From the NCBI GenBank assembly GCA_015655415.1, contig JAATFB010000022.1, positions 1 to 64,000 of the forward strand: 64,000 bases of DNA. Reading direction: 5' to 3'. The position numbers and the translations under genes were made by a program. The DNA is from Actinomycetales bacterium (GTDB lineage: Bacteria > Actinomycetota > Actinomycetes > Actinomycetales > Microbacteriaceae). The notes beneath the pieces are model-generated. The model was not told where the DNA came from. It searched no databases and worked only from the letters and a program-made list of their open reading frames with translations. Positions 1 through 64,000 of this stretch are shown here, piece after piece; within the stretch, counting starts at the first letter, position 1, and every line of letters starts with the position of its first letter.

Positions 1-801
1 CAGGTCGCTCGCCACGCGCAGCGCCCGCACCCCGCCGATGCCGAGCAGCAGCTCCTGCAGGAGCCGGTGCTCCCCGCCGCCGCCGTAGAGCCGATCGGTG
101 ACGCTGCGCAGGTCCTCGTCGTTCTCCGGGATGTCGGTGTCGAGCAGGAGCAGGCGCACCCTTCCGACCAGGGTGGTCCAGATGCGGGCGCTCAGCGTGC
201 GTCCGTCGGGCATGGCGAGAGCCACGATCGCCGGCGCGCGGTCGGCGTGCCGCAGCACGGACAGCGGCATGCCGTCGGGGTCGAAGACGGGATAGGACTC
301 CTGCTGCCAGCCGTCGGCCGTCAACGACTGCGCGAAATACCCCGACCGGTAGAACAGGCCGACGCCGGTGAGCGGCACGCCCAGGTCCGACGCGCTCTTC
401 AAGTGGTCGCCGGCGAGGATGCCGAGACCGCCGGAGTACTGCGGCAGCGCCGCGGCGATGCCGAACTCGGGCGAGAAGTAGGCGATCGCGTCCGGGGCGT
501 CCTCCAGGGTCTGGTACCAGCGCGGCTCTCCGATGTACCTGCGCAGGTCGTCGCGCAGCCCATTGGCCCAGCCGACGAACCCCTCGTCGTCCGCGAGCTC
601 CGCGAGCCGGCTGGGACTGACGGCTCCCAGCAGGGCGATCGGGTCGTGGTTCGTGCTGCGCCACAGGCTCTCTGAGACGTGACGGAACAGGTCCCTGGTC
701 GGCTCATGCCATGCCCAGCGCAGGTTGGACGACAGCTCATCGAGCGCGCTCAGCGAGTCCGGGATGACGGCACGGACGGTGAATCGACGGATAGCCTTCA
801 C
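1..801 (-). CDS. glgP: Glycogen/alpha-glucan phosphorylase, N-terminal 267 residues (cut by window start)
   Basis: Releases glucose-1-phosphate from the non-reducing ends of alpha-1,4-glucans. The ORF track misses this gene because it runs off the window. Reading the minus strand from a GTG at 799-801 gives an open frame to base 1, beginning VKAIRRFTVRAVIPDSL and containing LSSNLRWAWHEPTRDLF, YFSPEFGIAAALPQYSGGLG and LAGDHLKSASDLGVPLTGVG. These are hallmarks of the alpha-glucan phosphorylase family with the actinobacterial DUF3417-type N-terminus; the catalytic and PLP-binding C-terminus lies outside. It is divergent from glgE across 106 bp, so the two probably share a control region. Pairing with glgE and glgB fits glycogen turnover. 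Plus-strand ORFs here are shadows. Confidence 0.9.
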   Translation of the reverse strand, partial: MKAIRRFTVRAVIPDSLSALDELSSNLRWAWHEPTRDLFRHVSESLWRSTNHDPIALLGAVSPSRLAELADDEGFVGWANGLRDDLRRYIGEPRWYQTLEDAPDAIAYFSPEFGIAAALPQYSGGLGILAGDHLKSASDLGVPLTGVGLFYRSGYFAQSLTADGWQQESYPVFDPDGMPLSVLRHADRAPAIVALAMPDGRTLSARIWTTLVGRVRLLLLDTDIPENDEDLRSVTDRLYGGGGEHRLLQELLLGIGGVRALRVASDL

Positions 802-907
802 CCGCGCAACCCTACCGATCACGGGTGTCGATCGGGTGAACGGCGCATCGCAGGCGCCGTGCGGCGCCGATCGTGCCCTCGCGCTCCAGGGGCGCTACGG
901 TCGGAGA

Positions 908-2989
908 ATGACGACCACGTCGCGTTCGCCTCGCCCGTCCCGCCGACGCGATGCGCCGAAGGCGCCCGCCGCCGAGCCGTACCGGCCCGTGCTCGGCCGC
1001 ATCCCCATCCTCGGGGTCGGCCCGGTGGTGGAGAACGGGGCGTGGCCGGCTAAGGGATTCCACGGCGAGGTGGTGCCGTTCTCGGCCACCGCCTTCCGCG
1101 AGGGCCACGACCTGATCGGCGTCGGGCTCGTGCTGGGCGCCCCGGACGGCACGACGGTCAGGCGACGGATGACCATGCTGACGCCGGGCACGGACCGCTG
1201 GGGCACCACGGCGCTGCTGGACCAGCCGGGAACTTGGCGCTTCCACATCGAGGCCTGGGCCGACGACGTGGCCACGTGGTGGCACGCCGCCCGCATCAAG
1301 GTGCCGGCCGGGATCGACGCCGAGTCGATGCTGGCCGCGGGTGTCCGGCTGCTCTCCCGTGCGGCGGGCGTGCAGCCGGACGCGTCCGTCGGGGCCCTGC
1401 TGGCGGACGCCGCCCGGCGACTGGGCGACACGGCCTCGCCCGCGACGGACCGCCTGGAGGTGCTCGGGCACAGCGGGCTGGTCGAGAGGCTGACGACGGG
1501 GCCGCTGCGGGGCGGTGTCGAACCGCTGCGCCGCCTCGTCACCGCCTCGCGCGGCTTTGAGGTCCTGGTCGAGCGCGAGCGCTCCGGGGTGGGGTCGTGG
1601 TACGAGTTCTTCCCCCGATCGGTCGGGGCCGTCCGTCACGACGACGGCTCCTGGAGCTCGGGCACGTTCCGCACCGCGGAGTCGAGGCTGCCGGAGATCG
1701 CGCGGATGGGCTTCGACGTGGTCTACCTTCCGCCGATCCACCCGATCGGCCTCGCGTACCGCAAGGGACCCGACAACGCGCTGGAGGCCGGCCCCAACGA
1801 CCCCGGCTCGCCGTGGGCGATCGGCTCCCCGGAGGGCGGTCATGACGCCATCCATCCCGACCTCGGCACCGAGGCGGACTTCCGGCACTTCCTGAGGAGC
1901 GCCGAGGCGGAGGGGCTGGAGGTCGCGCTCGACCTCGCGCTGCAGGCCTCCCCCGACCACCCCTGGGTCGAGGAGCACCCGGAATGGTTCACCCGCCTGC
2001 CGGACGGCTCCATCGCCTACGCGGAGAACCCTCCGAAGAAGTATCAGGACATCTACCCGGTCAACTTCGACGACGACCCCGACGGAATCCGGGCCGAGGT
2101 TCTGCGCATCGTGCGGCACTGGGTGGCAGCGGGCGTACGGATCTTCCGCGTGGACAACCCGCACACCAAGCCGGCGGACTTCTGGGAGTGGCTGATCCAC
2201 ACCGTGAACGCCGAGCATCCCGACGTCGTGTTCCTCGCCGAGGCGTTCACGCGGCCCGCCGTCATGCAGACCCTGGCGAAGGCCGGGTTCCAGCAGTCGT
2301 ACTCCTATTTCACGTGGCGCAACACGAAGCCCGAGCTGGAGGACTTCCTCGACTCGATCTCCCACGAGACCGACGCGTTCATGCGGCCGAACCTGTTCGT
2401 GAACACGCCCGACATCCTCACCACGTACCTGCAGTTCGGGGGCCGGCCGGCGTTCAAGATCCGCGCCGCCATCGCCGCGACCGGAGCACCCCTGTGGGGG
2501 GTCTACTCCGGCTTCGAGCTGTTCGAGTCCGTCGCGCGCTCGGGTGCCGAGGAGTACATCGAGAACGAGAAGTACGAATACCGGCCGCGTGACTTCGCGG
2601 CGGCCGAGGCCGCCGGCGACTCGCTGGCACCGTACCTGACCATGCTGAACGGCGTGCGAAGGCGGCACCCCGCGCTCCGTCAGCTGCGCAACCTGCACGT
2701 GCACGCGAGCGAGGACGACGCGGTGCTGGTCTTCTCCAAGCACCTGGACGCCGAGTTCACCGGCACCGGCGAATCCGACGCCGTGATAGTCGTCGCCAAC
2801 CTCGACCCGCATTCCGTGCGGGAGACGCTGGTGCACCTGGACCTGCCGGCGATCGGCCTCCCGTCCGGCACCCAGATGGAGGTGACGGACGCCGTGAGCG
2901 GCCAGTCGTGGCTCTGGGGCGCCGTGAACTACGTGCGCCTGGACGCGTTCCACGAGCCTGTGCACATTCTGAGCGTGAAGGCGGTCTGA
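908..2989 (+). CDS. glgE: Alpha-1,4-glucan:maltose-1-phosphate maltosyltransferase
   Basis: GlgE transfers maltosyl units from maltose-1-phosphate to alpha-1,4-glucans (GH13_3), the polymerising step of the trehalose-to-glucan pathway in actinobacteria. The 693-residue product has the usual length. The nucleophile Asp (RIFRVDNPHTKP, about residue 416) and acid/base Glu (VVFLAEAFTRPAVM, about 445) are 29 residues apart, as in the family, and the GlgE-specific FVNTPDILTTYLQFGGRPAF block follows. The start at 908 (MTTTSRSPRPSRRR) is preferred over the track start at 725, which overlaps the divergent glgP. GGAG lies unusually close to the ATG, so a leaderless or downstream start is possible. The stop overlaps the glgB start (TGATG), showing translational coupling. 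Confidence 0.94.
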   Translation: MTTTSRSPRPSRRRDAPKAPAAEPYRPVLGRIPILGVGPVVENGAWPAKGFHGEVVPFSATAFREGHDLIGVGLVLGAPDGTTVRRRMTMLTPGTDRWGTTALLDQPGTWRFHIEAWADDVATWWHAARIKVPAGIDAESMLAAGVRLLSRAAGVQPDASVGALLADAARRLGDTASPATDRLEVLGHSGLVERLTTGPLRGGVEPLRRLVTASRGFEVLVERERSGVGSWYEFFPRSVGAVRHDDGSWSSGTFRTAESRLPEIARMGFDVVYLPPIHPIGLAYRKGPDNALEAGPNDPGSPWAIGSPEGGHDAIHPDLGTEADFRHFLRSAEAEGLEVALDLALQASPDHPWVEEHPEWFTRLPDGSIAYAENPPKKYQDIYPVNFDDDPDGIRAEVLRIVRHWVAAGVRIFRVDNPHTKPADFWEWLIHTVNAEHPDVVFLAEAFTRPAVMQTLAKAGFQQSYSYFTWRNTKPELEDFLDSISHETDAFMRPNLFVNTPDILTTYLQFGGRPAFKIRAAIAATGAPLWGVYSGFELFESVARSGAEEYIENEKYEYRPRDFAAAEAAGDSLAPYLTMLNGVRRRHPALRQLRNLHVHASEDDAVLVFSKHLDAEFTGTGESDAVIVVANLDPHSVRETLVHLDLPAIGLPSGTQMEVTDAVSGQSWLWGAVNYVRLDAFHEPVHILSVKAV

Positions 2990-5262
2990 TGTCCGAGAAC
3001 GAGATTCCCGAGCCTCCGGCGGCCGGCGGAGACGTGGATTCCGCGGCGCGGCCGGAGTCCGTGCAGCACGCGGACGGCTCGGCGGCTATGCGCCTGCACC
3101 GCCCCGACGACGGGCTGCTGGCAGCGATCGCCGAGGGGCGCCACCACGACCCGCACTCGGTGCTCGGCCAGCACCTCGTGGCGGCACCGGGCGTGGCGGA
3201 TCGCGTGACGGTGATCCGTGCGCTGCGGCCGCTGGCGACCTCGGTCACCGCCGTGCTCGCGACCGGTGCACGGGTCTCCCTCTGACACCTCGCACACGGC
3301 GTCTGGCAGGGCGTGAGCGTGCTCGGCCCCGAGCCCTACGCGATCGAGGCACGCTACGACGACGGCTCGGTGTGGACCGCCGATGACCCCTACCGCTTCG
3401 CGCCCACCATCGGCGAGCTCGACCTCCACCTGATCGGCGAGGGCAGGCATGAGCGTCTCTGGGACGCGCTGGGCGCCCACCATCGAAAGCACGAGGGCGT
3501 CCTCGGCACCGCGTTCACCGTCTGGGCGCCGAACGCCACGGCGGTGCGCGTCGTCGGAGACTTCACCGGCTGGAACGGTCTGGGCACGGCAATGCGCTCG
3601 ATGGGTGCCAGCGGCGTGTGGGAGCTCTTCGTTCCCGGGGCATCGCCGGGCGCAGTCTACAAGTTCGAGCTGCGCGGCAGGGACGGCACCTGGCGGCTGA
3701 AGGCCGACCCGCTCGCACGCTTCACCGAGGTGCCGCCGGCCACGGGCTCCGTGGTCGGGGTGAGCAGCCACGAGTGGGGCGACGGCGACTGGATGCGGGA
3801 GCGGGCCGCCCGCGACCCGCACACCGGTCCGATGAGCGTCTACGAGCTCCACCTCGGGTCGTGGCGGCCGGGCCTGGGCTATCGCGAGGCGGCGGACGCC
3901 CTCATCGACTACCTGCTCCCGCTCGGCTACACGCACGTGGAGTTCCTGCCGTTGGCCGAGCATCCGTTCGGCGGCTCGTGGGGCTACCAGGTCACCGGCT
4001 ACTATGCCCCGACCAGCCGGTTCGGACATCCGGACGACCTGCGCCACCTGATCGACCGGCTTCACCAGGCCGGCATCGGGGTGTTCATGGACTGGGTGCC
4101 CGGGCACTTCCCTAAAGACGACTGGGCGCTGGCGCGGTTCGACGGCGAGCCGCTCTACGAGCACCCGGATCCCCGTCGCGGCGAGCAGCGCGACTGGGGC
4201 ACCTACGTGTTCGACTTCGGCCGCACCGAGGTGCGCAACTTCCTCGTCGCCAACGCGCTGTACTGGCTCGAGGAGTTCCACGTCGACGGGCTTCGGGTGG
4301 ACGCGGTCGCCTCGATGCTGTATCTGGACTACTCGCGCGAGGAGGGCGAATGGGACCCCAACGTGCACGGGGGTCGGGAGAACCTGGAGGCGATCGCGTT
4401 CCTGCAGGAGGCCACCGCGACCGCGTACAAACGCAATCCGGGCATCGTGATGATCGCCGAGGAGTCGACCGCCTACCCCGGTGTGACCGCGCCGACGAGT
4501 GCCGGCGGACTCGGCTTCGGCCTGAAATGGAACATGGGCTGGATGCACGACTCGCTGCAGTACATGCGCGAGGACCCGATGTACCGCTCGTACCACCACG
4601 GCGAGATCACGTTCTCGTTCGTCTACGCGTTCAGCGAGCACTTCCTGCTGCCGATCAGCCACGACGAGGTGGTGCACGGCAAAGGGTCGCTGCTGTCGAA
4701 GATGCCCGGCGACCACTGGCAACAGCTCGCCAACGTGCGCGCGTATCTGGCGTTCATGTGGGCGCACCCGGGCAAGCAGCTGCTGTTCATGGGCCAGGAG
4801 TTCGGACAGCTCAGCGAATGGAGCGAGGAGCGCGGACTGGACTGGTGGATGTTCGACCAGCCGGCGCATCGCGGCCTGTTCGAGCTCGTGTGCGCGCTCA
4901 ACGCGATCTACCGGCGGCAGCCGGCGCTGTGGCGCTACGACCACGAGCCGAAGGGCTTCCAGTGGCTCGACGGCGGCGACGCGGCGCGGAACGTGGTGGC
5001 GTTCGCGCGGATAGCGGACGGCGAGACAGTGGTCTGCGTGGCGAACTTCGCAGGCGTACCGCACGAGGGATACCGGTTGCCGATGCCGTTCTCCGGCGAG
5101 TGGGAGGAGCTGCTCAACACGGACGCCGCCGACTACGGCGGCTCAGGGGTCGGCAACCTCGGAACCGTGCACGCGACGGATGCCCCTTGGAGCGGCCTCC
5201 AGGCCTCCGCCGTGCTCACACTTCCCCCGCTGGGCGTGCTCTGGCTGCGCCCACGCCGCTGA
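2989..5262 (+). pseudogene. glgB: 1,4-alpha-glucan branching enzyme, interrupted by in-frame TGA
   Basis: GlgB introduces alpha-1,6 branches into glycogen (GH13_9). Read as one frame the region encodes 757 codons starting MSENEIPEPPAAGG, but codon 99 (3283-3285) is TGA. The frame before (LLAAIAEGRHHDPHSVLGQH) and after ([26 protein letters not shown]) the stop is the same and both parts align to GlgB, so this is a substitution and not a frameshift; CGA to TGA would explain it. The catalytic half is intact: nucleophile Asp about codon 438 ([13 protein letters not shown]), Glu about 491 (MIAEEST), and [12 protein letters not shown] at 3313 could start a 649-residue protein lacking part of the N-terminal CBM48 region, but its ribosome site is weak. 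It could be a true pseudogene, a readthrough case or a sequence error. glgE is directly upstream. Confidence 0.85.
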
Positions 5263-5298
5263 GGCCGGGCCCGCCGGCATCGCGCCGCGCCGGACGTC

Positions 5299-6228
5299 TC
5301 AGTACAGCAGCGACGCCAGCCGCCCGCGGGCACGGACGACGCGCGCGTCGGTGACGCCGACGATCTCGAAGTAGTCGACGAGCCGGGTCCTGATCCGCTC
5401 GCGCGTCTCGGGGTCCGCCGTGGCGAACAGGTCGAGTAGGCGCGTGAACGCGTCCTCGACGTGGCCTCCGGAGAGATCGAGGTCCGCGACCGCCAGCGCG
5501 GCGTCCACATCGCGCGGTGCCGCCGCCGCGGCTGCGCGCACGGCACCCGCGTCGACGGCCGCCAGCCGTTTGAGCAGGCTCGCCTGGGCGAGGCCCGCAA
5601 CGGCGAGGTCGTCTCCGGGGTTCTGCGCGATCGCCAACCGGTACTCCGCGATGGCGCCGTCGTAGTCGCCGCGCTCGATGGCGTCGTACGCCTCCTGGTG
5701 GTGGGGCGGAAGCGGTTCCGGGACCGGCTCGGACGTCTCGGCGTCGGCGTCAGCCTCGACGGTTCCGGTGACGCCGTTCTGCGCCGCGACCTGCAGCACC
5801 TGCTCGAACACCTCGCGCACCTGCTGCTCAGGGATGGCGCCGACGAAGAGGGGTGCGGGACGGCCGCCGATGATCGCCACGACCGCCGGGATCGACTGCG
5901 CCTGGAACGCCTGCGCCAGCTGCGGGTTCGCGTCGACGTCGACCTTCACGAGCACGAGGCGACCGCCGTAGTCGTTGACGGCGCGCTCGAGGGCGGGCGA
6001 GAGCTGTTTGCACGGTCCGCACCACTCGGCCCAGAGGTCGACGATCACCGGAACGGTGTTGGACAGCTCGATGAACCGGGAAAAGTTCTGATCGGTGCCA
6101 TCGTGGATCAGGCCGGACAGGCCCTGCTGCGATGGCTCGCCGCTGTCGGCCTGCGTGGCCGACCGGTTCGCGAGAGCAGACAGGTCGACCGCACCGCGGA
6201 ACGATGCGGCATCAGGGGTGTTGGTCAT
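5299..6228 (-). CDS. Thioredoxin-domain/TPR protein, CnoX (YbbN)-like
   Basis: This is a 309-residue cytosolic protein. Residues about 45-150 are a thioredoxin fold with an intact WCGPCK active site (VPVIVDLWAEWCGPCKQLSP). An acidic linker and a helical TPR-like C-terminus (YDAIERGDYDGAIAEYRLAI) follow. This domain order matches the CnoX/YbbN co-chaperone family, but actinobacterial members keep the CxxC and could act as oxidoreductases. The start ATG at 6226-6228 overlaps the stop of the upstream membrane-protein gene (ATGA), so the two are co-transcribed and coupled. It converges on glgB, with only 36 bp between the stops. Confidence 0.85.
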   Translation of the reverse strand: MTNTPDAASFRGAVDLSALANRSATQADSGEPSQQGLSGLIHDGTDQNFSRFIELSNTVPVIVDLWAEWCGPCKQLSPALERAVNDYGGRLVLVKVDVDANPQLAQAFQAQSIPAVVAIIGGRPAPLFVGAIPEQQVREVFEQVLQVAAQNGVTGTVEADADAETSEPVPEPLPPHHQEAYDAIERGDYDGAIAEYRLAIAQNPGDDLAVAGLAQASLLKRLAAVDAGAVRAAAAAAPRDVDAALAVADLDLSGGHVEDAFTRLLDLFATADPETRERIRTRLVDYFEIVGVTDARVVRARGRLASLLY

Positions 6229-8129
6229 CCGAGTTCCTTCGCGCCGAGCAGCGCCTGCGTGAAGCCGAGCATCACGATCTTGTGCTTCGACTCCGCCGGC
6301 GGCACATAAAACAGTAGCTGGTATCCGTAGGTCGTCTGCAGCCCCTTCGTGCTCTCGCTCACGCCCGTGAGCGCCTGCACGTTCGGATTGCTGGTCGAGA
6401 CGGTCGCGCCCGCCTCGACGGGTTTCAGGGTGGAGGTCTCCTCGAGACTGGTGGCCACTATCGCACCGGAATCGTTGGTGGCCATCGCGATCGCACCGTC
6501 CTTCGCGGGCTCGTTGCTGAACTGCAGTGACGCCGTCTTGGGGAGGTTCGCGATCTGCTGCGCCTTGTACGCCGCACCCACCTGCGGGGCGAGCTTGTCG
6601 GACTTGGCGTCGAACAGGTCGTAGTACTTGCTCTTCTCCCCGTTCTGCAGCACGTCGCCGTACTCGGTGGCGAGCTTGTTCGGGGCTACGAGCAGCAGCT
6701 TCGAGTCGGGGGGCACGATCGAGGTGCCGATGTTGGCGGGCGGTAGATCCGGCACGTCGGCGTTGGCCTCCAGCGCGATGGCGTACTCGACCGTGTAGTT
6801 CTCCCGGGGCGACCCCTGGACCAGAACCAGGTCGAGCGGGGCCGCCTTGGCGTCCTTCGGGTCGTGCACCACGGCGCTGACCACGCGCGGCCAGTCGTCG
6901 GTGGCCTCCGGAAGGGCGAGCGACACCGAGCCGCTGGGGATCGCCTGCACCGCCGGCGCGTCGGGCTTCTTCGACCGCAGCGCGTAGTCACCGGTGCGGG
7001 CCTCGAGCGCCGGCCCGCTGAAACGCGTCGCGGCGAGCGTCGCGTCCCGCGCCGCGTCCGCCTTCCTCGCGGTCTTCGCGATCGAGTCGACGATGTTGTC
7101 CAGCTGCGGACCGGTGACCGCCGGCGGCGGGGTGTCCTTGCCCTGTCCGGGGAGATCGGTCGCGATCGGGGTCGAGGTGGGGGTCGCAGTGGGCCCGCCG
7201 AAGTGCGGCCAGTAGTCGGCGGAGCATCCGCTCAACGCCAGCGCACCGACGAGGACCACCGGCACAGCCACGGACGCCCGACCGATCGACCGTCGACCAC
7301 GCCCGCCGAGCTCCGGCGTCGACTCCCCGTCGCCGAGGGCCGGCTCCGGCGCCCGCCGCCCGCGCGGAAGCCTCGGCGGCCGGCCGCCGCCGCGACGCGG
7401 CCCCCGCGACCGTCGCAGGTGACGGATGGCGAGCGCGTACATGACGACGCCGAACGCGGCGACCACGAGGCCGCCGACGATGAGCGGTCCTGCCCAGGGC
7501 GTGCGGCTGTCCAGCGGCCAGCTGATCGTGACCCGGTCGGGCGCCGGTCGGGTGCCGTCGCTGGCGATGATCACGCTCACCGTGTCGGGCACGTTCATCT
7601 TGGTGACCGCGGCGTCGGTGCCACGGAACTGCTCCAGCCACAGGTCGGAACCGGCGGGGTCGGGGCCCTTCCGCGCCTTCGCGCCCGCGTCCGCCCCGGA
7701 GTCCGCCCCGGAGGTCGCCGTGGCCTCGGGGGTCGTCGTGGGAACCGGGGTCGTCGTGGGAACCGGGGTCGGGGTCGCCTCGGATGCCGACGCCTTGCCT
7801 CCGCGGGCCGTCACGATCTTCGACGACAGCCTTCCCGTGGCCTTGTCGTAGCCCACCTTCGCGTACCTCTGGTGGCCGAGCCACGCGAGCACGTCGACGG
7901 TGCGGCCGTAGGCGACGAAGGGCCGCTCGCCCCCCGAGACGGTCAAGGTCTGCTGACCGGGACGCGCCCGCAGCACGGATCCCTCGATCACGGTGAAGGG
8001 CGCCCCGCCCTTCACGACCGTGCCGGCGACGACGTTCGCCGGCGGCATCCAGATGGTCCGCTGGGCGATGCCCAGGCCGATCATCACGGCCGCGGCGATG
8101 AACGCCACGATGGCGATCAGGAATCGCAC
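6225..8129 (-). CDS. Conserved membrane-anchored protein of unknown function
   Basis: The product has 634 residues and I do not recognise its function. The GTG start at 8127-8129 follows GGAGAG. Visible parts: an N-terminal hydrophobic segment (FLIAIVAFIAAAVMIGLGIA), a mostly beta extracytoplasmic section, a Thr/Pro/Ala-rich linker with repeated PVPTTT, a second membrane segment near residue 220 (LIVGGLVVAAFGVVMYALAI), an Arg-rich cytoplasmic stretch, then a third hydrophobic segment ending in LALSGCSADYW, which looks like an internal lipobox. The C-terminal 320 residues appear exported. The layout suggests two exported domains joined through the membrane. It is coupled by ATGA to the downstream thioredoxin/TPR gene and divergent from the DivIVA-like gene. 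Confidence 0.7.
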   Translation of the reverse strand: MRFLIAIVAFIAAAVMIGLGIAQRTIWMPPANVVAGTVVKGGAPFTVIEGSVLRARPGQQTLTVSGGERPFVAYGRTVDVLAWLGHQRYAKVGYDKATGRLSSKIVTARGGKASASEATPTPVPTTTPVPTTTPEATATSGADSGADAGAKARKGPDPAGSDLWLEQFRGTDAAVTKMNVPDTVSVIIASDGTRPAPDRVTISWPLDSRTPWAGPLIVGGLVVAAFGVVMYALAIRHLRRSRGPRRGGGRPPRLPRGRRAPEPALGDGESTPELGGRGRRSIGRASVAVPVVLVGALALSGCSADYWPHFGGPTATPTSTPIATDLPGQGKDTPPPAVTGPQLDNIVDSIAKTARKADAARDATLAATRFSGPALEARTGDYALRSKKPDAPAVQAIPSGSVSLALPEATDDWPRVVSAVVHDPKDAKAAPLDLVLVQGSPRENYTVEYAIALEANADVPDLPPANIGTSIVPPDSKLLLVAPNKLATEYGDVLQNGEKSKYYDLFDAKSDKLAPQVGAAYKAQQIANLPKTASLQFSNEPAKDGAIAMATNDSGAIVATSLEETSTLKPVEAGATVSTSNPNVQALTGVSESTKGLQTTYGYQLLFYVPPAESKHKIVMLGFTQALLGAKELG

Positions 8130-8490
8130 GAACTCTCCTTCATCGTCGGGCGCGCATCATCGGGCGCCCATGCCCGTCCCCGCGTGCGGGGGACGGCGGG
8201 CGCCCTCGAGCCCGGGCTTCCACGTCTTCGTCGGGGGCGGTCGCCGCCCGCGGCGCTCGGCAGGCATACCACGATACCGAAACAGCCCTGGGAACCGGCT
8301 CCCAGCGCGCTGGAGACACGTCCGCGACGCCCGGCCCGCGGATGCCGGCGGCTCGCGCCCGGGCCGGCCGGGCGCTACGCATGCCTGCGCGGCTACACTC
8401 GTAACGCCCGGCGCCAGACGCGGCATACCGCGCGCGTCCGCGACTGGACACGACCACCACCCGATCCATCCGGAGAGAAGAGACACCCCC
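8130..8490. promoter_or_regulatory. 361-bp divergent intergenic region with candidate promoter for the DivIVA-like gene
   Basis: This gap separates two divergent genes and contains no convincing ORF. A TACACT hexamer at 8394-8399 is a plausible -10 element for the plus-strand gene, giving a leader of about 90 nt; no good -35 is visible. GGTATCGTGGTATGCC on the minus strand near 8265-8280 could serve the membrane-protein gene. GC-rich inverted sequence (GGGGACGGCGGGCGCCC) is present but no terminator is evident. The promoter call is inference from sequence only. Confidence 0.3.
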
Positions 8491-9939
8491 GTGGCCCCCG
8501 AAGCGAGCGAGTTCACTCAAGTCTTCCGCGGTTATGACAAGGACGAGGTCGACAGGGCGATCCAGGACCTGCGCCGCGAGCTGATCCAGGCGAACGCGCA
8601 GAACGCCGACTCCGCGAAGGAGATCAAGCGACTCAACGCGCGCATCGACGAGCTGACCGCCGAGATCGAGGAGGTGGGCAGCCCGACCTTCTCCGGGCTC
8701 GGCACGAAGCTGGAGAACACCCTGCGTGTCGCCGAGGAGCAGTCCACCCGGATGATCGCCCAGGCCGACATCGACGCCGAGAAGCTGCGCGCCGCCGTCG
8801 CCGCCGAGACCGAGAGGGCTCGTCGCAGCGCCGAGGAGCAGGCGCAACGGATCATCGCCGAGGCGCACGCCCAGGCCGACACGACGCTTCAGGATGCCGT
8901 CATCGAGGCGAACGAGCTGGTGCACGACGCCACCACGAAGGCCGAGACGACCACGCACGAGGCACAGCGGGAGGCGGCCGCGTTGCGCGGCTCGGTCGCG
9001 ACCGAGGTCGCGGAGCTCAGGGCCACCGCCAGGCGGGAGGCCGCGGCCGTGCTGGCGGAGGCGGAGCACGAGGCCGCCGAGATCACCGCCGCGGCGGCGC
9101 GAGAGGCCGCCGCCGCCCGGGCCGACGCGGACGGGCTCAACCGCGAGGTCGAGGAGACGCGAGCGGCGCTCGCCCGGGAGATCGAGGCACGGCGCGACGA
9201 GGTCGAGGCGGAGCTCGCCGACCGTCGCACGGCCGTGCAGGGCTAGATCGCCCAGGCACAACGGGAGCTCGCCGCCGACACGCGGCAGGCCAGGATCGAC
9301 CTGGCGGACGAGATCGAGCAGGGCCGGGCCGCTCTCGCCCGCGAGCTGGAGCAGCGCAGGGCCGAGGCCGACGCCGAGACGGAGGCGGCGCGCACGGCGT
9401 TCCAGCGCGAGGCAGACGCCGCCCGCAAGGCGCTCGAGGAGGAGCTCGCCGGAATCCGGTCGCAGATCGCGGCCGAGACGGAGCGCCTGGCGCACGCGGC
9501 GGAGACCGCCCGCGTCGAGCTCGAGGTCGAGCTGAAGGCGCGACGCGACGAGTCCGAGCGGGAACATCTCGCCCGCCACCAGGAGGCGGTCGCCCAGACA
9601 CAGCGGTATCTGGATGAGGCCAACGCCGAACTGGCCGAGGTGACCAGGCGCACCAACGAGGTGCGTTCCGAGGGCGAGGCGATCGAGAAGGAGATGCGCT
9701 CCGAGGTGAAGGCTGCCCGCAAGGAGGCCGAGACGGCCGCCCGCGACATCGTGCGCGCCGCCGAGGAGCGCGCGCACGCGATCGTCGAGGATGCCGAGGA
9801 GCGCACCCGCAGGCTCGTCGCCGACGCCGAGGAGCGCCTCTCTCAGATTAGAATCGAGCGCGAGGCCGTGGCCGGCTACTTCGAGAGCCTGCGCAGCGTG
9901 CTGCAGCAGGCGGAAGAGATCACCGCCGACGACGACTGA
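8491..9939 (+). pseudogene. DivIVA-like long coiled-coil protein, interrupted by in-frame TAG
   Basis: Starting at GTG 8491 (ribosome site GGAGAGAAGAG), the frame reads VAPEASEFTQVFRGYDKDEVDRAI, a DivIVA-type N-terminal motif, followed by continuous Ala/Glu/Arg-rich coiled coil. Codon 252 (9244-9246) is TAG. The same frame continues (IAQAQRELAADTRQARIDL) without a break to the natural end at 9939 (SLRSVLQQAEEITADDD), giving 482 residues if read through. CAG to TAG is the simplest explanation, since Gln fits the heptad. The N-terminal 251 residues could still be made. Such proteins are thought to act at the pole or septum in Actinobacteria. The track splits the gene into 7993-9246 and 9640-9939. 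The AI-2E family permease gene follows by 41 bp. Confidence 0.8.
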
Positions 9940-9980
9940 ATCCGGTACGCGGAAATCCGGTGCACGCCAGGGGGGGCGAC

Positions 9981-11021
9981 GTGAAGGTTCAGAACGCATT
10001 CCGGGTCGGGTTGGTCGGCACCCTCGGTGTCGGCCTTGGCATCCTGATCCTCACCTCGATCGTCTCGCTGTCGACGATCCTGACGTACATCGGCGCCGCG
10101 CTCTTCGTCGCGCTCGGCCTCGAGCCGATCATCGGGTTCCTCGAACGGCGGAAGCTGCCGAGGTGGGCCGCGATCCTGATCGTCTTCGTCGCCCTGCTGG
10201 TTCTGCTGGGCCTGCTGGTGTGGGCACTGATCCCGGTGATCTCCACACAGGCCACGAGCCTGGTGAGCAAGATCACCGACTTCGTGAAGAAGGGCACCTA
10301 CCAGGACTGGTACGCCGGGCTCAAGCACCAGTTCCCGGCCATCGACTTCGACAAGACGCTGCAGGACGTCTGGTCGAACATCCAGCACTCCGCCGGTGAC
10401 ATCGGAGCGGGCATCCTCTCCGTGGGGCTCGGGATCATCTCCGGCGTGTTCGGCGTGCTCATCGTGCTGATCCTCACGATCTACTTCACGGCATCGCTAC
10501 CGAACATGAAGCGGGCGGCGTACGAGCTCGTTCCCGCCAGCAAGCGCGCCAGGTTCGCCGACATCGCCGAGCAGATCAGCGACTCCGTGGGCAAGTACGT
10601 GATGGGCCAGGTGGGACTGGCGCTCGTCAACGGCATCCTCAGCGCCGTGTTCCTGACGATCATCGGCGCGCCCTTCCCCCTGCTCCTGGCCGCGATCGCG
10701 TTCCTCTTCTCGCTGATACCGCTCATCGGCACCCTGTCGGGCTCCGTCATCATCGTGCTGCTGTCGCTGCTGCTCGCATCGCCGCTGACCGCCCTCGTCG
10801 CCGCGATCTACTACGTCGTATACATGCAGGTCGAGGCATATGTGTTGAGCCCGCGCATCATGAACCGCGCCGTGTCCGTGCCCGGAGCGGTCGTGGTGGT
10901 CGCAGCGCTCGCGGGCGGCTCCCTGCTGGGCATCCTGGGGGCACTCATCGCCATCCCGGTCGCGGCATCGATCCTGCTCGTCATCAAGCAGGTGGTCGTG
11001 CCCCGGCAGAACGAGCTCTGA
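9981..11021 (+). CDS. AI-2E family (PerM/TqsA-like) membrane permease
   Basis: An integral membrane protein of 346 residues with about seven to eight hydrophobic segments. The typical family arrangement is visible: an N-terminal helix pair (LTYIGAALFVALGLEPIIGFLERR), a long hydrophilic region at about 90-150, and a C-terminal conserved block (GNLIGTLSG-like PLIGTLSGSVIIVLLSLLL and VYMQVEAYVLSPRIMNRAV). Family members have been linked to autoinducer-2 export or to ion and metabolite efflux, so the substrate is unknown here. The start at GTG 9981 is preferred over the track start at 9960 because a run of seven G lies just upstream of it. It is probably co-transcribed with the DivIVA-like gene. 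Confidence 0.85.
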   Translation: MKVQNAFRVGLVGTLGVGLGILILTSIVSLSTILTYIGAALFVALGLEPIIGFLERRKLPRWAAILIVFVALLVLLGLLVWALIPVISTQATSLVSKITDFVKKGTYQDWYAGLKHQFPAIDFDKTLQDVWSNIQHSAGDIGAGILSVGLGIISGVFGVLIVLILTIYFTASLPNMKRAAYELVPASKRARFADIAEQISDSVGKYVMGQVGLALVNGILSAVFLTIIGAPFPLLLAAIAFLFSLIPLIGTLSGSVIIVLLSLLLASPLTALVAAIYYVVYMQVEAYVLSPRIMNRAVSVPGAVVVVAALAGGSLLGILGALIAIPVAASILLVIKQVVVPRQNEL

Positions 11022-11054
11022 GCGGACCGTGCCGCTTCGCCGGCCGGCGCGCCC

Positions 11055-11354
11055 TCAGGCGATCCGCCAGCATCCGGTGTGCCAGTGCCGGCGCGACTCC
11101 AGGTCGGCCGCGTCGCCGAGCACGCCGTCCGCACGCCACACGACGACGTGCGCCACCCCGGGCTCGATGGTGCCGCCGCATCCGGGACACGTGTAGCTCT
11201 TCCCGGCGGCGGACGGGCCGATCGGCCGCACGTTCCACTCCCGCCCGTGACGGACCTCGGTGCGCCGCCAGCCGGTCATCAGGCGGCTCAGGTCGTCTCG
11301 TGGCGCGTCGCGCACGGGGCCGCGACGCCGACGGGGTCGGTTGCTGCGCGGCAT
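11055..11354 (-). CDS. Small conserved actinobacterial protein with CxxC and His/Cys motifs
   Basis: The 99-residue product has a very basic N-terminus (MPRSNRPRRRRGPVRD) and a putative zinc-ribbon-like part: YTCPGCGGTIEPGVAHVV followed by HWHTGCWR, giving a CxxC...HxxxC arrangement. Homologues in Actinobacteria are often auto-named ATP/GTP-binding proteins without support. I infer metal binding only. It lies downstream of the CPA1 antiporter gene on the same strand with a 42-bp gap and converges on the AI-2E family gene. Function unknown. Confidence 0.72.
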   Translation of the reverse strand: MPRSNRPRRRRGPVRDAPRDDLSRLMTGWRRTEVRHGREWNVRPIGPSAAGKSYTCPGCGGTIEPGVAHVVVWRADGVLGDAADLESRRHWHTGCWRIA

Positions 11355-11396
11355 CCGCCCAGTCTACGATCCACGCCTGCGCGGCGGCCGGCGACG

Positions 11397-13133
11397 TCAC
11401 CCGTCGGCCGAGCGACGTTCGAGCCTGGCCTCCTCCTGATCCAGCAGCTCCTGAGCGCGCCGAAGCACGCGCGAGGGGTAATCTCCCCTCGACCGCGCGT
11501 CGAGCAACGCCTCCCGCTCGGCATCGATCGCCACCCGCAGCAGCATGCCGTACTGCGCGTGCGGCCCGACCTGCTGCTCCCCCTGGCGGGTCGCGGCTTG
11601 CTCCCACGCCGACTCCGCCATCATGCCGACGTCGTTGCGCACACGATCGACGACGGCGGGATCGACCCCTTGCCCCTCGGGAAGGTCGATCACGGGATCG
11701 GCGAGGGCCCGCTCCGCGGCATCCGCGACCTCGTCCAGCAACGAGGCCAGCTCCCTGGCGTCGGCGGCTGCGTCGCTCCCCCGGATTCGCGTCAGCCGGA
11801 TGAGCAGCGGAAGGGTCCCGCCCTGCGCGAGCAACGACACGATCGCCACCACGAACGCGACCAGGACGAGCTGCGGGCGGTACGGCGTGTGCTCAGGGAG
11901 CGACTGCGCCGCGGCGAGCGTGACCACGCCGCGCATCCCCGCCCAGCTCAGCACCACGCCGTCCCGCCAGCCGACGCTGTTCTTCTGCAGGTCGACCATG
12001 TCCGCGTCGCGTCGATCGATCCTCTGCTCCGCTCGCTGTGCGCGCTCCCGCACCCTGCCGTCGCCCAACCGCTCGCGCCACGCGCTCATTCGCTCGCGCA
12101 TCGAGGAGAGCCGCTCCCTGTCGTCGTCCGCGCGGCGCGCGGCACGCCGGATGCGCACGAGCACGGGCGCCACCACCAGGGCACGAACGACCAGCAGCAC
12201 GACCACGACGAGGAGGCCGAGGGCAAGCGTCCCGGGCAGCGCGATCTCCGGATGCCGAACCGACTCCTGCACGAGACCGGCCAGCTGGCCGCCCATGATG
12301 AGGAACACGCCGTTCTCGATGACGAACGCGATCACCCGCCAGTTCACGCGCTCGCTGATGCGCGATTGCACGGAGAAGCGCCGCGCGGACTGATGCCCGG
12401 CATAGAGCCCGGCGACGACGACGGAGAGCGCACCCGATGCCCCCAGCGCCTCGGCCGGGATGAAGGCGAGGAACGGCACGACGAACGAGATCACCGTGTC
12501 GAGCACCGGATCGGAGAACCTGGAGCGCACCCGCACGGTGACGAAGCCGACGACGAGGCCGATCGCGGCGGCGACCAGCACCGATCGCAGGAAGCCCCCG
12601 GCGACGTCCCACACGCTGACCGATGCCGCTGTCGCCGCGATCGCCGATTTCAGCAGCACCAGCGCCGTCGCGTCGTTGACGAGGCTCTCACCCTCCAGCA
12701 GGGTGACGTCCCTCGCCGGGAGGCCCAGTCGTTTCGCAATGGCCGTCGCCGCCACCGCGTCGGTCGGGCTGACCACCGCTCCGAGCGCTATCGCGGCGGC
12801 GAGGTCGAGCTGCGGCAGGAGCATGAACAGGATGAACCCGATCACCACCGCCGAGACGACGACGAGCACCACCGAGAGCATCGTGATGCCGCCGAGGTTG
12901 CGCCGGAAGTCCACCAGCGGCACCTGCACGGCCGCGGCGTAGAGCAGAAGCGGAAGCAGCACGTCGAGCACCACCTCGGGATCCAGCGCGAGATGAGGGG
13001 CCCCGGGGATGAACGAGTAACCGATACCGGCGATCACCAGCAGGATCGGAGCCGCGATGCCGAGCCGCTTGGAGAACGCGGCCGCCGCGACGAGCACGAG
13101 CATGCCCGCCACGATGAGAAGCGCGTACTCCAT
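11397..13133 (-). CDS. Na+/H+ antiporter of the CPA1 (NhaP/NhaK-type) family
   Basis: A proton-coupled monovalent cation exchanger in the cytoplasmic membrane, 578 residues. It has an N-terminal run of membrane helices from residue 1 to about 330 with the CPA1 signatures LLPLLLYAAAVQVPLVDFRR, VVSPTDAVAATAIAKRLG (the ion-binding Asp region) and LEGESLVNDATALV. A charged insert at about 335-385 (RAARRADDDRERLSSMRERM) is followed by WAGMRGVVTLAAAQSLP and a cytoplasmic helical C-terminus of about 120 residues. Length and order match actinobacterial NhaP-type exchangers. Ion preference cannot be told from sequence. Confidence 0.9.
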   Translation of the reverse strand: MEYALLIVAGMLVLVAAAAFSKRLGIAAPILLVIAGIGYSFIPGAPHLALDPEVVLDVLLPLLLYAAAVQVPLVDFRRNLGGITMLSVVLVVVSAVVIGFILFMLLPQLDLAAAIALGAVVSPTDAVAATAIAKRLGLPARDVTLLEGESLVNDATALVLLKSAIAATAASVSVWDVAGGFLRSVLVAAAIGLVVGFVTVRVRSRFSDPVLDTVISFVVPFLAFIPAEALGASGALSVVVAGLYAGHQSARRFSVQSRISERVNWRVIAFVIENGVFLIMGGQLAGLVQESVRHPEIALPGTLALGLLVVVVLLVVRALVVAPVLVRIRRAARRADDDRERLSSMRERMSAWRERLGDGRVRERAQRAEQRIDRRDADMVDLQKNSVGWRDGVVLSWAGMRGVVTLAAAQSLPEHTPYRPQLVLVAFVVAIVSLLAQGGTLPLLIRLTRIRGSDAAADARELASLLDEVADAAERALADPVIDLPEGQGVDPAVVDRVRNDVGMMAESAWEQAATRQGEQQVGPHAQYGMLLRVAIDAEREALLDARSRGDYPSRVLRRAQELLDQEEARLERRSADG

Positions 13134-13189
13134 GCGGTCAGCCTAGGGTCTGCCGGATGCCCTCACCGCGGGGCTCGGCGGGACCGCGG

Positions 13190-13888
13190 TCAGTACCAGC
13201 CGGTCGACTCCGAATGGGCCCACGCCCCGCACGGGGTGCCGTAGCGGCCGTCGACGTAGCCAAGGCCCCAGTTCACCTGGGTCTGGAAGTTCGTGGCCCA
13301 GTCTGCGCCCGCCGACGCCATCTTGCTTCCGGGGAGCGCCTGCGGAATGCCGTACGCCCCCGTGCTGGCGTTGTACGCGTAGACGTTCCAGTGCGACTCC
13401 CGGTTCCACAGCGCCACGAGGCAGTTGAACTGGTCATCGCCCATGCCCTGCGCCGCGAGCACGCTCTGCGCGTACGCCTGCGCGCTGCCGGGGTCCGGCG
13501 TGCCGGCAGCCGGGGCGCCGTGATCGTCGTCGGAGGACGAGTCGCCCGAGGACACCGACACCGTCGGAGCCGGCGGCGGCGGCTTGGGCGCCTCCTTCGA
13601 GCCGAACGTGTCCACGCTGATGGCGCCCCCGTCCGCGGTCGTGGAGACAGCGAGCTCCTGCACGCGCTGACCGAGGAAGCGCGAATGGGCCGCCGCGAAC
13701 TCCGGAGACGCCGTGGCACCGGAATACGGGTCGACGATGTTCACGAGGAAGAAACCGATGGCGGCGAGGAAGGCGACGGCCACGACCACCGGCCGAGCCC
13801 CCCGGGGTCGGCGAGCGACCACCCCCACCGTGCGTCGTACCGGTGCCGGAGGCTCTGCTAGATGTCGTACTCGCCTGCCCACGATCAC
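13190..13888 (-). CDS. Secreted/anchored lytic transglycosylase-like protein
   Basis: Peptidoglycan-acting protein of about 232 residues. Near the N-terminus is a single membrane segment (PVVVAVAFLAAIGFFLVNIV) preceded by basic residues, then a Pro/Ser-rich spacer (PKPPPPAPTVSVSSGDSSSDDD), then a C-terminal domain with FNCLVALWNRESHWNVYAYN, STGAYGIPQALPGSKMASAG and NWGLGYVDGRYGTPCGAW. This is the SLT-like lysozyme fold common in Actinobacteria, and the Glu in NRESHW is the probable catalytic acid. The start is uncertain: GTG codons at 13886-13888 and 13880-13882 both lack a clear ribosome site, and the longer track start at 14020 looks non-coding upstream. Confidence 0.78.
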   Translation of the reverse strand: MIVGRRVRHLAEPPAPVRRTVGVVARRPRGARPVVVAVAFLAAIGFFLVNIVDPYSGATASPEFAAAHSRFLGQRVQELAVSTTADGGAISVDTFGSKEAPKPPPPAPTVSVSSGDSSSDDDHGAPAAGTPDPGSAQAYAQSVLAAQGMGDDQFNCLVALWNRESHWNVYAYNASTGAYGIPQALPGSKMASAGADWATNFQTQVNWGLGYVDGRYGTPCGAWAHSESTGWY

Positions 13889-13985
13889 ACAACGATAACG
13901 AAGATGCGCCGCGCGTCCAAAGCGGACGACGCCCGATTCAGGCAACGACCAGGCTCGGAGGGGTCGCGGCGGCCCGAGCGGCGCC

Positions 13986-14528
13986 TCAGCGCACCGCCAG
14001 CATGACGTCGACGACGGCATCCAGCAGCAGGTCCACCTGCGCCTCCCGGTACCCGTGCCGCTGCTGACGGAACACGATCGTGCGCACCTCCTCGACCGAC
14101 ATCGGCATGCCGTCGCGGAAGTACCGCGTGAGGCGCCTCGCGAAGCGGTCGACCTCCCGCGTGTTGTATCCGATCGTGAAGATGCTGACGCGGTCGAAGC
14201 GATGCCCGTCCGGCCTGCCCAGCCGGTTGAGGATCACCTGCGCGGTGGCACGTGCCTGCTCCATCCAGCGACGCTCGCCCATCTCCTGACGTGCCTCGGC
14301 CCGTTCACGCGCGGCGAAGGCATCCTCCAGCCGCTCCAGGGCGCCGTCGACGACGTCGGGCTGGTATCCGCCGCGCTGCAGGGCGAAGCCCGTGCGACGG
14401 ATGTCCTCCGCCTTCAGCGGCACTTCGGGATCGCCCTCGTACGCCCGCCGGGCCAGTCGCAGGAAGCGGTCGACCTCCTCGGGGTCGTATCCGCGTTTGC
14501 CGCGCGCGACGGTCGGAAAGGTTGGCAC
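13986..14528 (-). CDS. DivIVA-repeat domain protein
   Basis: The 180-residue product holds repeated short DivIVA-type motifs: RGKRGYDPEEVDRFLRLARRAYEG at the start, GFALQRGGYQPDVVDGALERLED in the middle, GYNTREVDRFARRLTRYF, and QRHGYREAQVDLLLDAVVDVM at the end. Each has the G-Y-x3-x-V-D core seen in DivIVA membrane-curvature binding regions. Small multi-repeat proteins of this type sit next to cdsA in many Microbacteriaceae and are thought to be tied to cell division or polar growth; that role is inference. The stop and start are clean, and it lies about 90 bp downstream of cdsA on the same strand. Confidence 0.8.
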   Translation of the reverse strand: MPTFPTVARGKRGYDPEEVDRFLRLARRAYEGDPEVPLKAEDIRRTGFALQRGGYQPDVVDGALERLEDAFAARERAEARQEMGERRWMEQARATAQVILNRLGRPDGHRFDRVSIFTIGYNTREVDRFARRLTRYFRDGMPMSVEEVRTIVFRQQRHGYREAQVDLLLDAVVDVMLAVR

Positions 14529-14618
14529 GGGCCCATTCTCTCAGAGGCGCTCTGCACGACGAGGCCGCACCACGGCAAGTCCGTCGTCGGATGTGCGCAC
14601 GGCGGCCTCGCGTGGCGC

Positions 14619-15614
14619 TCAGCGGAACATCGGCTCGAAGACGACGTAGAGCACGTACGCGAGCGCGGCGGAGGGCAGGATCGAGTCCAGACGGTCGAGG
14701 AACCCGCCGTGGCCGGGCAGCCACGAGCTCATGTCCTTGATGCCGATGTCACGTTTGATGAGCGACTCGGTGAGGTCGCCCATCGTCGCGGTGACCAGCA
14801 CCAGCGCACCGAAGACGAGGCCGAACCACCAGGGGGCGTGCAGCATGAACACCGCAAGGACGACGCCGGCGACGAGCGCGGTGACCGCCGCGCCCGCGAA
14901 GCCCTCCCACGTCTTCTTGGGGCTGATCGTGGGCGCCATCGGATGCCTGCCGAACGACAGACCCGCGGCGTAGGCGCCGGTGTCGACGACCACGACCAGT
15001 ATCAGCGTCGCGAGGGTCCACCATTGGCCGTCCGGCTGCGCCACCAGCAGCACCGAGAAGCACGCCAGGAAGGGCACGTAGAGGAAGGCGAGCGTGGAGG
15101 CGGTCAGGTCGCGAAGCAACACCCCGCCGGGAGCCCGGCGTGCGACCGGGATGCCCTCCGCCAGCCGCCACAGCCACAGGAGCACGATCGCGGCGATCGC
15201 GACCAGCCACTCCCCCGAGGCGTGCAGATAGTAGGCGGCGGGAACGAGCAGGACGCCCACGACGGCCAGCGCGACCCGCGGAACCCGGAGTCCGGCGATC
15301 CGCAGCGCCGTGGCGAACTCGAACCCGGTGAATCCGGCGATGGCCGCCGCGAACACCATGAAGATCTCCTTCACGAAGATCAGGCTGACCAGCAGCAGAG
15401 CACCGCCGACGAGGCCGATCAGGACGGCGAACACCAGGTTGCGGCCGGTGCGCTGCCGGATCCTCTCGTTGGTGGCCTCCAGCTGGGCCTTCGTCGCCTG
15501 CACCTGCCGTTCGAGATCCGCCCGGCGCTCGCGCATGCGACGGCCGAACCGGCCGCCGTCCCGGCGCGCGCCATCGTCCGGTGCCCCGGGCGATTCGTCG
15601 GACCTCGGCGTCAT
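14619..15614 (-). CDS. cdsA: Phosphatidate cytidylyltransferase
   Basis: Makes CDP-diacylglycerol from phosphatidic acid and CTP, the branch point to phosphatidylglycerol, cardiolipin and phosphatidylinositol lipids. The 331-residue protein has a charged N-terminal 60 residues, then about eight membrane helices. The family signature is complete near the C-terminus: SLIKRDIGIKDMSSWLPGHGG followed by FLDRLD. ISPKKTWEGFAGA, another conserved block, precedes it. It directly follows frr on the same strand with a 6-bp gap, so both are probably in the pyrH-frr-cdsA transcription unit. Confidence 0.95.
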   Translation of the reverse strand: MTPRSDESPGAPDDGARRDGGRFGRRMRERRADLERQVQATKAQLEATNERIRQRTGRNLVFAVLIGLVGGALLLVSLIFVKEIFMVFAAAIAGFTGFEFATALRIAGLRVPRVALAVVGVLLVPAAYYLHASGEWLVAIAAIVLLWLWRLAEGIPVARRAPGGVLLRDLTASTLAFLYVPFLACFSVLLVAQPDGQWWTLATLILVVVVDTGAYAAGLSFGRHPMAPTISPKKTWEGFAGAAVTALVAGVVLAVFMLHAPWWFGLVFGALVLVTATMGDLTESLIKRDIGIKDMSSWLPGHGGFLDRLDSILPSAALAYVLYVVFEPMFR

Positions 15615-15620
15615 CTGCGT

Positions 15621-16175
15621 CTAGACCTCGAGGAGTTCCGCTTCCTTGCGCGCGAGAGCCTCGTCGACCTGGTCGATGTGCTTCTTCGTGATCGCCTCGA
15701 GCTCCTTCTCGGCGCGAGCCACGTCGTCGTCGCCCACCTCGGACTTCAGCGCGTCCAGCTCGTCCTTCGCCTTGCGCCGGATGTTGCGGATGGACACGCG
15801 GGCGTCCTCGGCCTTGGCGCGAACCAGCTTCACATACTCCCTACGACGTTCCTCGTTCAGCTCCGGCATGGTCACGCGGATGATCTGCCCGTCGTTGTTG
15901 GGGGTGGCGCCGAGGTTGGGCGTGTTGACGATCGCCTTCTCGATCTCCTTCAGCGCCGACTTGTCGTAGGGGGTGATCACCAGCGTGCGCGCCTCCGGGT
16001 TCTGCAGCGAGGCGAGCTGGCCAAGCGGCGTAGGGGTGCCGTAGTACTCCACGAGGATGCGCTGGAACAGCTGAGGGTTGGCGCGCCCGGTCCGCACGGT
16101 CGAGAAGTCGTCCTTGGCCACCTCGACGGCCTTGGTCATGCGCTCCGTTGCTGCGGCCAGTGAGTCGGCGATCAC
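15621..16175 (-). CDS. frr: Ribosome recycling factor
   Basis: Splits post-termination ribosomes together with EF-G. The 184-residue product has the standard RRF length and sequence: the N-terminal helix with [17 protein letters not shown], the beta domain ([38 protein letters not shown]), and the long C-terminal helices ([29 protein letters not shown]). The start is GTG at 16173-16175 with AAGGAGCC upstream. It sits between pyrH and cdsA as in most Actinobacteria. Confidence 0.96.
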
Positions 16176-16224
16176 GTTGCGGCTCCTTCGTTCGTTCGGT
16201 CAGCTCAAGCTTAGGGGTCGGGGT

Positions 16225-16938
16225 TCACGCGCCGACGACGGTGCCGATCTCTCCGCCGAGGATCGCCTCGGTGACGCTGCCCTCCGGCTCGATGCCGAAG
16301 ATCTGCATCGGCATCGAATTGTCGCGGCACAGACTCAGCGCGGTGGCGTCGATCGCCCTCAGGTCGCGCACCAGGGCGTCCTGGTAGCTGATGCGCTCCA
16401 GCTTGACGGCATCCGGGTTCGTGCGCGGGTCGTCGCTGTAGAGACCGTCGACGCCGTTCTTCGCCATCAGCACGATGTCCGCTCCGATTTCCAGGGCGCG
16501 CTGCACGGCGACGGTGTCGGTGGAGAAGTAGGGCAGGCCTGCGCCCGCGCCGAAGATGACGACGCGACCCTTCTCCAGGTGCCGCTCGGCACGGCGCGGG
16601 ATGTACGGCTCGGCGACCTGGGTCATGCTGATCGCGGACTGCACCCGGGTCGCCGCACCCGCCTGCTCCAGGAAGTCCTGCAGCGCGAGCGCGTTCATCA
16701 CCGTGCCGAGCATGCCCATGTAGTCGGCGCGGGCTCGGTCCATGCCACGCTGGCTGAGCTCCGCGCCGCGGAAGAAGTTCCCTCCGCCGACCACGACGGC
16801 CACCTCGACGTGCTCCGCCGCACGGGCGATCTCGCGCGCCAACGAGCTCACGATGTCGGGATTCACGCCGAGCGCGCCGCCGCCGAAGGCCTCGCCCGAC
16901 AGTTTGAGAAGGACTCTGCGTCTGGTGGAAGCTGGCAT
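16225..16938 (-). CDS. pyrH: UMP kinase
   Basis: Phosphorylates UMP to UDP in pyrimidine nucleotide synthesis; the bacterial enzyme is a hexamer of amino-acid-kinase fold subunits. The 237 residues start [20 protein letters not shown], contain [42 protein letters not shown] and [19 protein letters not shown], all typical of PyrH. The track start at 17013 adds an unlikely leader; the ATG at 16936-16938 has AGAAGGGAC at good spacing. It is separated from tsf by a strong terminator, so it probably has its own promoter. Confidence 0.95.
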
Positions 16939-17074
16939 CTGGCGAGTCCCTTCTGAGGTGTGTCGGAATCTAACGTAACGGCCACCCGCCGTCGCGGTCA
17001 TCCCCGGTGACACGTCGCAGCCGTGCCGCCGACGACACGGACGTGGCGCGACGTCGGCGCGTCCGAGGGCGTAC

Positions 17075-17108
17075 AGAAAAGGAGTCCGGATCGCTCGATC
17101 CGGACTCC
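17075..17108 (-). terminator. Rho-independent terminator downstream of tsf
   Basis: On the minus strand GGAGTCCGGATC-GAGC-GATCCGGACTCC forms a perfect 12-bp stem with a four-base loop, followed by TTTTCTG. It begins 11 bp beyond the tsf stop and lies upstream of pyrH. It should end the rpsB-tsf transcript. Confidence 0.88.
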
Positions 17109-17119
17109 CCTCCTCGCCG

Positions 17120-17947
17120 CTAGGCGCCCACCTTGAACCGGGCGAAGCCGGTGATGGTGATGCCGGCGTCGGCCGCGACCTTGCCGACGGTCAGCTTGTT
17201 GTCCTTGGCGTAGTCCTGGTCGAGCAGGGCGACCTGCTTGAAGTAGCCGTTCAGCCGTCCCTCGATGATCTTCGGCAGGGCCGCCTCGGGCTTGCCCTCG
17301 TTGCGCGAGATCTCCTCGACGATGCGACGCTCGTTCTCCACCTTGTCGGCCGGCACGTCCTCGCGGGTGAGATACTCGGGGTTCGCGAACGAGATGTGCT
17401 GGGCGATGCCCCGCGCCGTCTCCGCGTCCTCGCCCGAGTAGGCGAGGATGACGCCCACCTGCGGCGGCAGGTCTTTCGACGTCTTGTGCAGATAGATCGA
17501 GAAACGGTCTCCGTCGAGGCTGACGAAGCGACGCAGCTGGATCCTCTCGCCGAGGATCGCGGCGGCGTCGGAGATCACCTCTGCGACGGTCTTCGTCGCC
17601 GCCGGGGCGGCCAGCGCCTCCTCCAGGGTCGTGGCGCCGGCCTCGATCACGGCCTCCTCCACGCCCCCGGCCAGGGCGATGAACCTGTCGCTCTTCGCGA
17701 CGAAATCGGTCTCGCAGTTGAGCTCGAGCATGTAGGCACGGCCGCCGTGCTCACGTGCAGTCACGAGGCCCTCGCTCGTGGAGCGATCGGCACGCTTCGC
17801 GTTGCCCTTCGCCCCCTTCAGGCGGAGGATCTCCGTGGCCTTCTCGATGTCGCCGCCCGCCTCTTCGAGCGCCTTCTTGGTGTCGACCATTCCGGTGCCG
17901 AGCTGCTCGCGCAGCGCCTTGATGTCGGCGATGCTGACACTTGCCAT
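17120..17947 (-). CDS. tsf: Translation elongation factor Ts
   Basis: Guanine-nucleotide exchange factor for EF-Tu. The 275-residue protein has the N-terminal UBA-like domain ([25 protein letters not shown]), the conserved [17 protein letters not shown] block at about 80-95, and two following core domains ([11 protein letters not shown]-like [20 protein letters not shown]). Length is normal for Actinobacteria. The start ATG at 17945-17947 is preceded by GAGGAGT. It lies 35 bp after rpsB, the universal rpsB-tsf pair. Confidence 0.97.
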
Positions 17948-17982
17948 GTGGGGTGAACTCCTCGGTTCGATGAAAAGACGGG

Positions 17983-18954
17983 TTACTCGGCCTCGGCCGC
18001 CGCACCCTCGGCGATCTTGTCGGCCTCGACGACGGCCGGCGCCTGGCTCGCGGCGCCCTCGGCGTCGGAGTCGGATTCGGTCGCCTCGACCTGCTCGGCC
18101 TCCTCGTCCACCACCGCGGCGGCCTCCGCCTCGGCCTCGGCCAGGTCGGCATCCGCCGCCTTGGCCGTCTCGGCGCCGGACTGAACACCGCCATCGCCGG
18201 CCTCCAGGAGCTCACGCTCCCACTCGGCCAGGGGCTCGGCGCCCTCCTCGCCCTCCTCGGGCTTCTGGTGACGCTGGATGAGGCCCTCGGCCGCGGCGTC
18301 CGCCACGATGCGGGTCAGCAGGCTGACGGAGCGGATCGCGTCGTCGTTGCCCGGGATCGGGTACTGCACCTCGTCGGGGTCGCAGTTCGTGTCGAGGATG
18401 GCGATGACCGGGATGCCGAGCTTGCGGGCCTCGTCGATCGCCAGGTGCTCCTTCTTGGTGTCGACGACCCAGAGCGCGCTCGGAGTCTTGGTGAGGTTGC
18501 GGATGCCCCCGAGCGACTTGTGCAGCTTGTCGAGCTCGCGCTTCTTGATGAGCAGCTCCTTCTTGGTGAGGCCGCTCGTCGTGCCCTCGAAGTCGAGCTC
18601 CTCGAGCTCTTTCATGCGCGCCAGCCGCTTCGACACGGTCTGGAAGTTGGTGAGCAGACCACCCAGCCAACGCTGGTTCACATACGGCTGGCCGACGCGC
18701 TGCGCCTGCTCGGCGATCGCGTTCTGCGCCTGCTTCTTCGTGCCGACGAAGAGGATGGTCCCGCCGTGGGCGACCGTCTCCTTGACGAAGTCGTACGCCT
18801 TGTCGATGTAGGCCAACGACTGCTGGAGGTCGATGATGTAGCTGCCGGAGCGCTCGGTGAGGATGAAGCGCTTCATCTTCGGGTTCCACCGGCGGGTCTG
18901 GTGTCCGAAGTGCACGCCGCTGTCGAGCAGCTGCCGCATGGTGACGACGGCCAT
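17983..18954 (-). CDS. rpsB: 30S ribosomal protein S2
   Basis: Small-subunit protein S2, 323 residues. The canonical part begins [20 protein letters not shown] and includes [51 protein letters not shown] and the [19 protein letters not shown] block. About 75 extra C-terminal residues are Ala/Glu/Asp-rich and probably disordered; such tails are common in Microbacteriaceae. The ATG at 18952-18954 has AAAAGGAGAA upstream; the longer track start is not needed. Confidence 0.97.
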
Positions 18955-19296
18955 GGCCGTTCTCCTTTTCTCGGCGTTCCGGCGCACGTGTCGTGGCGGA
19001 TCGCCTGCTCGGTTGTCTCGCGGAGACCGGATGGCCCCCGCGCCTGGCGCCCGACGGGCATCCGCTTCGGTGTGAGCCGAAGACCGGGGATGCCTGTGCC
19101 GTGGTCGTCCGAAGCCTCGGACGAAGTCCCGACGAGCGGGCGCGCGTAGTCACCCCGACGAGCGGGGCGCTCCACGATCATATCAGGCGGCGACCTGGCG
19201 GGCGGCGACCTCAGGCGGCGAGCGTCGTCCGGCCCGAATCGGCCCCGTGCCCGATACAGGCATCGCGGGGGCCGCCGTCGGCGTGCCGAGGAGCGT
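18955..19296 (-). promoter_or_regulatory. 342-bp region upstream of rpsB: probable leader and promoter
   Basis: No gene is visible between rpsB and the MFS gene stop. On the minus strand a TATGAT hexamer (19176-19181) is a good -10 candidate, which would give a leader of a little over 200 nt before rpsB. Paired sequences (CCGACGAGCGGG, GCCGAAGCG/CGCTTCGG-like) suggest leader RNA structure, but I cannot identify a known ribosomal-protein leader. No -35 match is clear. The downstream end of the MFS gene shows no obvious T-tailed terminator. Confidence 0.35.
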
Positions 19297-20787
19297 TCAG
19301 GCGCTCGCCCGTTCCCGCCGGACCCGCTCCAGCTTGGACTTGTCCTCCAGCTCCAGCCCGGTCACCTCGGGCAGGGCGGCGAGCACGAACCAGAACGACA
19401 GCGCCGCGAAGAGGGCGAAGCCCGCGTACACCCAGCCGAGTCCCACCGCCTGGCTGAGGACGGGGAAGAGCAGGGTGACCAGGAAGTTGAAGATCCAGTT
19501 GAAGGCCGCCGCGATGCCCAGGCCGAGCCCGCGGATCTTGTTCGGGAAGACCTCGCCGAGCACCACCCACATGACCGGGCCCCAAGTGGCGGCGAAGAAG
19601 ATCACGAAGAGGTTGGCCCCGATGAGCGCGATCACGCCCCACGGGTTGGGCAGGGTCACCGAGCCGTGCGCGGTGTGCGCCTGCGAGAACGAGATCGCCG
19701 CGAGCACGAGGCCGACGAACATCCCGGCCGATCCCCACAGGAGCAGCGCCTTCCGCCCGACACGGTCGACGAAGAGGATCGCCACGAACGTGAGGACCAC
19801 GTTGATCACCGAGGTGATCACCGAGGTCACGAAGGAGTCGCTGGCGCTGAAGCCGACCGACTTCCAGAGTGTGGTCGAGTAGTAGAAGATCGCGTTGATG
19901 CCCACCAGCTGCTGGAAGGCGGCCATGCCCAGGCCCACCCACAGGATCGGCTGCAGTCCTAGTGCCGTGCCGCGCAGGTCGCGGTAGCGCGCGCGGCGTT
20001 CGTTCTCGAGACTGTCCTCGATCTCGTCCATGCGGCGGTCGATGTCGATGGCGCCGGTGACATCGCGCACGACCTCACGTGCGTCATCCCGCCGTCCGCT
20101 GCGCAGCAGGTATTGCGGCGACTCCGGGATCGACAGCGACAGGATGCCGTACACCAGCGCGGGAACGACGCCGACCAGAAGCATCCAGCGCCAGGCGGGA
20201 AGCCCGAACCAGAGCTCCCGCATGGCGTCGCCCTTCGAGCCGGCGAGGGCCGCGTCGGAGAGCAGTGCGAGGAAGATGCCCAGCGTGATCGCCAGCTGCT
20301 GCAGCGAGCTCAGGCCTCCGCGCAGCTTGGCCGGCGCGATCTCGCCGATGTACGCGGGGGCGATCACGGAGGCGATGCCGATGGCGAGTCCGCCGATGAA
20401 CCGCCATGACATCAGGAACCAGTCGGCGAAGGCGAGACCGGATGCCACCGAGCTGGCGACGAAGAGGATCGCCGCCAGCAGCATGACGGCCTTGCGCCCC
20501 CACACATCGGCGAGCTGGCCGGCGAACCAGGCGCCCACCGCACAGCCGATCAAGGTGATCGCCACGGTGAAGCCGATCGCAGCCGAACCGAGGTGGAAGG
20601 TGTCCTGGATCGAGTCGACCGCCCCGTTGATCACCGACGTGTCGAACCCGAAAAGCAGGCCGCCCAGGGCCGCCGAGATCGTCACGCCGAGCACCTTGCC
20701 GCGGTGCGCGGTGCCCATGGCCGACTTCTCGCCACCCCTTGGGTTGTGGCCTGCTTCGTCGCGTCCGTTCGACCGCGTGTCGGACAT
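19297..20787 (-). CDS. MFS sugar porter (sugar:H+ symporter family)
   Basis: A 12-helix major facilitator superfamily transporter of 496 residues, of the XylE/GalP/GLUT type. Signatures: GGLLFGFDTSVINGAVDSI at helix 1, GQLADVWGRKAVMLLAA (GRR-like loop 2-3), SLSIPESPQYLLRSGRRDDA after helix 6, QQLVGINAIFYYSTTLW at helix 7, VDRVGRKALLLWG and PNKIRGLGLGIAAAFNWIFNF. The start at ATG 20785-20787 (MSDTRSNG) is preferred; the track extends it to 21132 into repeat sequence. The substrate is probably a mono-saccharide or polyol but is not decided by sequence. Confidence 0.9.
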   Translation of the reverse strand: MSDTRSNGRDEAGHNPRGGEKSAMGTAHRGKVLGVTISAALGGLLFGFDTSVINGAVDSIQDTFHLGSAAIGFTVAITLIGCAVGAWFAGQLADVWGRKAVMLLAAILFVASSVASGLAFADWFLMSWRFIGGLAIGIASVIAPAYIGEIAPAKLRGGLSSLQQLAITLGIFLALLSDAALAGSKGDAMRELWFGLPAWRWMLLVGVVPALVYGILSLSIPESPQYLLRSGRRDDAREVVRDVTGAIDIDRRMDEIEDSLENERRARYRDLRGTALGLQPILWVGLGMAAFQQLVGINAIFYYSTTLWKSVGFSASDSFVTSVITSVINVVLTFVAILFVDRVGRKALLLWGSAGMFVGLVLAAISFSQAHTAHGSVTLPNPWGVIALIGANLFVIFFAATWGPVMWVVLGEVFPNKIRGLGLGIAAAFNWIFNFLVTLLFPVLSQAVGLGWVYAGFALFAALSFWFVLAALPEVTGLELEDKSKLERVRRERASA

Positions 20788-20953
20788 CGAGATCGCCCCC
20801 CTCGCCTCTGCACAGCACGCTAACACCACGACGCCCCAGCGATGCAGGCGCTTGACAGGACGGCCGCCGCGACGCACGCCCACGCCATCCTCGGCGGTAC
20901 ACCGGCCCGATCGCCCCTGCCAGAACCCACGGTCCTCCGTCCGGCGGCCGGTA

Positions 20954-21027
20954 CTTCCCGTCCCACCACCGTGGCTTCCCGTCCCACGATCGGGGCTTCC
21001 CGTCCCACCCCGGTCTTCCCGTCCCAC
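20954..21027. repeat. Four tandem copies of CTTCCCGTCCCAC (19-21 bp period)
   Basis: The 13-mer CTTCCCGTCCCAC begins at 20954, 20975, 20996 and 21015, separated by variable 6-8 bp. It lies in the 317-bp gap between the MFS gene start (20787) and the divergent M23 peptidase start (21105), within 60-160 bp of both. The copies could be protein-binding sites or simple tandem duplications. The rest of the gap is GC-rich with no convincing gene. Confidence 0.7.
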
Positions 21028-21104
21028 GCCCGAGTCCGAGGCCGCCCCTCCACATTCGGCTCCCTGCCCTCCGCGGCGGCGGCCTCGGACGCCAGGCTCG
21101 AGGC

Positions 21105-21719
21105 ATGCCGTCGCCGCGATCCCCCTCCGCAACCCGAGCAGTCGGTGCCGTCGCGGCGGCGGCGCTCGCTCTCGCGCTCTCCGGTGCGCCCCATGCGGCC
21201 AATGCGAGCGGTCGCCCTGGATCCGGCACCCATCAACGCCACGATGCCCACGACGATGGCCGAAGGGCCGAGCGGGCGCATCTCCGATCCGACCGGCCCT
21301 CGGCCGAAGACGACGGCTGGTCTTGGCCGGTCGAGGGCGCGCGGGTCGTCGTGCGCGGCTTCGAGGCGCCGTCCACCCGATACTCCGCCGGCCACAGGGG
21401 CATCGACGTGCCCGCCGCCCCGGGCACGTCGGTGCTCGCCCCGCAGGACGGCGTCGTCCGGTTCGCCGGGGTCGTCGTCGATCGTGCGACGATCACGATC
21501 GAGACGACGCAGGGCGTCCTGATCAGCATGGAGCCCGTCGCGAGCCCGCTCGTCCGGGGCGACCCCGCGCACAAGGGAGGCCAGGTCGGCGCGGTGGCCG
21601 CCGGCGGGCACTGCGACCGCGGATGTCTGCACCTCGGCGTGCGCGTCCACGGCGACTACGTGTCGCCGCTTCGGTTCTTCGGCGGTGTCCGGCGCGCCGT
21701 GCTGTTGCCGATCCGCTGA
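21105..21719 (+). CDS. M23-family (LytM) cell-wall metallopeptidase-like protein
   Basis: Secreted peptidoglycan peptidase-like protein of 204 residues. The N-terminus is a signal peptide (RAVGAVAAAALALALSGAPHAANA). The M23 fold is seen from about residue 75: GWSWPVEGARVVVRGFEAP, the zinc motif HRGIDVPAAPGTSVLAP (HxxxD), and the C-terminal HCDRGCLHLGVRVHGDY. The usual H-x-H is represented by C-L-H, the form normally found in the actinobacterial gene near rpsB, so full catalytic capacity is likely but unproved. It lies between rpsB/MFS and xerC, a conserved location. Confidence 0.85.
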   Translation: MPSPRSPSATRAVGAVAAAALALALSGAPHAANASGRPGSGTHQRHDAHDDGRRAERAHLRSDRPSAEDDGWSWPVEGARVVVRGFEAPSTRYSAGHRGIDVPAAPGTSVLAPQDGVVRFAGVVVDRATITIETTQGVLISMEPVASPLVRGDPAHKGGQVGAVAAGGHCDRGCLHLGVRVHGDYVSPLRFFGGVRRAVLLPIR

Positions 21720-21970
21720 CGGCCGACGCGGGCGTCAGCGGTGACAGGTGCCGCCGCGACCGCCAGCACCTCGATCGGGACCGCTTCCCATCCCTCACGC
21801 GGATGCGTTCCCATCCCTCGTCCCTCGCGCGGACACGCACGGAGACCGGCCGGTGGGTGCGCGCGCCCGGAGCCGGCACGCGCACGAGCGCTGTGGTCGG
21901 GCATGCGAGTGCGCACCGTGGTCGGACAGTGGTCGGGCAGCAATCGAGCAGCGGGTGCGCGCAGCGATGG

Positions 21971-22900
21971 TCAGGCGCGTGGGTGCGCGCGCCGATAGGT
22001 CTCCTTGAGCCGTTCGGCGGAGACGTGGGTGTAGATCTGGGTGGTCCCCAGGCTGGCGTGTCCCAGAAGCTCCTGCACCGCTCTGAGGTCGGCACCACCG
22101 TCCAGCAGATGTGTCGCGGCGGAATGCCGCAGCGTGTGAGGCCCGGACGGCCCGGAACCGGGCAGTTCGCCCAGCAGCGCGGAGACCAGGCGGTAGACGG
22201 TGCGAGTGTTCAGTCGCCGGCCCCGCGCGCCGAGGAACAACGCCCTGGAGTCCTCCTGCGCTCCGGCGCTCCCGTCGTGTCGCGCCGCGAGTTCCGGACG
22301 TGCCGTTCTGAGGTAGTCGACGAGAGCGTTCAGCGCCGGAACGCCGAACGGCACGACGCGCTCCTTCGAGCCCTTCCCCATGACGCGGACGGTGAGCCGA
22401 TCGAGGTCAACGTCGTCCGCGTCGATGCCGACGAGCTCCGACACCCGGAGGCCGGACGCGTAGAGCAGCTCGACGACCGCGTGATCGCGCATCGCGATGG
22501 GATCTCCACCGCGCGCGCGGACGGCCAGCCCCTCGAGCAACGCGGAGGCCTGATCCCGACTGACCACTCGCGGCAGACGGCGATCCGCCTTCGGTGCCCT
22601 CAGCCGGCGCCCGGCGTCCGCCGGAGCCGCCCCGATGCGCTCCAGCCAACCGGTGAGGCCTCGTGCCGCAGCTGCCCTGCGGGCGATCGACGCCCTGGCG
22701 AGTCCCTGCTGCTGGGCGTGCCAGAGCCAATCCCTGAGGAGGGCGAGGGTCGCCTGAGCGGGGTCGGCGGCGCCCGCCCCCTCGGCGAAGTCGGCGAGCG
22801 AGCGCAGATCGGCGCCATACGCCCGCACCGTTGCCGGCGAGTAGCCTCGCTCGGCGCGCAGGTGGGACTCGAACAGTGCGATCGCCTCGTCCCAAGACAT
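21971..22900 (-). CDS. xerC: Tyrosine recombinase XerC
   Basis: Chromosome-dimer resolution recombinase acting at dif. The 309-residue protein has the N-terminal SAM-like DNA-binding domain (LFESHLRAERGYSPATVRAYGADL) and a catalytic domain with all expected residues: Arg in LLYASGLRVSELVG, Lys in GKGSKERVVP, HTLRH, LGHASLGTTQIYTHV with the nucleophilic Tyr. It is a housekeeping gene in the dprA-xerC order and should not be taken as the integrase of the nearby island. The 154-bp gap to dprA holds nothing I can identify. The 251 bp downstream (21720-21970) contain short imperfect repeats (TTCCCATCCCTC twice; GTGCGCGCG) but no gene. Confidence 0.93.
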   Translation of the reverse strand: MSWDEAIALFESHLRAERGYSPATVRAYGADLRSLADFAEGAGAADPAQATLALLRDWLWHAQQQGLARASIARRAAAARGLTGWLERIGAAPADAGRRLRAPKADRRLPRVVSRDQASALLEGLAVRARGGDPIAMRDHAVVELLYASGLRVSELVGIDADDVDLDRLTVRVMGKGSKERVVPFGVPALNALVDYLRTARPELAARHDGSAGAQEDSRALFLGARGRRLNTRTVYRLVSALLGELPGSGPSGPHTLRHSAATHLLDGGADLRAVQELLGHASLGTTQIYTHVSAERLKETYRRAHPRA

Positions 22901-23054
22901 GACTCCAGCTTGTCCTGAATGGGGCGGAAGGGTGACCCGACACCCTGGCGGTTCTCACGGGACATGCCGTGGGCCGTCCCGTGGACGGTCGATCCCGTGG
23001 CCGGCGGCGCAGAACGCGTCACGCCGGCCTTCGGGAGAGCGCGGGCGGGACGAG

Positions 23055-24326
23055 TCATGCCGAGCGGGCTGCGGATTCTGCGCCACGGCGTGGCACCGCC
23101 TGCCAGCCGGCGGCGTCGCCCCGTGCCCTGCCCTCGACCTCAAGGGCGGCGAGCACCGCCAGCACACTGCGCAGCGACAGCCCGGCCCGCGACGCGATAT
23201 CGGCGGGCGTGCGCGGTGCACGCGTGCTCAGGGCGTCCAGCACCCGCACCGTTTCCGCGCCGTCACGTGCCGTGGGCGCGTGTTCGTCGGCCGACTCCGA
23301 CGCCCCGCCCCAGGGTCTCACGAGCTCGGCGGCCTCTGCCGCGTTCGTGACGCAGACGGCGTCGTATTCGCGCAGCAGCCGGTGGCACCCCGCCGACGTC
23401 GGTGAGGTCACCGGTCCCGGAACGGCCCCGAGCGGTCGGCCGAGAGCCGCGGCGTGGCCCGCGGTGTTGAGGGAACCGGATCGTGCGCCCGCCTCGACGA
23501 CGACGGTCGCGGCGCTGCAGGCGGCGATAAGCCTGTTACGTTGCAGAAACCGCCATCGTGTGGGTGCGGCACCGCACGGGAGCTCGGAGACGACGAGGCC
23601 ACGATCGCTCACCCGGTGCAACAGCTCGTCGTGACCGGCAGGGTAGAACCTGTCGACGCCGCCGGCGAGAAAGGCGACGGTCAGGCCGCCCGACGCCAGG
23701 GCGGCGCGATGAGCCATGCCGTCGATCCCGTACGCGGCACCCGAGACGACCGCGAGTTCCAGTCCCACGAGACCCGCGGAGACCTCGCCCGTCACGTGCT
23801 CCCCGTATCCGGTCGCCGCCCGCGCGCCGACCAGCGCGATGCCGGCGGAGCCGGCGCGGAGCCGCTCGGGATCGCCACGGGCCCAGAGCGTGATCGGCGC
23901 GTGGTCGCCCAGATCGTCGGTGCCCGACGGCCACGGGAGATCCGGCTCGCGCTCGGACGGCGGCACCAGCAGCCGGGCCGCCACGCGTGCCGCCAGCAGC
24001 AACGCACGCTCCACCTCGCCGGACCTCAGCCGTGGACGCCAGCGTTCCATCGCGGCCGTCAACTCCTCCTCGGGCAGGCCGGTGCCGGCCCCCTGGGCGT
24101 CCTGCGCCCCGGAACGGTCCCCGTCGCGGAGCACGAGGCGCAGCGCGTCCGCGGCCCCTCGCTCGGCGACGAGGCGGCCTGCGGTGGCATCGCCGGGCTC
24201 AACCAGGACCGACCACGCCGCACGGGCGAACCGGTCCGCGATCGCGCTATCATCCAGCTCGCCAGAGGGGCTGACCGTCTCCACGAGTCCCCTGACGTGC
24301 CTCTCGTCGAGTCCGAAGACCGTCAT
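23055..24326 (-). CDS. dprA: DNA-processing protein DprA (Smf)
   Basis: Loads RecA on incoming single-stranded DNA during transformation. The 423-residue product starts MTVFGLDERHVRGLVETVSP; the N-terminal helical region is followed by a Rossmann-like core with IALVGARAATGYGEHVT, VVSGAAYGIDGMAHRAAL, FLAGGVDRFYPAGHDELL and FLQRNRLIAACSAATVVVEAG, and a C-terminal winged-helix (TPADIASRAGLSLRSVLAVLAAL). The start at 24324-24326 lies 2 bp after the comM stop. It remains downstream of the truncated comM half; if comM supplied its promoter, the island insertion may have altered its expression. Confidence 0.92.
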   Translation of the reverse strand: MTVFGLDERHVRGLVETVSPSGELDDSAIADRFARAAWSVLVEPGDATAGRLVAERGAADALRLVLRDGDRSGAQDAQGAGTGLPEEELTAAMERWRPRLRSGEVERALLLAARVAARLLVPPSEREPDLPWPSGTDDLGDHAPITLWARGDPERLRAGSAGIALVGARAATGYGEHVTGEVSAGLVGLELAVVSGAAYGIDGMAHRAALASGGLTVAFLAGGVDRFYPAGHDELLHRVSDRGLVVSELPCGAAPTRWRFLQRNRLIAACSAATVVVEAGARSGSLNTAGHAAALGRPLGAVPGPVTSPTSAGCHRLLREYDAVCVTNAAEAAELVRPWGGASESADEHAPTARDGAETVRVLDALSTRAPRTPADIASRAGLSLRSVLAVLAALEVEGRARGDAAGWQAVPRRGAESAARSA

Positions 24327-24328
24327 GC

Positions 24329-24970
24329 TCACACCCCTCTCCTGAGATAGAGGGCGGCACCAAGCTGCTCGGCGCTGGGACGATCGTCGCCCGCGACGTC
24401 GGCGATCGTCCATGCCAGCCGGAGCGAGCGGTCGTATCCGCGCATCGTGAGGGCTCCGCGTTCCAATGCGCGGTCGAGCACCGCCGTGCTTCCGCGCGGG
24501 AGGCCTCTGGCCTGCTCGCGGAGCCAGGGGCCGGGCAGCTGCGCGTTGATGCGCCAGGGCGTGCCGCAGAGCCGCCGCGCGGCGACCTGACGCGCCCGGA
24601 CGACGATCGCGCGCGCCTCCGCGGTGCTGGTGCGAGCCGCTGTGGCTCCGATGGCCAGCTGTGCGGGCGTGATCCGCCGCACCGACAGCCTGATGTCGAT
24701 CCTGTCCAGCAGGGGGCCGGATATCTTCGCCAGGTACCGACGACGCACGGACGGGGCGCACGTGCACTCCGCGTCGAGCACGCCGTACTGCCCGCACGGG
24801 CACGGGTTGGCGGCCATGATCAGCTGGAACCTGCCGGGAAAGGTCGCACTCGCATTCGCGCGATGGATGCGGATCTCACCCGACTCCAGAGGCTGTCGCA
24901 ACACGTCGAGGACCGCCGAGGGGAACTCGGGCGCCTCCTCAAGGAAAAGCACACCAAGAGCCGGGCTCAC
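24329..24970 (-). pseudogene. comM: comM (yifB) C-terminal part, separated by the integrative element
   Basis: The Mg-chelatase-like AAA+ branch-migration helicase ComM is split. This part runs from the Walker B region (LFLEEAPEFPSAVLDVLRQP) to the natural stop, with the AANPCPCGQYG zinc-like motif, LDRIDIRLSVRR and the C-terminal YDRSLRLAWTIADVAGDDRP. The first codons upstream of about 24937 come from the element; they restore GVLFLEEAP and even supply a GTG start (24968-24970), so a fragment could be translated. It lacks Walker A and so cannot be an active ATPase alone. The other half is 12.7 kb away at 37621-38568. Confidence 0.9.
24918..24960. other. Left attachment-site hybrid (attL-like) in comM
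   Basis: The comM side reads GAACTCGGGC, then the shared core GCCTC at 24933-24937, then element sequence CTCAAGGAAAAGCACACC. Joining the comM side here to the comM side at the right end (core 37642-37646, then GTCCAGGAACAGCACGCC) restores codons for VLFLDEAPEF, the expected ComM Walker B. The core is minimal, as for serine integrases. The element arm resembles the replaced comM sequence at 14 of 18 positions. Confidence 0.8.
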
Positions 24971-25235
24971 TCCCTACCTTTCACGGCCTCCGAGCCGTCT
25001 GGGACCCCAGATCAGGCCCGCATCTCTGCCAGTTCGCTGGCTCCGAAATCGTGTCTGGAAAGAACTTCCTTGCATTGGTCCAGTGCCCCGGATCGCACCA
25101 CGACCCTTGGAAGAGACCGAAACGCCCGACCGGGCTGCCGCTCTCGACCAGGCGACTAGACCTCGGGCCGGCGATCGTCAGGGAGCCCTGTGGACAACTT
25201 CTGCAGCGATTTCCCGATGAGGAGATACTCGTGCG

Positions 25236-25457
25236 ATGGACCTCGATGATGACTTCGACCCAATGGAACCTTTGTTGCACGCCGCGGCCGGACCTATCAC
25301 GATCCGCGGCGATGTCATTCGTTGGCTTGAAGAATCTAGCTCCTGGCCGGACCTGATGGACGGCGCGGAGAACGTCGTACCTGAAGCGCCGTCGGGTCGG
25401 AGTCACCACGACAATGTGTTCGATCTCGATACCTACCGGCGACGCCGTCCGAGCTGA
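25236..25457 (+). CDS. Small acidic hypothetical protein at island left end
   Basis: Possible 73-residue protein (MDLDDDFDPMEPLLHAA... ending DTYRRRRPS) with an acidic N-terminus and a basic tail. GAGGAG lies 11 bp before the ATG. It is the only plausible ORF between the left attachment site and the helicase stop; the opposite-strand 142-residue ORF (24981-25409) looks like a shadow. The 265 bp from 24971 to 25235 show no other gene. I do not recognise a family; existence is uncertain. Confidence 0.4.
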   Translation: MDLDDDFDPMEPLLHAAAGPITIRGDVIRWLEESSSWPDLMDGAENVVPEAPSGRSHHDNVFDLDTYRRRRPS

Positions 25458-25478
25458 TTGCCGGGCCTGAACGATTCG

Positions 25479-28187
25479 TCAGCTACTTGCGATTGGTGCG
25501 AGAGCGCGGCGCCTCGACAGGAGCGCGACATCCTTTGAGATGACGTGGCGTTGGAGGTGAGCGAGAACGGCCTGCTGGGTCTCCGGAGTCCAGAAGATCT
25601 GGAGGCGTTCTCGAGCTCTTGTGACCGCGGTGTAGAAAATGGCGTGCGAGATGTCCTCTTCGTTGGCGTCGGTGATCACGATCTTGACCGAGTCGTACTC
25701 GAGGCCCTGTGCCTTGTGAATCGACACGGCGTATGCGATCTGGAATGGCACGTTCGTGTTGAGCGAGTCGTCGTCGGCGTCACTCGTGTCACGCTCGTAG
25801 ACGTTGAATCGGACTGTTGCGTCTCCGAGCCATTCAAGCTCTTCGCCATCTACGTCGAACGCACTGATGGTGCGGTCGAGTTCGACGTCGAACTGCACCC
25901 GGTCGGGATATGGCTGGATCCCGACGATCTTGCCTTTCAGGTTGTTGTAGATGACCCGCCCGAATCGTTCGGTCTCGTTGAAGAGGATGGGGTCGCCCAC
26001 TTTGTAGGTCGTGACGCCCCAGGTGATGCCATCCCCGGGGTTGCTGCTTTGAAGGAATCGGTTGATGTTGTTGATGCCGTAGAGGCCGTCATAGTTCAGG
26101 CAGAGGATGATCTCGTCCTCGCGTTGCGGCTCGAACAGCGACTCGTCGAGTGTTGTGGAGTAGCCGTTGTGTGCGATGACCTCGGCGATGTCGTCCTCGA
26201 GGTTGCGCACTTTGTCCCAGAACGCGAGGAGTGCCTGGTTCTTCGTGCGAAATGGTGTGGTGAGTTCGAACACCGAGTCCTTCGGGATGAAGGAGCGGAT
26301 TGCGTTGAACCAGTTGCCGAACTGGATCGACTCGATCTGGTAGACATCGCCGACGAGCACGAGCAGTTTGAATGAGGTCTTGTCCAGCACCTTGATGAGG
26401 TCGGCGTTGCTGACCGTGCTGCACTCGTCGATGACCAATAGGTCGTATTCCGGGTCTGTGGCCATGCGGTAGATCTGGCTGCTGATCGTTCGAAAGGTGG
26501 AGTCCTGGGCGGTGACTCGACGCTTGAGGTTGTCGACTGCCGGGTTGGTGTGTGCCAGGAAGAGCTTTTGCTTGTCGTTGAAGTAGCTGGCGATGTGGTT
26601 GACCATGGTCGACTTGCCCGTGCCGGCCGCACCGTAGATCAGGGCGATGCGGGACTGGTCGAAGAGACTCTTCAGCGCGTCGCGCTTGGCGTCGTCGTCG
26701 ATGCCGCGGGGCACCTCGTCCAGCCACCGCTGGACGGCCGTGGAGTATCCGTCGATGCCAGACGACGCGGATTCCTGCAGCTTTTCGATGATCGTGACGG
26801 TGTCATTTTCGTAGCCGCGGATGAAGACGTGGCCCATGTCCTTTTCAAGGCCCCGCCAGGCTCTGTGTTTGTAGTAGAGCGCCGCGTTGTAGGTAGCAAT
26901 CAGCTGATCGAGGTCGCCCAGCTCCTCGAGGTCCTCTACGGGCGTGTAGAGGATGCCGTGGCTCTCGACGTTGTTCTTCACACGCCGGGCGAGCAGCTCA
27001 TGGGCGCGCCCCGTCACGTCGAGGCTCTCGACCAGGTCCCAGTACCTGGGATTGTGAGCTCGGAGCGACGTGCAGAACGGCATGGTGTCGAACGGGATGC
27101 ACCCGTAGTCCAGCCTCAGGTTGGAGAGACGCTCACACCCGTCTCGGTTGTACTGCGGCTTGAGGAACTGGTTGTGCATCGCCAGCATGAGGTAGCGAAT
27201 GACGTTGTATCCCGGAGCCTTCCTCCGGATGATCTGACGCGCCTGATCCAACGCAGGAAAGATCTGGGGCCTAGTGACTCTGGCCGTCCCGGCTTCCCGC
27301 ACTTCGGCATATCGTTCGTCCGACATTTCCATCAGATCGAGCAGGCTGCCCCCGCTCGTGGTGAGTCCCTGCATGACATATCGATACTCGGGGGTTCCGG
27401 TTCGCACGTCGGTGGACAAGCCGAAGAGGCGAGCGAAGTTGTCGAACTCACAGGGGCGAACGGAGACCTCCCAGTCCCGAACGATGGTGATCGGCATACT
27501 GCGCCCGAGCACGTTGATCGAGTCGCCCTGCAGCGTCAGCATTGCCGCGTACTTGTCGGTGAGGTCGATGTCGGTGAAGCCGATGATGCGATCGAACTTG
27601 CTGACCTTGTTGACTGCGCGGTAGAAGGTGACCTCGTAGTAAATCCGGCCGCCGACGAAGAACGGCCGCGTCTTGTGGATGTAGTACCGCCGACCTCCTC
27701 CCTCTTGTGAGGCCAGTCGGCCCGTCGCTTGTATCCGCTCGGCGATCTTCTCGTGATATTCGCGGAGCGACGGGTCGAGGTCGATCGGGAAGGACTCCAG
27801 GTTGGCGAGCACGTCGATTCCGCATACATCGCGAAGTAGCGTGCGCACACGCAGGAAGTATTCGTAGTACTTCAGCATCAGACGTTCTGAGGCGTCGCCG
27901 TCCATGGTGTAATGCGAGGCACTGATCTGAATGAGCCTGTGGAACCGGTGCAGAAAGTTGATCTGCTTGTTGGCGGAGCCGACCCAAGCCAAGGCAGGTT
28001 TCGTCGCCTCGTAGGTGAACTCGATCGCTCCATCAGCGCTTTGAAGGCGAACCGCGACCGCCTCGATCAGGTTGCGTGCCTGCGAGAGGAGGTTTTGCGA
28101 CAAGAGCGCGCGGTCGTCCCCCAGCGCGGCAATGTTGTCACAGATCGCCTGATCGGAATTCCGTATCTGCTCATCGACGGTGGGCAC
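25479..28187 (-). CDS. SF1 DNA/RNA helicase with a large unassigned N-terminal region
   Basis: The 902-residue product has a GTG start with GGTGGAG upstream. Residues about 510-890 form a superfamily 1 helicase: IALIYGAAGTGKSTMVNHI (Walker A), LLVIDECSTVSNADLIKVL (Walker B), LVLVGDVYQIESIQFGNW (motif III), ELTTPFRTKN (motif IV), IAYAVSIHKAQGLEYDSVKI (motif V) and FYTAVTRARERLQIFW (motif VI). Motifs V and VI are closest to the RecD/UvrD-like UvrD_C_2 type. The first 500 residues, with RRYYIHKTRPFFVGGRIYYEV and MPITIVRDWEVSVRPCEFDN, are not a domain I can name. It is divergent from the 242-residue gene across 166 bp. A role in phage defence is inference from its neighbours. Confidence 0.85.
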   Translation of the reverse strand: MPTVDEQIRNSDQAICDNIAALGDDRALLSQNLLSQARNLIEAVAVRLQSADGAIEFTYEATKPALAWVGSANKQINFLHRFHRLIQISASHYTMDGDASERLMLKYYEYFLRVRTLLRDVCGIDVLANLESFPIDLDPSLREYHEKIAERIQATGRLASQEGGGRRYYIHKTRPFFVGGRIYYEVTFYRAVNKVSKFDRIIGFTDIDLTDKYAAMLTLQGDSINVLGRSMPITIVRDWEVSVRPCEFDNFARLFGLSTDVRTGTPEYRYVMQGLTTSGGSLLDLMEMSDERYAEVREAGTARVTRPQIFPALDQARQIIRRKAPGYNVIRYLMLAMHNQFLKPQYNRDGCERLSNLRLDYGCIPFDTMPFCTSLRAHNPRYWDLVESLDVTGRAHELLARRVKNNVESHGILYTPVEDLEELGDLDQLIATYNAALYYKHRAWRGLEKDMGHVFIRGYENDTVTIIEKLQESASSGIDGYSTAVQRWLDEVPRGIDDDAKRDALKSLFDQSRIALIYGAAGTGKSTMVNHIASYFNDKQKLFLAHTNPAVDNLKRRVTAQDSTFRTISSQIYRMATDPEYDLLVIDECSTVSNADLIKVLDKTSFKLLVLVGDVYQIESIQFGNWFNAIRSFIPKDSVFELTTPFRTKNQALLAFWDKVRNLEDDIAEVIAHNGYSTTLDESLFEPQREDEIILCLNYDGLYGINNINRFLQSSNPGDGITWGVTTYKVGDPILFNETERFGRVIYNNLKGKIVGIQPYPDRVQFDVELDRTISAFDVDGEELEWLGDATVRFNVYERDTSDADDDSLNTNVPFQIAYAVSIHKAQGLEYDSVKIVITDANEEDISHAIFYTAVTRARERLQIFWTPETQQAVLAHLQRHVISKDVALLSRRRALAPIASS

Positions 28188-28353
28188 GTGGGCTCCACCC
28201 GTCAGAACACGACCACCTATCAGGACATGAGCAGCATCTCTCGACGCCTGACACGCTCCATTTCATAACTGCATTCTGCCGCTCACTAGTCACTGTCGGA
28301 GGCTTCTGGGATCGTTGCTGCGAGTCGCCCCACCACGACAAAAGGAGCTCGGC

Positions 28354-29082
28354 ATGTTTGAGCGTGCGCGGGAATACCCCAGAGCGGTGACAGGCAATGG
28401 CGCGAACGACCCCGAAGGGTCTCAGCGGGCCGCCATCGAGTGGATTGCCGCGCAGCAGAAGGCGGTCGGGGGTCAGGTACTACTGTTCGTGCCTCAGAAG
28501 AGCACCCTGAATCACTCGGGCGATCTCATCGCCCAGCTCGCGAAAGTGCCCGGCGTCGCAGTCGGGACATGGCGAGGTTACGTATCGGGATGGTCAGGCG
28601 GGCCGGTACTCGCTGCCTGGCCGTCACGCGAGAAGCTCGCCGAGATCGCAGATGATCGCCGAACCCGAGCGCTTTGCGTCATTCCTTGGGTCGACGAGGA
28701 CACTACTCCGTGGGAACAGGCGTCACAGCCGGAACTACTCGCCGGCGCGCTCGCCAAGACCAGCGCACCAAGTCTGGATCCGGTTGTCATCGTCGGGCTC
28801 ACCCACCTGACCCGGATGGTCAATCACGCCAACAACCTCGCTGGCGCGCTCGACCACAGAGATGCCGTAGCGGTCCTCCGGGTGCTGCACCGCGGAAGGT
28901 ACGCGCTTCCCGCTGATGAGGTGTACGCCTGGGCGCTCGCAAACGGGTGGCCCGCGCGCGGAGCGGAGCGACTGCGGGAAATGGCGGAAAAGATCGATGC
29001 CGGCCGAACCGTTCAGATGAAGGGCCCGTCTCCGTTGCGCCCCGAGGTACTGAGCATGTGGAAAGCCGAGGCTAACCAGTAG
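28354..29082 (+). CDS. Unassigned 242-residue island protein
   Basis: I do not recognise this protein. The start at ATG 28354 (MFERAREYPRAVTGNG) has AAGGAG at good spacing; the track start at 28315 is less likely. Visible features: an alternating beta/alpha pattern in the first 160 residues with QVLLFVPQKSTLNHSGDLIA, TRALCVIPWVDEDTTPWEQ and LDPVVIVGLTHLTRMVNHANN, then a helical part with a winged-helix-like look (ALPADEVYAWALANGWPARGAERLREMAEKI). No transmembrane segment, Walker A or nuclease motif is clear. The last helices could bind DNA. It lies 194 bp upstream of the PIN-like gene on the same strand and may be its operon partner. Confidence 0.7.
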   Translation: MFERAREYPRAVTGNGANDPEGSQRAAIEWIAAQQKAVGGQVLLFVPQKSTLNHSGDLIAQLAKVPGVAVGTWRGYVSGWSGGPVLAAWPSREKLAEIADDRRTRALCVIPWVDEDTTPWEQASQPELLAGALAKTSAPSLDPVVIVGLTHLTRMVNHANNLAGALDHRDAVAVLRVLHRGRYALPADEVYAWALANGWPARGAERLREMAEKIDAGRTVQMKGPSPLRPEVLSMWKAEANQ

Positions 29083-29276
29083 CCGAATACCGCCAGGCCC
29101 CGATGGTCAACAAAGCACTCATCGCGCGGGCTTTGCTCGGGCCTGACTTTCGGCACGACTGATAGCTGAGAAGGCCTTGGCGATTCGTGTGCTGCGTCGT
29201 CAGGGGTCGGTGTGAGACTCAAGAAAGCGCAAGGCTCGCCGCACTGGTGACAGAGAGATGACGGGAGGCTAGGCCG

Positions 29277-30377
29277 ATGGCTCACCGCTCACTCAATTCG
29301 AGCGATCGCGAATACTTCCTCCCTCCGCTCATCTGGCCGACCGAGTTGAGAATGCCGGCGCGCCCCCCACTGCTGATTCACCTCGATCTCGCGCAATGGA
29401 TCCGCTTTGGCCGGGTTGTCCAAGGACAGGGTGAGCCCGCATACGCCGACCTCTTGGAGGCCCTCCGACAGGCGATTCAAGCGGGACAAGTCCGCATCGT
29501 CCTGACCGGTGCGCAATACAGCGAGGTCACGAAGATCAAGGATCCGGCTCAGCGTCGCGCGTTGGCTTCAGTCATCGAGGAGCTGACGGACTTCACCTAT
29601 CTCGTTAGCCATGTCGATGTCCTGCGGCTAGAACTCCAGACCACCCTCGACAACCTGACGGGAACACGCGGCCTCGGCTGGACGCCGACCGATTTGTTAG
29701 GTAAGTCAGCGTTAAACGTTGTGGGAAGAGTCGGCGGCTTGCAGATCATTCAAGAAGGCGAGGACGTGACCGCCAAGATGCTTGCCGCAGACCCTTCGTG
29801 GGCTGAGCGCCTAGCGACGATGAATCGGATGGCTGAGCGAATGCTGCTCCAAGGACCCGACGACCAGGAGGCGGCCGAGATACGCGCGGGCGGCTACCAG
29901 CCAGAGCTGGTTGAGCAGCAGATCGTCGACAACGCAGCCCTGGAGGCCGCGTGGTCGACGCAGATCGAGAAGTACCGCGGAACCTACGTCATGCGCGACC
30001 TGGTGATCGCTCGCTACCTCAACTTGGAGCTCATGGAAATGCTCGTGCATGAGCTGATGGCGCGCGGCATCCAGATCGACGACATCTTCACGACGCCCGA
30101 GGCAGGCACTCGATTCCTGATGAGCATGCCGTCCAGCGCGGTCACCGTGTCGATGAAGGCGCAATACCACCAAGACCCCAATCGACGCTGGTCCGCGAAC
30201 GATCTCTATGACATTGATGCTCTGGCGCTTGCGCTCCCATACTGCGACATCGTCTTCGCTGACGCCTCAGCTCAGGACGCCGCACTGCGACGCGGCCTCG
30301 ACACGCACTTCGACACCATGCTTCCTCGCCGCCCCAAAGAACTGACGTCGCTGCTGCGAACACTGGCGACCGTATGA
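29277..30377 (+). CDS. PIN-like nuclease domain protein (first gene of a coupled PIN-HEPN pair)
   Basis: A 366-residue soluble protein with GGGAGG at good spacing before its ATG. Acidic residues fall in a PIN-fold pattern: Asp37 after a beta strand (PPLLIHLDLAQWIRFGR), Glu83 (QYSEVTKIKD), and near the C-terminus Asp312/314 in DLYDIDALALALPYCDIVFADA with Asp324 and Asp329. PIN domains are Mg-dependent RNases, with the acidic cluster split between the ends as here; the central roughly 200 helical residues would be an unusually large insertion. The assignment rests on pattern only. The stop overlaps the HEPN gene start (ATGA), so the two are translationally coupled. No antitoxin-sized gene is adjacent. 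Confidence 0.68.
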   Translation: MAHRSLNSSDREYFLPPLIWPTELRMPARPPLLIHLDLAQWIRFGRVVQGQGEPAYADLLEALRQAIQAGQVRIVLTGAQYSEVTKIKDPAQRRALASVIEELTDFTYLVSHVDVLRLELQTTLDNLTGTRGLGWTPTDLLGKSALNVVGRVGGLQIIQEGEDVTAKMLAADPSWAERLATMNRMAERMLLQGPDDQEAAEIRAGGYQPELVEQQIVDNAALEAAWSTQIEKYRGTYVMRDLVIARYLNLELMEMLVHELMARGIQIDDIFTTPEAGTRFLMSMPSSAVTVSMKAQYHQDPNRRWSANDLYDIDALALALPYCDIVFADASAQDAALRRGLDTHFDTMLPRRPKELTSLLRTLATV

Positions 30378-31975
30378 GCAACTCGAACCCCGACGCCACG
30401 GATCCGCTTGATCCGCAAGAAGCCGATGCGCTGCTTGCGGATTTCCTGGCGCGCGCGGTGGCAATCCCGACCATTCCGAATGCCGCGGCTGAGCTTGACC
30501 AACTCGAACAGGAGATACTCGCTTCGCAGCTGAACTACCCCCACATCGTGCTCGCACTGTTCACCGTGAGCTCGGTGACCGTCAACATCGGCGACGACCT
30601 CGACGACGAGGCGCTCGTCACGACAGGGCTGGAAAGAGCGACAGCCCTGCTGTCCGCGACTCCTGACCTCGTTCTGATCTCCCAGCTGCTGCAGAACATC
30701 GCGAACGCAGAGTCGATCCTCTTCAGACTCGAAGCCAAGGAGTCAGCCGGAGGTGCCACGCCGGATCTGATTGAAAGCGACGTCCGCTTCCGCAGCGATT
30801 CACATGTCGTGACCGCACGTCGACTTTGGTCGTTCGTCTCACGTCCGCCGTCGGCGACACCCGACTCCGTGCGCTCACGCGCACTCTGCAACCTCGCCAA
30901 TGAACTGGATCTCGCAGGCCGCTGGGTCGAGGCATACTCGGCCTACGCGGACGCGCTCGAGGCAGAGCCCACAAACGGAAACGCCGCCGGCAACCGGGCA
31001 ATGCTCCTTCTTCAGCGCCTCAATGCCAGTCCACAGCAGGCCGGCCACATCGCCGCGGTGTATGAGAAGTGGGCCCGAAGGGCGAAAGAGCTTCGGGCCG
31101 AGACCGTCGCGATCGCCGGCGAGCACGCCGCGCAACTCTGGGATGCGCTGCCCCTCAGCGATGAGCCGGTGCTCGGGCACCTCAGCCACGACGGCGACCT
31201 TGACGACCCGTACCAGAGTTGGATCGTCGAGCATCGGCTTGCGCTGGTCCCGACCGTGGAGGGCCTGGGCTCGGACAGTTCACGCTGGGACACCGCCGAC
31301 ATCCTCGCCGCGGCAGCTGACAACGACGAAGGGCTGGCGCCGCGGATCTTTGCCGCAATGAATGTCCTGAAGGCAGAGTTCATCGTGGCCCGCCGCCTGG
31401 CCTTCCGAGGAGAGGTGATGACCTTCACCGAAGACGGGATGCAACACCCCGAAGACACGGGAGCCTATGGAGCAACCGGCGACGGCGCTGTCTACGGCGA
31501 GGGCCCGGCCACCCTGCTTCTCGCACAACGCAGTGCTCTCGATCTGCTCGACAAGATCGCGGTGACCGCGAACGAGCATTTCAAGACCTGTATCCAGCCT
31601 CAGAAGGTCGACTTCGCGTCCTTCTGGCGCGACACGAAGACACATGTTCTCCGACCGGAGGTCAGCACGATGGCTGGTCGACGCGCTCGACTTGCCCTCG
31701 CCGAGCTTCAGCGGGATCTCGCATCCGATGCGCTCTATCCAAACGCTCGCCTTCTTCGCAATGCCGGCACACACCGACTTGTCCACGGCACCTTAGGCGA
31801 GCCGACCGGCCCGACGAAAGAAACATTCAGCACCATCGACCTCATTGACCTGCAGGAGTCGACGATCGAAGCGCTATGGGTGGCGCGCGCCGCGTTCCTC
31901 TACCTCATCGACCTCATCGACGCCGAAACGCCAGAGCTTGATGGCCTGATGGCCGAGCTGCACTCTCAAGCCTGA
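30374..31975 (+). CDS. TPR plus C-terminal HEPN (LA2681-like) protein with Rx4H motif
   Basis: The 533-residue product has helical repeats in its first 270 residues (SRALCNLANELDLAGRWVEAYSAYADAL looks like a TPR pair, followed by NAAGNRAMLLL). Its C-terminal third is similar in layout to the LA2681-like HEPN domain: AEFIVARRLAFRGEVMTF, helices around LLDKIAVTANEHFKTC, then RNAGTHRLVHG with Arg462 and His467 giving the HEPN RNase motif Rx4H. HEPN RNases are frequent effectors in abortive-infection systems. Its ATG lies inside the stop of the PIN-like gene. Convergent with the large nuclease/STAND-like gene across 111 bp, with no clear terminator. The domain name is from memory of the family; the Rx4H is read directly. 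Confidence 0.75.
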   Translation: MSNSNPDATDPLDPQEADALLADFLARAVAIPTIPNAAAELDQLEQEILASQLNYPHIVLALFTVSSVTVNIGDDLDDEALVTTGLERATALLSATPDLVLISQLLQNIANAESILFRLEAKESAGGATPDLIESDVRFRSDSHVVTARRLWSFVSRPPSATPDSVRSRALCNLANELDLAGRWVEAYSAYADALEAEPTNGNAAGNRAMLLLQRLNASPQQAGHIAAVYEKWARRAKELRAETVAIAGEHAAQLWDALPLSDEPVLGHLSHDGDLDDPYQSWIVEHRLALVPTVEGLGSDSSRWDTADILAAAADNDEGLAPRIFAAMNVLKAEFIVARRLAFRGEVMTFTEDGMQHPEDTGAYGATGDGAVYGEGPATLLLAQRSALDLLDKIAVTANEHFKTCIQPQKVDFASFWRDTKTHVLRPEVSTMAGRRARLALAELQRDLASDALYPNARLLRNAGTHRLVHGTLGEPTGPTKETFSTIDLIDLQESTIEALWVARAAFLYLIDLIDAETPELDGLMAELHSQA

Positions 31976-32086
31976 GGTCTTTGGTTGCGGACCGGTGTGG
32001 AGAGCAAGTGACCCTCCCAGCCGCGCCTCACATCAACGGCCCCGTCCCCTTGCCACGATGATGGGTGCCCAGACCATCAACGCTCG

Positions 32087-35000
32087 CTAGACCCCGAGTC
32101 CGCGACGACGGGCTTCAGCACGTTGATCCTCCTGAAGGGCACTGCTTTCATACCCGTCAGCCAAACGTCTGAGAAGCGCGGCCGTTCGATCGTCGGCAGC
32201 TAGGGCAGCAGCTTGTTCGCGGTACTTTTTCGCGAGTTCACGCTCGGCGACGCCGCCATCCATGCTTCGCCACTCCACGCCTCGGTCGTTGTAAATGCCG
32301 CGCCCTATGCCTTGCTCAAGTGCTTCAATACGGAGGTCGTTGACGAGCTGGCGGATTGCTGTTGGTGGCCACTTGCCGTCGACCGGATCGTTGCCTGCCC
32401 GGCTTAGTAGCTCTCCGACGGCCCCCCAGGCGAGCGCCTTCTTGTTGTCGTCCCAATCGGCGATGCGCGTCGATACTTCATCGGACCAATCTCTGAGTAT
32501 CGACTCGTCAATCACTCCCGAGTCCTGCTCGCCGGGAATTGTTCTCCAGGATCGAAGAACCTTCCAGCCGCGTGAGACGATCTCGCCGTCTTGGCCCATG
32601 CGCGCCTCGAGCACTTCGACGAAACGTGCTGGCGATGTCGCCATCGAGCGGTGCAGCTCAAGCTGCCGACGGTCGTTTAGCGCGGGGAGGAACGCCCACT
32701 CAAGAAGGATGAGGCGATCCTGCATGGATGCGTCGCCCTGCAGTCTTATGGTCAGCCGATCGATTGAATCTCCCTCGGCCTTTGTACCTCCCGCCTGACC
32801 CGCCAGAAGGCTCTCCAGGGCATCAGCGATGACCTCGTTCGCGACTCCCTCGCCATGAACGTCCAGGGTTGTGACTGCCAACCCGGCCTGGCCACGCTCG
32901 ACGAGAGTTCGTGCGATCGCTTCGATTGTGGGCGCGCCTGCTTGCACAGACCACGGGTTAAATCCCGCCCAGAATGCTGTTTGGACGTCCTCGGTCTCCT
33001 GTCCGAGCTTTTCGGTTGCGCTTTCGATCGCCAAGAACTGGAAAAGGTGGGCTCTCGTCTTTGCGTTTGCGTTGGGCGTGGCGTCTAGTAGACGGACGGG
33101 CAAATCAGCATCGTCCCTGACGCGCCGGGCGAGGTAGCTCATGGCAAACCTTGATCGAGATGGCCCGGCACCGAGCAACGTCACAAGGGTTGTGTCATTC
33201 AGCGGAGTTCCTCGAGAAGCGAGTGCCCAGGTCAGAGTGCTCACGTCGGGGAGCTGTTCGGCGAACTCGAGGACCGACTCGAAACCCGAGCCCGATTCGA
33301 TCTCGTCGATGGCGGCTACCCGCAGTCGCTGTACTTCGGCGGTCTGGGCGGCCCAGTCTTCACCTCGTGGGAAGTCAATCAGCCGTGGGTATCCCGTGTG
33401 GAACAGCCATTCGTTCTTGTGTCGGGGATCAGTCGGGGTTAGGTCGTCCAAGAGTGCTCGGAGCGGCAAGAGATCCTCAGCGGGTAGCGACCAGTCGGCA
33501 GCGTCGAACTCGGTGTGGTCGGCGATCAGACTTCTCAGCTCTTCGTAGGGGACTTGCGTCTCCGCGTCGGACCATCCCGCCACGAGTTCGGCCAGCCGTT
33601 CGAGGACAAGCGCCCGCCCGTCCGAGCTGAGCTGCGGAAGCCAGCCGATCGCGGCCTTGGCATGCTCCGGGCTGGTTGCCCTGGGCAGTAGCACTGACAC
33701 AAGCTCAAACCTTCGGTCTGCCAGCTCCCCAGATGTCATGCCAGTAAGCCGGGGGCCCCACTGACGATAACGGGGTCCAGGTTCGATGACTCCGAAGCCG
33801 TCGTCGTCCACAAGGCCAGCGAAGGCATCCCAACTCGCGCCGCCATCGCTGTCAAGCTGCTCGGCAATCACTGCAAGTCTTCGGTCCCAGGGAACGGACG
33901 TGTTCCAGGTCACCGGCGACAGTGCTTTTCGGAGAGAGTCAAGCGGCCGATTGGACCAGGTCCCGCCTGGATCGATCGCGTGAAGTCGAAGCAAGACCGA
34001 CACCACCCGAGGAAGCGCAGCGGTCGACCATGAAAGGACATCGGCGGCGTGCACCAACTCGAGATGGGGCGACGAAGGCCCGAAGGTCACCGCCCCGCGT
34101 TCGCGCGAGTCCGTAAAGATCTGTTCGGGTGGCATTGCGGCGACGGCGTCTAGATAGTCGAGAACGGCGTCCGGTGCCGCTTCAGCAAGCAGCGACAGCG
34201 AGAACGGTCGTCCGACAAGAGCGGAGACTTCGAGCGGTTGAGCAGGAAGACCGAGTGCGTTGCGCACCACTCGAGCTGCGCTCGCGGAGGTCTTTGTTGC
34301 GGTGCGGGCGACATCTTCGTCGGCGCCCATGAGTGCCAGGACCATGCCGATGCCATCCGCGATGTCCCGCGAGTGCTGAGGTCCTACACCTTGTATCTGC
34401 GCCCGGATGCGTTCCGTGCCGTCCAGTTCGGCCAGCGGGTTTGCGGTTCCCAACACGGTTGCGACCTCGGACTCAAACACTGCGAGGTCCTCATCCGTGA
34501 TCGAATGCGACAGCAACCGCCAGGTGTCCGTCGGACTGACCAAATATCGATGCGCCTCAAACTCTGCGGTGGGTCGACCTTCGTTCTTCAGAATCGACGC
34601 CCAGGTTTCTGATGCATCAGCAGCATCTCCCCCGAGAAGCGCGGCGACAAATCGTCGATCACCTTCAAACTCGGCATTCCAACGAGCGACAAGTGCAAGT
34701 CGTCGCTCTCGCGCGTCTAGATCACGTGCTGCCCAGGAAGGCGTGAACAACGCCGGCTGAATTGCAAGCTCTCGGCGCAGGGTGGTGATGTCTCGACGTG
34801 CCAAGTAGCCCAATTCGTAAGCCCGATGAAACTCGACTCCTTGCGTTTCCAGAGCCTTTGCGGCGCCCTCGCTGTCGGTCGCCGGAATCTCGAGGGTGGA
34901 CATGTGGGCAGGATGCGTGAACACAAATACATGCGCGAGCGAGTTGTCGGGTATTGCGGTGACCCAAGAAGCGTTCGGGATCAGCGCCACGAGTGGACGT

Positions 35001-35791
35001 CCTGAGCTGAGGGCGGCGACGAACGCCGCCTCCTGTTCGAAAATGACCAGGCGTGCTGGGAGCGCCGAGAAGCGATCGTTATCAAGCGCGCGTTGCGCCA
35101 CCGCAGCAAACGTCGCTACCGCCGCCTCCCACTGCAATCCACCGCCACCAACGCTGGTAACTCCGGGGCTTGCCGAAAGGTCCGCGATCTGATCAACGAG
35201 CTCCTCTCGACCAGCAAGCAACACGGTGGCATCAAGCGAAACGTTCGTACTCTCGAGCCAGCGTTTCCACCACGCGGACCAGTGGATTTGACCGACTATC
35301 GGGATTCCCATGACCGACCGCATCCACGCCGAGGTGCCCGGCGCGATTGCGAGCCAACTGACGAGGCTTTCCACATTCAGCCCACGAACGGACTTCCAGA
35401 TCCCATCAGTCGTGTGCTTGTCGAACTCCTTACGCTTCGTCCACTTCTGCGTTGAGACAGCACGGTAGTGCACGTCCTTGCGGAGCATTCCCAAGGGGCC
35501 GTCGGTCCGCTTGAGGTAGTCGGACTCTGCCTTTCCATGGGCGCCTGTCTGCACTGAGGTTTCCCAGACCAACACGCCCTTGGGTACATAAAGCGATTCA
35601 CCGTTGGCCTCCACGACGAGGTCGAACCCCCCGGTACTCACTCCCGTCCCCGCGGGTGCGTCGAGAAAGACGATCTCTTCACCCGTCTCGACAATCAGGC
35701 GCGCGATCAATTCGGGAAGAACACCGTCGGAGTCGACAGCTTCAGTGCTCCAGCGAAGGATGTCATCACGAGAGATGGACTCCCAGGTCAT
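32087..35791 (-). CDS. Giant protein with PD-(D/E)xK-like N-terminus and STAND-like body
   Basis: 1234 residues, with a strong GGAGGACAC ribosome site. Residues about 1-170 resemble the restriction-endonuclease-like domain at the front of large defence proteins: LPELIARLIVETGEEIVFLD, GGFDLVVEANGESLYVPKG, VLVWETSVQTGAHGKAESDY, with Asp57 and Glu77 as likely metal ligands and Ser79 where a Lys is usual. The next part has a P-loop-like position (TSVGGGGLQWEAAVATFAAV) without GK[S/T], then ARLVIFEQEAAFVAALSSGR resembling a Walker B strand. The remaining 850 residues are helical repeat-like. The family of such proteins in Actinobacteria is uncharacterised as far as I know. A nuclease-sensor role is inference. 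It reads toward the HEPN gene. Confidence 0.72.
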   Translation of the reverse strand: MTWESISRDDILRWSTEAVDSDGVLPELIARLIVETGEEIVFLDAPAGTGVSTGGFDLVVEANGESLYVPKGVLVWETSVQTGAHGKAESDYLKRTDGPLGMLRKDVHYRAVSTQKWTKRKEFDKHTTDGIWKSVRGLNVESLVSWLAIAPGTSAWMRSVMGIPIVGQIHWSAWWKRWLESTNVSLDATVLLAGREELVDQIADLSASPGVTSVGGGGLQWEAAVATFAAVAQRALDNDRFSALPARLVIFEQEAAFVAALSSGRPLVALIPNASWVTAIPDNSLAHVFVFTHPAHMSTLEIPATDSEGAAKALETQGVEFHRAYELGYLARRDITTLRRELAIQPALFTPSWAARDLDARERRLALVARWNAEFEGDRRFVAALLGGDAADASETWASILKNEGRPTAEFEAHRYLVSPTDTWRLLSHSITDEDLAVFESEVATVLGTANPLAELDGTERIRAQIQGVGPQHSRDIADGIGMVLALMGADEDVARTATKTSASAARVVRNALGLPAQPLEVSALVGRPFSLSLLAEAAPDAVLDYLDAVAAMPPEQIFTDSRERGAVTFGPSSPHLELVHAADVLSWSTAALPRVVSVLLRLHAIDPGGTWSNRPLDSLRKALSPVTWNTSVPWDRRLAVIAEQLDSDGGASWDAFAGLVDDDGFGVIEPGPRYRQWGPRLTGMTSGELADRRFELVSVLLPRATSPEHAKAAIGWLPQLSSDGRALVLERLAELVAGWSDAETQVPYEELRSLIADHTEFDAADWSLPAEDLLPLRALLDDLTPTDPRHKNEWLFHTGYPRLIDFPRGEDWAAQTAEVQRLRVAAIDEIESGSGFESVLEFAEQLPDVSTLTWALASRGTPLNDTTLVTLLGAGPSRSRFAMSYLARRVRDDADLPVRLLDATPNANAKTRAHLFQFLAIESATEKLGQETEDVQTAFWAGFNPWSVQAGAPTIEAIARTLVERGQAGLAVTTLDVHGEGVANEVIADALESLLAGQAGGTKAEGDSIDRLTIRLQGDASMQDRLILLEWAFLPALNDRRQLELHRSMATSPARFVEVLEARMGQDGEIVSRGWKVLRSWRTIPGEQDSGVIDESILRDWSDEVSTRIADWDDNKKALAWGAVGELLSRAGNDPVDGKWPPTAIRQLVNDLRIEALEQGIGRGIYNDRGVEWRSMDGGVAERELAKKYREQAAALAADDRTAALLRRLADGYESSALQEDQRAEARRRGLGV

Positions 35792-35883
35792 GTGTCCTCC
35801 TCAGTGTGCTCGCTCAGCACACGCTATCGCTCCAGCACCGGATGGTCGCCACCCTTCAGGTGTGCGACCTGCAGAGCGACCTG

Positions 35884-35936
35884 TGTTCCGTAAATCGGGT
35901 GTTTCACACGATGTGTAACGCCCGATTTACGGAACA
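35884..35936. repeat. 53-bp near-perfect palindrome between recombinase and giant-protein gene
   Basis: TGTTCCGTAAATCGGG at the left is exactly mirrored by CCCGATTTACGGAACA at the right. The inner arms GTGTTTCACAC/GTGTAACG pair with one mismatch and a two-base bulge around a GAT centre. It lies 17 bp past the recombinase stop and 93 bp before the 1234-residue gene start. Without a T-tract it is not a classic terminator; it could be a terminator of actinobacterial type, an operator or a recombination or replication site. Confidence 0.8.
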
Positions 35937-35953
35937 GGCGCCCCGCCGAGCCG

Positions 35954-37600
35954 TCACCATGTTGAACGCACGACAAGGCGTGCCTCGGTAGGAGCCTTTC
36001 CGGGCAGCGCGTCGATGCGGCGCACGAGGTGCCGCAGATACCGGCGCCGCTCGAGGATGTCCAGCTCTGCCCACCGGTCGGGCAGGGCCAGCTGCGGGCC
36101 GATCGGAGTGGACTGGAGCTCGATGGTGTCCAGTTCGCGCTCCAGCGTCTCGATACGCGCCTGAACATCGCCGATCATGCTCAACAGCACCTGCACCATC
36201 GCGCCCTGGAACCCGGCGGTGCCCTGCTTGTCGACCAGCGCTGTGCGCTCGGCGCGGGCGTGGCGCAGCTGCTCCATCACCGCGTCGAAGTCGGGCCGAC
36301 TACCGGCCGCGGCACGGCGCTGGCGGGCGGTCTCGAGCGCTTCCGGGGTGATCTGCGAGAAGAACCAGCCGAGCACGAACGCCTCGCCCTTGACCGCGTC
36401 GATCGTGCACCCACCCGAGCAGTTCCCCGGCCCCCGCAGCCGGTTGGCCATGCACCGGTAGGCGTGGGCGGGATACGTGGTGCCGTCCGGCGCCCTGCGG
36501 GTCTTGCTGTGGCCGTAAAGCCGCGCACCGCACTGGCAGTAGAGCAGCCCCGTCAGCAGCCATTGGTGCGTCCCCCAGGGGCGGATGGTGCGATTGTTGC
36601 TCGCCTCCGACAGCAGGTGCCGCACCCGCAGCCAGGTAGTCCAGTCACACGCCGGCTCCTGCGCGATCACCGGCTCACCCTGAGCGTCGCGGGCGACATA
36701 GTCCAGCAGGTCGATCTTCACCCCGCGTCGGTGCTCAGGGACCTGGAACATCCGATACCCGACCATCCGCGGCGAGCACAGCGAACGGTAGATCGTCGCC
36801 TCGTACACGTAGGCGCCGTCCGCCGTGGTGATGCCGTAGGCGTCCTTCCAGTGCCGGGCGATCTGCCCCAGGCTGCGCCCCTGCAGCACCATGTCCACCG
36901 CGTCCTTCAGCGCCTGGTGCTCCACCGGGTGCGGGACCAGCCGGATCCCGGTGCGCCCGAACTCGTCGGTCACCCGCGGTCCCGGCTGCCACCCGAACGG
37001 ACGGGTGCCGCCGTGATGGAACCCGGCCTCGGCCAGATGCCGCTTCGCCGCCAGCTGCCGCTCGCTCATCGAGTCCGTCTCGACCTCGGCCAGCAGCGCC
37101 TTGATCCCGGTCACGATCTTCGCGCCCGCCGTAGCAGTGTTCAGCTCCTCCGCCGAGTCCTGATGCGAGACGAGGTAGACGCTCGCGCGCTGGCACTCCG
37201 CGATCCACTCGATGCACTTCGTCGCGATGCGATTGGTGCGGTCCAGCTTCCAGAACGCGATCGCCTTCACCGTGCCGGACGCGATGCCCTCGTTCAGCTG
37301 CTTCCAGCCCTTGCGGCTGCGCGCGGCCGAAGAGCTCGCGGAGTCGTTGTCGATGAACTCCCCCATCACCGTCCACCCACCCTCGGCCGCCAGCTTCCGC
37401 ACCAGGTCGAGACGCTGCCGCTCGATCGCGTCGGCCTTGTCCTTGTGATACTTCGAGAGCCGCAGGTAGAGATAGATCGGCCGAGTACCCGGAAGGGGCT
37501 CACTCGGCCCCGTCCTGGCATAGGCCGGATAGACAACCGCCCGCATCGGACGGCTCGGTCGAGCATTACGACCTGGGATCTTCTGTTCGTTGGACTGCAT
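35954..37600 (-). CDS. int: Large serine recombinase (element integrase)
   Basis: The 548-residue protein integrates and excises the element. The N-terminal resolvase domain begins after a roughly 40-residue leader: IYLYLRLSKYHKDKADAIERQ with nucleophile Ser49, FIDNDSASSSAARSRKGW, and AFWKLDRTNRIATK with the catalytic Arg. The recombinase domain follows (HHGGTRPFGWQPGPRVTDE), then the zinc ribbon (LLYCQCGARLYG...YRCMANRL...CSGGC), a coiled coil (VMEQLRHARAERTALVDKQ) and the C-terminal WAELDILERRRYLRHLV. The ATG at 37598-37600 has AAAGGAGGT, a near-consensus site. It starts 20 bp inside the right junction and reads in the same direction as the comM 5' part, so host transcription could drive it. 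No excisionase-like gene is seen. Confidence 0.93.
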   Translation of the reverse strand: MQSNEQKIPGRNARPSRPMRAVVYPAYARTGPSEPLPGTRPIYLYLRLSKYHKDKADAIERQRLDLVRKLAAEGGWTVMGEFIDNDSASSSAARSRKGWKQLNEGIASGTVKAIAFWKLDRTNRIATKCIEWIAECQRASVYLVSHQDSAEELNTATAGAKIVTGIKALLAEVETDSMSERQLAAKRHLAEAGFHHGGTRPFGWQPGPRVTDEFGRTGIRLVPHPVEHQALKDAVDMVLQGRSLGQIARHWKDAYGITTADGAYVYEATIYRSLCSPRMVGYRMFQVPEHRRGVKIDLLDYVARDAQGEPVIAQEPACDWTTWLRVRHLLSEASNNRTIRPWGTHQWLLTGLLYCQCGARLYGHSKTRRAPDGTTYPAHAYRCMANRLRGPGNCSGGCTIDAVKGEAFVLGWFFSQITPEALETARQRRAAAGSRPDFDAVMEQLRHARAERTALVDKQGTAGFQGAMVQVLLSMIGDVQARIETLERELDTIELQSTPIGPQLALPDRWAELDILERRRYLRHLVRRIDALPGKAPTEARLVVRSTW

Positions 37601-37620
37601 TTGGAACCTCCTTTAGGAAC

Positions 37621-38568
37621 CTAGGTGTGAGGCCCGGATGGTGCCTCGTCCAGGAACAGCACGCCGTGCGAGGCGCGCACGGCCGCACCGGGACGGATCT
37701 GCCCGCTGCCGCCCCCGATGACGGCGGCAGCGGTCGCGGTGTGGTGGGGCGCCTCGAAGGGAGGCCTCGTCACCAGATCGGTGACGACGTGACCGGTCAG
37801 CGACCTGATCGCCGTCGCCTCCAGTGACGCGTCGGCGTCGAGGTCGGGAAGCAGCCCGGGAAGGCGTTCGGCCAGCATCGTCTTGCCGGCACCCGGAGGA
37901 CCGAGCAGGAACATGTGATGGCCCCCGGCGGCGGCGAGGATGAGGGCGTCCACGGCCTCCTCGTTGCCGACGACATCGGCCAGGTCCAGTGGACGCCCAG
38001 GGTCGCTCTCCCGCTCCCCGGCCGCCGGCCAGGCCTCCACGGGCACGGGGTCGAGCTCGGCTCCGTGCCGGATGGCTGCCTCGCGCAGCGAGGACACCGC
38101 CACGATCTCCGATCCCGGCACGAGGCGCGCCTCCTGCGCATTCGCAGCCGGCACCATGACCCGCGCGTGACCGGCGCGCACCGCCCCTATCACCGATGGC
38201 AGCACCCCCGGGGTGGGACGGACCCGCCCGTCGAGACCGAGCTCGCCGACGTGCACCATCGACGCCACCGACTCGGCCGGCACATCCCCGGCGGCGGCCA
38301 GCGCCGCCAGGGCGATCGCCAGATCGAATCCGCCGCCGTGCTTGGGCAGCGCGGCCGGAGACAGGCTCACCGTGAGCTTGCGCGAGGTCACCGGCAGCCC
38401 GGAGTTCGAGGCGGCGGCCCGCACCCGGCCCCGGGACTCGCCGAGCGCGGCATCCGGCAGCCCGATGACCCAGAAGCCGGGAAGACCCGGGGAGATGTCG
38501 GCCTCCACGTCGACGACGCTCGGCGTGAGCCCGACCAGAGCCACCGCGCTCGTCCGTGCGACGGCCAT
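37621..38568 (-). pseudogene. comM: comM (yifB) N-terminal part, truncated at the Walker B motif
   Basis: This half starts MAVARTSAVALVGLTPSVVD (ATG 38566-38568) and contains the Lon-like N-terminal domain (LPGFWVIGLPDAALGESRGR, SPAALPKHGGGFDLAIALAAL) and the AAA+ Walker A (FLLGPPGAGKTMLAERLPG). After GVLFLDEAP it enters the element and stops at SGPHT, so the sensor and arginine-finger parts are lost. ComM promotes branch migration during natural transformation; disruption should impair it. The ATG overlaps the yraN stop (ATGA). The ORF track start at 38838 is a shadow extension. Confidence 0.93.
37628..37665. other. Right attachment-site hybrid (attR-like) in comM
   Basis: Element sequence GTGAGGCCCGGATGGT is followed by the shared core GCCTC (37642-37646) and comM sequence GTCCAGGAACAGCACGCC. 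On the coding strand ComM reads SHGVLFLDEAP, then runs into element codons SGPHT and a stop. Combined with the left site it predicts attB GAACTCGGGC-GCCTC-GTCCAGGAACAGC. Confidence 0.8.
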
Positions 38569-38933
38569 CAGCACACCCCCGTGAGGTGTTCGATCACGAC
38601 GTCGCGGTCCGATACTCCGGGCGGAGCCAGCACGGCGATCGCGTCGATCCGCAACGACCGGGGAGCGGAGTCGGACTCCTGGTACCAGAGCGAAGCCAGA
38701 CGGCGCAGCCGCGCGACCTTCGCCGGGGTTATCGCCTCGAACGGATGGCCGAACGCGGTCGGCGAGCGCGTCTTCACCTCCACGGCGACGATCGCTCCCT
38801 CGCGTTCCGCGACGATGTCGATCTCGCCCTGTGCACAACGCCAGTTGCGCGCCCTGATGCGGTAGCCGCGAGCGACCAGGTACCGCGCCGCGAGCCCCTC
38901 ACCGCGCTTTCCCAGCTCGTCCTTCTTCGCCAT
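38568..38933 (-). CDS. YraN/UPF0102 endonuclease-like protein
   Basis: A 121-residue protein with the nuclease-like fold of UPF0102. It begins MAKKDELGKRGEGLAARYL, and has ARNWRCAQGEIDIVAEREGAIVAVEVKTRS, whose E-x-D...E-x-K residues match a PD-(D/E)xK core. The biological role is not settled. It sits between the DUF2469 gene and comM, the standard actinobacterial order, with an ATGA overlap to comM. Confidence 0.9.
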   Translation of the reverse strand: MAKKDELGKRGEGLAARYLVARGYRIRARNWRCAQGEIDIVAEREGAIVAVEVKTRSPTAFGHPFEAITPAKVARLRRLASLWYQESDSAPRSLRIDAIAVLAPPGVSDRDVVIEHLTGVC

Positions 38934-39055
38934 CGATGCCTCCCGCAGAAATCCTGCAAGGGCACCGTGGATGGCGGGGGGCAGGTCACGTCTGATGTGG
39001 GGGGATTCGCTCCCGGGACGCCTGGGGACGCAGGGATGTCCCCCGCTGAGGACTC

Positions 39056-39252
39056 GGTTTCGACAGGCTCAACCAGCGGTCGAGCAGCCGGTTTCGACGA
39101 GCTCAAGCGGCGGTGACGGGAGCGGTTTCGGCAGGCTCGACCGGCGACGGCGGGACCGGTTTCGACAGGCTCAACCGGCGACGGCGGGACCGGTTTCGAC
39201 AGGCTCAACCGGCGACGAGGGGCCGGTTTCGACAGGCTCGACCGGCGGTGAC
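39056..39252. repeat. Six copies of GGTTTCGACAGGCTCAACC-type repeat (about 33-bp period)
   Basis: Variants of CGGTTTCGACAGGCTCAACCGG begin near 39056, 39089, 39123, 39156, 39190 and 39223. The 19-bp core is palindromic at its ends (GGTT/AACC), and spacers are GC-rich and related (CGACGGCGGGAC twice). They fill most of the 323-bp gap between yraN and the DUF2469 gene. The motif is a dispersed intergenic repeat in Microbacteriaceae and appears falsely as PVEPVETGP peptides in ORFs. Copy degeneration and absence of cas genes exclude a CRISPR array. Confidence 0.85.
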
Positions 39253-39256
39253 GGGG

Positions 39257-39580
39257 TCACTCGTCGAGCGCGAGCTCCTTCGGAAGCTCGAACTCCTTGG
39301 TGGAGAGCTCCTCGATGTTCACGTCCTTGAACGTCAGGACGCGAACCGACTTGACGAAGCGGTCGGCCCGATAGACGTCCCAGACCCACACGTCGTGCAT
39401 GGTGATCTCGAAGTAGAAGTCGTTCGCCGTGTCACGGCGCACGAACTCCACCTCGTTGGCGAGATAGAACCGACGCTCCGTCTCGATCACGTACTTGAAC
39501 TGCGAGACGATGTCGCGGTATTCGCGGTACAGCGCCAGCTCGACCTCGCGGTCGTAGTCGTCGAATTCGTCTTCGTCCAT
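39257..39580 (-). CDS. DUF2469 family protein
   Basis: Small acidic actinobacterial protein of 107 residues, beginning MDEDEFDDYDREVELALYREYRDI, with FKYVIETERRFYLANEV and YFEITMHDVWVWDVYR. It is strongly conserved and always found beside rnhB, but no function is known to me. Same strand as rnhB with a 30-bp gap. The repeats downstream begin immediately after its stop. Confidence 0.9.
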   Translation of the reverse strand: MDEDEFDDYDREVELALYREYRDIVSQFKYVIETERRFYLANEVEFVRRDTANDFYFEITMHDVWVWDVYRADRFVKSVRVLTFKDVNIEELSTKEFELPKELALDE

Positions 39581-39610
39581 TTGCCGAGAGTCTACGCTGT
39601 GACCCGCGGA

Positions 39611-40408
39611 TCACGCCGCGCGCTCGGGCCCGGAGCGTACGCCGGCCCCACCGCCACCGAGCCCGCGCATGGCCGCCCCGTCCAGCTCGAGCTGGACCGA
39701 CGTGCCCTCGGACCGCAGCCACGTGCGCCGGTGCAGCGCGCTGGGTCCCAGCCGCTCGATCGCCTCGATGTGCGCTCGGCTCGCATAGCCCTTGTTGCTG
39801 GCCCAGGAGTACCCCGGGTGCACGGCGTCGTCCCGGATCATCAGCGCGTCCCTGTGCACCTTCGCGATGACGGACGCCGCCGCCACCGACGCGCACGACT
39901 GGTCCGCCTTGACGCGGGTCACGACGGGGACTCGGGCCGGGAGCGCCCTGCTCAGGTAGTCGTGGTTGCCGTCGAGGATGATCACCGCGTCCTCCAGCGC
40001 CGCCCCGCCCGCCCGCAGCGCGGAGAGGGCACGGGCTCCCGCCATGCTCAGGCAGGCCATGATGCCGTGGGCGTCGATCTCCTCCGCGGAGGCGAGCCCC
40101 ACAGCATGATGCCGTACCCACGACATGCACAGCGGTGCCAGCTGCTCCCGCTGCGGCTCCGGCACGAGCTTGGAGTCCCGAAGCCCCTTCGGCCAGCGGC
40201 CGACCCGGGCGTCGACCACGACCATCCCGACGGCCACGGGTCCGGCCAGCGCACCCCGGCCGACCTCGTCGCAGCCCACGACCACGGTGTGACCGGCAGC
40301 GTGCAACTCCGCCTCGAACCGGTAGTTCGGCGTTGCGGGACGCCTGCGCGCTCGTGCCGGTGCGGCTCGCCCCGCGCGGGCTCCGTCGCGGAGTCGATCT
40401 GCTGCCAC
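39611..40408 (-). CDS. rnhB: Ribonuclease HII
   Basis: Removes ribonucleotides from DNA and RNA primers. The 265 residues have the DEVGRGALAGPVAVG block with the DE catalytic pair, ILDGNHDYLSRAL, VKADQSCASVAAASVIAKVHRD and PGYSWASNKGYAS, all typical. The GTG start at 40406-40408 (VAADRLRDGAR) is chosen because the track extension overlaps lepB. A non-conserved basic N-terminal 30 residues precede the core. Immediately downstream of lepB (10-bp gap). Confidence 0.92.
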   Translation of the reverse strand: MAADRLRDGARAGRAAPARARRRPATPNYRFEAELHAAGHTVVVGCDEVGRGALAGPVAVGMVVVDARVGRWPKGLRDSKLVPEPQREQLAPLCMSWVRHHAVGLASAEEIDAHGIMACLSMAGARALSALRAGGAALEDAVIILDGNHDYLSRALPARVPVVTRVKADQSCASVAAASVIAKVHRDALMIRDDAVHPGYSWASNKGYASRAHIEAIERLGPSALHRRTWLRSEGTSVQLELDGAAMRGLGGGGAGVRSGPERAA

Positions 40409-40418
40409 GCCCTCGACG

Positions 40419-41165
40419 TTACCGCTTGTCGTCCTCGGCGCCGCGGAAGACATCCGGGTAGTTGGACAGCCAGCTCCAGTGGCTGATCGGCCAGCTGATC
40501 AGGATGGCACGGCCCACGACGTCCTTCTCGGGCACGAAACCCTTGCCCGGGAGGTTCTGGTTGCGCGAGGAGTCCTGGGAGTCCCAACGGTTGTCACCCA
40601 TCACCCACAGGTCGCCACGGGGAACGGTGACGTCGAAGTGCACCGACGCCGCCTCCTGCTCACCGGGGGGGAGCTTGACGTACGGCTCGGCCAGCGGCGA
40701 GCCGTTCACGCTCAGCTGTCCGAGCGCGTTGCAGCACGACACCCGGTCGCCGGGAAGGCCGATCACCCGCTTCACCAGATGGTCGTCGCTGTCCGGGGCG
40801 GCGAGTCCCACGATGGACAGCGCCCACTCGATGCCGGACGCGACGGGGTTCTTGGTGGTCGGCGGAGACGGCGGCAGCCATCCGCCCGGATCCGTGAACA
40901 CCACGACGTCGCCACGCTGCACGGGCATCAGATGTGGCTCCAGCTCGTTGACGATGATCAGGTCGTTGATCTGGAGCGTGTCCTCCATCGACCCGGACGG
41001 GATGTAGAAGGACCGGACCAGGAACGTCTTGATCAGGAACGAGACGAGGACGGCGACGACGAAGATGATCAGAAGATCACGCAGGAACAGCTTGGTGCTG
41101 CGCTGCCGGGTCTTCCTTCGGGAGGCCACGAGATCGGAGCGGCTGGGCAGTGATTCGTCTGTCAT
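40419..41165 (-). CDS. lepB: Signal peptidase I
   Basis: Membrane-bound peptidase that removes Sec/Tat signal peptides. 248 residues: a cytoplasmic basic N-terminus, one membrane helix (LLIIFVVAVLVSFLIKTF), the catalytic Ser in SFYIPSGSMEDTLQ, Lys in LVKRVIGLPGDRV, and the C-terminal GDNRWDSQDSSRN box. Length agrees with actinobacterial enzymes. It lies between rplS and rnhB on the same strand. Confidence 0.94.
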   Translation of the reverse strand: MTDESLPSRSDLVASRRKTRQRSTKLFLRDLLIIFVVAVLVSFLIKTFLVRSFYIPSGSMEDTLQINDLIIVNELEPHLMPVQRGDVVVFTDPGGWLPPSPPTTKNPVASGIEWALSIVGLAAPDSDDHLVKRVIGLPGDRVSCCNALGQLSVNGSPLAEPYVKLPPGEQEAASVHFDVTVPRGDLWVMGDNRWDSQDSSRNQNLPGKGFVPEKDVVGRAILISWPISHWSWLSNYPDVFRGAEDDKR

Positions 41166-41273
41166 CTGTCCCCGAAGTCCTGCCCCTCAACCGCCCGAGC
41201 CCCCGCATCAGTGTAGGGGATCGGGAGCCTGCGGTCGGATGCGCCCGAGACCGCGGGACCCGGCCGCCCGGGA

Positions 41274-41621
41274 CTACGCCTCGCGCTTCTCCTTGATCTT
41301 CGCCTTCTTGCCGCGGAGTCCCCGCAGGTAGTACAGCTTCGCGAGGCGCACGTCGCCGCGGGTGACGACCTCGATGTGGTCGATGACCGGCGAGTGCACC
41401 GGGAACGTGCGCTCCACCCCGACCTGGAAGCTCACCTTGCGCACGGTGAACGTCTCACGGACGCCCTCACCGCTGCGAGCGATGACGACGCCCTGGAAGA
41501 CCTGGATGCGGGAGCGGTTGCCCTCCGTGATGTTGACGTGCACCTTGACGGTGTCACCCGGGCGGAACTCGGGAATGTCGCCGCGCAGCGAGGCGGCGTC
41601 GACGGCGTCGAGGATGTGCAT
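41274..41621 (-). CDS. rplS: 50S ribosomal protein L19
   Basis: 115-residue large-subunit protein at the subunit interface. It starts [22 protein letters not shown] and contains [44 protein letters not shown] and [15 protein letters not shown]. The track start at 41762 adds a non-coding leader; the ATG at 41619-41621 is the family start. The nearly 200-bp gap to the next gene upstream suggests its own promoter. Confidence 0.96.
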
Positions 41622-41818
41622 GATGATTCGCTCTCTGTGCCCGCCACCGGTCGAGCACGGATCAAGTGGTGAAGTCAGGGGTGGCGTGCCGCTCGCGCCC
41701 CGTCTCCACAGGGCCGGCGCGCAGTGCGTGACTCCCCGGAGGCAGAGCACGTGCCGCGGCACAGCTTTCTATTCTGCCACGAAGAGAGGAGCCGTCCAAA
41801 TGGATGTGTGCGGGCGCC

Positions 41819-42298
41819 TCAGCGCCTCGGCTCGCGGACGACGACGATCTCTCCGTCGTCCAGCGCACCGCGTGCCGTGGTGGCGAACCCGCTGCCGGCG
41901 GATGCCCTCGCCACGGCGCCGACGACACGGCCGCGCCATTCGCGCACCAGGCCCCCGACCGTCAGCCAGAACGTGCAGAGGCCGAACACCACCGCCGCGA
42001 TGCCGAACGCGGGGCCGAACGCACCGAAGAAGCCAAGGCCCACCACAGCGAGATGGAACGCCATCGTCGCCGCGGCATCCCAGCCTCCCAGGGCCCTCGT
42101 CTCCCGCACCGCGGGACGGAGCCGGGTGAGGCCGGCCAGTGCACCGAGGAAGACGAACAGGACGACGGCGCCGAAGAACACCAGGAAGAAGGCGCCCGCG
42201 CCCGAGCCGAACAGGCCGAACCCGACCAGCAGCCACAACGGCAGAACCGGAACGGCGAACAGCTGCCACCTGAAAAGTGCCCTGCGGAGCGTCGTCAT
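41819..42298 (-). CDS. Small integral membrane protein, unknown function
   Basis: 159 residues with about four hydrophobic segments (FAVPVLPLWLLVGFGLFG, AFFLVFFGAVVLFVFLGAL, MAFHLAVVGLGFFGAFG, AAVVFGLCTFWLTVGGLV) and a short soluble C-terminus ending EIVVVREPRR. No motif gives a function. It lies between trmD and rplS on the same strand; similar membrane proteins occur at this place in relatives. The 197 bp between it and rplS hold no gene. Confidence 0.75.
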   Translation of the reverse strand: MTTLRRALFRWQLFAVPVLPLWLLVGFGLFGSGAGAFFLVFFGAVVLFVFLGALAGLTRLRPAVRETRALGGWDAAATMAFHLAVVGLGFFGAFGPAFGIAAVVFGLCTFWLTVGGLVREWRGRVVGAVARASAGSGFATTARGALDDGEIVVVREPRR

Positions 42299-42398
42299 GC
42301 CGCCAGACTAGGCGCGTCCGGGTGCGGATCGGCTGAGAGAACGGTGCCGTTCGCCCTGGGCGTCATCGACCCGGCTCGCACCCGGCGGGCGTCGAACG

Positions 42399-43085
42399 TC
42401 ACTCCCCCGCGAGCAGGTCGGGACGCACCCGGCGCGTGAGCTCCAGCTGTCGTTCCCGCCGCCATCGCGCGATCGCCGCGTGGTTGCCGCTGAGCAGGAC
42501 CGCCGGCACCTCCCGGCCACGCCACACCGGAGGCTTCGTGTAGCTCGGATACTCCAGGAGGCCTCCCTCGTGGGACTCCTCGACGAGGCTGAGCGGATTG
42601 CCCACCACACCCGGCACCAGCCGGGCGATCGCCTCGATCATCGCCATCGCTGCGACCTCTCCCCCGTTCACCACGTAGTCGCCGAGACTGACCAGCCGCA
42701 CGCGCGCACGATCGGCGGTGTCGTCGAGCACACGCTGGTCGATGCCCTCGTATCGACCGCAGCCGAAGACGATGTGCCGCTCGGCGGAGAGCTCTCGCGC
42801 CATCCGCTGGCTGAAGACCTCGCCCGCCGGGGAGGGGAAGACGACCAGGGGATCCCCGTCGCCGAGCACGTCGTCCAGGGCCTCGCCCCACGGCTCCGGC
42901 CTCATCACCATGCCGGCCCCGCCGCCGTACGGCGTGTCGTCGACGGTGCGGTGCCTGTCGTGCGTGTAGTCACGCAGATCCTTCACGCGCAGGTCGATGA
43001 TGCCGTTGCGCCGTGCCTTCCCGAGCAGCGAGACGTCGAGGGCGTCGAAGATCGCCGGGAAGATCGTCACGATGTCGATGCGCAC
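42399..43085 (-). CDS. trmD: tRNA (guanine-N1)-methyltransferase
   Basis: Makes m1G37 in tRNA, preventing frameshifts. The 228-residue SPOUT enzyme begins [21 protein letters not shown] from a GTG (43083-43085) and has [18 protein letters not shown], the knot sequences [17 protein letters not shown] and [21 protein letters not shown], plus the C-terminal [15 protein letters not shown]. The huge track ORF reaching 44861 is a shadow across the neighbouring acyl-CoA dehydrogenase gene. That gene separates it from rimM, an insertion in the usual rimM-trmD pair. Confidence 0.95.
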
Positions 43086-43177
43086 ATCGTGAAGTCTAGG
43101 CAGCGACGACCCGGGCGCGACGTGGATCCGAGGCGGTCGGGGCCGACCTCTCCGCGGCCGGCGTGCTGGGCCTCCTG

Positions 43178-44815
43178 TCAGGCGCGGGCGAGCACGCCGT
43201 CCACGTCGAGACCACCGGGCAGCGCGCCGTACAGTGCACCGCGATCCTCGCCCAGACGGGAGGCGCAGAACGCGTCGGCCACGGCGCTCGACGCTCCGGC
43301 GAGCAGCACCGCCGCCTGGAGAGCGACCGCGAGATCCTCGGTGAGGCGTCTGGCCTCGAAGGCGAGGTCGTCGAGGTCGCGGCCCAACGCACGCACGAGC
43401 CGCGCGTCGAGCGAGCGCAGCAGTGCCGACAGCGGCCGGCTCGTCTCTGCCGCCACGGCGATCTCGTCGCGCACCGCGGCCACGGCGTCCGGCTGACGGG
43501 TCAGCGCACGCACGACGTCGAGGGCGATCACGTTGCCGCTGCCCTCCCACACCGCCATCACCGGCTGTTCGCGGTAGCGTCGCGCCAGCGGATACTCCTC
43601 GGTGTAGCCGTTGCCGCCCAGGCATTCCAGAGCCTCGACCGCGTGGCCTGGCCCGCGCTTGCAGATCCAGTACTTCGCCACGGCCGTGGCGAGCCGACGA
43701 CACGCCGCCTCCGAGTCCGGCACGTCCTCGTCGTGCGCCCGAGCGAGCCGGAGGGCCAGGGCGGTCGCCGCCTCCGACTCGATCGCCAGGTCGGCGACCA
43801 CGTTGCGCATGAGCGGCTGGTCGACGAGCGCGCGGCCGAACGCCCGCCGGTGGCGCACGTGCCACGCAGCCTCCGCGACGCACTGCCGCATTCCGGCAGC
43901 CGTGCCCAGCACGCAGTCCAGGCGGGTGCGCGCGACCATCTCGATGATGGTGCGCACGCCACGGCCCGGGTCCCCCACCGGGTATCCGACCGTGCCGTCG
44001 AACTCCACCTCGCATGAGGCGTTCGACCGGTTGCCGAGCTTGTCCTTCAGCCGCTGGATGCGGAAGGGGTTCCGGCCGCCGTCGCCGAGCACACGCGGCA
44101 CGAGGAAGCAGCCCATGCCGGCGTCCGTACGGGCGAGAACGAGGAAGGCGTCGCTCATCGGAGCCGAGCAGAACCACTTGTGACCGGTGATCAGCCAGCC
44201 GCCGTCGGCGGGGACCGCCCGAGTCGTGTTGGCGCGCACGTCGCTGCCGCCCTGCTTCTCGGTCATCGCCATGCCGAAGAGCGCCCCCGCCTTGCCGGGC
44301 CCGAGGCGTCGCTCGTATTCGCGGCTCAGCACACTGGGGATCCAGTCCTTCGCGAGATCCGGCTGCTGCCGGAGGGCGGGAACGACCGCGTGCGTCATGG
44401 AGACCGGACACGCGTGACCGGGCTCGACCTGGGCGAACAGCATGAACGCCGCCGCACGGGCGACATTCGCCCCGGGCCGGGGATCGGCCCAGGCCGACGT
44501 GTGGGCCCCGTGCGCCACGGCGGCCCCGATGACGCGGTGATACGACTCGTCGTACTCGACCTCGTCGATGCGGTTGCCGTGCCGGTCGAACGAGCGCAGC
44601 TGCGGCTCGCGGACGTTCGCCAGCTCGGCATCCCGCTGGAACGCCGCCCCGCCCACGAGCCGGCCGATCCTCGACAGCTCGTCGACGCCCCACGCGGCGT
44701 CGAAGCGCGCGACGCCCTCGACGAGGGCGGGGCTCGCCGCGAACTCGTCGACGTCGACGCGATCGGGCACCTGGTTCGCGACGACGTGCGTGGAGTGGGG
44801 AGCCGGTTTCGCCAT
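43178..44815 (-). CDS. AidB-like acyl-CoA dehydrogenase family protein
   Basis: A flavoprotein of 545 residues, the size of AidB, an alkylation-response flavoprotein with weak isovaleryl-CoA dehydrogenase activity. It begins [20 protein letters not shown], and shows [58 protein letters not shown] and [20 protein letters not shown], the AidB-type C-terminal block. The start at ATG 44813-44815 is preferred. Inserted between trmD and rimM on the same strand. Whether it acts in DNA repair or in acyl-CoA oxidation is undecided. It is distinct from the short-chain type enzyme at 49362. Confidence 0.87.
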
Positions 44816-44879
44816 CGAGACCCGTCCTTTCGGCCGCGGGGAGGAGTGGAATCCGCTCCATCCTCGCGCATCGGGACCG

Positions 44880-45521
44880 CTACGCGTCCCCGGTGGATCC
44901 GGGTGCCCCGCCGCCACGGGGCGTGTCCGCTTCCTCGGCCGCGCGCTTCTCGGGAACCGCCGGGTCATCGTCCGGCGGCTCCTCGAACAGGCCGAGAGGC
45001 GGCGTCACGGTGACCGTGCCGGCGCGGACGTCGACCTCGGGGACTATCTGGGACACGAACGGCACGAGAACCTCGCCGTTCGGCGTCCGCACGGCCAGCA
45101 GGTCCTGCGCCGGAAGGTGGTCGACACGGGCCACGGCGCCGACCTCCCGCCCGTCGCGCAGGACGCGCAGGCCCACCAGCTGGTGGTCGTACCAGGCGTC
45201 CGGCTCGACCGTGTCGTCCTGATCCGCCCAGAGGATCGCCTTCAGGAGGCTCTCCGCCTCGGTGCGGTCGGTGACACCCTCGAAGAACCCGACCGGATGC
45301 CCGTTGTACCAGCGCAACTCAGAGAGCGTGAGCGTCTTGCCATGCCACTTCGAGTCGCTCGGCACCTGCAGCGTGAACTCCGCACCCGGAACGAGACGCC
45401 GTTCCGGGTCGTCCGTGTAGAGCTCTAGCTTGATGGCCCCCTTGAGACCGTGGGCCTTGGTCAGTCGGCCGATGCGAAGCTGCTGCCTCGGCTGTCTCGG
45501 CGCAGGCGCCCTCCCGCTCAC
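44880..45521 (-). CDS. rimM: Ribosome maturation factor RimM
   Basis: Assists 30S head assembly through S19. 213 residues from a GTG start (45519-45521): LRIGRLTKAHGLKGAIKLELYTDDP in the N-terminal barrel, WYDHQLVGLRVLRDGREVGAV and VLVPFVSQIVPEVDVRAGTVTVTPP in the PRC-barrel part. A Pro/Glu-rich tail of about 35 residues extends beyond the usual end. Directly downstream of the KH gene. Confidence 0.94.
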   Translation of the reverse strand: MSGRAPAPRQPRQQLRIGRLTKAHGLKGAIKLELYTDDPERRLVPGAEFTLQVPSDSKWHGKTLTLSELRWYNGHPVGFFEGVTDRTEAESLLKAILWADQDDTVEPDAWYDHQLVGLRVLRDGREVGAVARVDHLPAQDLLAVRTPNGEVLVPFVSQIVPEVDVRAGTVTVTPPLGLFEEPPDDDPAVPEKRAAEEADTPRGGGAPGSTGDA

Positions 45522-45526
45522 TGTGG

Positions 45527-45757
45527 TCAGTCGTCGATGACGTCGACGCGGACGCGTCGGCCGCCTGCCAGGGCGCTCACCACGGTGCGCAGCGCCTTCG
45601 CGGTGCGCCCGGAGCGGCCGATGACCCGGCCGAGGTCCTCGGGGTTCACACGAACCTCGAGGACCTCACCGCGTGGAGAGTCCTTCGCCACGACGTGCAC
45701 ATCCTCGGGGTGGTCGACGATCCCGGCCACCAGGTGCTGCAGAGCGGGACCGATCAA
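45527..45757 (-). CDS. KH-domain RNA-binding protein (KhpA-type)
   Basis: 76 residues with a single KH domain: ALQHLVAGIVDHPEDVHVVAK and the GxxG loop in LGRVIGRSGRTAKALRTVV. The start appears to be a TTG (45755-45757), 4 bp after the rpsP stop; this fits the family N-terminus and the spacing of the operon. In other bacteria KhpA works with KhpB in RNA regulation and cell elongation. Position rpsP-KH-rimM is universal in Actinobacteria. Confidence 0.9.
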   Translation of the reverse strand: MIGPALQHLVAGIVDHPEDVHVVAKDSPRGEVLEVRVNPEDLGRVIGRSGRTAKALRTVVSALAGGRRVRVDVIDD

Positions 45758-45761
45758 GGCA

Positions 45762-46175
45762 CTACGCCTCGGTCGGCTCGGTCTCGGAGCCGGCCGCGGG
45801 GCTCTGCCCCGGCTCGGAACGACGCTCCGTCTTCGGCCTCAGCACCGGCTTCTTCTTCTCGTCGGCGACGAACGCCGCCCTGGCCTCGGGCGTCTTGACG
45901 GTGCTCGTCGCGTTCTTGTCGCCCGTGAACCTGCCCCAGTCTCCCGTCAGCTTGAGGATCGCCAGAACCTGCTCCGTCGGCTGAGCGCCGACGCCGAGCC
46001 AGTACTGGGCGCGGTCGGAGTCCACCTCGATGAGGGAGGGCTCTTCGGTGGGGTGGTACTTGCCGATCTCTTCGATCACGCGGCCGTCGCGCTTGGTGCG
46101 CGAGTCGGCGACGACGATGCGGTAGTAGGGGGCACGGATCTTTCCGAGCCGCTTGAGGCGGATCTTGACAGCCAC
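45762..46175 (-). CDS. rpsP: 30S ribosomal protein S16
   Basis: 137 residues from a GTG start (46173-46175). The canonical part is [41 protein letters not shown] and [22 protein letters not shown]; a charged tail of about 50 residues follows, common in Actinobacteria. First gene of the rpsP-KH-rimM unit. The 182 bp upstream, to the stop of the dienoyl-CoA reductase gene, should contain the promoter; I see no strong terminator for the upstream operon. Confidence 0.95.
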
Positions 46176-46357
46176 AATTCTCCGTAAGTGTTGGATGGTT
46201 CGCGCGAACTGACCGCCGGGGCGTGGGGCACACCGGCAGGAGGTCTGATGGAGAGCTTCCGCACGGTCTGATAGAGGGTCGTCCCGTGATTGCTCGACTG
46301 ACCATTCTTGCAGATCCGGCCGGGAAGGCGGAAATCGGAAGGATGCCCGCCCTCGGG

Positions 46358-48487
46358 TCAGCGCGCGACCCGGCGCGCCGCCGCCAGGCCCTCGGCGGTC
46401 GCGCGCACGGCATCCACCGCCGTGGCGTCCCTCGCACCCCCCACCAGCTCGAAACGGATGCCGGCGTCGGCCAGCTCCGCAGCGAGGGGCGCGTGGCGCT
46501 CCTGGCCGGCACACACGACGACGGTGGCGGCCGGCAGCAGCGACGGCTCTCCGTCGCGTTCGATCAGCACGCCGTCGGGGGTGATCCGCCGGTAGCGCAC
46601 GCCGGAGATCATCGAGACGCCGGCGTCTCGCAGGGCCCCGAGCACCACCCAGCGGGCCGTGATGCCGATCCCCGTGCCGAACTTGCCGGAACGGCGAAGC
46701 ACCGTGACCTCCGCCCCCGGGAACAGCCTTCGCCCCCTCGTGCGGTTCGCCCACGCCGCCCGCTCCGACTCCAGCAGATCGGAGCGCCAGGGCAGGCCGA
46801 AACGCTCGCCGAACCGCGCGGCGCGCTCGACGGCGTCCGCGGGCTCGACCAGCATCGTGGCCACGTCCACGCCGATGCCGCCGCCGCCGACGATCACCAC
46901 TGGGCCCGCGGGGACGCCGTGGCGGATCGCGGTCTCGTAGTCCAGCACGTGGGGCAGGTCGGCGCCGGGGACCTCGAGGGGCCGGGGGCGCACGCCGGAG
47001 GCGAGGATCACCCCGTCGAAGCCCGCCAGGTCCCGTGCGGTCGCCGTCGTTCCCAGCAGCACGCGCGCACCCAGCCGGTCCAGCTCGATCGCGGCGGCGC
47101 GCGGCGTGGCGGCGTAGTCCTCCTTGCCGGGGATGCGGGCGGCGAGCGCGAACTGGCCGCCCAGCGCCGGCGCAGACTCGAAGAGCGTCACCGCGTGTCC
47201 GCGGCGCGCGAGGTCGAGCGCCGCGGACATGCCCGCCGGGCCGCCGCCGACGACCGCCACCGCCGAACGGACGCCGACGGTGCCGAACGGATGCTCCGCC
47301 TCGCGGCCGGCCCGCGGGTTGACGAGGCAGGAGACCGGCAGCGAGACCAGCGAGCGGTCGATGCACGCCTGATCGCATCCGATGCACGTGTTCACCGCGG
47401 CGAAGTCCGCCCGCCGGGAGCGCGCGAGGATGCGCGGGTCGGCGAGGAACGGCCGGGCGAGAGCGACCGCGTCGAGGGTGCCGCGGCCGAGCGCGAGCTC
47501 CACGTCGCGCAGGTCGGTGAACCGGTTGCTCGCGATCACGGCGGCCGGCGACCCGACGGCGCGCAGCGCGGCCGAGATGCGCTCAGCGGCCGCCAGCCAC
47601 GCCCCGTGCGGCACGGATGCCTGCACCGTGGGCACCCGCGACTCGTGCCAGCCGATCCCCACGCTGATCGCGTCGGCGCCGCAGCCGGCCAGCCGGGCCG
47701 CCAGACGTGCGTACTCGGCGGGTTCGGGCGCGCCGGGCATCAGGTCGTCGCCGGAGATCCGCACGATGAGCGGCAGCGTGCCCACCGACGCCCGCACCGC
47801 GCGCACGACCTCGACGGCGAACTGCGAACGCCGTTCGGCGTCGCCGCCCCACTCGTCCTCGCGCAGATTGGTCACCGGGGAGCAGAACTGGTTGATGAGG
47901 TAGCCCTCGGAGGCCATCACCTCGACGGCGTCGAAGCCCAGCCCCGCTGCGCTGGACGCCGCGTCGGCGAAGGCGGCGACTGTCTGCGACACCTCCTCCG
48001 AGGTGAGAGCGCGCGGCACGGCGCCGCGCGCCGCCGCCCATGGCACCGCCGAGGGCGCGACCGGCTGCAGGGCGGCGCCGTCGGCATCCACGAGGCCGTC
48101 CAGCAGTGCGTACCGGCCGGCATGGAACAGCTGGGCGCAGATACGCCCACCCGCATCGTGCACGGCGTCCACGGCGGCGCGCAGCCGCCGGAGCACCGTG
48201 GGCTCGGTGAGCACGGCGTAGTCGGGGCCGCCCCTGCCGGCCGAGGTCACGGCGAGGCCGCCCGTGACGATCAGCGCCGCACCGCCCTGCACCCGCTCGC
48301 GATAGAACGCGGCGAGCGCCTCCCCCCCGTCGTCCCGCATCTCCAGGCCGGTGTGCATGCTGCCGACGACGACTCGGTGCGGCAGTCGCAGCGTGCCCAG
48401 CGACCAGGGCGAGAACGTGCGGGGAAGGCCGGGCGAGGCCACCGGCGGTCCGCTGCCCCAGCCCGTTCCGCGTGGCTCGGCGGTCAC
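46358..48487 (-). CDS. 2,4-dienoyl-CoA reductase-like FMN/FAD iron-sulfur flavoenzyme
   Basis: 709 residues, fourth gene of the putative CHC-CoA operon. The N-terminal OYE-like FMN barrel ([54 protein letters not shown]) is followed by the 4Fe-4S motif [20 protein letters not shown] at about 365-385 and a FAD/NAD part ([39 protein letters not shown]). This is the FadH layout, used to reduce conjugated double bonds of acyl-CoA esters. The GTG start (48485-48487) lies within the stop of the SDR gene, so the track start at 49441 is wrong. In this context the substrate is likely a cyclic dienoyl-CoA; that is inference. Confidence 0.85.
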
Positions 48488-49317
48488 TCGCTCTTCGCGG
48501 CCGGTCCGTAGACCGCCTGCCGCAGCTCTCCGCTGGTGTCGGACCAGAACGGCGGAGCGACCACCGTGAGCCCGCCGTCGACGGTGATGGTCTGACCGGT
48601 GATGTAGCCGGCGTTCTCCCCGAGCAGGAACTCCACGGCCGATGCCATGTCGTCCGCCGTGCCGGGGCGGCCGAGCGGGATCTTCTCGACGACGCTGCCC
48701 ATCGGCGCCATCCCCGGGACTCGCTGGTAGAAGTACTCCAGCGAGTCGGTGTCGATCAGGCCGCCGTTCACCGCGTTGACCGTGATGTCGCGGGGACCGA
48801 ACTCCGTCGCCATGAACTTCACATAGGTCTCCACGGCGGCCTTCGCGGCACCCAGCGAGGCGTATGTCGGAAACGCCCGCAACGAGCCGTAGCTCGTCAC
48901 GGCGACGATGCGCCCGCCTCGGTCGCCCATCAGGTCGACGGCGCGTTGCGCCCCGAGCACGAAGGAGCGCACGTTCATGGCCCAGTTGCGGTCGAGGTGG
49001 TGCAGCCTCAGGCCCGAGATCGGCTTGAACGCGCTCGCCGCGGCGTTGGCGACGAACGCGTCCAGTCGTCCGTAGCTGGCGTTGATGGCCTCGAACAGCG
49101 CGTCGATGTCGGCCGGCTCCTCGATGTCGGCCTGCACGGCGATCCCGCCGCCGCCGGCCTCGCGCATCTGGCGCACCACCTCCTCCGCGAGCTCCGCGTT
49201 TTTCTTGTAGTTGACGACGACGTGCTCGCCCTTGCGGGCGAGCTTCATCGCCAGGACGCGCCCGATGCCGCGCGAGCTGCCGGTGATCAGGGTGACACGG
49301 GGGGTGTCGGAGGTCAT
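48484..49317 (-). CDS. SDR-family enoyl reductase, ChcA-like
   Basis: 277 residues starting MTSDTPRVTLITGSSRGIGR (ATG 49315-49317). The Rossmann NADP motif is GSSRGIG; the NAA(A) segment is FVANAAASAF; the active region SYGSLRAFPTYASLGAAKAAVE has a Tyr-x6-Lys spacing, as in FabL-type enoyl reductases, not the usual Tyr-x3-Lys. It ends GQTITVDGGLTVVAP. ChcA, the 1-cyclohexenylcarbonyl-CoA reductase of the Streptomyces collinus CHC-CoA pathway, is a similar-sized SDR and performs three reductions in that pathway. Stop overlaps the FadH-like gene start. Assignment as ChcA is likely from context but not proved. Confidence 0.8.
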   Translation of the reverse strand: MTSDTPRVTLITGSSRGIGRVLAMKLARKGEHVVVNYKKNAELAEEVVRQMREAGGGGIAVQADIEEPADIDALFEAINASYGRLDAFVANAAASAFKPISGLRLHHLDRNWAMNVRSFVLGAQRAVDLMGDRGGRIVAVTSYGSLRAFPTYASLGAAKAAVETYVKFMATEFGPRDITVNAVNGGLIDTDSLEYFYQRVPGMAPMGSVVEKIPLGRPGTADDMASAVEFLLGENAGYITGQTITVDGGLTVVAPPFWSDTSGELRQAVYGPAAKSE

Positions 49318-49361
49318 GGGGGTCTGTGCTCCTGTCGTGCTCGGATGCTGGTCGTCGGCGG

Positions 49362-50513
49362 TCAGACTCGTCCGGTGAGGACGGCGCGGGCGACGACGAG
49401 CTTCTGGATCTCGTTCGTGCCCTCCTCGAACCGCTGGGCACGGGCGTCGCGGTAGACGCGCTCGATGGGATTGCGCTTCCAGTAGCCCTGGCCGCCGTGG
49501 ATCTGCAACGCCTTGTCGGTGACGCGGGTCAGCATGTCGACCGCCACCATCTTCGACGCGCTGGAGAGCACGTCGGCGTGGGGCGCACCGTCCTCGTACG
49601 CCCTGGCGGCCTCCAGCACGAGGGCCCTGGCGGCCTGGATGTCCGCGTAGTTCTCGGCGAGGAAGAACTGGATGGCCTGTCGTTCGGCGATCTTCCTGCC
49701 GAACGTCTCCCTGCGCTGCGCGTACTGCACGGCGAGCTCTTGCGCCCGCTCGGCGAGCCCCACGCAGCTCATCGCCACGGAGACCCGGCTCGGCAGCAGG
49801 AACCCGCCCAGCAGCACCTCCAGTCCCTGGCCCTCCTCGCCGACGCGGTTCGGGACCGGCACGGGGGTGTCGTGGAAGCGCAGGATCGCGTGGTCCGTGC
49901 CGTGCACGCCCATCGTCTGGGAGTCGTCGATCACCTCGGCGCCGGGCAGACCGGTGTTGGGCACCATGATGGCGAGCGTGCCCTCCTTGCCGCTGCTGCC
50001 CTCCAGCCTGGCCCCGAGCAGCCACCAGTCGCACGTGACGCCGAACGTGATCAGATGCTTCTCGCCGTTCAGGTAGTACGTGTCGCCCTCGCGACGCACC
50101 GTCGTGCGCAGGTCCGCGCCGGTGCCCGCCGTGGCCTCCGTGAGAGTGAAGGCGACGAGCTTCTCCCCCTTCACCGACGGTACGACGAACCTCTCGCGCT
50201 GCTCGTCGGTCATGAACGGGTCCATGGCGCGCCAGGTGCCGTTGATGACGTGCACGAGCATGCGGATCGACGCGTGCGAGCGGGAGAAGATCTCCATCAG
50301 CTCCAGGTAGCGGGAGAACGGTATCCCCCGGCCGCCGAGCCTCTCCGGGGCGGCCAGGCTCAGGTATCCGCGGTCCCGCAGCTCGCCGAACAGCTCGCCC
50401 GGCACGGAGCCCGTGTCCTCGATCCGTTGCGCGTAGTCCTCTCCGGGGCCGGCGACCCACGCGGCGATCTCGCTCCTGAGCGCCTCGAACCCCTCGTCGA
50501 CGGGCTGCGTCAT
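49362..50513 (-). CDS. Acyl-CoA dehydrogenase, short-chain type
   Basis: 383 residues, start MTQPVDEGFEALRSEIAAWV (ATG 50511-50513, overlapping the upstream stop as ATGA). Fold and motifs: RDRGYLSLAAPERLGGRGIPF, VAFTLTEATAGTGADLRTTV (flavin contact), FGRKIAERQAIQFFLAENYADI, LQIHGGQGYWKRNPIERVYRD and FEEGTNEIQKLVVAR, with the catalytic Glu in FEEGTNEI. In the shikimate-to-CHC-CoA route an acyl-CoA dehydrogenase homologue is encoded beside chcA. A 44-bp gap to the SDR gene. The direction of the reaction here is unknown. Confidence 0.87.
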   Translation of the reverse strand: MTQPVDEGFEALRSEIAAWVAGPGEDYAQRIEDTGSVPGELFGELRDRGYLSLAAPERLGGRGIPFSRYLELMEIFSRSHASIRMLVHVINGTWRAMDPFMTDEQRERFVVPSVKGEKLVAFTLTEATAGTGADLRTTVRREGDTYYLNGEKHLITFGVTCDWWLLGARLEGSSGKEGTLAIMVPNTGLPGAEVIDDSQTMGVHGTDHAILRFHDTPVPVPNRVGEEGQGLEVLLGGFLLPSRVSVAMSCVGLAERAQELAVQYAQRRETFGRKIAERQAIQFFLAENYADIQAARALVLEAARAYEDGAPHADVLSSASKMVAVDMLTRVTDKALQIHGGQGYWKRNPIERVYRDARAQRFEEGTNEIQKLVVARAVLTGRV

Positions 50514-53500
50514 GCGTTCTCCTTCTTGCCCGCGGAGCCGGCCTCCACCAAGGCTGCGGCGCGCTCGCGCAGGATGTTCTTCTGGATCTTCCCCACCACG
50601 TTGCGCGGCAGTGCGTCGACGAGCTCGACGCGTTCCGGCCAGTAGTACTTCGACGTTCCGTGGCGGCCGAGATAATCCTGCACCTCGGCGAGCGTCAGGG
50701 GCGAATCGGCCAGCGCGGGGACGACGAAGGCGCAGGCGCGCTCGCCGAGCCGCGGGTCGGGCATGGCCACGATGGCGACATCGGTCACCTTCGGGTGCTG
50801 GTAGAGCAGGTTCTCGATCTCGACCACAGGGATCTTCTCGCCCCCGCGGTTGATGACGTCCTTCACCCGTCCCGTGAGGTGCAGGAACCCGGCCTCGTCC
50901 AGGTACGCGAGGTCGCCGGTGCGATACCAGCCGTCCTCGGTGAAGACGTCCGCGGTGAGGTCGGGGCGCTCCAGGTAGCCGCGGAACACGGTGGGCGAGC
51001 GCAGCTCGTAGTTGCCCTCGACGCCCACTCCTACCTCGATCCCGTCGTCGTCCACGATGCGGATGTCCACGCCCGGCAGCGCGCGGCCGTCGCTGCCCCA
51101 GGCGTCCTCCGGGCGGTCGTCGGGCGAGGCCAGCGTTCCCAGGCAGGTCTCGGTGGTGCCGAACGCGCCCAGCACGCACGTGCCCAGCACGCGTGTGGCG
51201 CGCTCCGCCAGCGCACGCGGCACGGCGGCCCCGGTGGCGACGAAGATGCGCAGGCTCTCCGGCGCCGAGGCGCCGCCCTCGACACGGTCGACGAGGTCGG
51301 AGAGGAACGGGGTGGCCGCCTGGACGAACGTGGCACCGGCCTGGCCGAACGCCCGCCGCAGCGCCACGTCGGGGTCCCAGACCGGCTGGATGACGACCGC
51401 CACCCCGAGCCGCCATGCCAGCAGCATCCCGTAGAGGAACCCGGTCTGATGGGCGAGCGGCGAGGGCACGTAGATGCGATCGCGTTCGCCCAGCCCGAGG
51501 TGGCGCGCCTCCATGGCGGTGGCCAGCCCCAGACTGCGGTAGGTGTGCTGCACGCCCTTGGGCTCGCCGGTCGTGCCGGAGGTGAAGAGCAGCTGGCAGT
51601 TGTCGTCGGGTCCCGGCGACGCGGCGGCGATGGCGTCCCGGTCGACGGTCACCGCTGCCAGCGCCACGTCATAGTACCGCCACGTCCACTCGGTGGCACG
51701 GGCGTTCTCCACCGCGTCGCGCGGGATGGGCGGGATCACCACCGATGCGTCGGCACCGTGCCGGTGGTCGCTGCGGATCACCACGACGTGCTCGATCGCA
51801 AGCCGCCGACCCTGCACGTCGGCCTCGTCGATCGCCGCGAGCAGCTCGACGACGGGCTGCCTGCTGCGGAAGTAGTTCGGCAGGAACATCACCCGCGCAC
51901 GCGACCGCGCCAGGGTCATCGCCGTCTCCCGCGGACCGAACACCGGCATGATCGGGGTGACGACGGCTCCGACCCGCATGACGCCCAGGGCGATCGCGAT
52001 GAACTCGCTCCAGTTGGGCAGCTGGACGGCGACCGCCTCGCCACGCCGCACGCCGAGGTCGAGCAGCAGCGCGGCCACCTTGTCCGCCTCCTCGTCCAAC
52101 TCGCGCCAGGACAGCGCCGTCGTCGCATGACCGTCGACCTCCAGCACGGCCGGCTCCTGCGGCGCGCGCGCCACGCTGGCCGCGACGGCCTCGGTGAGCA
52201 TCAGCGGGGCCGCCGCATCGGTGAGCACGGCCTGCACCTCGTCGGCGGAGGTGGCAGGCACCTCCGGCTCCTCCTCGACCGCGGCGGACCCGACGCTCAT
52301 GCTCAGGCCGATGCCGTTCATCTCGTCGAGGAACATGGGGTAGGAGATGCGGTAGGCACGTGGGTAGGTCAGGGTCGAGGTCCCGGACGCGCGCGTGGCC
52401 GCGACCGCCAGCGCCATGAGCACGCGGTGGTCGTTGAACGACGACATCGTCGCTCCCGTCAGCGCGTCGACGCCGGTGATCCGCAGCTCGTCGGGATCCT
52501 GCTCAAGCCGTCCGCCCATCCGGTTGAGCTGCAGCATCGCCGCCACGCGGTCCGACTCCTTCAGCCGGATGTGCCGCACGTTGTACAGCCGCGAGGTCCC
52601 CTCGGCGAACGTCGCCAACGTGGACAGCACCGGGAGCAGGTCGGGAATCGGCCCGCAGTCCACATCTAGCGGCGCGAGGGCCAGTCCCTCGTGCGCGATG
52701 CGCACGAAGCCGGTCGACTCGTCCCGGGTCATGGGCACGCCCATCCTGGCGGCAAGATCCAGGAACTCGGCCTCCGGGTGATCCGTCTCCGCGGCCCGTG
52801 TGGCGGACAGGCCGCGGAACAGCACGTCTCCGGGATGTATGGCCGCGGCCGCGATGCCGAACGCCGCGGAGCCGATGTCGGGAGGGATGCGGTAGTCGGC
52901 CGCGCTCGCCGTCTGTCCCGCAGGCACGTGATAGGTGAGCCAGTCGTCGGAGACGTCGACGCGGAGTCCGAACATGCGCATCATCCGCACGGTGAGGTCG
53001 ACGTAGGGCTGCTCGTTGAGGGCGCCGCCGGTGACGTGGATGGTGGTGTCCGTCTGCGCGAACGGAGCGAGCAGCAGCAGGCCGCTGACCCACTGCGAGA
53101 GGGTTCCGGCGATCGAGACGTCGCCACCGCGCGGCCGCCGCGGCTGGACGGTGATCGGCGGACAGTCGTCGGTGCTCTCCAGCTCGACGCCCAGCTGTCG
53201 CAGCGAGTCGAGGAGGGCCTTGATCGGCCGGCGGCGGAAGTACTTCATGCCGGTCAGCGTGATCGGCCTGTCGGCGAGCGCCGCCAGACCGGTCATGAAG
53301 TAGAGGGTGGTGCCGCTGGATCCCACGTTCAACAGCCCGTCGGGGCCGCTCGAGCCGCGTTCGACCACGTCGGAGGCACGATAGCGGCCACCGACGCCTT
53401 CCACGACGTAGCTGTCGCCGACGACGTCGATCCGCGCACCGAGCGCGCGCAGCACGCTCACGGTCCACTCGATCTGCCTCGTCGACGAGAGGCCGGAGAT

Positions 53501-53620
53501 CACGCTCGTGCCCTCGGCCAGCGACGCCAGCACCAGGGCGCGATGGGCGTGGTACTTGGAGACCGGGATGTCGAGCTCGCCGTACAGCCGGTCCTGGGTT
53601 CCTTCAACGATCAGTCGCAT
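50510..53620 (-). CDS. Fusion of EPSP-synthase-like domain and AMP-dependent acyl-CoA ligase
   Basis: A single 1036-residue frame. Residues 1 to about 430 resemble AroA: GELDIPVSKYHAHRALVLAS, NVGSSGTTLYFMTGL, LSQWVSGLLLLAPFAQ, IPPDIGSAAFGIAAAA with the catalytic Asp, IRLKESDRVAAM and SSFNDHRVLMALA. The normal PGSKS and GNAGTAMR loops are altered, so it may not be a housekeeping EPSP synthase. After an acidic linker, residues about 470-1030 are an ANL ligase: LLFTSGTTGEPKGVQHTYRS (about 675), GAFGTTETC, YRTGDLAYL, GRVKDVINRGGEK and PRNVVGKIQKN with the catalytic Lys. First gene of a tightly overlapped operon. In Streptomyces the two functions are separate CHC-CoA genes; fusion here supports the pathway call. 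Confidence 0.83.
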   Translation of the reverse strand: MRLIVEGTQDRLYGELDIPVSKYHAHRALVLASLAEGTSVISGLSSTRQIEWTVSVLRALGARIDVVGDSYVVEGVGGRYRASDVVERGSSGPDGLLNVGSSGTTLYFMTGLAALADRPITLTGMKYFRRRPIKALLDSLRQLGVELESTDDCPPITVQPRRPRGGDVSIAGTLSQWVSGLLLLAPFAQTDTTIHVTGGALNEQPYVDLTVRMMRMFGLRVDVSDDWLTYHVPAGQTASAADYRIPPDIGSAAFGIAAAAIHPGDVLFRGLSATRAAETDHPEAEFLDLAARMGVPMTRDESTGFVRIAHEGLALAPLDVDCGPIPDLLPVLSTLATFAEGTSRLYNVRHIRLKESDRVAAMLQLNRMGGRLEQDPDELRITGVDALTGATMSSFNDHRVLMALAVAATRASGTSTLTYPRAYRISYPMFLDEMNGIGLSMSVGSAAVEEEPEVPATSADEVQAVLTDAAAPLMLTEAVAASVARAPQEPAVLEVDGHATTALSWRELDEEADKVAALLLDLGVRRGEAVAVQLPNWSEFIAIALGVMRVGAVVTPIMPVFGPRETAMTLARSRARVMFLPNYFRSRQPVVELLAAIDEADVQGRRLAIEHVVVIRSDHRHGADASVVIPPIPRDAVENARATEWTWRYYDVALAAVTVDRDAIAAASPGPDDNCQLLFTSGTTGEPKGVQHTYRSLGLATAMEARHLGLGERDRIYVPSPLAHQTGFLYGMLLAWRLGVAVVIQPVWDPDVALRRAFGQAGATFVQAATPFLSDLVDRVEGGASAPESLRIFVATGAAVPRALAERATRVLGTCVLGAFGTTETCLGTLASPDDRPEDAWGSDGRALPGVDIRIVDDDGIEVGVGVEGNYELRSPTVFRGYLERPDLTADVFTEDGWYRTGDLAYLDEAGFLHLTGRVKDVINRGGEKIPVVEIENLLYQHPKVTDVAIVAMPDPRLGERACAFVVPALADSPLTLAEVQDYLGRHGTSKYYWPERVELVDALPRNVVGKIQKNILRERAAALVEAGSAGKKENA

Positions 53621-53856
53621 AGATCACTTTCGCCTGTGTCCGCCCGGCCGACGCGCCCTCGGTCACATGCGACGTGGGGTCATCGGTCGTGGCGTGTGTG
53701 CCTCGCCGCGGAGTGGGCCTGCCCGGATCGCGCCTGCGTGTCCCGGACCGCCCCCGTGGCGAACGCTAGGCTAGCGGGCGGAGACCGATTAGGTGGACCA
53801 TTCCGCGGAATTCCGTTGGGGTCGCACGGCCGCGACGGCGCATGGAGGGGGCGAAC

Positions 53857-54990
53857 ATGCGAATCGAGTTCGCGGAGTCCGCACGTTCCACGGTGGGCGT
53901 CGAGTGGGAGATCGCGCTCGTCGACCGCGACACGGGCGATCTCGTGCAGTCGGCCGACACGGTGCTCGCCGCGCTCGGACCGGGCGACGGCAGCGAGCAT
54001 CCTCAGATCACGCACGAGCTGCTGCTGAACACGGTGGAGCTCGTCAGCGGCGTGCACGAGCGGGTGCCGGACGCCGTCGCCGACCTGTCCGGCCTCATCG
54101 ATCTGGTGCGCAGCGTGACCGACCCGATGGGAGTCGAGCTGATGTGCGCGGGCACACATCCGTTCGCCCAGTGGTTCGACCAGAGGCCGACGCCCTCCGA
54201 ACGATACGACCACCTGCTCGAGCGCACCCAGTGGTGGGGCAGGCAGATGCTGATCTGGGGCGTGCACGTGCACGTCGGCGTCGAGAGACGCGACAAGGTG
54301 CTGCCCATCCTGAACGGCCTGCTCACCTACTACCCGCACCTGCAGGCGCTGAGCGCGTCCAGTCCGTTCTGGGCGGGCGTCGCGACCGGGTATGCGTCGA
54401 ACCGCGCGCTGATGTTCCAGCAGCTGCCGACGGCCGGCCTGCCCTGGCAGCTGCGGCGGTGGGAGGACTACGAGGGATACGTCGATGACCTCATCACGAC
54501 TGAGGTGATCCGCGACTACACCGAGGTGCGGTGGGACGTGCGACCGTCGCCGCACTGGGGCACCGTGGAGATGCGGGCCTGCGACGGCGTCTCCACGACG
54601 ACGGAGCTCGGGGCGCTGGCCGCGCTCATCCACTGCCTGGTGGAACGGATGTCGTCCCAGCTCGATCGCGGAGAGGTGCCGCTCGTGCTGCAGCCGTGGT
54701 TCGTGCGCGAGAACAAGTGGCGTGCGGCCCGATACGGGATAGACGCCGACATCATCCTGGGCCCGCAGGGCGCGCAGGGAAATGTGGCGGACGGCATCCG
54801 TTCGCTCGTGACCGAGCTCGCCCCGATCGCGGATCGACTCGGATGCCCTGAGGAGCTGGCCGACGTGGAGAGGATCCTCGACGCCGGAGTCAGCTACCAG
54901 CGCCAGCTCGCCGTCGCCGAGGCCAACGGCGGCAGCCTGCCCGCCGTCGTCTCATCGCTGGCGAAGGAGCTGCGCAACGGGCTTCGCTGA
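53857..54990 (+). CDS. Carboxylate-amine ligase, glutamate-cysteine ligase 2 (YbdK) family
   Basis: 377 residues from ATG 53857 (MRIEFAESARSTVGVEWEIA), chosen because GGAGGGGG lies just before it; the upstream ATG at 53842 overlaps that site. Motifs: VGVEWEIALVD, ITHELLLNTVELVSG, IWGVHVHVGVERRDKVLP, ASSPFWAGVATGYAS, WDVRPSPHWGTVEMRACDG and FVRENKWRAARYGIDAD. In E. coli YbdK has weak glutamate-cysteine ligase activity; the actinobacterial substrate is unknown since these bacteria mostly make mycothiol. Divergent from the CHC operon; a TAGGCT at 53768-53773 may be its -10. Confidence 0.88.
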   Translation: MRIEFAESARSTVGVEWEIALVDRDTGDLVQSADTVLAALGPGDGSEHPQITHELLLNTVELVSGVHERVPDAVADLSGLIDLVRSVTDPMGVELMCAGTHPFAQWFDQRPTPSERYDHLLERTQWWGRQMLIWGVHVHVGVERRDKVLPILNGLLTYYPHLQALSASSPFWAGVATGYASNRALMFQQLPTAGLPWQLRRWEDYEGYVDDLITTEVIRDYTEVRWDVRPSPHWGTVEMRACDGVSTTTELGALAALIHCLVERMSSQLDRGEVPLVLQPWFVRENKWRAARYGIDADIILGPQGAQGNVADGIRSLVTELAPIADRLGCPEELADVERILDAGVSYQRQLAVAEANGGSLPAVVSSLAKELRNGLR

Positions 54991-55569
54991 GTGCCGCTCG
55001 CATGTCCGGGCCGGGTCGCCGCCGCCCCGGCGGCCGCCCGGGAGCACGACGAGTCGCCGCGTCCGTGTCGAGTTGTCCGGCACGTCGCGATCCGTCCAGC
55101 ACGTCGCGAGTCGTCGACCACACGACGAGACGTCCGGCACGCCGCGATCCGTCGACCACACGACGAAGCCCCGAGCGCACAGGGAATCGTCGACCACACA
55201 GGGAACGGACACCCGTTCGATGTGCACTCGACGACTCGATGAGGATCCGACGACGCGATGACGACCCGACGACTCGACGGGGACCCGACCACTCGATGAG
55301 GGCTCGAGCGGACGACGAGTCATCGACCACACGGCGAGTCGTCGAGCGCACAGGGAATCGTCGACCACACAGAGAACGGACACCCGTTCGATGTGCACTC
55401 GACGACTCGATAAGGATCCGACGACGCGACGGGGACTCGACGACTCGATGACGATTCGACCACACAACGCGGACTCGACGACTCGATGACGACTCGACCG
55501 CTCGATGACGACTCGACCACTCGATGCGGACTCGACGGGCGGGACCGGGGCCGGGGCGAGCGGAGGCGG
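54991..55569. repeat. 579-bp repeat-rich intergenic region with an 86-bp direct repeat
   Basis: No gene is supported here. An 86-bp unit (GAGCGCACAGGGAATCGTCG...CGACGCGA) occurs at 55173-55258 and 55344-55429 with two visible mismatches. The surroundings are many degenerate copies of short palindromic words such as CGACGACTCGATGA, ACCACACGACGA and GACGACTCGACC, especially 55225-55535. The small ORFs on both strands (rich in RRVVDD or TTRRP) are low-complexity translations. It lies between convergent ybdK-like and ffh genes, so it could act as a transcription or chromosome-structure element, or be simple expansion of a repeat. Confidence 0.8.
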
Positions 55570-57126
55570 TCAGCGCCGCCCGAAGAGCTTCTGCACCGCT
55601 GCCAGGTCGTCGGCGGGCGCCTTCTGGTCGCCCAGCCCGAAGCCGGCCCCGCCACCCGACGCCTCCCCGGACGCCGGCTTCACGCCCGCGGCGAGCGCGG
55701 CGTTCTCCGCGGCACGCTTGCCCGGGTTTCCGGACCGCGACGACTTGCCCTTCTTCTGCTGCTTGCGCCCCCCGTGGCCGGCGCCCGGGATCGGCCCCAT
55801 GCCCGGGACGTTCGGCACGCCGCCCTTGGCGACCGTCTTCATCATCTTCGACGCCTGTTCGAAGCGCGTCATCAGCTGATTGACATCGGTCACCGTCATT
55901 CCGGATCCCTTCGCTATGCGCAGTCGCCTGGACCCGTTCAGCAGCTTGGGGTTGCGGCGCTCGCCGGGCGTCATCGACTGGATGATCGCCTCCGTGCGCA
56001 CGATCTCCCGCTCGTCGAACTGGTCGAGCTGCTGCCTCATCTGGCCCGCCCCCGGCAGCATGCCGATCATCTTCTTGATCGAGCCCATGTTCTTGAGCTG
56101 CTGCATCTGCTTGAGGAAGTCCTCGAGCGTGAAGCTGTCGGTCGCGAACTTCTCGGCGACCTTGCGCGCCTCCTCCTCGTCGAACGCCTGCTGCGCCTGC
56201 TCGATCAGGGTGAGTACGTCGCCGAGGTCGAGGATGCGGCTCGCCATTCGGTCGGGATGGAACGGCTCGAAGTCGTCCAGGCCCTCGCCGGTCGAGGCGA
56301 AGATGATCGGACGCCCGGTCACCGACGCGACGGACAGCGCGGCGCCGCCGCGGGCGTCGCCGTCGAGCTTGGTGAGCACGACCCCGGTGAAGTCCACGCC
56401 CTCCTGGAACGCCTTGGCGGTGTTGACCGCGTCCTGGCCGATCATCGCGTCGATGACGAACAGCACCTCGTCGGGATCCGTCGCCTTGCGGATGTCCGCC
56501 GCCTGCCTCATGAGCTCGGCGTCGATGCCGAGCCGGCCGGCCGTGTCGATCACGACCACGTCGTACTGCTGCCGCTCGGCCTGCCTCACGGCATCCTTCG
56601 CGACGCGGACCGGGTCGCCCACGCCGTTGCCCGGCTCGGGTGCGAAGACCGCGACCCCGGCCTGCTCACCCACGACCTGCAGCTGGGTGACCGCGTTCGG
56701 CCGCTGGAGGTCGGCGGCCACCAGCATGGGCGTGTGGCCGTCCTTCTTGAACCACTTCGCGAGCTTGCCCGCCAGCGTCGTCTTGCCGGCGCCCTGCAGC
56801 CCGGCGAGCATGATGACCGTCGGAGGCGTCTTGGCGAACTGCAGCCGTCGCTGCTGGCCGCCGAGGATGGCGACCAGCTCCTCGTTGACGATCTGGACGA
56901 CCTGTTGCGCCGGGTTCAGCGCCTGGTTGACCTCGTCTCCGAGCGCACGCTCCCGCACGGTCGAGGTGAACCGCCTGACGACCTCGAGCGAGACATCCGC
57001 GTCGAGCAGCGCCCGCCTGATCTCGCGTACGGTGCCGTCGACGTCCGACGCGGACAGCCTGCCCTTGGTGCGGAGGTTCCGGAAGGTCTCGGTGAGCCGG
57101 TCGGAGAGGGTGCCGAAGGTAGCCAT
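55570..57126 (-). CDS. ffh: Signal recognition particle protein Ffh
   Basis: SRP54 GTPase that binds signal sequences with 4.5S RNA. 518 residues: N domain (MATFGTLSDRLTETFRNLRTK), G domain with AGLQGAGKTTLAGKLAKW at about 109, VVIDTAGRLGIDAEL and TKLDGDARGGAAL, then the Met-rich M domain (FLKQMQQLKNMGSIKKMIGM, GSGMTVTDVNQLMTRFEQASKMM). A basic, low-complexity tail of about 80 residues is typical of actinobacterial Ffh. Works with FtsY encoded upstream. Confidence 0.96.
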   Translation of the reverse strand: MATFGTLSDRLTETFRNLRTKGRLSASDVDGTVREIRRALLDADVSLEVVRRFTSTVRERALGDEVNQALNPAQQVVQIVNEELVAILGGQQRRLQFAKTPPTVIMLAGLQGAGKTTLAGKLAKWFKKDGHTPMLVAADLQRPNAVTQLQVVGEQAGVAVFAPEPGNGVGDPVRVAKDAVRQAERQQYDVVVIDTAGRLGIDAELMRQAADIRKATDPDEVLFVIDAMIGQDAVNTAKAFQEGVDFTGVVLTKLDGDARGGAALSVASVTGRPIIFASTGEGLDDFEPFHPDRMASRILDLGDVLTLIEQAQQAFDEEEARKVAEKFATDSFTLEDFLKQMQQLKNMGSIKKMIGMLPGAGQMRQQLDQFDEREIVRTEAIIQSMTPGERRNPKLLNGSRRLRIAKGSGMTVTDVNQLMTRFEQASKMMKTVAKGGVPNVPGMGPIPGAGHGGRKQQKKGKSSRSGNPGKRAAENAALAAGVKPASGEASGGGAGFGLGDQKAPADDLAAVQKLFGRR

Positions 57127-57231
57127 GGTGGGCTCAATGGTACTGGAGCGGGCCGACGGGTAGCCCCGGCCTCCCTCTGTGTCCCAGTGGAGCAGAGGAT
57201 GTCCCAGGAGGGCGGCGGGCTCCGTCGCGGG

Positions 57232-57729
57232 TCAGTCGTCGATCACGACCACGTCGCCGCGGTCGTCGAAGCCGACCTGGAGCACGGCGTCGGTCTCGTC
57301 CGGATCGATCGAGTAGGTGAAGATCGCGAACGGCTCGTCGTCGGCGATGCGGTCGGGGTGCAACGACACCGCCAGCAGCTGCAGCGAGCGCAGGACGTCC
57401 ATGGCGATGTCGCCCGAGTTGTGCACCAGCAGGTCGAGCAGGGTCTCGCCCATGTCGTCGACGCGCTGGTCGATGTATTGCGTGGTGACTGAGCCGCGCT
57501 GGCTGAGCTCGGCGATGAGCGCGTCACGGGCTCGCGAGTCCAGTCCCTCGAGCGAGCGGATGACGAGCGCCGCAGCGTCCAGCCCGGCCTCGGAGACCCC
57601 GGCGGGGTCCTCGGCGACGAGCTCGACGTGCACTGCCTGGTCGCCCAGATCGATCGTCTCGCTCCAGCGCAGGCCGCCCGAGTCCGACTCCACGAGGCCG
57701 AAGAAGTCGTGTTCGATCGCCATCGTCAT
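57232..57729 (-). CDS. DUF2004 family protein
   Basis: 165 residues, acidic, starting MTMAIEHDFFGLVESDSGGLRWSE, with LDSRARDALIAEL and VLQVGFDDRGDVVVID at the end, matching actinobacterial DUF2004 proteins found between ftsY and ffh. The start overlaps the ftsY stop (ATGA). Function unknown. The 105-bp gap before ffh shows no clear terminator, so one transcript is likely. Confidence 0.85.
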   Translation of the reverse strand: MTMAIEHDFFGLVESDSGGLRWSETIDLGDQAVHVELVAEDPAGVSEAGLDAAALVIRSLEGLDSRARDALIAELSQRGSVTTQYIDQRVDDMGETLLDLLVHNSGDIAMDVLRSLQLLAVSLHPDRIADDEPFAIFTYSIDPDETDAVLQVGFDDRGDVVVIDD

Positions 57730-58598
57730 CCCACCAGCTGCTGCGCGAACACGTGCGGCGTGAAGCCGGTGAGGTCTCCGATGCCCTCGCCCTGGCCCAC
57801 GAGCTTGATCGGCAGGCCGGTACGCTCCTGCACCGACAGCACGAACCCGCCCTTGGCCGAGCCGTCGAGCTTGGTCAACACCAGCCCGGTGACCCCGGCG
57901 TGCTCGATGAACGCCTGGGCCTGAGCGAGCCCGTTCTGGCCGGTCGTCGCGTCGAGCACGAGCAGCACCTCCGCGATCGGCACCTGCTTCTCGACCACGC
58001 GCCTGATCTTCGACAGCTCGTCCATCAGGCCGCCCTTGGTGTGCAGCCGGCCGGCGGTGTCGATGATGACGATCTCGGTTCCGGTGTTCCTGGCGTGCTC
58101 GACGGTCTGGAACGCCACGGATGCCGGGTCCTGCCGCTCCTGCTGCGGCCGGACGATCTGCGCCCCCGCGCGTTGCGCCCAGGTGGCAAGCTGCTCCACC
58201 GCGGCGGCCCGGAACGTGTCCGCGGCACCGACCACCACCGAGCGGTCGAAGTTGCGCAGGAACCTCGCGAACTTCCCGATCGTGGTCGTCTTCCCCACGC
58301 CGTTCACCCCGACGACGAGCACCACGGCGGGGCGCTCGGTGAGATGCAGCGTGGGGTCGAAGCGCGCGAGCCGCTCCTCGATGGTCTCGCGGAGCATCCG
58401 CTGCAGGTCTGCGGGGTCGGTGGTGCGGTAACGGTCGACCTTCTGGTGCAGCTCCTCGACGATCTCGTCAGTGACCGCCGGACCGAAGTCGGCGGTGATG
58501 AGCGCGGTCTCCAGGTCGTCCCAGGTCTGCTCGTCGATGGTGCGCCTCGCGAACATGCCGCGGAGGGCGCCCGAGAGGGACCAGGAGCGTTCTGCCAT
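57726..58598 (-). CDS. ftsY: SRP receptor GTPase FtsY
   Basis: 290 residues, starting MAERSWSLSGALRGMFARRTI at ATG 58596-58598. N domain (DDLETALITADFGPAVTDEI), G domain with VVGVNGVGKTTTIGKFARFL (about 96-105), AADTFRAAAVEQL, IIDTAGRLHTKGGLMDEL, TKLDGSAKGGFVLSV and QGEGIGDLTGF. The acidic A domain is very short, as common in this family of bacteria. Receives Ffh-bound ribosomes at the membrane. Confidence 0.96.
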   Translation of the reverse strand: MAERSWSLSGALRGMFARRTIDEQTWDDLETALITADFGPAVTDEIVEELHQKVDRYRTTDPADLQRMLRETIEERLARFDPTLHLTERPAVVLVVGVNGVGKTTTIGKFARFLRNFDRSVVVGAADTFRAAAVEQLATWAQRAGAQIVRPQQERQDPASVAFQTVEHARNTGTEIVIIDTAGRLHTKGGLMDELSKIRRVVEKQVPIAEVLLVLDATTGQNGLAQAQAFIEHAGVTGLVLTKLDGSAKGGFVLSVQERTGLPIKLVGQGEGIGDLTGFTPHVFAQQLVG

Positions 58599-58700
58599 GC
58601 CCCCAGCGTAAGGGCGCAAGGCGGCAGACGCGCACCGTCGGCGGCGCCGTCCGGCTCAGTGCACCGGATGCGAGCATCGCGGCGGCGGGCGGGCCGTATG

Positions 58701-61700
58701 TCAGGCGGACCTGAGCTCGTGCCCTCGGGCGGTCGCGTCGCGGTCGGCCACGCGTTGACCGACCACGGCCGAGACGCCGTCCTGCCGCATCGAGACGCCG
58801 TACAGGGCGTCGGCGATCTCCATGGTGCGCTTCTGGTGGGTGATGACGATGAGCTGGCTCTCGGCCCTCAGCTCCTGGAACGTGTTCAGCAGGCGGCCGA
58901 GGTTGGCGTCGTCGAGCGCGGCCTCGACCTCGTCCATGATGTAGAACGGGCTCGGCCTGGCCTTGAAGATCGCGAGAAGGAAGGCGACGGCCGCCAGCGA
59001 TCGCTCGCCGCCGGAGAGCAGCGAGAGCCGTTCGATCTTCTTGCCCGCCGGCCGCACCGACACCTCGACGCCCGTCGTGAGCAGGTCGTCGGGGTCCGTG
59101 AGCCGGATGCTCCCGCTTCCGCCCGGGAAGAGCACGGGGAACACCTCGGCGAACGCGCGCCTGGTGTCCTCGAACGCGTCGGCGAAGATGCCCTGCATCC
59201 GTTCGTCGAGATCCGCGATGATCGTCAAGAGATCCTTGCGCGTGTTCGTCAGGTCGGTGAGCTGCTCGGTGAGGAATCTGTGGCGCTGCTCCAGCGCGGC
59301 GAACTCCTCCAGGGCGAGGGGGTTGACCCGTCCGAGACGAGCCAGCTTGCGTTCGGCGTCCTGCAGCCGCTGCTCCTGCTCGGCCCGCACGAACGGGTGT
59401 TCGTCGCCGTCCGCCGCGTCGGCGGGGATCGGCACCTGCGGCCCGTACTCGGCGACGAGCACATCTTCGACGAGTCCGAGCTCGCTGCCCGCCCGCTCCA
59501 GCAGACCGGAGAGATGCAGTCTCTTCTCGTAGATCTGCAGTTCGAGGCCGTGCACGCTCTCGCTCACCGCCTGCAGGCGGTCGCGCAGCAGAGCCTCGTC
59601 CCTGCGCAGCGCGAGGAGCTCCTCGTTCTGGCCCGCCCTGGCGGCCTCCGCAGCCGCGAGCTCGGTGCGCGCCCGGCTCACGGAACGGTCCACGGAGTCG
59701 AGCACCTCCGGGAGGGCGACGACGACTCGCTCGGCCGCCTCCACCTGATGCCGGCGCAGGACCGCGCGACGGGCCGCCGCCGCTGCGGCCGTCCTCTCCT
59801 CCTCCAGCCTCCTGATCAGCGACGCCGTGCGGGCGTCCTCGGCCCGCAGCCGCTCTCGTGCCGTCTCGGCGGCCAGCCGTGCCTGCACCTCGGCCTCACG
59901 GCAGGATTCGAGCTCGGCGAGCAGCCCGTCACGCGCCGAGACGTCGAGGATGGGCCGAGGCCGTGCCGCGGCCTCCTCCAGCGCGTGCGTGGCGCGCTCG
60001 GCATCCGCCTGCGCCCTCGACACCTGCTCCTGGGATGCCTGGCGCGCCGCCGTGAGCCGCTCCAGCTCCGCCGCCGCCGCCTCCATCCGCACCCGCAGCC
60101 TGTTGAGCGCCTCGGTGCGCGCGGCGGTGCGCGCGTCGTGCTCGCGAAGCCGGGCGAGGGCGTCCGTCGACCTCTGCCTGGCGGCCGCGGCCCGGTTCCG
60201 CGACTCCGCGAGCGCCGTCAGCGCCGCCTCGAGCTCCACCGTCACCGTCTCGACGCGCGCCGCCGCCGCATCACGGTCCGCCACGAGCTCGATCCTGCTG
60301 GGCGTGCCGCCGGAGCCGCCGCGGAGCACGTGGTCTCCGAGCACGTCGCCGTCGCGGGTGATCACCGTGGCACCCGGCGCCAGCGACGGCCACGCCGCCC
60401 GTGCGGCGTCGAGGTCGTCCACGATCACCGCGCCGGCGAGCACCGCACGGACTCCGGCGGGAGCATCCACGACGTCCGTCGCCGCGACGACACCGGCTGG
60501 GAGCGACGGCGACGGGGAGATGTCGCCGGAGTCCGCGATCGCCAGCTCGACGCGTCCCAGCTCCGACTCTCTGGCGTGCACCAGCGCCTCGATCGCCGCG
60601 TCACGGTCGTCGGCGAGCACGGCTTCGGCGAGCGATCCCAGGGCGGCCGCGACGGCCGCCTCGTAGCCCGGCTCCACCCGGAGGTTGTCGGCGACCAGAC
60701 CGCGCAGGCCGCGCAGGCCCGCGGAGGCGAGCATCGCCGAGCCGTCCTTCTGGTCCAGAGCCAGCGACAGCGCGCCGATCCGAGCCTGCAGCGCGTCACG
60801 CTCCCGTTCCCACGCGTGCGTCTGCTCACGCAGCCGTTCGATCTCGCTCTCGACCTCCGCGACCTCCGACTGCGCCAGCTCGTACTCCTCGTCGAGGTCC
60901 GCGCCCGGCTCGTGCTCGTCGGCGTCCGCTTCCGCCTCCTCCAGCGCCGCGGCCGCCTCGTCGCGTCGGCGCGTCGCCGCGTCGATGGCGTTCTGCTGAC
61001 GCAGCGCCTCGCCCCGGGCGGCGGCGAGGCGGGACGCCGCCACCTCCGCCGCGCCGCGGAGGGCGGACAGCTCCAGGTCGTGCCGGGAGACCAGGGCGCT
61101 CTGCGCGGCGATCTGCTCGTCGAGGGCGTCGAGCCGCGTACGCGCCGCCCGGGTGGCCGCCTGGGCGGAGGCGACGGCGGCGTCCGCCTCCGCCACCCCC
61201 TGGCCCAGCAGCGCCGCCTCGGCTCGGGACGCCTCGATCATCTCGGGTGTCACGGTGCGGGCGGACTCGGACAGCTCTCCCTGGGAGCCGAGGAGCGCCA
61301 GTCGCTGGTTCGCGAGCGTGAACAGCGATCGCAGCCGTTCCTGTGCCGACTCCAGGGCGAATGCGGTGCGCCGCGCCGTGTCGACCGCGTCGCCCGCCTG
61401 CTCCTGCTCGATGCGGGCGATGCGCAGCCGCTTCTGCTCCAGCTGCTCCTGCAGCACGATCCGTTCGCCGTGCCGTTGCGACTCGTCGCGGGAGTGGTCG
61501 TCGAGCGCCGCACGCAGGGCCACCACCTCGTCGGCGAGCAGCCGGGCACGGGCATCGCGGACGACCGCTGCGATGGTCTGCGCCTCCCGTGCGACCTCGG
61601 CCTGGGCGCCGAGCGGCTTCAACTGCCTCCTGATCTCCCCGGCGAGGTCGCTCAGGCGCGTCAGATTCGTCTGCATCGCCTCCAGCTTGCGCAGCGTCTT

Positions 61701-62225
61701 CTCCTTGCGCCTGCGATGCTTCAGGATGCCTGCGGCCTCCTCGATGAAGCCGCGGCGCTCGTCGGGGCTGGCATGCAGCACGGCATCCAGCTGTCCCTGC
61801 CCGACGATGACGTGCATCTCCCGGCCGAGGCCCGTGTCGCTGAGCAGCTCCTGCACGTCGAGCAGCCGGCACTGCTTGCCGTTGATCGCGTACTCGCTGC
61901 CGCCGTTGCGGAACAGCGTGCGGCTGATCGTGACCTCGGTGTACTCGATGGGCAGCGCGCCGTCCGAGTTGTCGATCGTGAGGGAGACCTCGGCGCGGCC
62001 GAGCGGGCCACGAGTGGAGGTGCCGGCGAAGATGACGTCCTCCATCTTGCCGCCGCGCAGGGTCTTGACGCCCTGCTCGCCCATCACCCAGGCGAGCGCG
62101 TCGACGACGTTGGACTTGCCGGAGCCGTTGGGCCCCACGATGCACGTGACGCCGGGCTCGAAGGCGAAGGTCGTCGGCTGGGCGAAGGACTTGAAGCCCT
62201 TGAGGGTCAAGCTCTTCAGGTGCAA
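58701..62225 (-). CDS. smc: Chromosome segregation ATPase SMC
   Basis: 1174 residues, normal for bacterial SMC. Head: MHLKSLTLKGFKSFAQPTTF, Walker A IVGPNGSGKSNVVDALAWV (about 32-39), then a coiled coil (about 170-500), a hinge (GLRGLVADNLRVEPGYEAAV to RGGSGGTPSRIEL, about 520-640), a second coiled coil, and the C-terminal head with SLLSGGERSLAAVAFLLAIF (about 1068) and PFYIMDEVEAALDDANL (Walker B, about 1092). It loads at ParB sites and extrudes DNA loops. Several very long plus-strand ORFs here, including one of 1797 residues, are shadows. Confidence 0.97.
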   Translation of the reverse strand: MHLKSLTLKGFKSFAQPTTFAFEPGVTCIVGPNGSGKSNVVDALAWVMGEQGVKTLRGGKMEDVIFAGTSTRGPLGRAEVSLTIDNSDGALPIEYTEVTISRTLFRNGGSEYAINGKQCRLLDVQELLSDTGLGREMHVIVGQGQLDAVLHASPDERRGFIEEAAGILKHRRRKEKTLRKLEAMQTNLTRLSDLAGEIRRQLKPLGAQAEVAREAQTIAAVVRDARARLLADEVVALRAALDDHSRDESQRHGERIVLQEQLEQKRLRIARIEQEQAGDAVDTARRTAFALESAQERLRSLFTLANQRLALLGSQGELSESARTVTPEMIEASRAEAALLGQGVAEADAAVASAQAATRAARTRLDALDEQIAAQSALVSRHDLELSALRGAAEVAASRLAAARGEALRQQNAIDAATRRRDEAAAALEEAEADADEHEPGADLDEEYELAQSEVAEVESEIERLREQTHAWERERDALQARIGALSLALDQKDGSAMLASAGLRGLRGLVADNLRVEPGYEAAVAAALGSLAEAVLADDRDAAIEALVHARESELGRVELAIADSGDISPSPSLPAGVVAATDVVDAPAGVRAVLAGAVIVDDLDAARAAWPSLAPGATVITRDGDVLGDHVLRGGSGGTPSRIELVADRDAAAARVETVTVELEAALTALAESRNRAAAARQRSTDALARLREHDARTAARTEALNRLRVRMEAAAAELERLTAARQASQEQVSRAQADAERATHALEEAAARPRPILDVSARDGLLAELESCREAEVQARLAAETARERLRAEDARTASLIRRLEEERTAAAAAARRAVLRRHQVEAAERVVVALPEVLDSVDRSVSRARTELAAAEAARAGQNEELLALRRDEALLRDRLQAVSESVHGLELQIYEKRLHLSGLLERAGSELGLVEDVLVAEYGPQVPIPADAADGDEHPFVRAEQEQRLQDAERKLARLGRVNPLALEEFAALEQRHRFLTEQLTDLTNTRKDLLTIIADLDERMQGIFADAFEDTRRAFAEVFPVLFPGGSGSIRLTDPDDLLTTGVEVSVRPAGKKIERLSLLSGGERSLAAVAFLLAIFKARPSPFYIMDEVEAALDDANLGRLLNTFQELRAESQLIVITHQKRTMEIADALYGVSMRQDGVSAVVGQRVADRDATARGHELRSA

Positions 62226-62354
62226 CCGGCGCCCCTCTCGTCGCGCTCTGGCATGAAGCCGTCTCTAAGGTACCCGACGCCGGCCGCCGGGCACGGCAGG
62301 GCGGCAGGCCCGTCGAGGGATCCCCGTCACCGGCGGATCGGTCGCCCGCAGGGC

Positions 62355-63311
62355 TCAGCGTGCGAGGGGACGCGCCGGTGCGGCTCGCACACGCTGGCAG
62401 CGGGGACAGTAGTGCGAGGAGCGGTTCATGAACGACGAGCGCACCATCGGCGTTCCGCACCTGGCGCACGGCAGCCCCTGGCGCCCGTACGCGTTGAGGC
62501 TGTGCGCGAAATAGCCCGAGGCGCCGTTCACGTTCACGTACTGGGCGTCGAAGCTGGTCCCGCCCTCCGCGAGCGCCCTCAGCAGAACGGCACGCACCTC
62601 CCTCAGCAACGCGCGCCCCGCGCGGCCCGTCAGCGTCGCAGTGGGCTGTGCGAAGTGGACGCGGGCCGCCCACAGCGCCTCGTCGGCGTAGATGTTGCCG
62701 ACGCCGCTGATCACCGTCTGGTCCAGCAACGCACGCTTGATCGTGGTGCGTCGTGTCGCCAACGCCCTCAGGAACCGCTCGTCGTCGAACGCCGGGTCGA
62801 GCGGATCCCTGGCGATGTGCGCGACCTGTGTCGGCACGCTCGGCAGCGGGACTCCGCGGCCGCCGGGTGCGCCGTCCGGGGTCGGCACCAGGGCGTCCAC
62901 GGCGAGCGACCCGAAGGTGCGCTGGTCGACGAAGTGCACCGCCAGCTCTCCGTGCATCGGATGCTCGAGGACGAGCCTGACGCGCGCGTGGCGCTGGAGG
63001 GCGTCGTCGGCGCGACGCAGCAGCACCTGGCCGCTCATGCCCAGATGGAGCAGGAGTGCGTCGTCCACCTCGGCGCATCCCGATCCCGCCGTGGCGGGAT
63101 CGGGATGCCGCAGCGGCAGCCAGAGGAACTTGCCCCGGCGCGCTGAGCCGAGGATCCGCCGTCCGGTGAGCAGCCGGGCGACGTCCCCGCGGGCGCGATC
63201 GTGCCGGGTGATGCCGCGATCGTCCAGGACCTCAACGGACACGACGGTCGCCCCCGTCACCGCCGGCTCGAGACCGGCCCTGACCACCTCAACCTCGGGC
63301 AGCTCTGGCAC
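62355..63311 (-). CDS. mutM: Formamidopyrimidine-DNA glycosylase
   Basis: Removes 8-oxoguanine and FaPy lesions. The correct start is the GTG at 63309-63311 because catalysis needs Pro at position 2 after Met removal: [19 protein letters not shown]. The track start three codons upstream would bury it. 318 residues with [11 protein letters not shown] (beta-clamp Lys), [11 protein letters not shown], the H2TH part ([20 protein letters not shown]) and the C-terminal zinc finger [20 protein letters not shown] followed by CPRCQ. Overlaps the rnc end by 23 bp. Confidence 0.96.
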
Positions 63312-63999
63312 GGCTCTCACGGGCGTTCACGGCGGTCCAGGCATGCAGGGCGGCCGCCATCTCGGCATTCTTCTTGCTGCTGCCCTCGCCGCTGGCGGTG
63401 ACCAGTCCCTCGACGGTGACCGTGGCGTGGAAGGTCTTGCTGTGGTCGGGGCCCGTGTCGGTGACCTCGTACTGGGGCGGCGGCGCCGCGTTGCGCGCCG
63501 CGAGCTCCTGGAGACTCGTCTTGGGGTCCATCGCGGCACCGAACCGGTCGGGGCTCTCGAGCAGGGGCTCGATGAGCCGGAGCACCAGGGCTGTCGCGGC
63601 GTCGCCACCGGCATCCAGGTACACGGCCCCGATGATCGCCTCCACGGTGTCGGCGAGGATCGAGGACTTGTCGGCGCCGCCGCTGGCTGCCTCCCCTCGC
63701 CCGAGCAGCACGAACTCGCCGAGCCCGATCCCCCTGGCCACCTCGGCGAGCGCCACGCTGCTGACCAGTGACGCCCTCCGCTTGGCGAGGCCCCCCTCGT
63801 CCAGATGCGGATTCTCCCGGTACAGCTTGACGGTGACGGCCTGGCCGAGGATCGAGTCGCCGAGGAACTCCAGGCGCTCGTTGTTCGGCACGCCACCGTG
63901 CTCGTATGCGTAGGAACGGTGCGTGAGGGCGAGGGTGAGCAGGCCCGGATCGATGTCGACGCCGAGCCTGGCCTTCAGCACCGCGACGTCGGGCCTCTC
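63289..63999 (-). CDS. rnc: Ribonuclease III (start probably just beyond the window)
   Basis: Processes rRNA precursors and double-stranded RNA. Visible: [20 protein letters not shown], the catalytic box [53 protein letters not shown], and the dsRNA-binding domain with [18 protein letters not shown]. The track start is a GTG at 63979-63981, but the frame stays open upstream ([14 protein letters not shown]), and relatives start some residues earlier, so the true start may lie outside. The end overlaps mutM. Confidence 0.93.
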
Positions 64000-64000
64000 G

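What the first reader, a model, noticed from the sequence alone, without database searches (positions are those of the whole stretch)
25479..28187. SF1 helicase with a 500-residue unassigned N-terminal region in the island
Seen: complete helicase motifs in the last 390 residues and a long N-terminal region (RRYYIHKTRPFFVGGRIYYEV, PITIVRDWEVSVRPCEF) that I cannot place in a family. Known: helicases with novel N-terminal modules (as in Hachiman, Gabija partner proteins, Zorya) are common in defence islands. It is encoded opposite the 242-residue gene with a shared control region.
Basis: partly seen in the sequence, partly recalled or inferred. Interest (0 to 1): 0.58.

Follow-up and report, generated by a model that had tools for sequence, protein, structure and literature searches.

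The report
Mobile anti-phage candidate helicase, PDC-S53
This is a DNA-unwinding enzyme with an unusual front half, carried by a mobile element and belonging to a family (PADLOC PDC-S53) already listed as a candidate bacterial defence against viruses but never, as far as the held papers show, studied; its relatives sit beside many different defence genes, so it is probably an interchangeable part of bacterial immunity.

Summary
In detail: window 25479-28187 (-) encodes an intact 902-aa SF1B helicase, with motifs in the last ~390 residues and a ~490-residue N-terminal region that matches nothing in Pfam or the PDB. The protein is not a new family. It matches PADLOC candidate PDC-S53 over its full length (1366 bits).

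It rides a ~12.7-kb low-GC serine-recombinase element inserted in comM. Three same-genus genomes have comM without this insertion; a fourth carries a related element at the same site with GajA- and Dsr1-like genes instead.

Relatives (528 confirmed loci in 84,980 species genomes; 3 of 397 Actinomycetota) are patchy, cross phyla at up to 75% identity, and occur on plasmids, in prophages and beside restriction systems; hsdR lies within 6 kb at 9 of 80 loci, against ~0.1 expected. The 242-aa neighbour is not a constant partner (0 of 116 loci).

AlphaFold gives a confident N-terminal model (pLDDT 88.8): helical bundle, OB-like barrel, helices; Foldseek finds no significant known fold.

In sub-clades a different gene lies directly upstream: RmrA-type HTH-ImmA, OLD/AriA-like ATPase, or LmuA-like. 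Best reading: a horizontally moved DNA-sensing helicase effector with swappable partners, acting alone here. Defence is well supported; mechanism is inferred.

The parts
25479..28187 (-). PDC-S53 helicase CDS, 902 aa, GTG start
   Evidence: (PDLC05035, 1365.9 bits, residues 1-895 of 900)
27720..28187 (-). residues 1-156: helical bundle; R26, E101, R102, Y107 invariant
   Evidence: AlphaFold2 model, mean pLDDT 88.8; conservation
27465..27692 (-). residues 166-241: five-strand barrel, OB-like (tentative)
   Evidence: strands 166-178, 181-190, 201-205, 214-226, 229-241; recurrent but non-significant Foldseek hits to SSB/RPA/LEF-3 OB folds
26718..27464 (-). residues 242-490: mostly helical linker before the helicase core
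25578..26717 (-). residues 491-870: SF1B helicase core, RecD2/RecD/Pif1-like
   Evidence: motifs; Foldseek RecD2 3gpl E 2.6e-20, TM (target) 0.69; AAA_30, Viral_helicase1, UvrD_C_2
28354..29082 (+). divergent 242-aa gene; not a constant partner
24931..24952 (.). att-like junction, helicase-side end of element (GCGCCTCCTCAAGGAAAAGCAC), inside comM codons VLFLEEAPEF
37641..37662 (.). att-like junction, recombinase-side end of element (GTGCCTCGTCCAGGAACAGCAC)
35954..37600 (-). large serine recombinase, 548 aa, beside one junction
   Evidence: Resolvase, Recombinase, Zn_ribbon_recom
37621..38838 (-). 5' part of interrupted comM (Mg-chelatase-like)
24329..24970 (-). 3' part of interrupted comM

Best explanation
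A horizontally transferred single-gene anti-phage effector of the PDC-S53 family. Shown: a full-length family member, a RecD2-like SF1B core with all motifs, a conserved N-terminal region of no known fold, carriage on a comM-inserted serine-recombinase element, and a defence-associated, patchy, cross-phylum distribution. Inferred: the N-terminal bundle plus OB-like barrel binds single-stranded DNA, DNA ends or a phage replication structure; binding lets the 5'-to-3' motor load and translocate on phage DNA, disrupting replication or exposing it to host nucleases. Because no canonical nuclease motif was seen, I expect block or stripping, or handing over to a nuclease, rather than direct cutting. 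In some clades an adjacent same-strand gene (RmrA-type HTH-ImmA protease, OLD/AriA-like ATPase, LmuA-like protein) probably acts as sensor, antitoxin or nuclease partner; the window copy is of the solo kind. My estimates: about 0.8 that the role is defence, about 0.4 that this mechanism is right.
For: Full-length PDC-S53 match. RecD2/RecD as best folds of the full model. N-terminus without known relatives but conserved nearly as well as the core (mean majority-residue fraction 0.64 and 0.72 for residues 1-156 and 166-241, against 0.70-0.84 in the core). Same-genus genomes with uninterrupted comM and a GajA+Dsr1 element at the same site in G400. hsdR within 6 kb in 9 of 80 species loci, against 54 hsdR in 199 whole genomes; in G063 hsdR lies ~1.5 kb from PDC-S53. 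Neighbours include type IIG RM, SduA, DruA, SngC, OloA, McrC. Upstream partners RmrA, OLD/AriA-like, LmuA-like. Several partner origins on the tree.
Against: No PADLOC gene other than the helicase was found among the six island proteins scanned. A random sample of 20 nearest neighbours gave only 3 PADLOC hits, one of them merely RecD-like. Foldseek support for the OB barrel is below significance (E 0.06-2). No activity has been measured, and no paper naming PDC-S53 was found in the held library. PADLOC PDC families are candidates, mostly unvalidated (PMC12988326).
Confidence: 0.68

Rival explanations
1. It is an element-maintenance or transfer helicase (replication, mobilisation or stabilisation of the island, plasmid or phage that carries it), like the helicase part of TraA/TraI relaxases.
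For: Found on plasmids and phages; distant similarity to TraA/TraI helicases.
Against: No relaxase or replication domain in the protein. Carriers are unrelated elements, and the gene also lies beside chromosomal restriction loci. The related comM element in G400 lacks it, so the element does not need it.
Confidence: 0.12
2. It is a subordinate accessory of type I restriction (for example a clearance or repair helicase acting on cut DNA) rather than an independent defence.
For: Operon-like order hsdR, YgjP-like gene, helicase in L029 and L034, and hsdR one gene away in L092; hsdR always same-strand.
Against: Only 11 of 116 loci have hsdR within 6 kb; no hsdR in the window's own genome at E<=1e-40; hsdR neighbours are scattered over the tree.
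Confidence: 0.1
3. It is an accessory DNA-repair helicase (RecD2-like) with no anti-phage role, hitch-hiking in islands.
For: Best structural relatives are RecD2 and RecD.
Against: Far below the RecD2 equivalog cut-off (98.9 against 500 bits). Very patchy and rare (3 of 397 genomes), with strong enrichment beside restriction genes.
Confidence: 0.1

Closest known systems
PDC-S53 (PADLOC-DB v2 phage defence candidate)
   Same: Full-length HMM match, 1366 bits, residues 1-895 of 900; usually a solo gene
   Different: Nothing at family level; this report adds a fold model, the comM element and the recurring upstream partners
RecD2 / RecD (SF1B)
   Same: Helicase core fold and motifs; best Foldseek hits
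   Different: Long extra N-terminal region of unrelated fold; fails the RecD2 cut-off; accessory, not core
Gabija (GajA + GajB)
   Same: SF1 helicase; in three relatives an OLD/AriA/GajA-like ATPase lies directly upstream, where GajA would be
   Different: RecD2-like, not GajB; no GajA-like gene in the window element
RosmerTA (RmrA antitoxin + variable RmrT)
   Same: An RmrA-type HTH-ImmA gene lies directly upstream of the helicase in several actinobacteria
   Different: Absent in the window; a helicase acting as RmrT is only an inference

Membership tests
PDC-S53 | Full-length match to PADLOC model PDLC05035 | tested here: met
   1365.9 bits, 1-895/900
PDC-S53 | Single gene without an obligatory partner | tested here: met
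   Most loci have no recurring neighbour; island genes in 0 of 116 other loci, apart from a 21%-identical serine recombinase in one
PDC-S53 | Located among or inside known defence systems | tested here: inconclusive
   Met for many relatives; in the window element only the helicase itself hits PADLOC
PDC-S53 | Anti-phage activity | not testable with these tools
   Needs infection assays
RecD2 (TIGR01448) | Score above the equivalog cut-off | tested here: not met
   98.9 bits against 500
Gabija | GajA gene adjacent and GajB-type helicase | tested here: not met
   No GajA-like gene among the island proteins scanned; the helicase's best PADLOC model is PDC-S53, with GajB at 33.7 bits or less
RosmerTA | RmrA (HTH + ImmA/M78) gene adjacent | tested here: not met
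   Absent in the window; present beside relatives L083, L093, L007, L051
Hachiman / Zorya | HamB or ZorD-type helicase with partner genes | tested here: not met
   Neither is among the best 25 PADLOC hits of the helicase, and no neighbour in the island matches PADLOC

The most novel reading that the evidence does not exclude
PDC-S53 is a plug-in effector: one conserved helicase that works alone in most hosts but, in separate lineages, has been wired to different hub sensor or antitoxin modules (RmrA-type HTH-ImmA, OLD/AriA-type ATPase, LmuA-like protein, type I restriction operons). A DNA-translocating helicase would then play the toxin or effector part in RosmerTA-like, Gabija-like and Lamassu-like systems, with a new N-terminal DNA-recognition fold.
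Probability: 0.3. Interest if true: 0.68.

Novelty: new member of a known kind. Interest (0 to 1): 0.43.

Why it matters
The gene is already a listed candidate, but its function and fold were not described in the papers available here. A confident model with no known N-terminal relative, the evidence for comM elements that swap defence cargo, and the recurring partner genes turn a bare candidate name into a testable system. If partner swapping is real, it would show one helicase effector shared by several families of bacterial immunity.

Tried and rejected
242-aa gene as partner: rejected. Housekeeping N-terminal domain: rejected. HEPN (Rx4-6H) or PD-(D/E)xK nuclease in residues 1-490: no such pattern among the near-invariant residues (read by eye). 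KwaB: only 2 of 65 members hit weakly (best E 2.4e-4) and no Kiwa chain came up in the PDB profile search; not pursued. E. coli genomes: no DNA-level match to one gammaproteobacterial copy. Literature search for PDC-S53: none held. Viral fold library: no significant hit.

Full report
1. The observation. ORF 25479-28187 (-) encodes 902 aa from a GTG. SF1 motifs lie at residues 519 (Walker A), 547 (Ia), 587 (DECS, II), 613 (III), 822 (V) and 853 (VI). Homologues from many genera align from the first residues to the end. Residues 1-500 have no Pfam hit at E<=0.1 and no PDB sequence hit better than 0.029.

2. Identity. PADLOC model PDLC05035 (PDC-S53) matches 1-895 of 900 with 1366 bits; nothing else in PADLOC exceeds 91 bits. 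The RecD2 equivalog is far below its cut-off (98.9 against 500 bits). PADLOC PDC families are candidates found by a guilt-by-embedding approach, and most await experiments (PMC12988326). No held paper names PDC-S53.

3. Structure. With 57 sequences AlphaFold2 gives mean pLDDT 88.8 for residues 1-500 and 85.4 for the whole protein. Residues 1-156 are helical, 166-241 form five strands, 242-490 are mostly helical, then the helicase core. The whole model matches RecD2 (3gpl, E 2.6e-20, TM by target 0.69), RecD, Pif1 and Dda. Residues 1-500 alone have no PDB or viral match at E<=0.001. Weak hits are repeatedly OB-fold proteins (RPA70N, mycobacterial SSB, LEF-3, phage SSBs), so I call residues 166-241 OB-like, tentatively. 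Near-invariant N-terminal residues include R26, E101, R102, Y107, N129, E143, Y144, E185, K197, R244, E247, E267, R317, Y332, N339, H378 and E397; they form no nuclease motif that I recognise.

4. Carrier. The gene lies in a 59-66% GC stretch in a ~70% GC contig. The stretch splits comM between codons for VLFLDEAPEF: junction sequences at 24931-24952 and 37641-37662, with a 548-aa large serine recombinase beside the second. Same-genus genomes G397, G398 and G399 have comM in one long frame (547-628 aa), whereas in G400 the frame is only 217 aa. In G400 comM is split at the same place by another low-GC element of ~15 kb whose recombinase is 50% identical, with a full-length GajA (534 bits) and a Dsr1-like protein (158 bits) as cargo, and no helicase. 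The comM site is thus an integration hotspot for recombinase elements with swappable, at least partly defensive, cargo. This is independent support for a defence role of the helicase.

5. Distribution. 528 confirmed relatives in GTDB species genomes, 31 in IMG/VR, 5 plasmids and 2 phage records with near-full coverage, 3 of 397 Actinomycetota genomes, none in four other same-genus genomes, no DNA match in E. coli. Identity reaches 79% in Cryobacterium and 75% in Geomobilimonas, a different phylum. This is a rare, widely transferred gene.

6. Neighbours. The island's 242-, 366-, 533- and 1234-aa genes do not recur in 116 other loci. hsdR is within 6 kb in 9 of 80 species loci (plus two viral contigs), always same-strand. 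Background: 54 hsdR in 199 genomes. With ~0.82 Mb of flank in all and genomes of ~3 Mb (a rough mean), about 0.1 would be expected; detection methods differ, so the enrichment is approximate. Single cases: type IIG RM at L056 (the closest relative), SduA at L016, DruA at L018, SngC at L030, OloA and McrC at L014, type I RM at L015. These were picked by hand among large neighbours. An unbiased sample of 20 nearest neighbours gave 3 hits: SduA, AbiTii and one RecD-like.

7. Upstream partners. Sixteen full-length viral or prophage copies form one clade with a ~280-aa LmuA-like gene upstream (7-57 bp in nearly all). HTH-ImmA (RmrA) genes lie directly upstream in L083, L093, L007 and L051, with remnants in L008 and L082, needing about four changes on the tree. 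OLD/AriA-like ATPase genes abut or overlap the helicase in L063, L069 and L071. A YgjP-like peptidase sits between hsdR and helicase in L029 and L034, and a homologous small gene precedes the helicase in L092. RmrA antitoxins are known to pair with different toxins, and both ImmA and OLD-type ATPases are hubs of that network (PMC10440598). That the helicase is the effector in these pairs is my inference. The window copy belongs to a clade in which most copies are solo.

8. Verdict. Observation confirmed; interpretation partly supported; new member of a known candidate family. Defence role likely; mechanism (DNA sensing by the N-terminus, SF1B translocation, no own nuclease) inferred.

Noticed in passing
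L130 (G400:C11:66500-86490), genes at L130:5255-8923 and 14081-15742: A same-genus genome carries a related serine-recombinase element at the same comM site with GajA-like (534 bits) and Dsr1-like cargo: a comM integration hotspot with swapped defence cargo.
   Followed up: partly
window 29277-31975 (+): 366-aa gene of unknown family overlaps by 4 bp a 533-aa gene with TPR and HEPN_LA2681 domains; it looks like a separate two-gene module. Relatives of the 366-aa protein found in 2 of 296 other Actinomycetota genomes, 31-33% identical.
   Followed up: partly
window 32087-35791 (-): 1234-aa protein without any family match; two relatives (31-33% identity, full length) in 296 other Actinomycetota genomes.
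   Followed up: partly
L012, L013 and IMG/VR loci L100-L117: Temperate phages carry the helicase with a LmuA-like gene upstream and, in many, a small HTH repressor-like gene just downstream, on the strand opposite to the upstream replication genes: a phage-borne defence cassette.
   Followed up: partly
L063:4969-13332: hsdR, OLD-like ATPase, PDC-S53 and a 212-aa gene follow one another with 4-bp overlaps, as in a tight operon.
   Followed up: no
L007 (Arthrobacter plasmid), L118: Helicase copies broken or truncated (annotated as two genes in the Arthrobacter plasmid), with an intact RmrA-type gene next to the broken one in L007.
   Followed up: no
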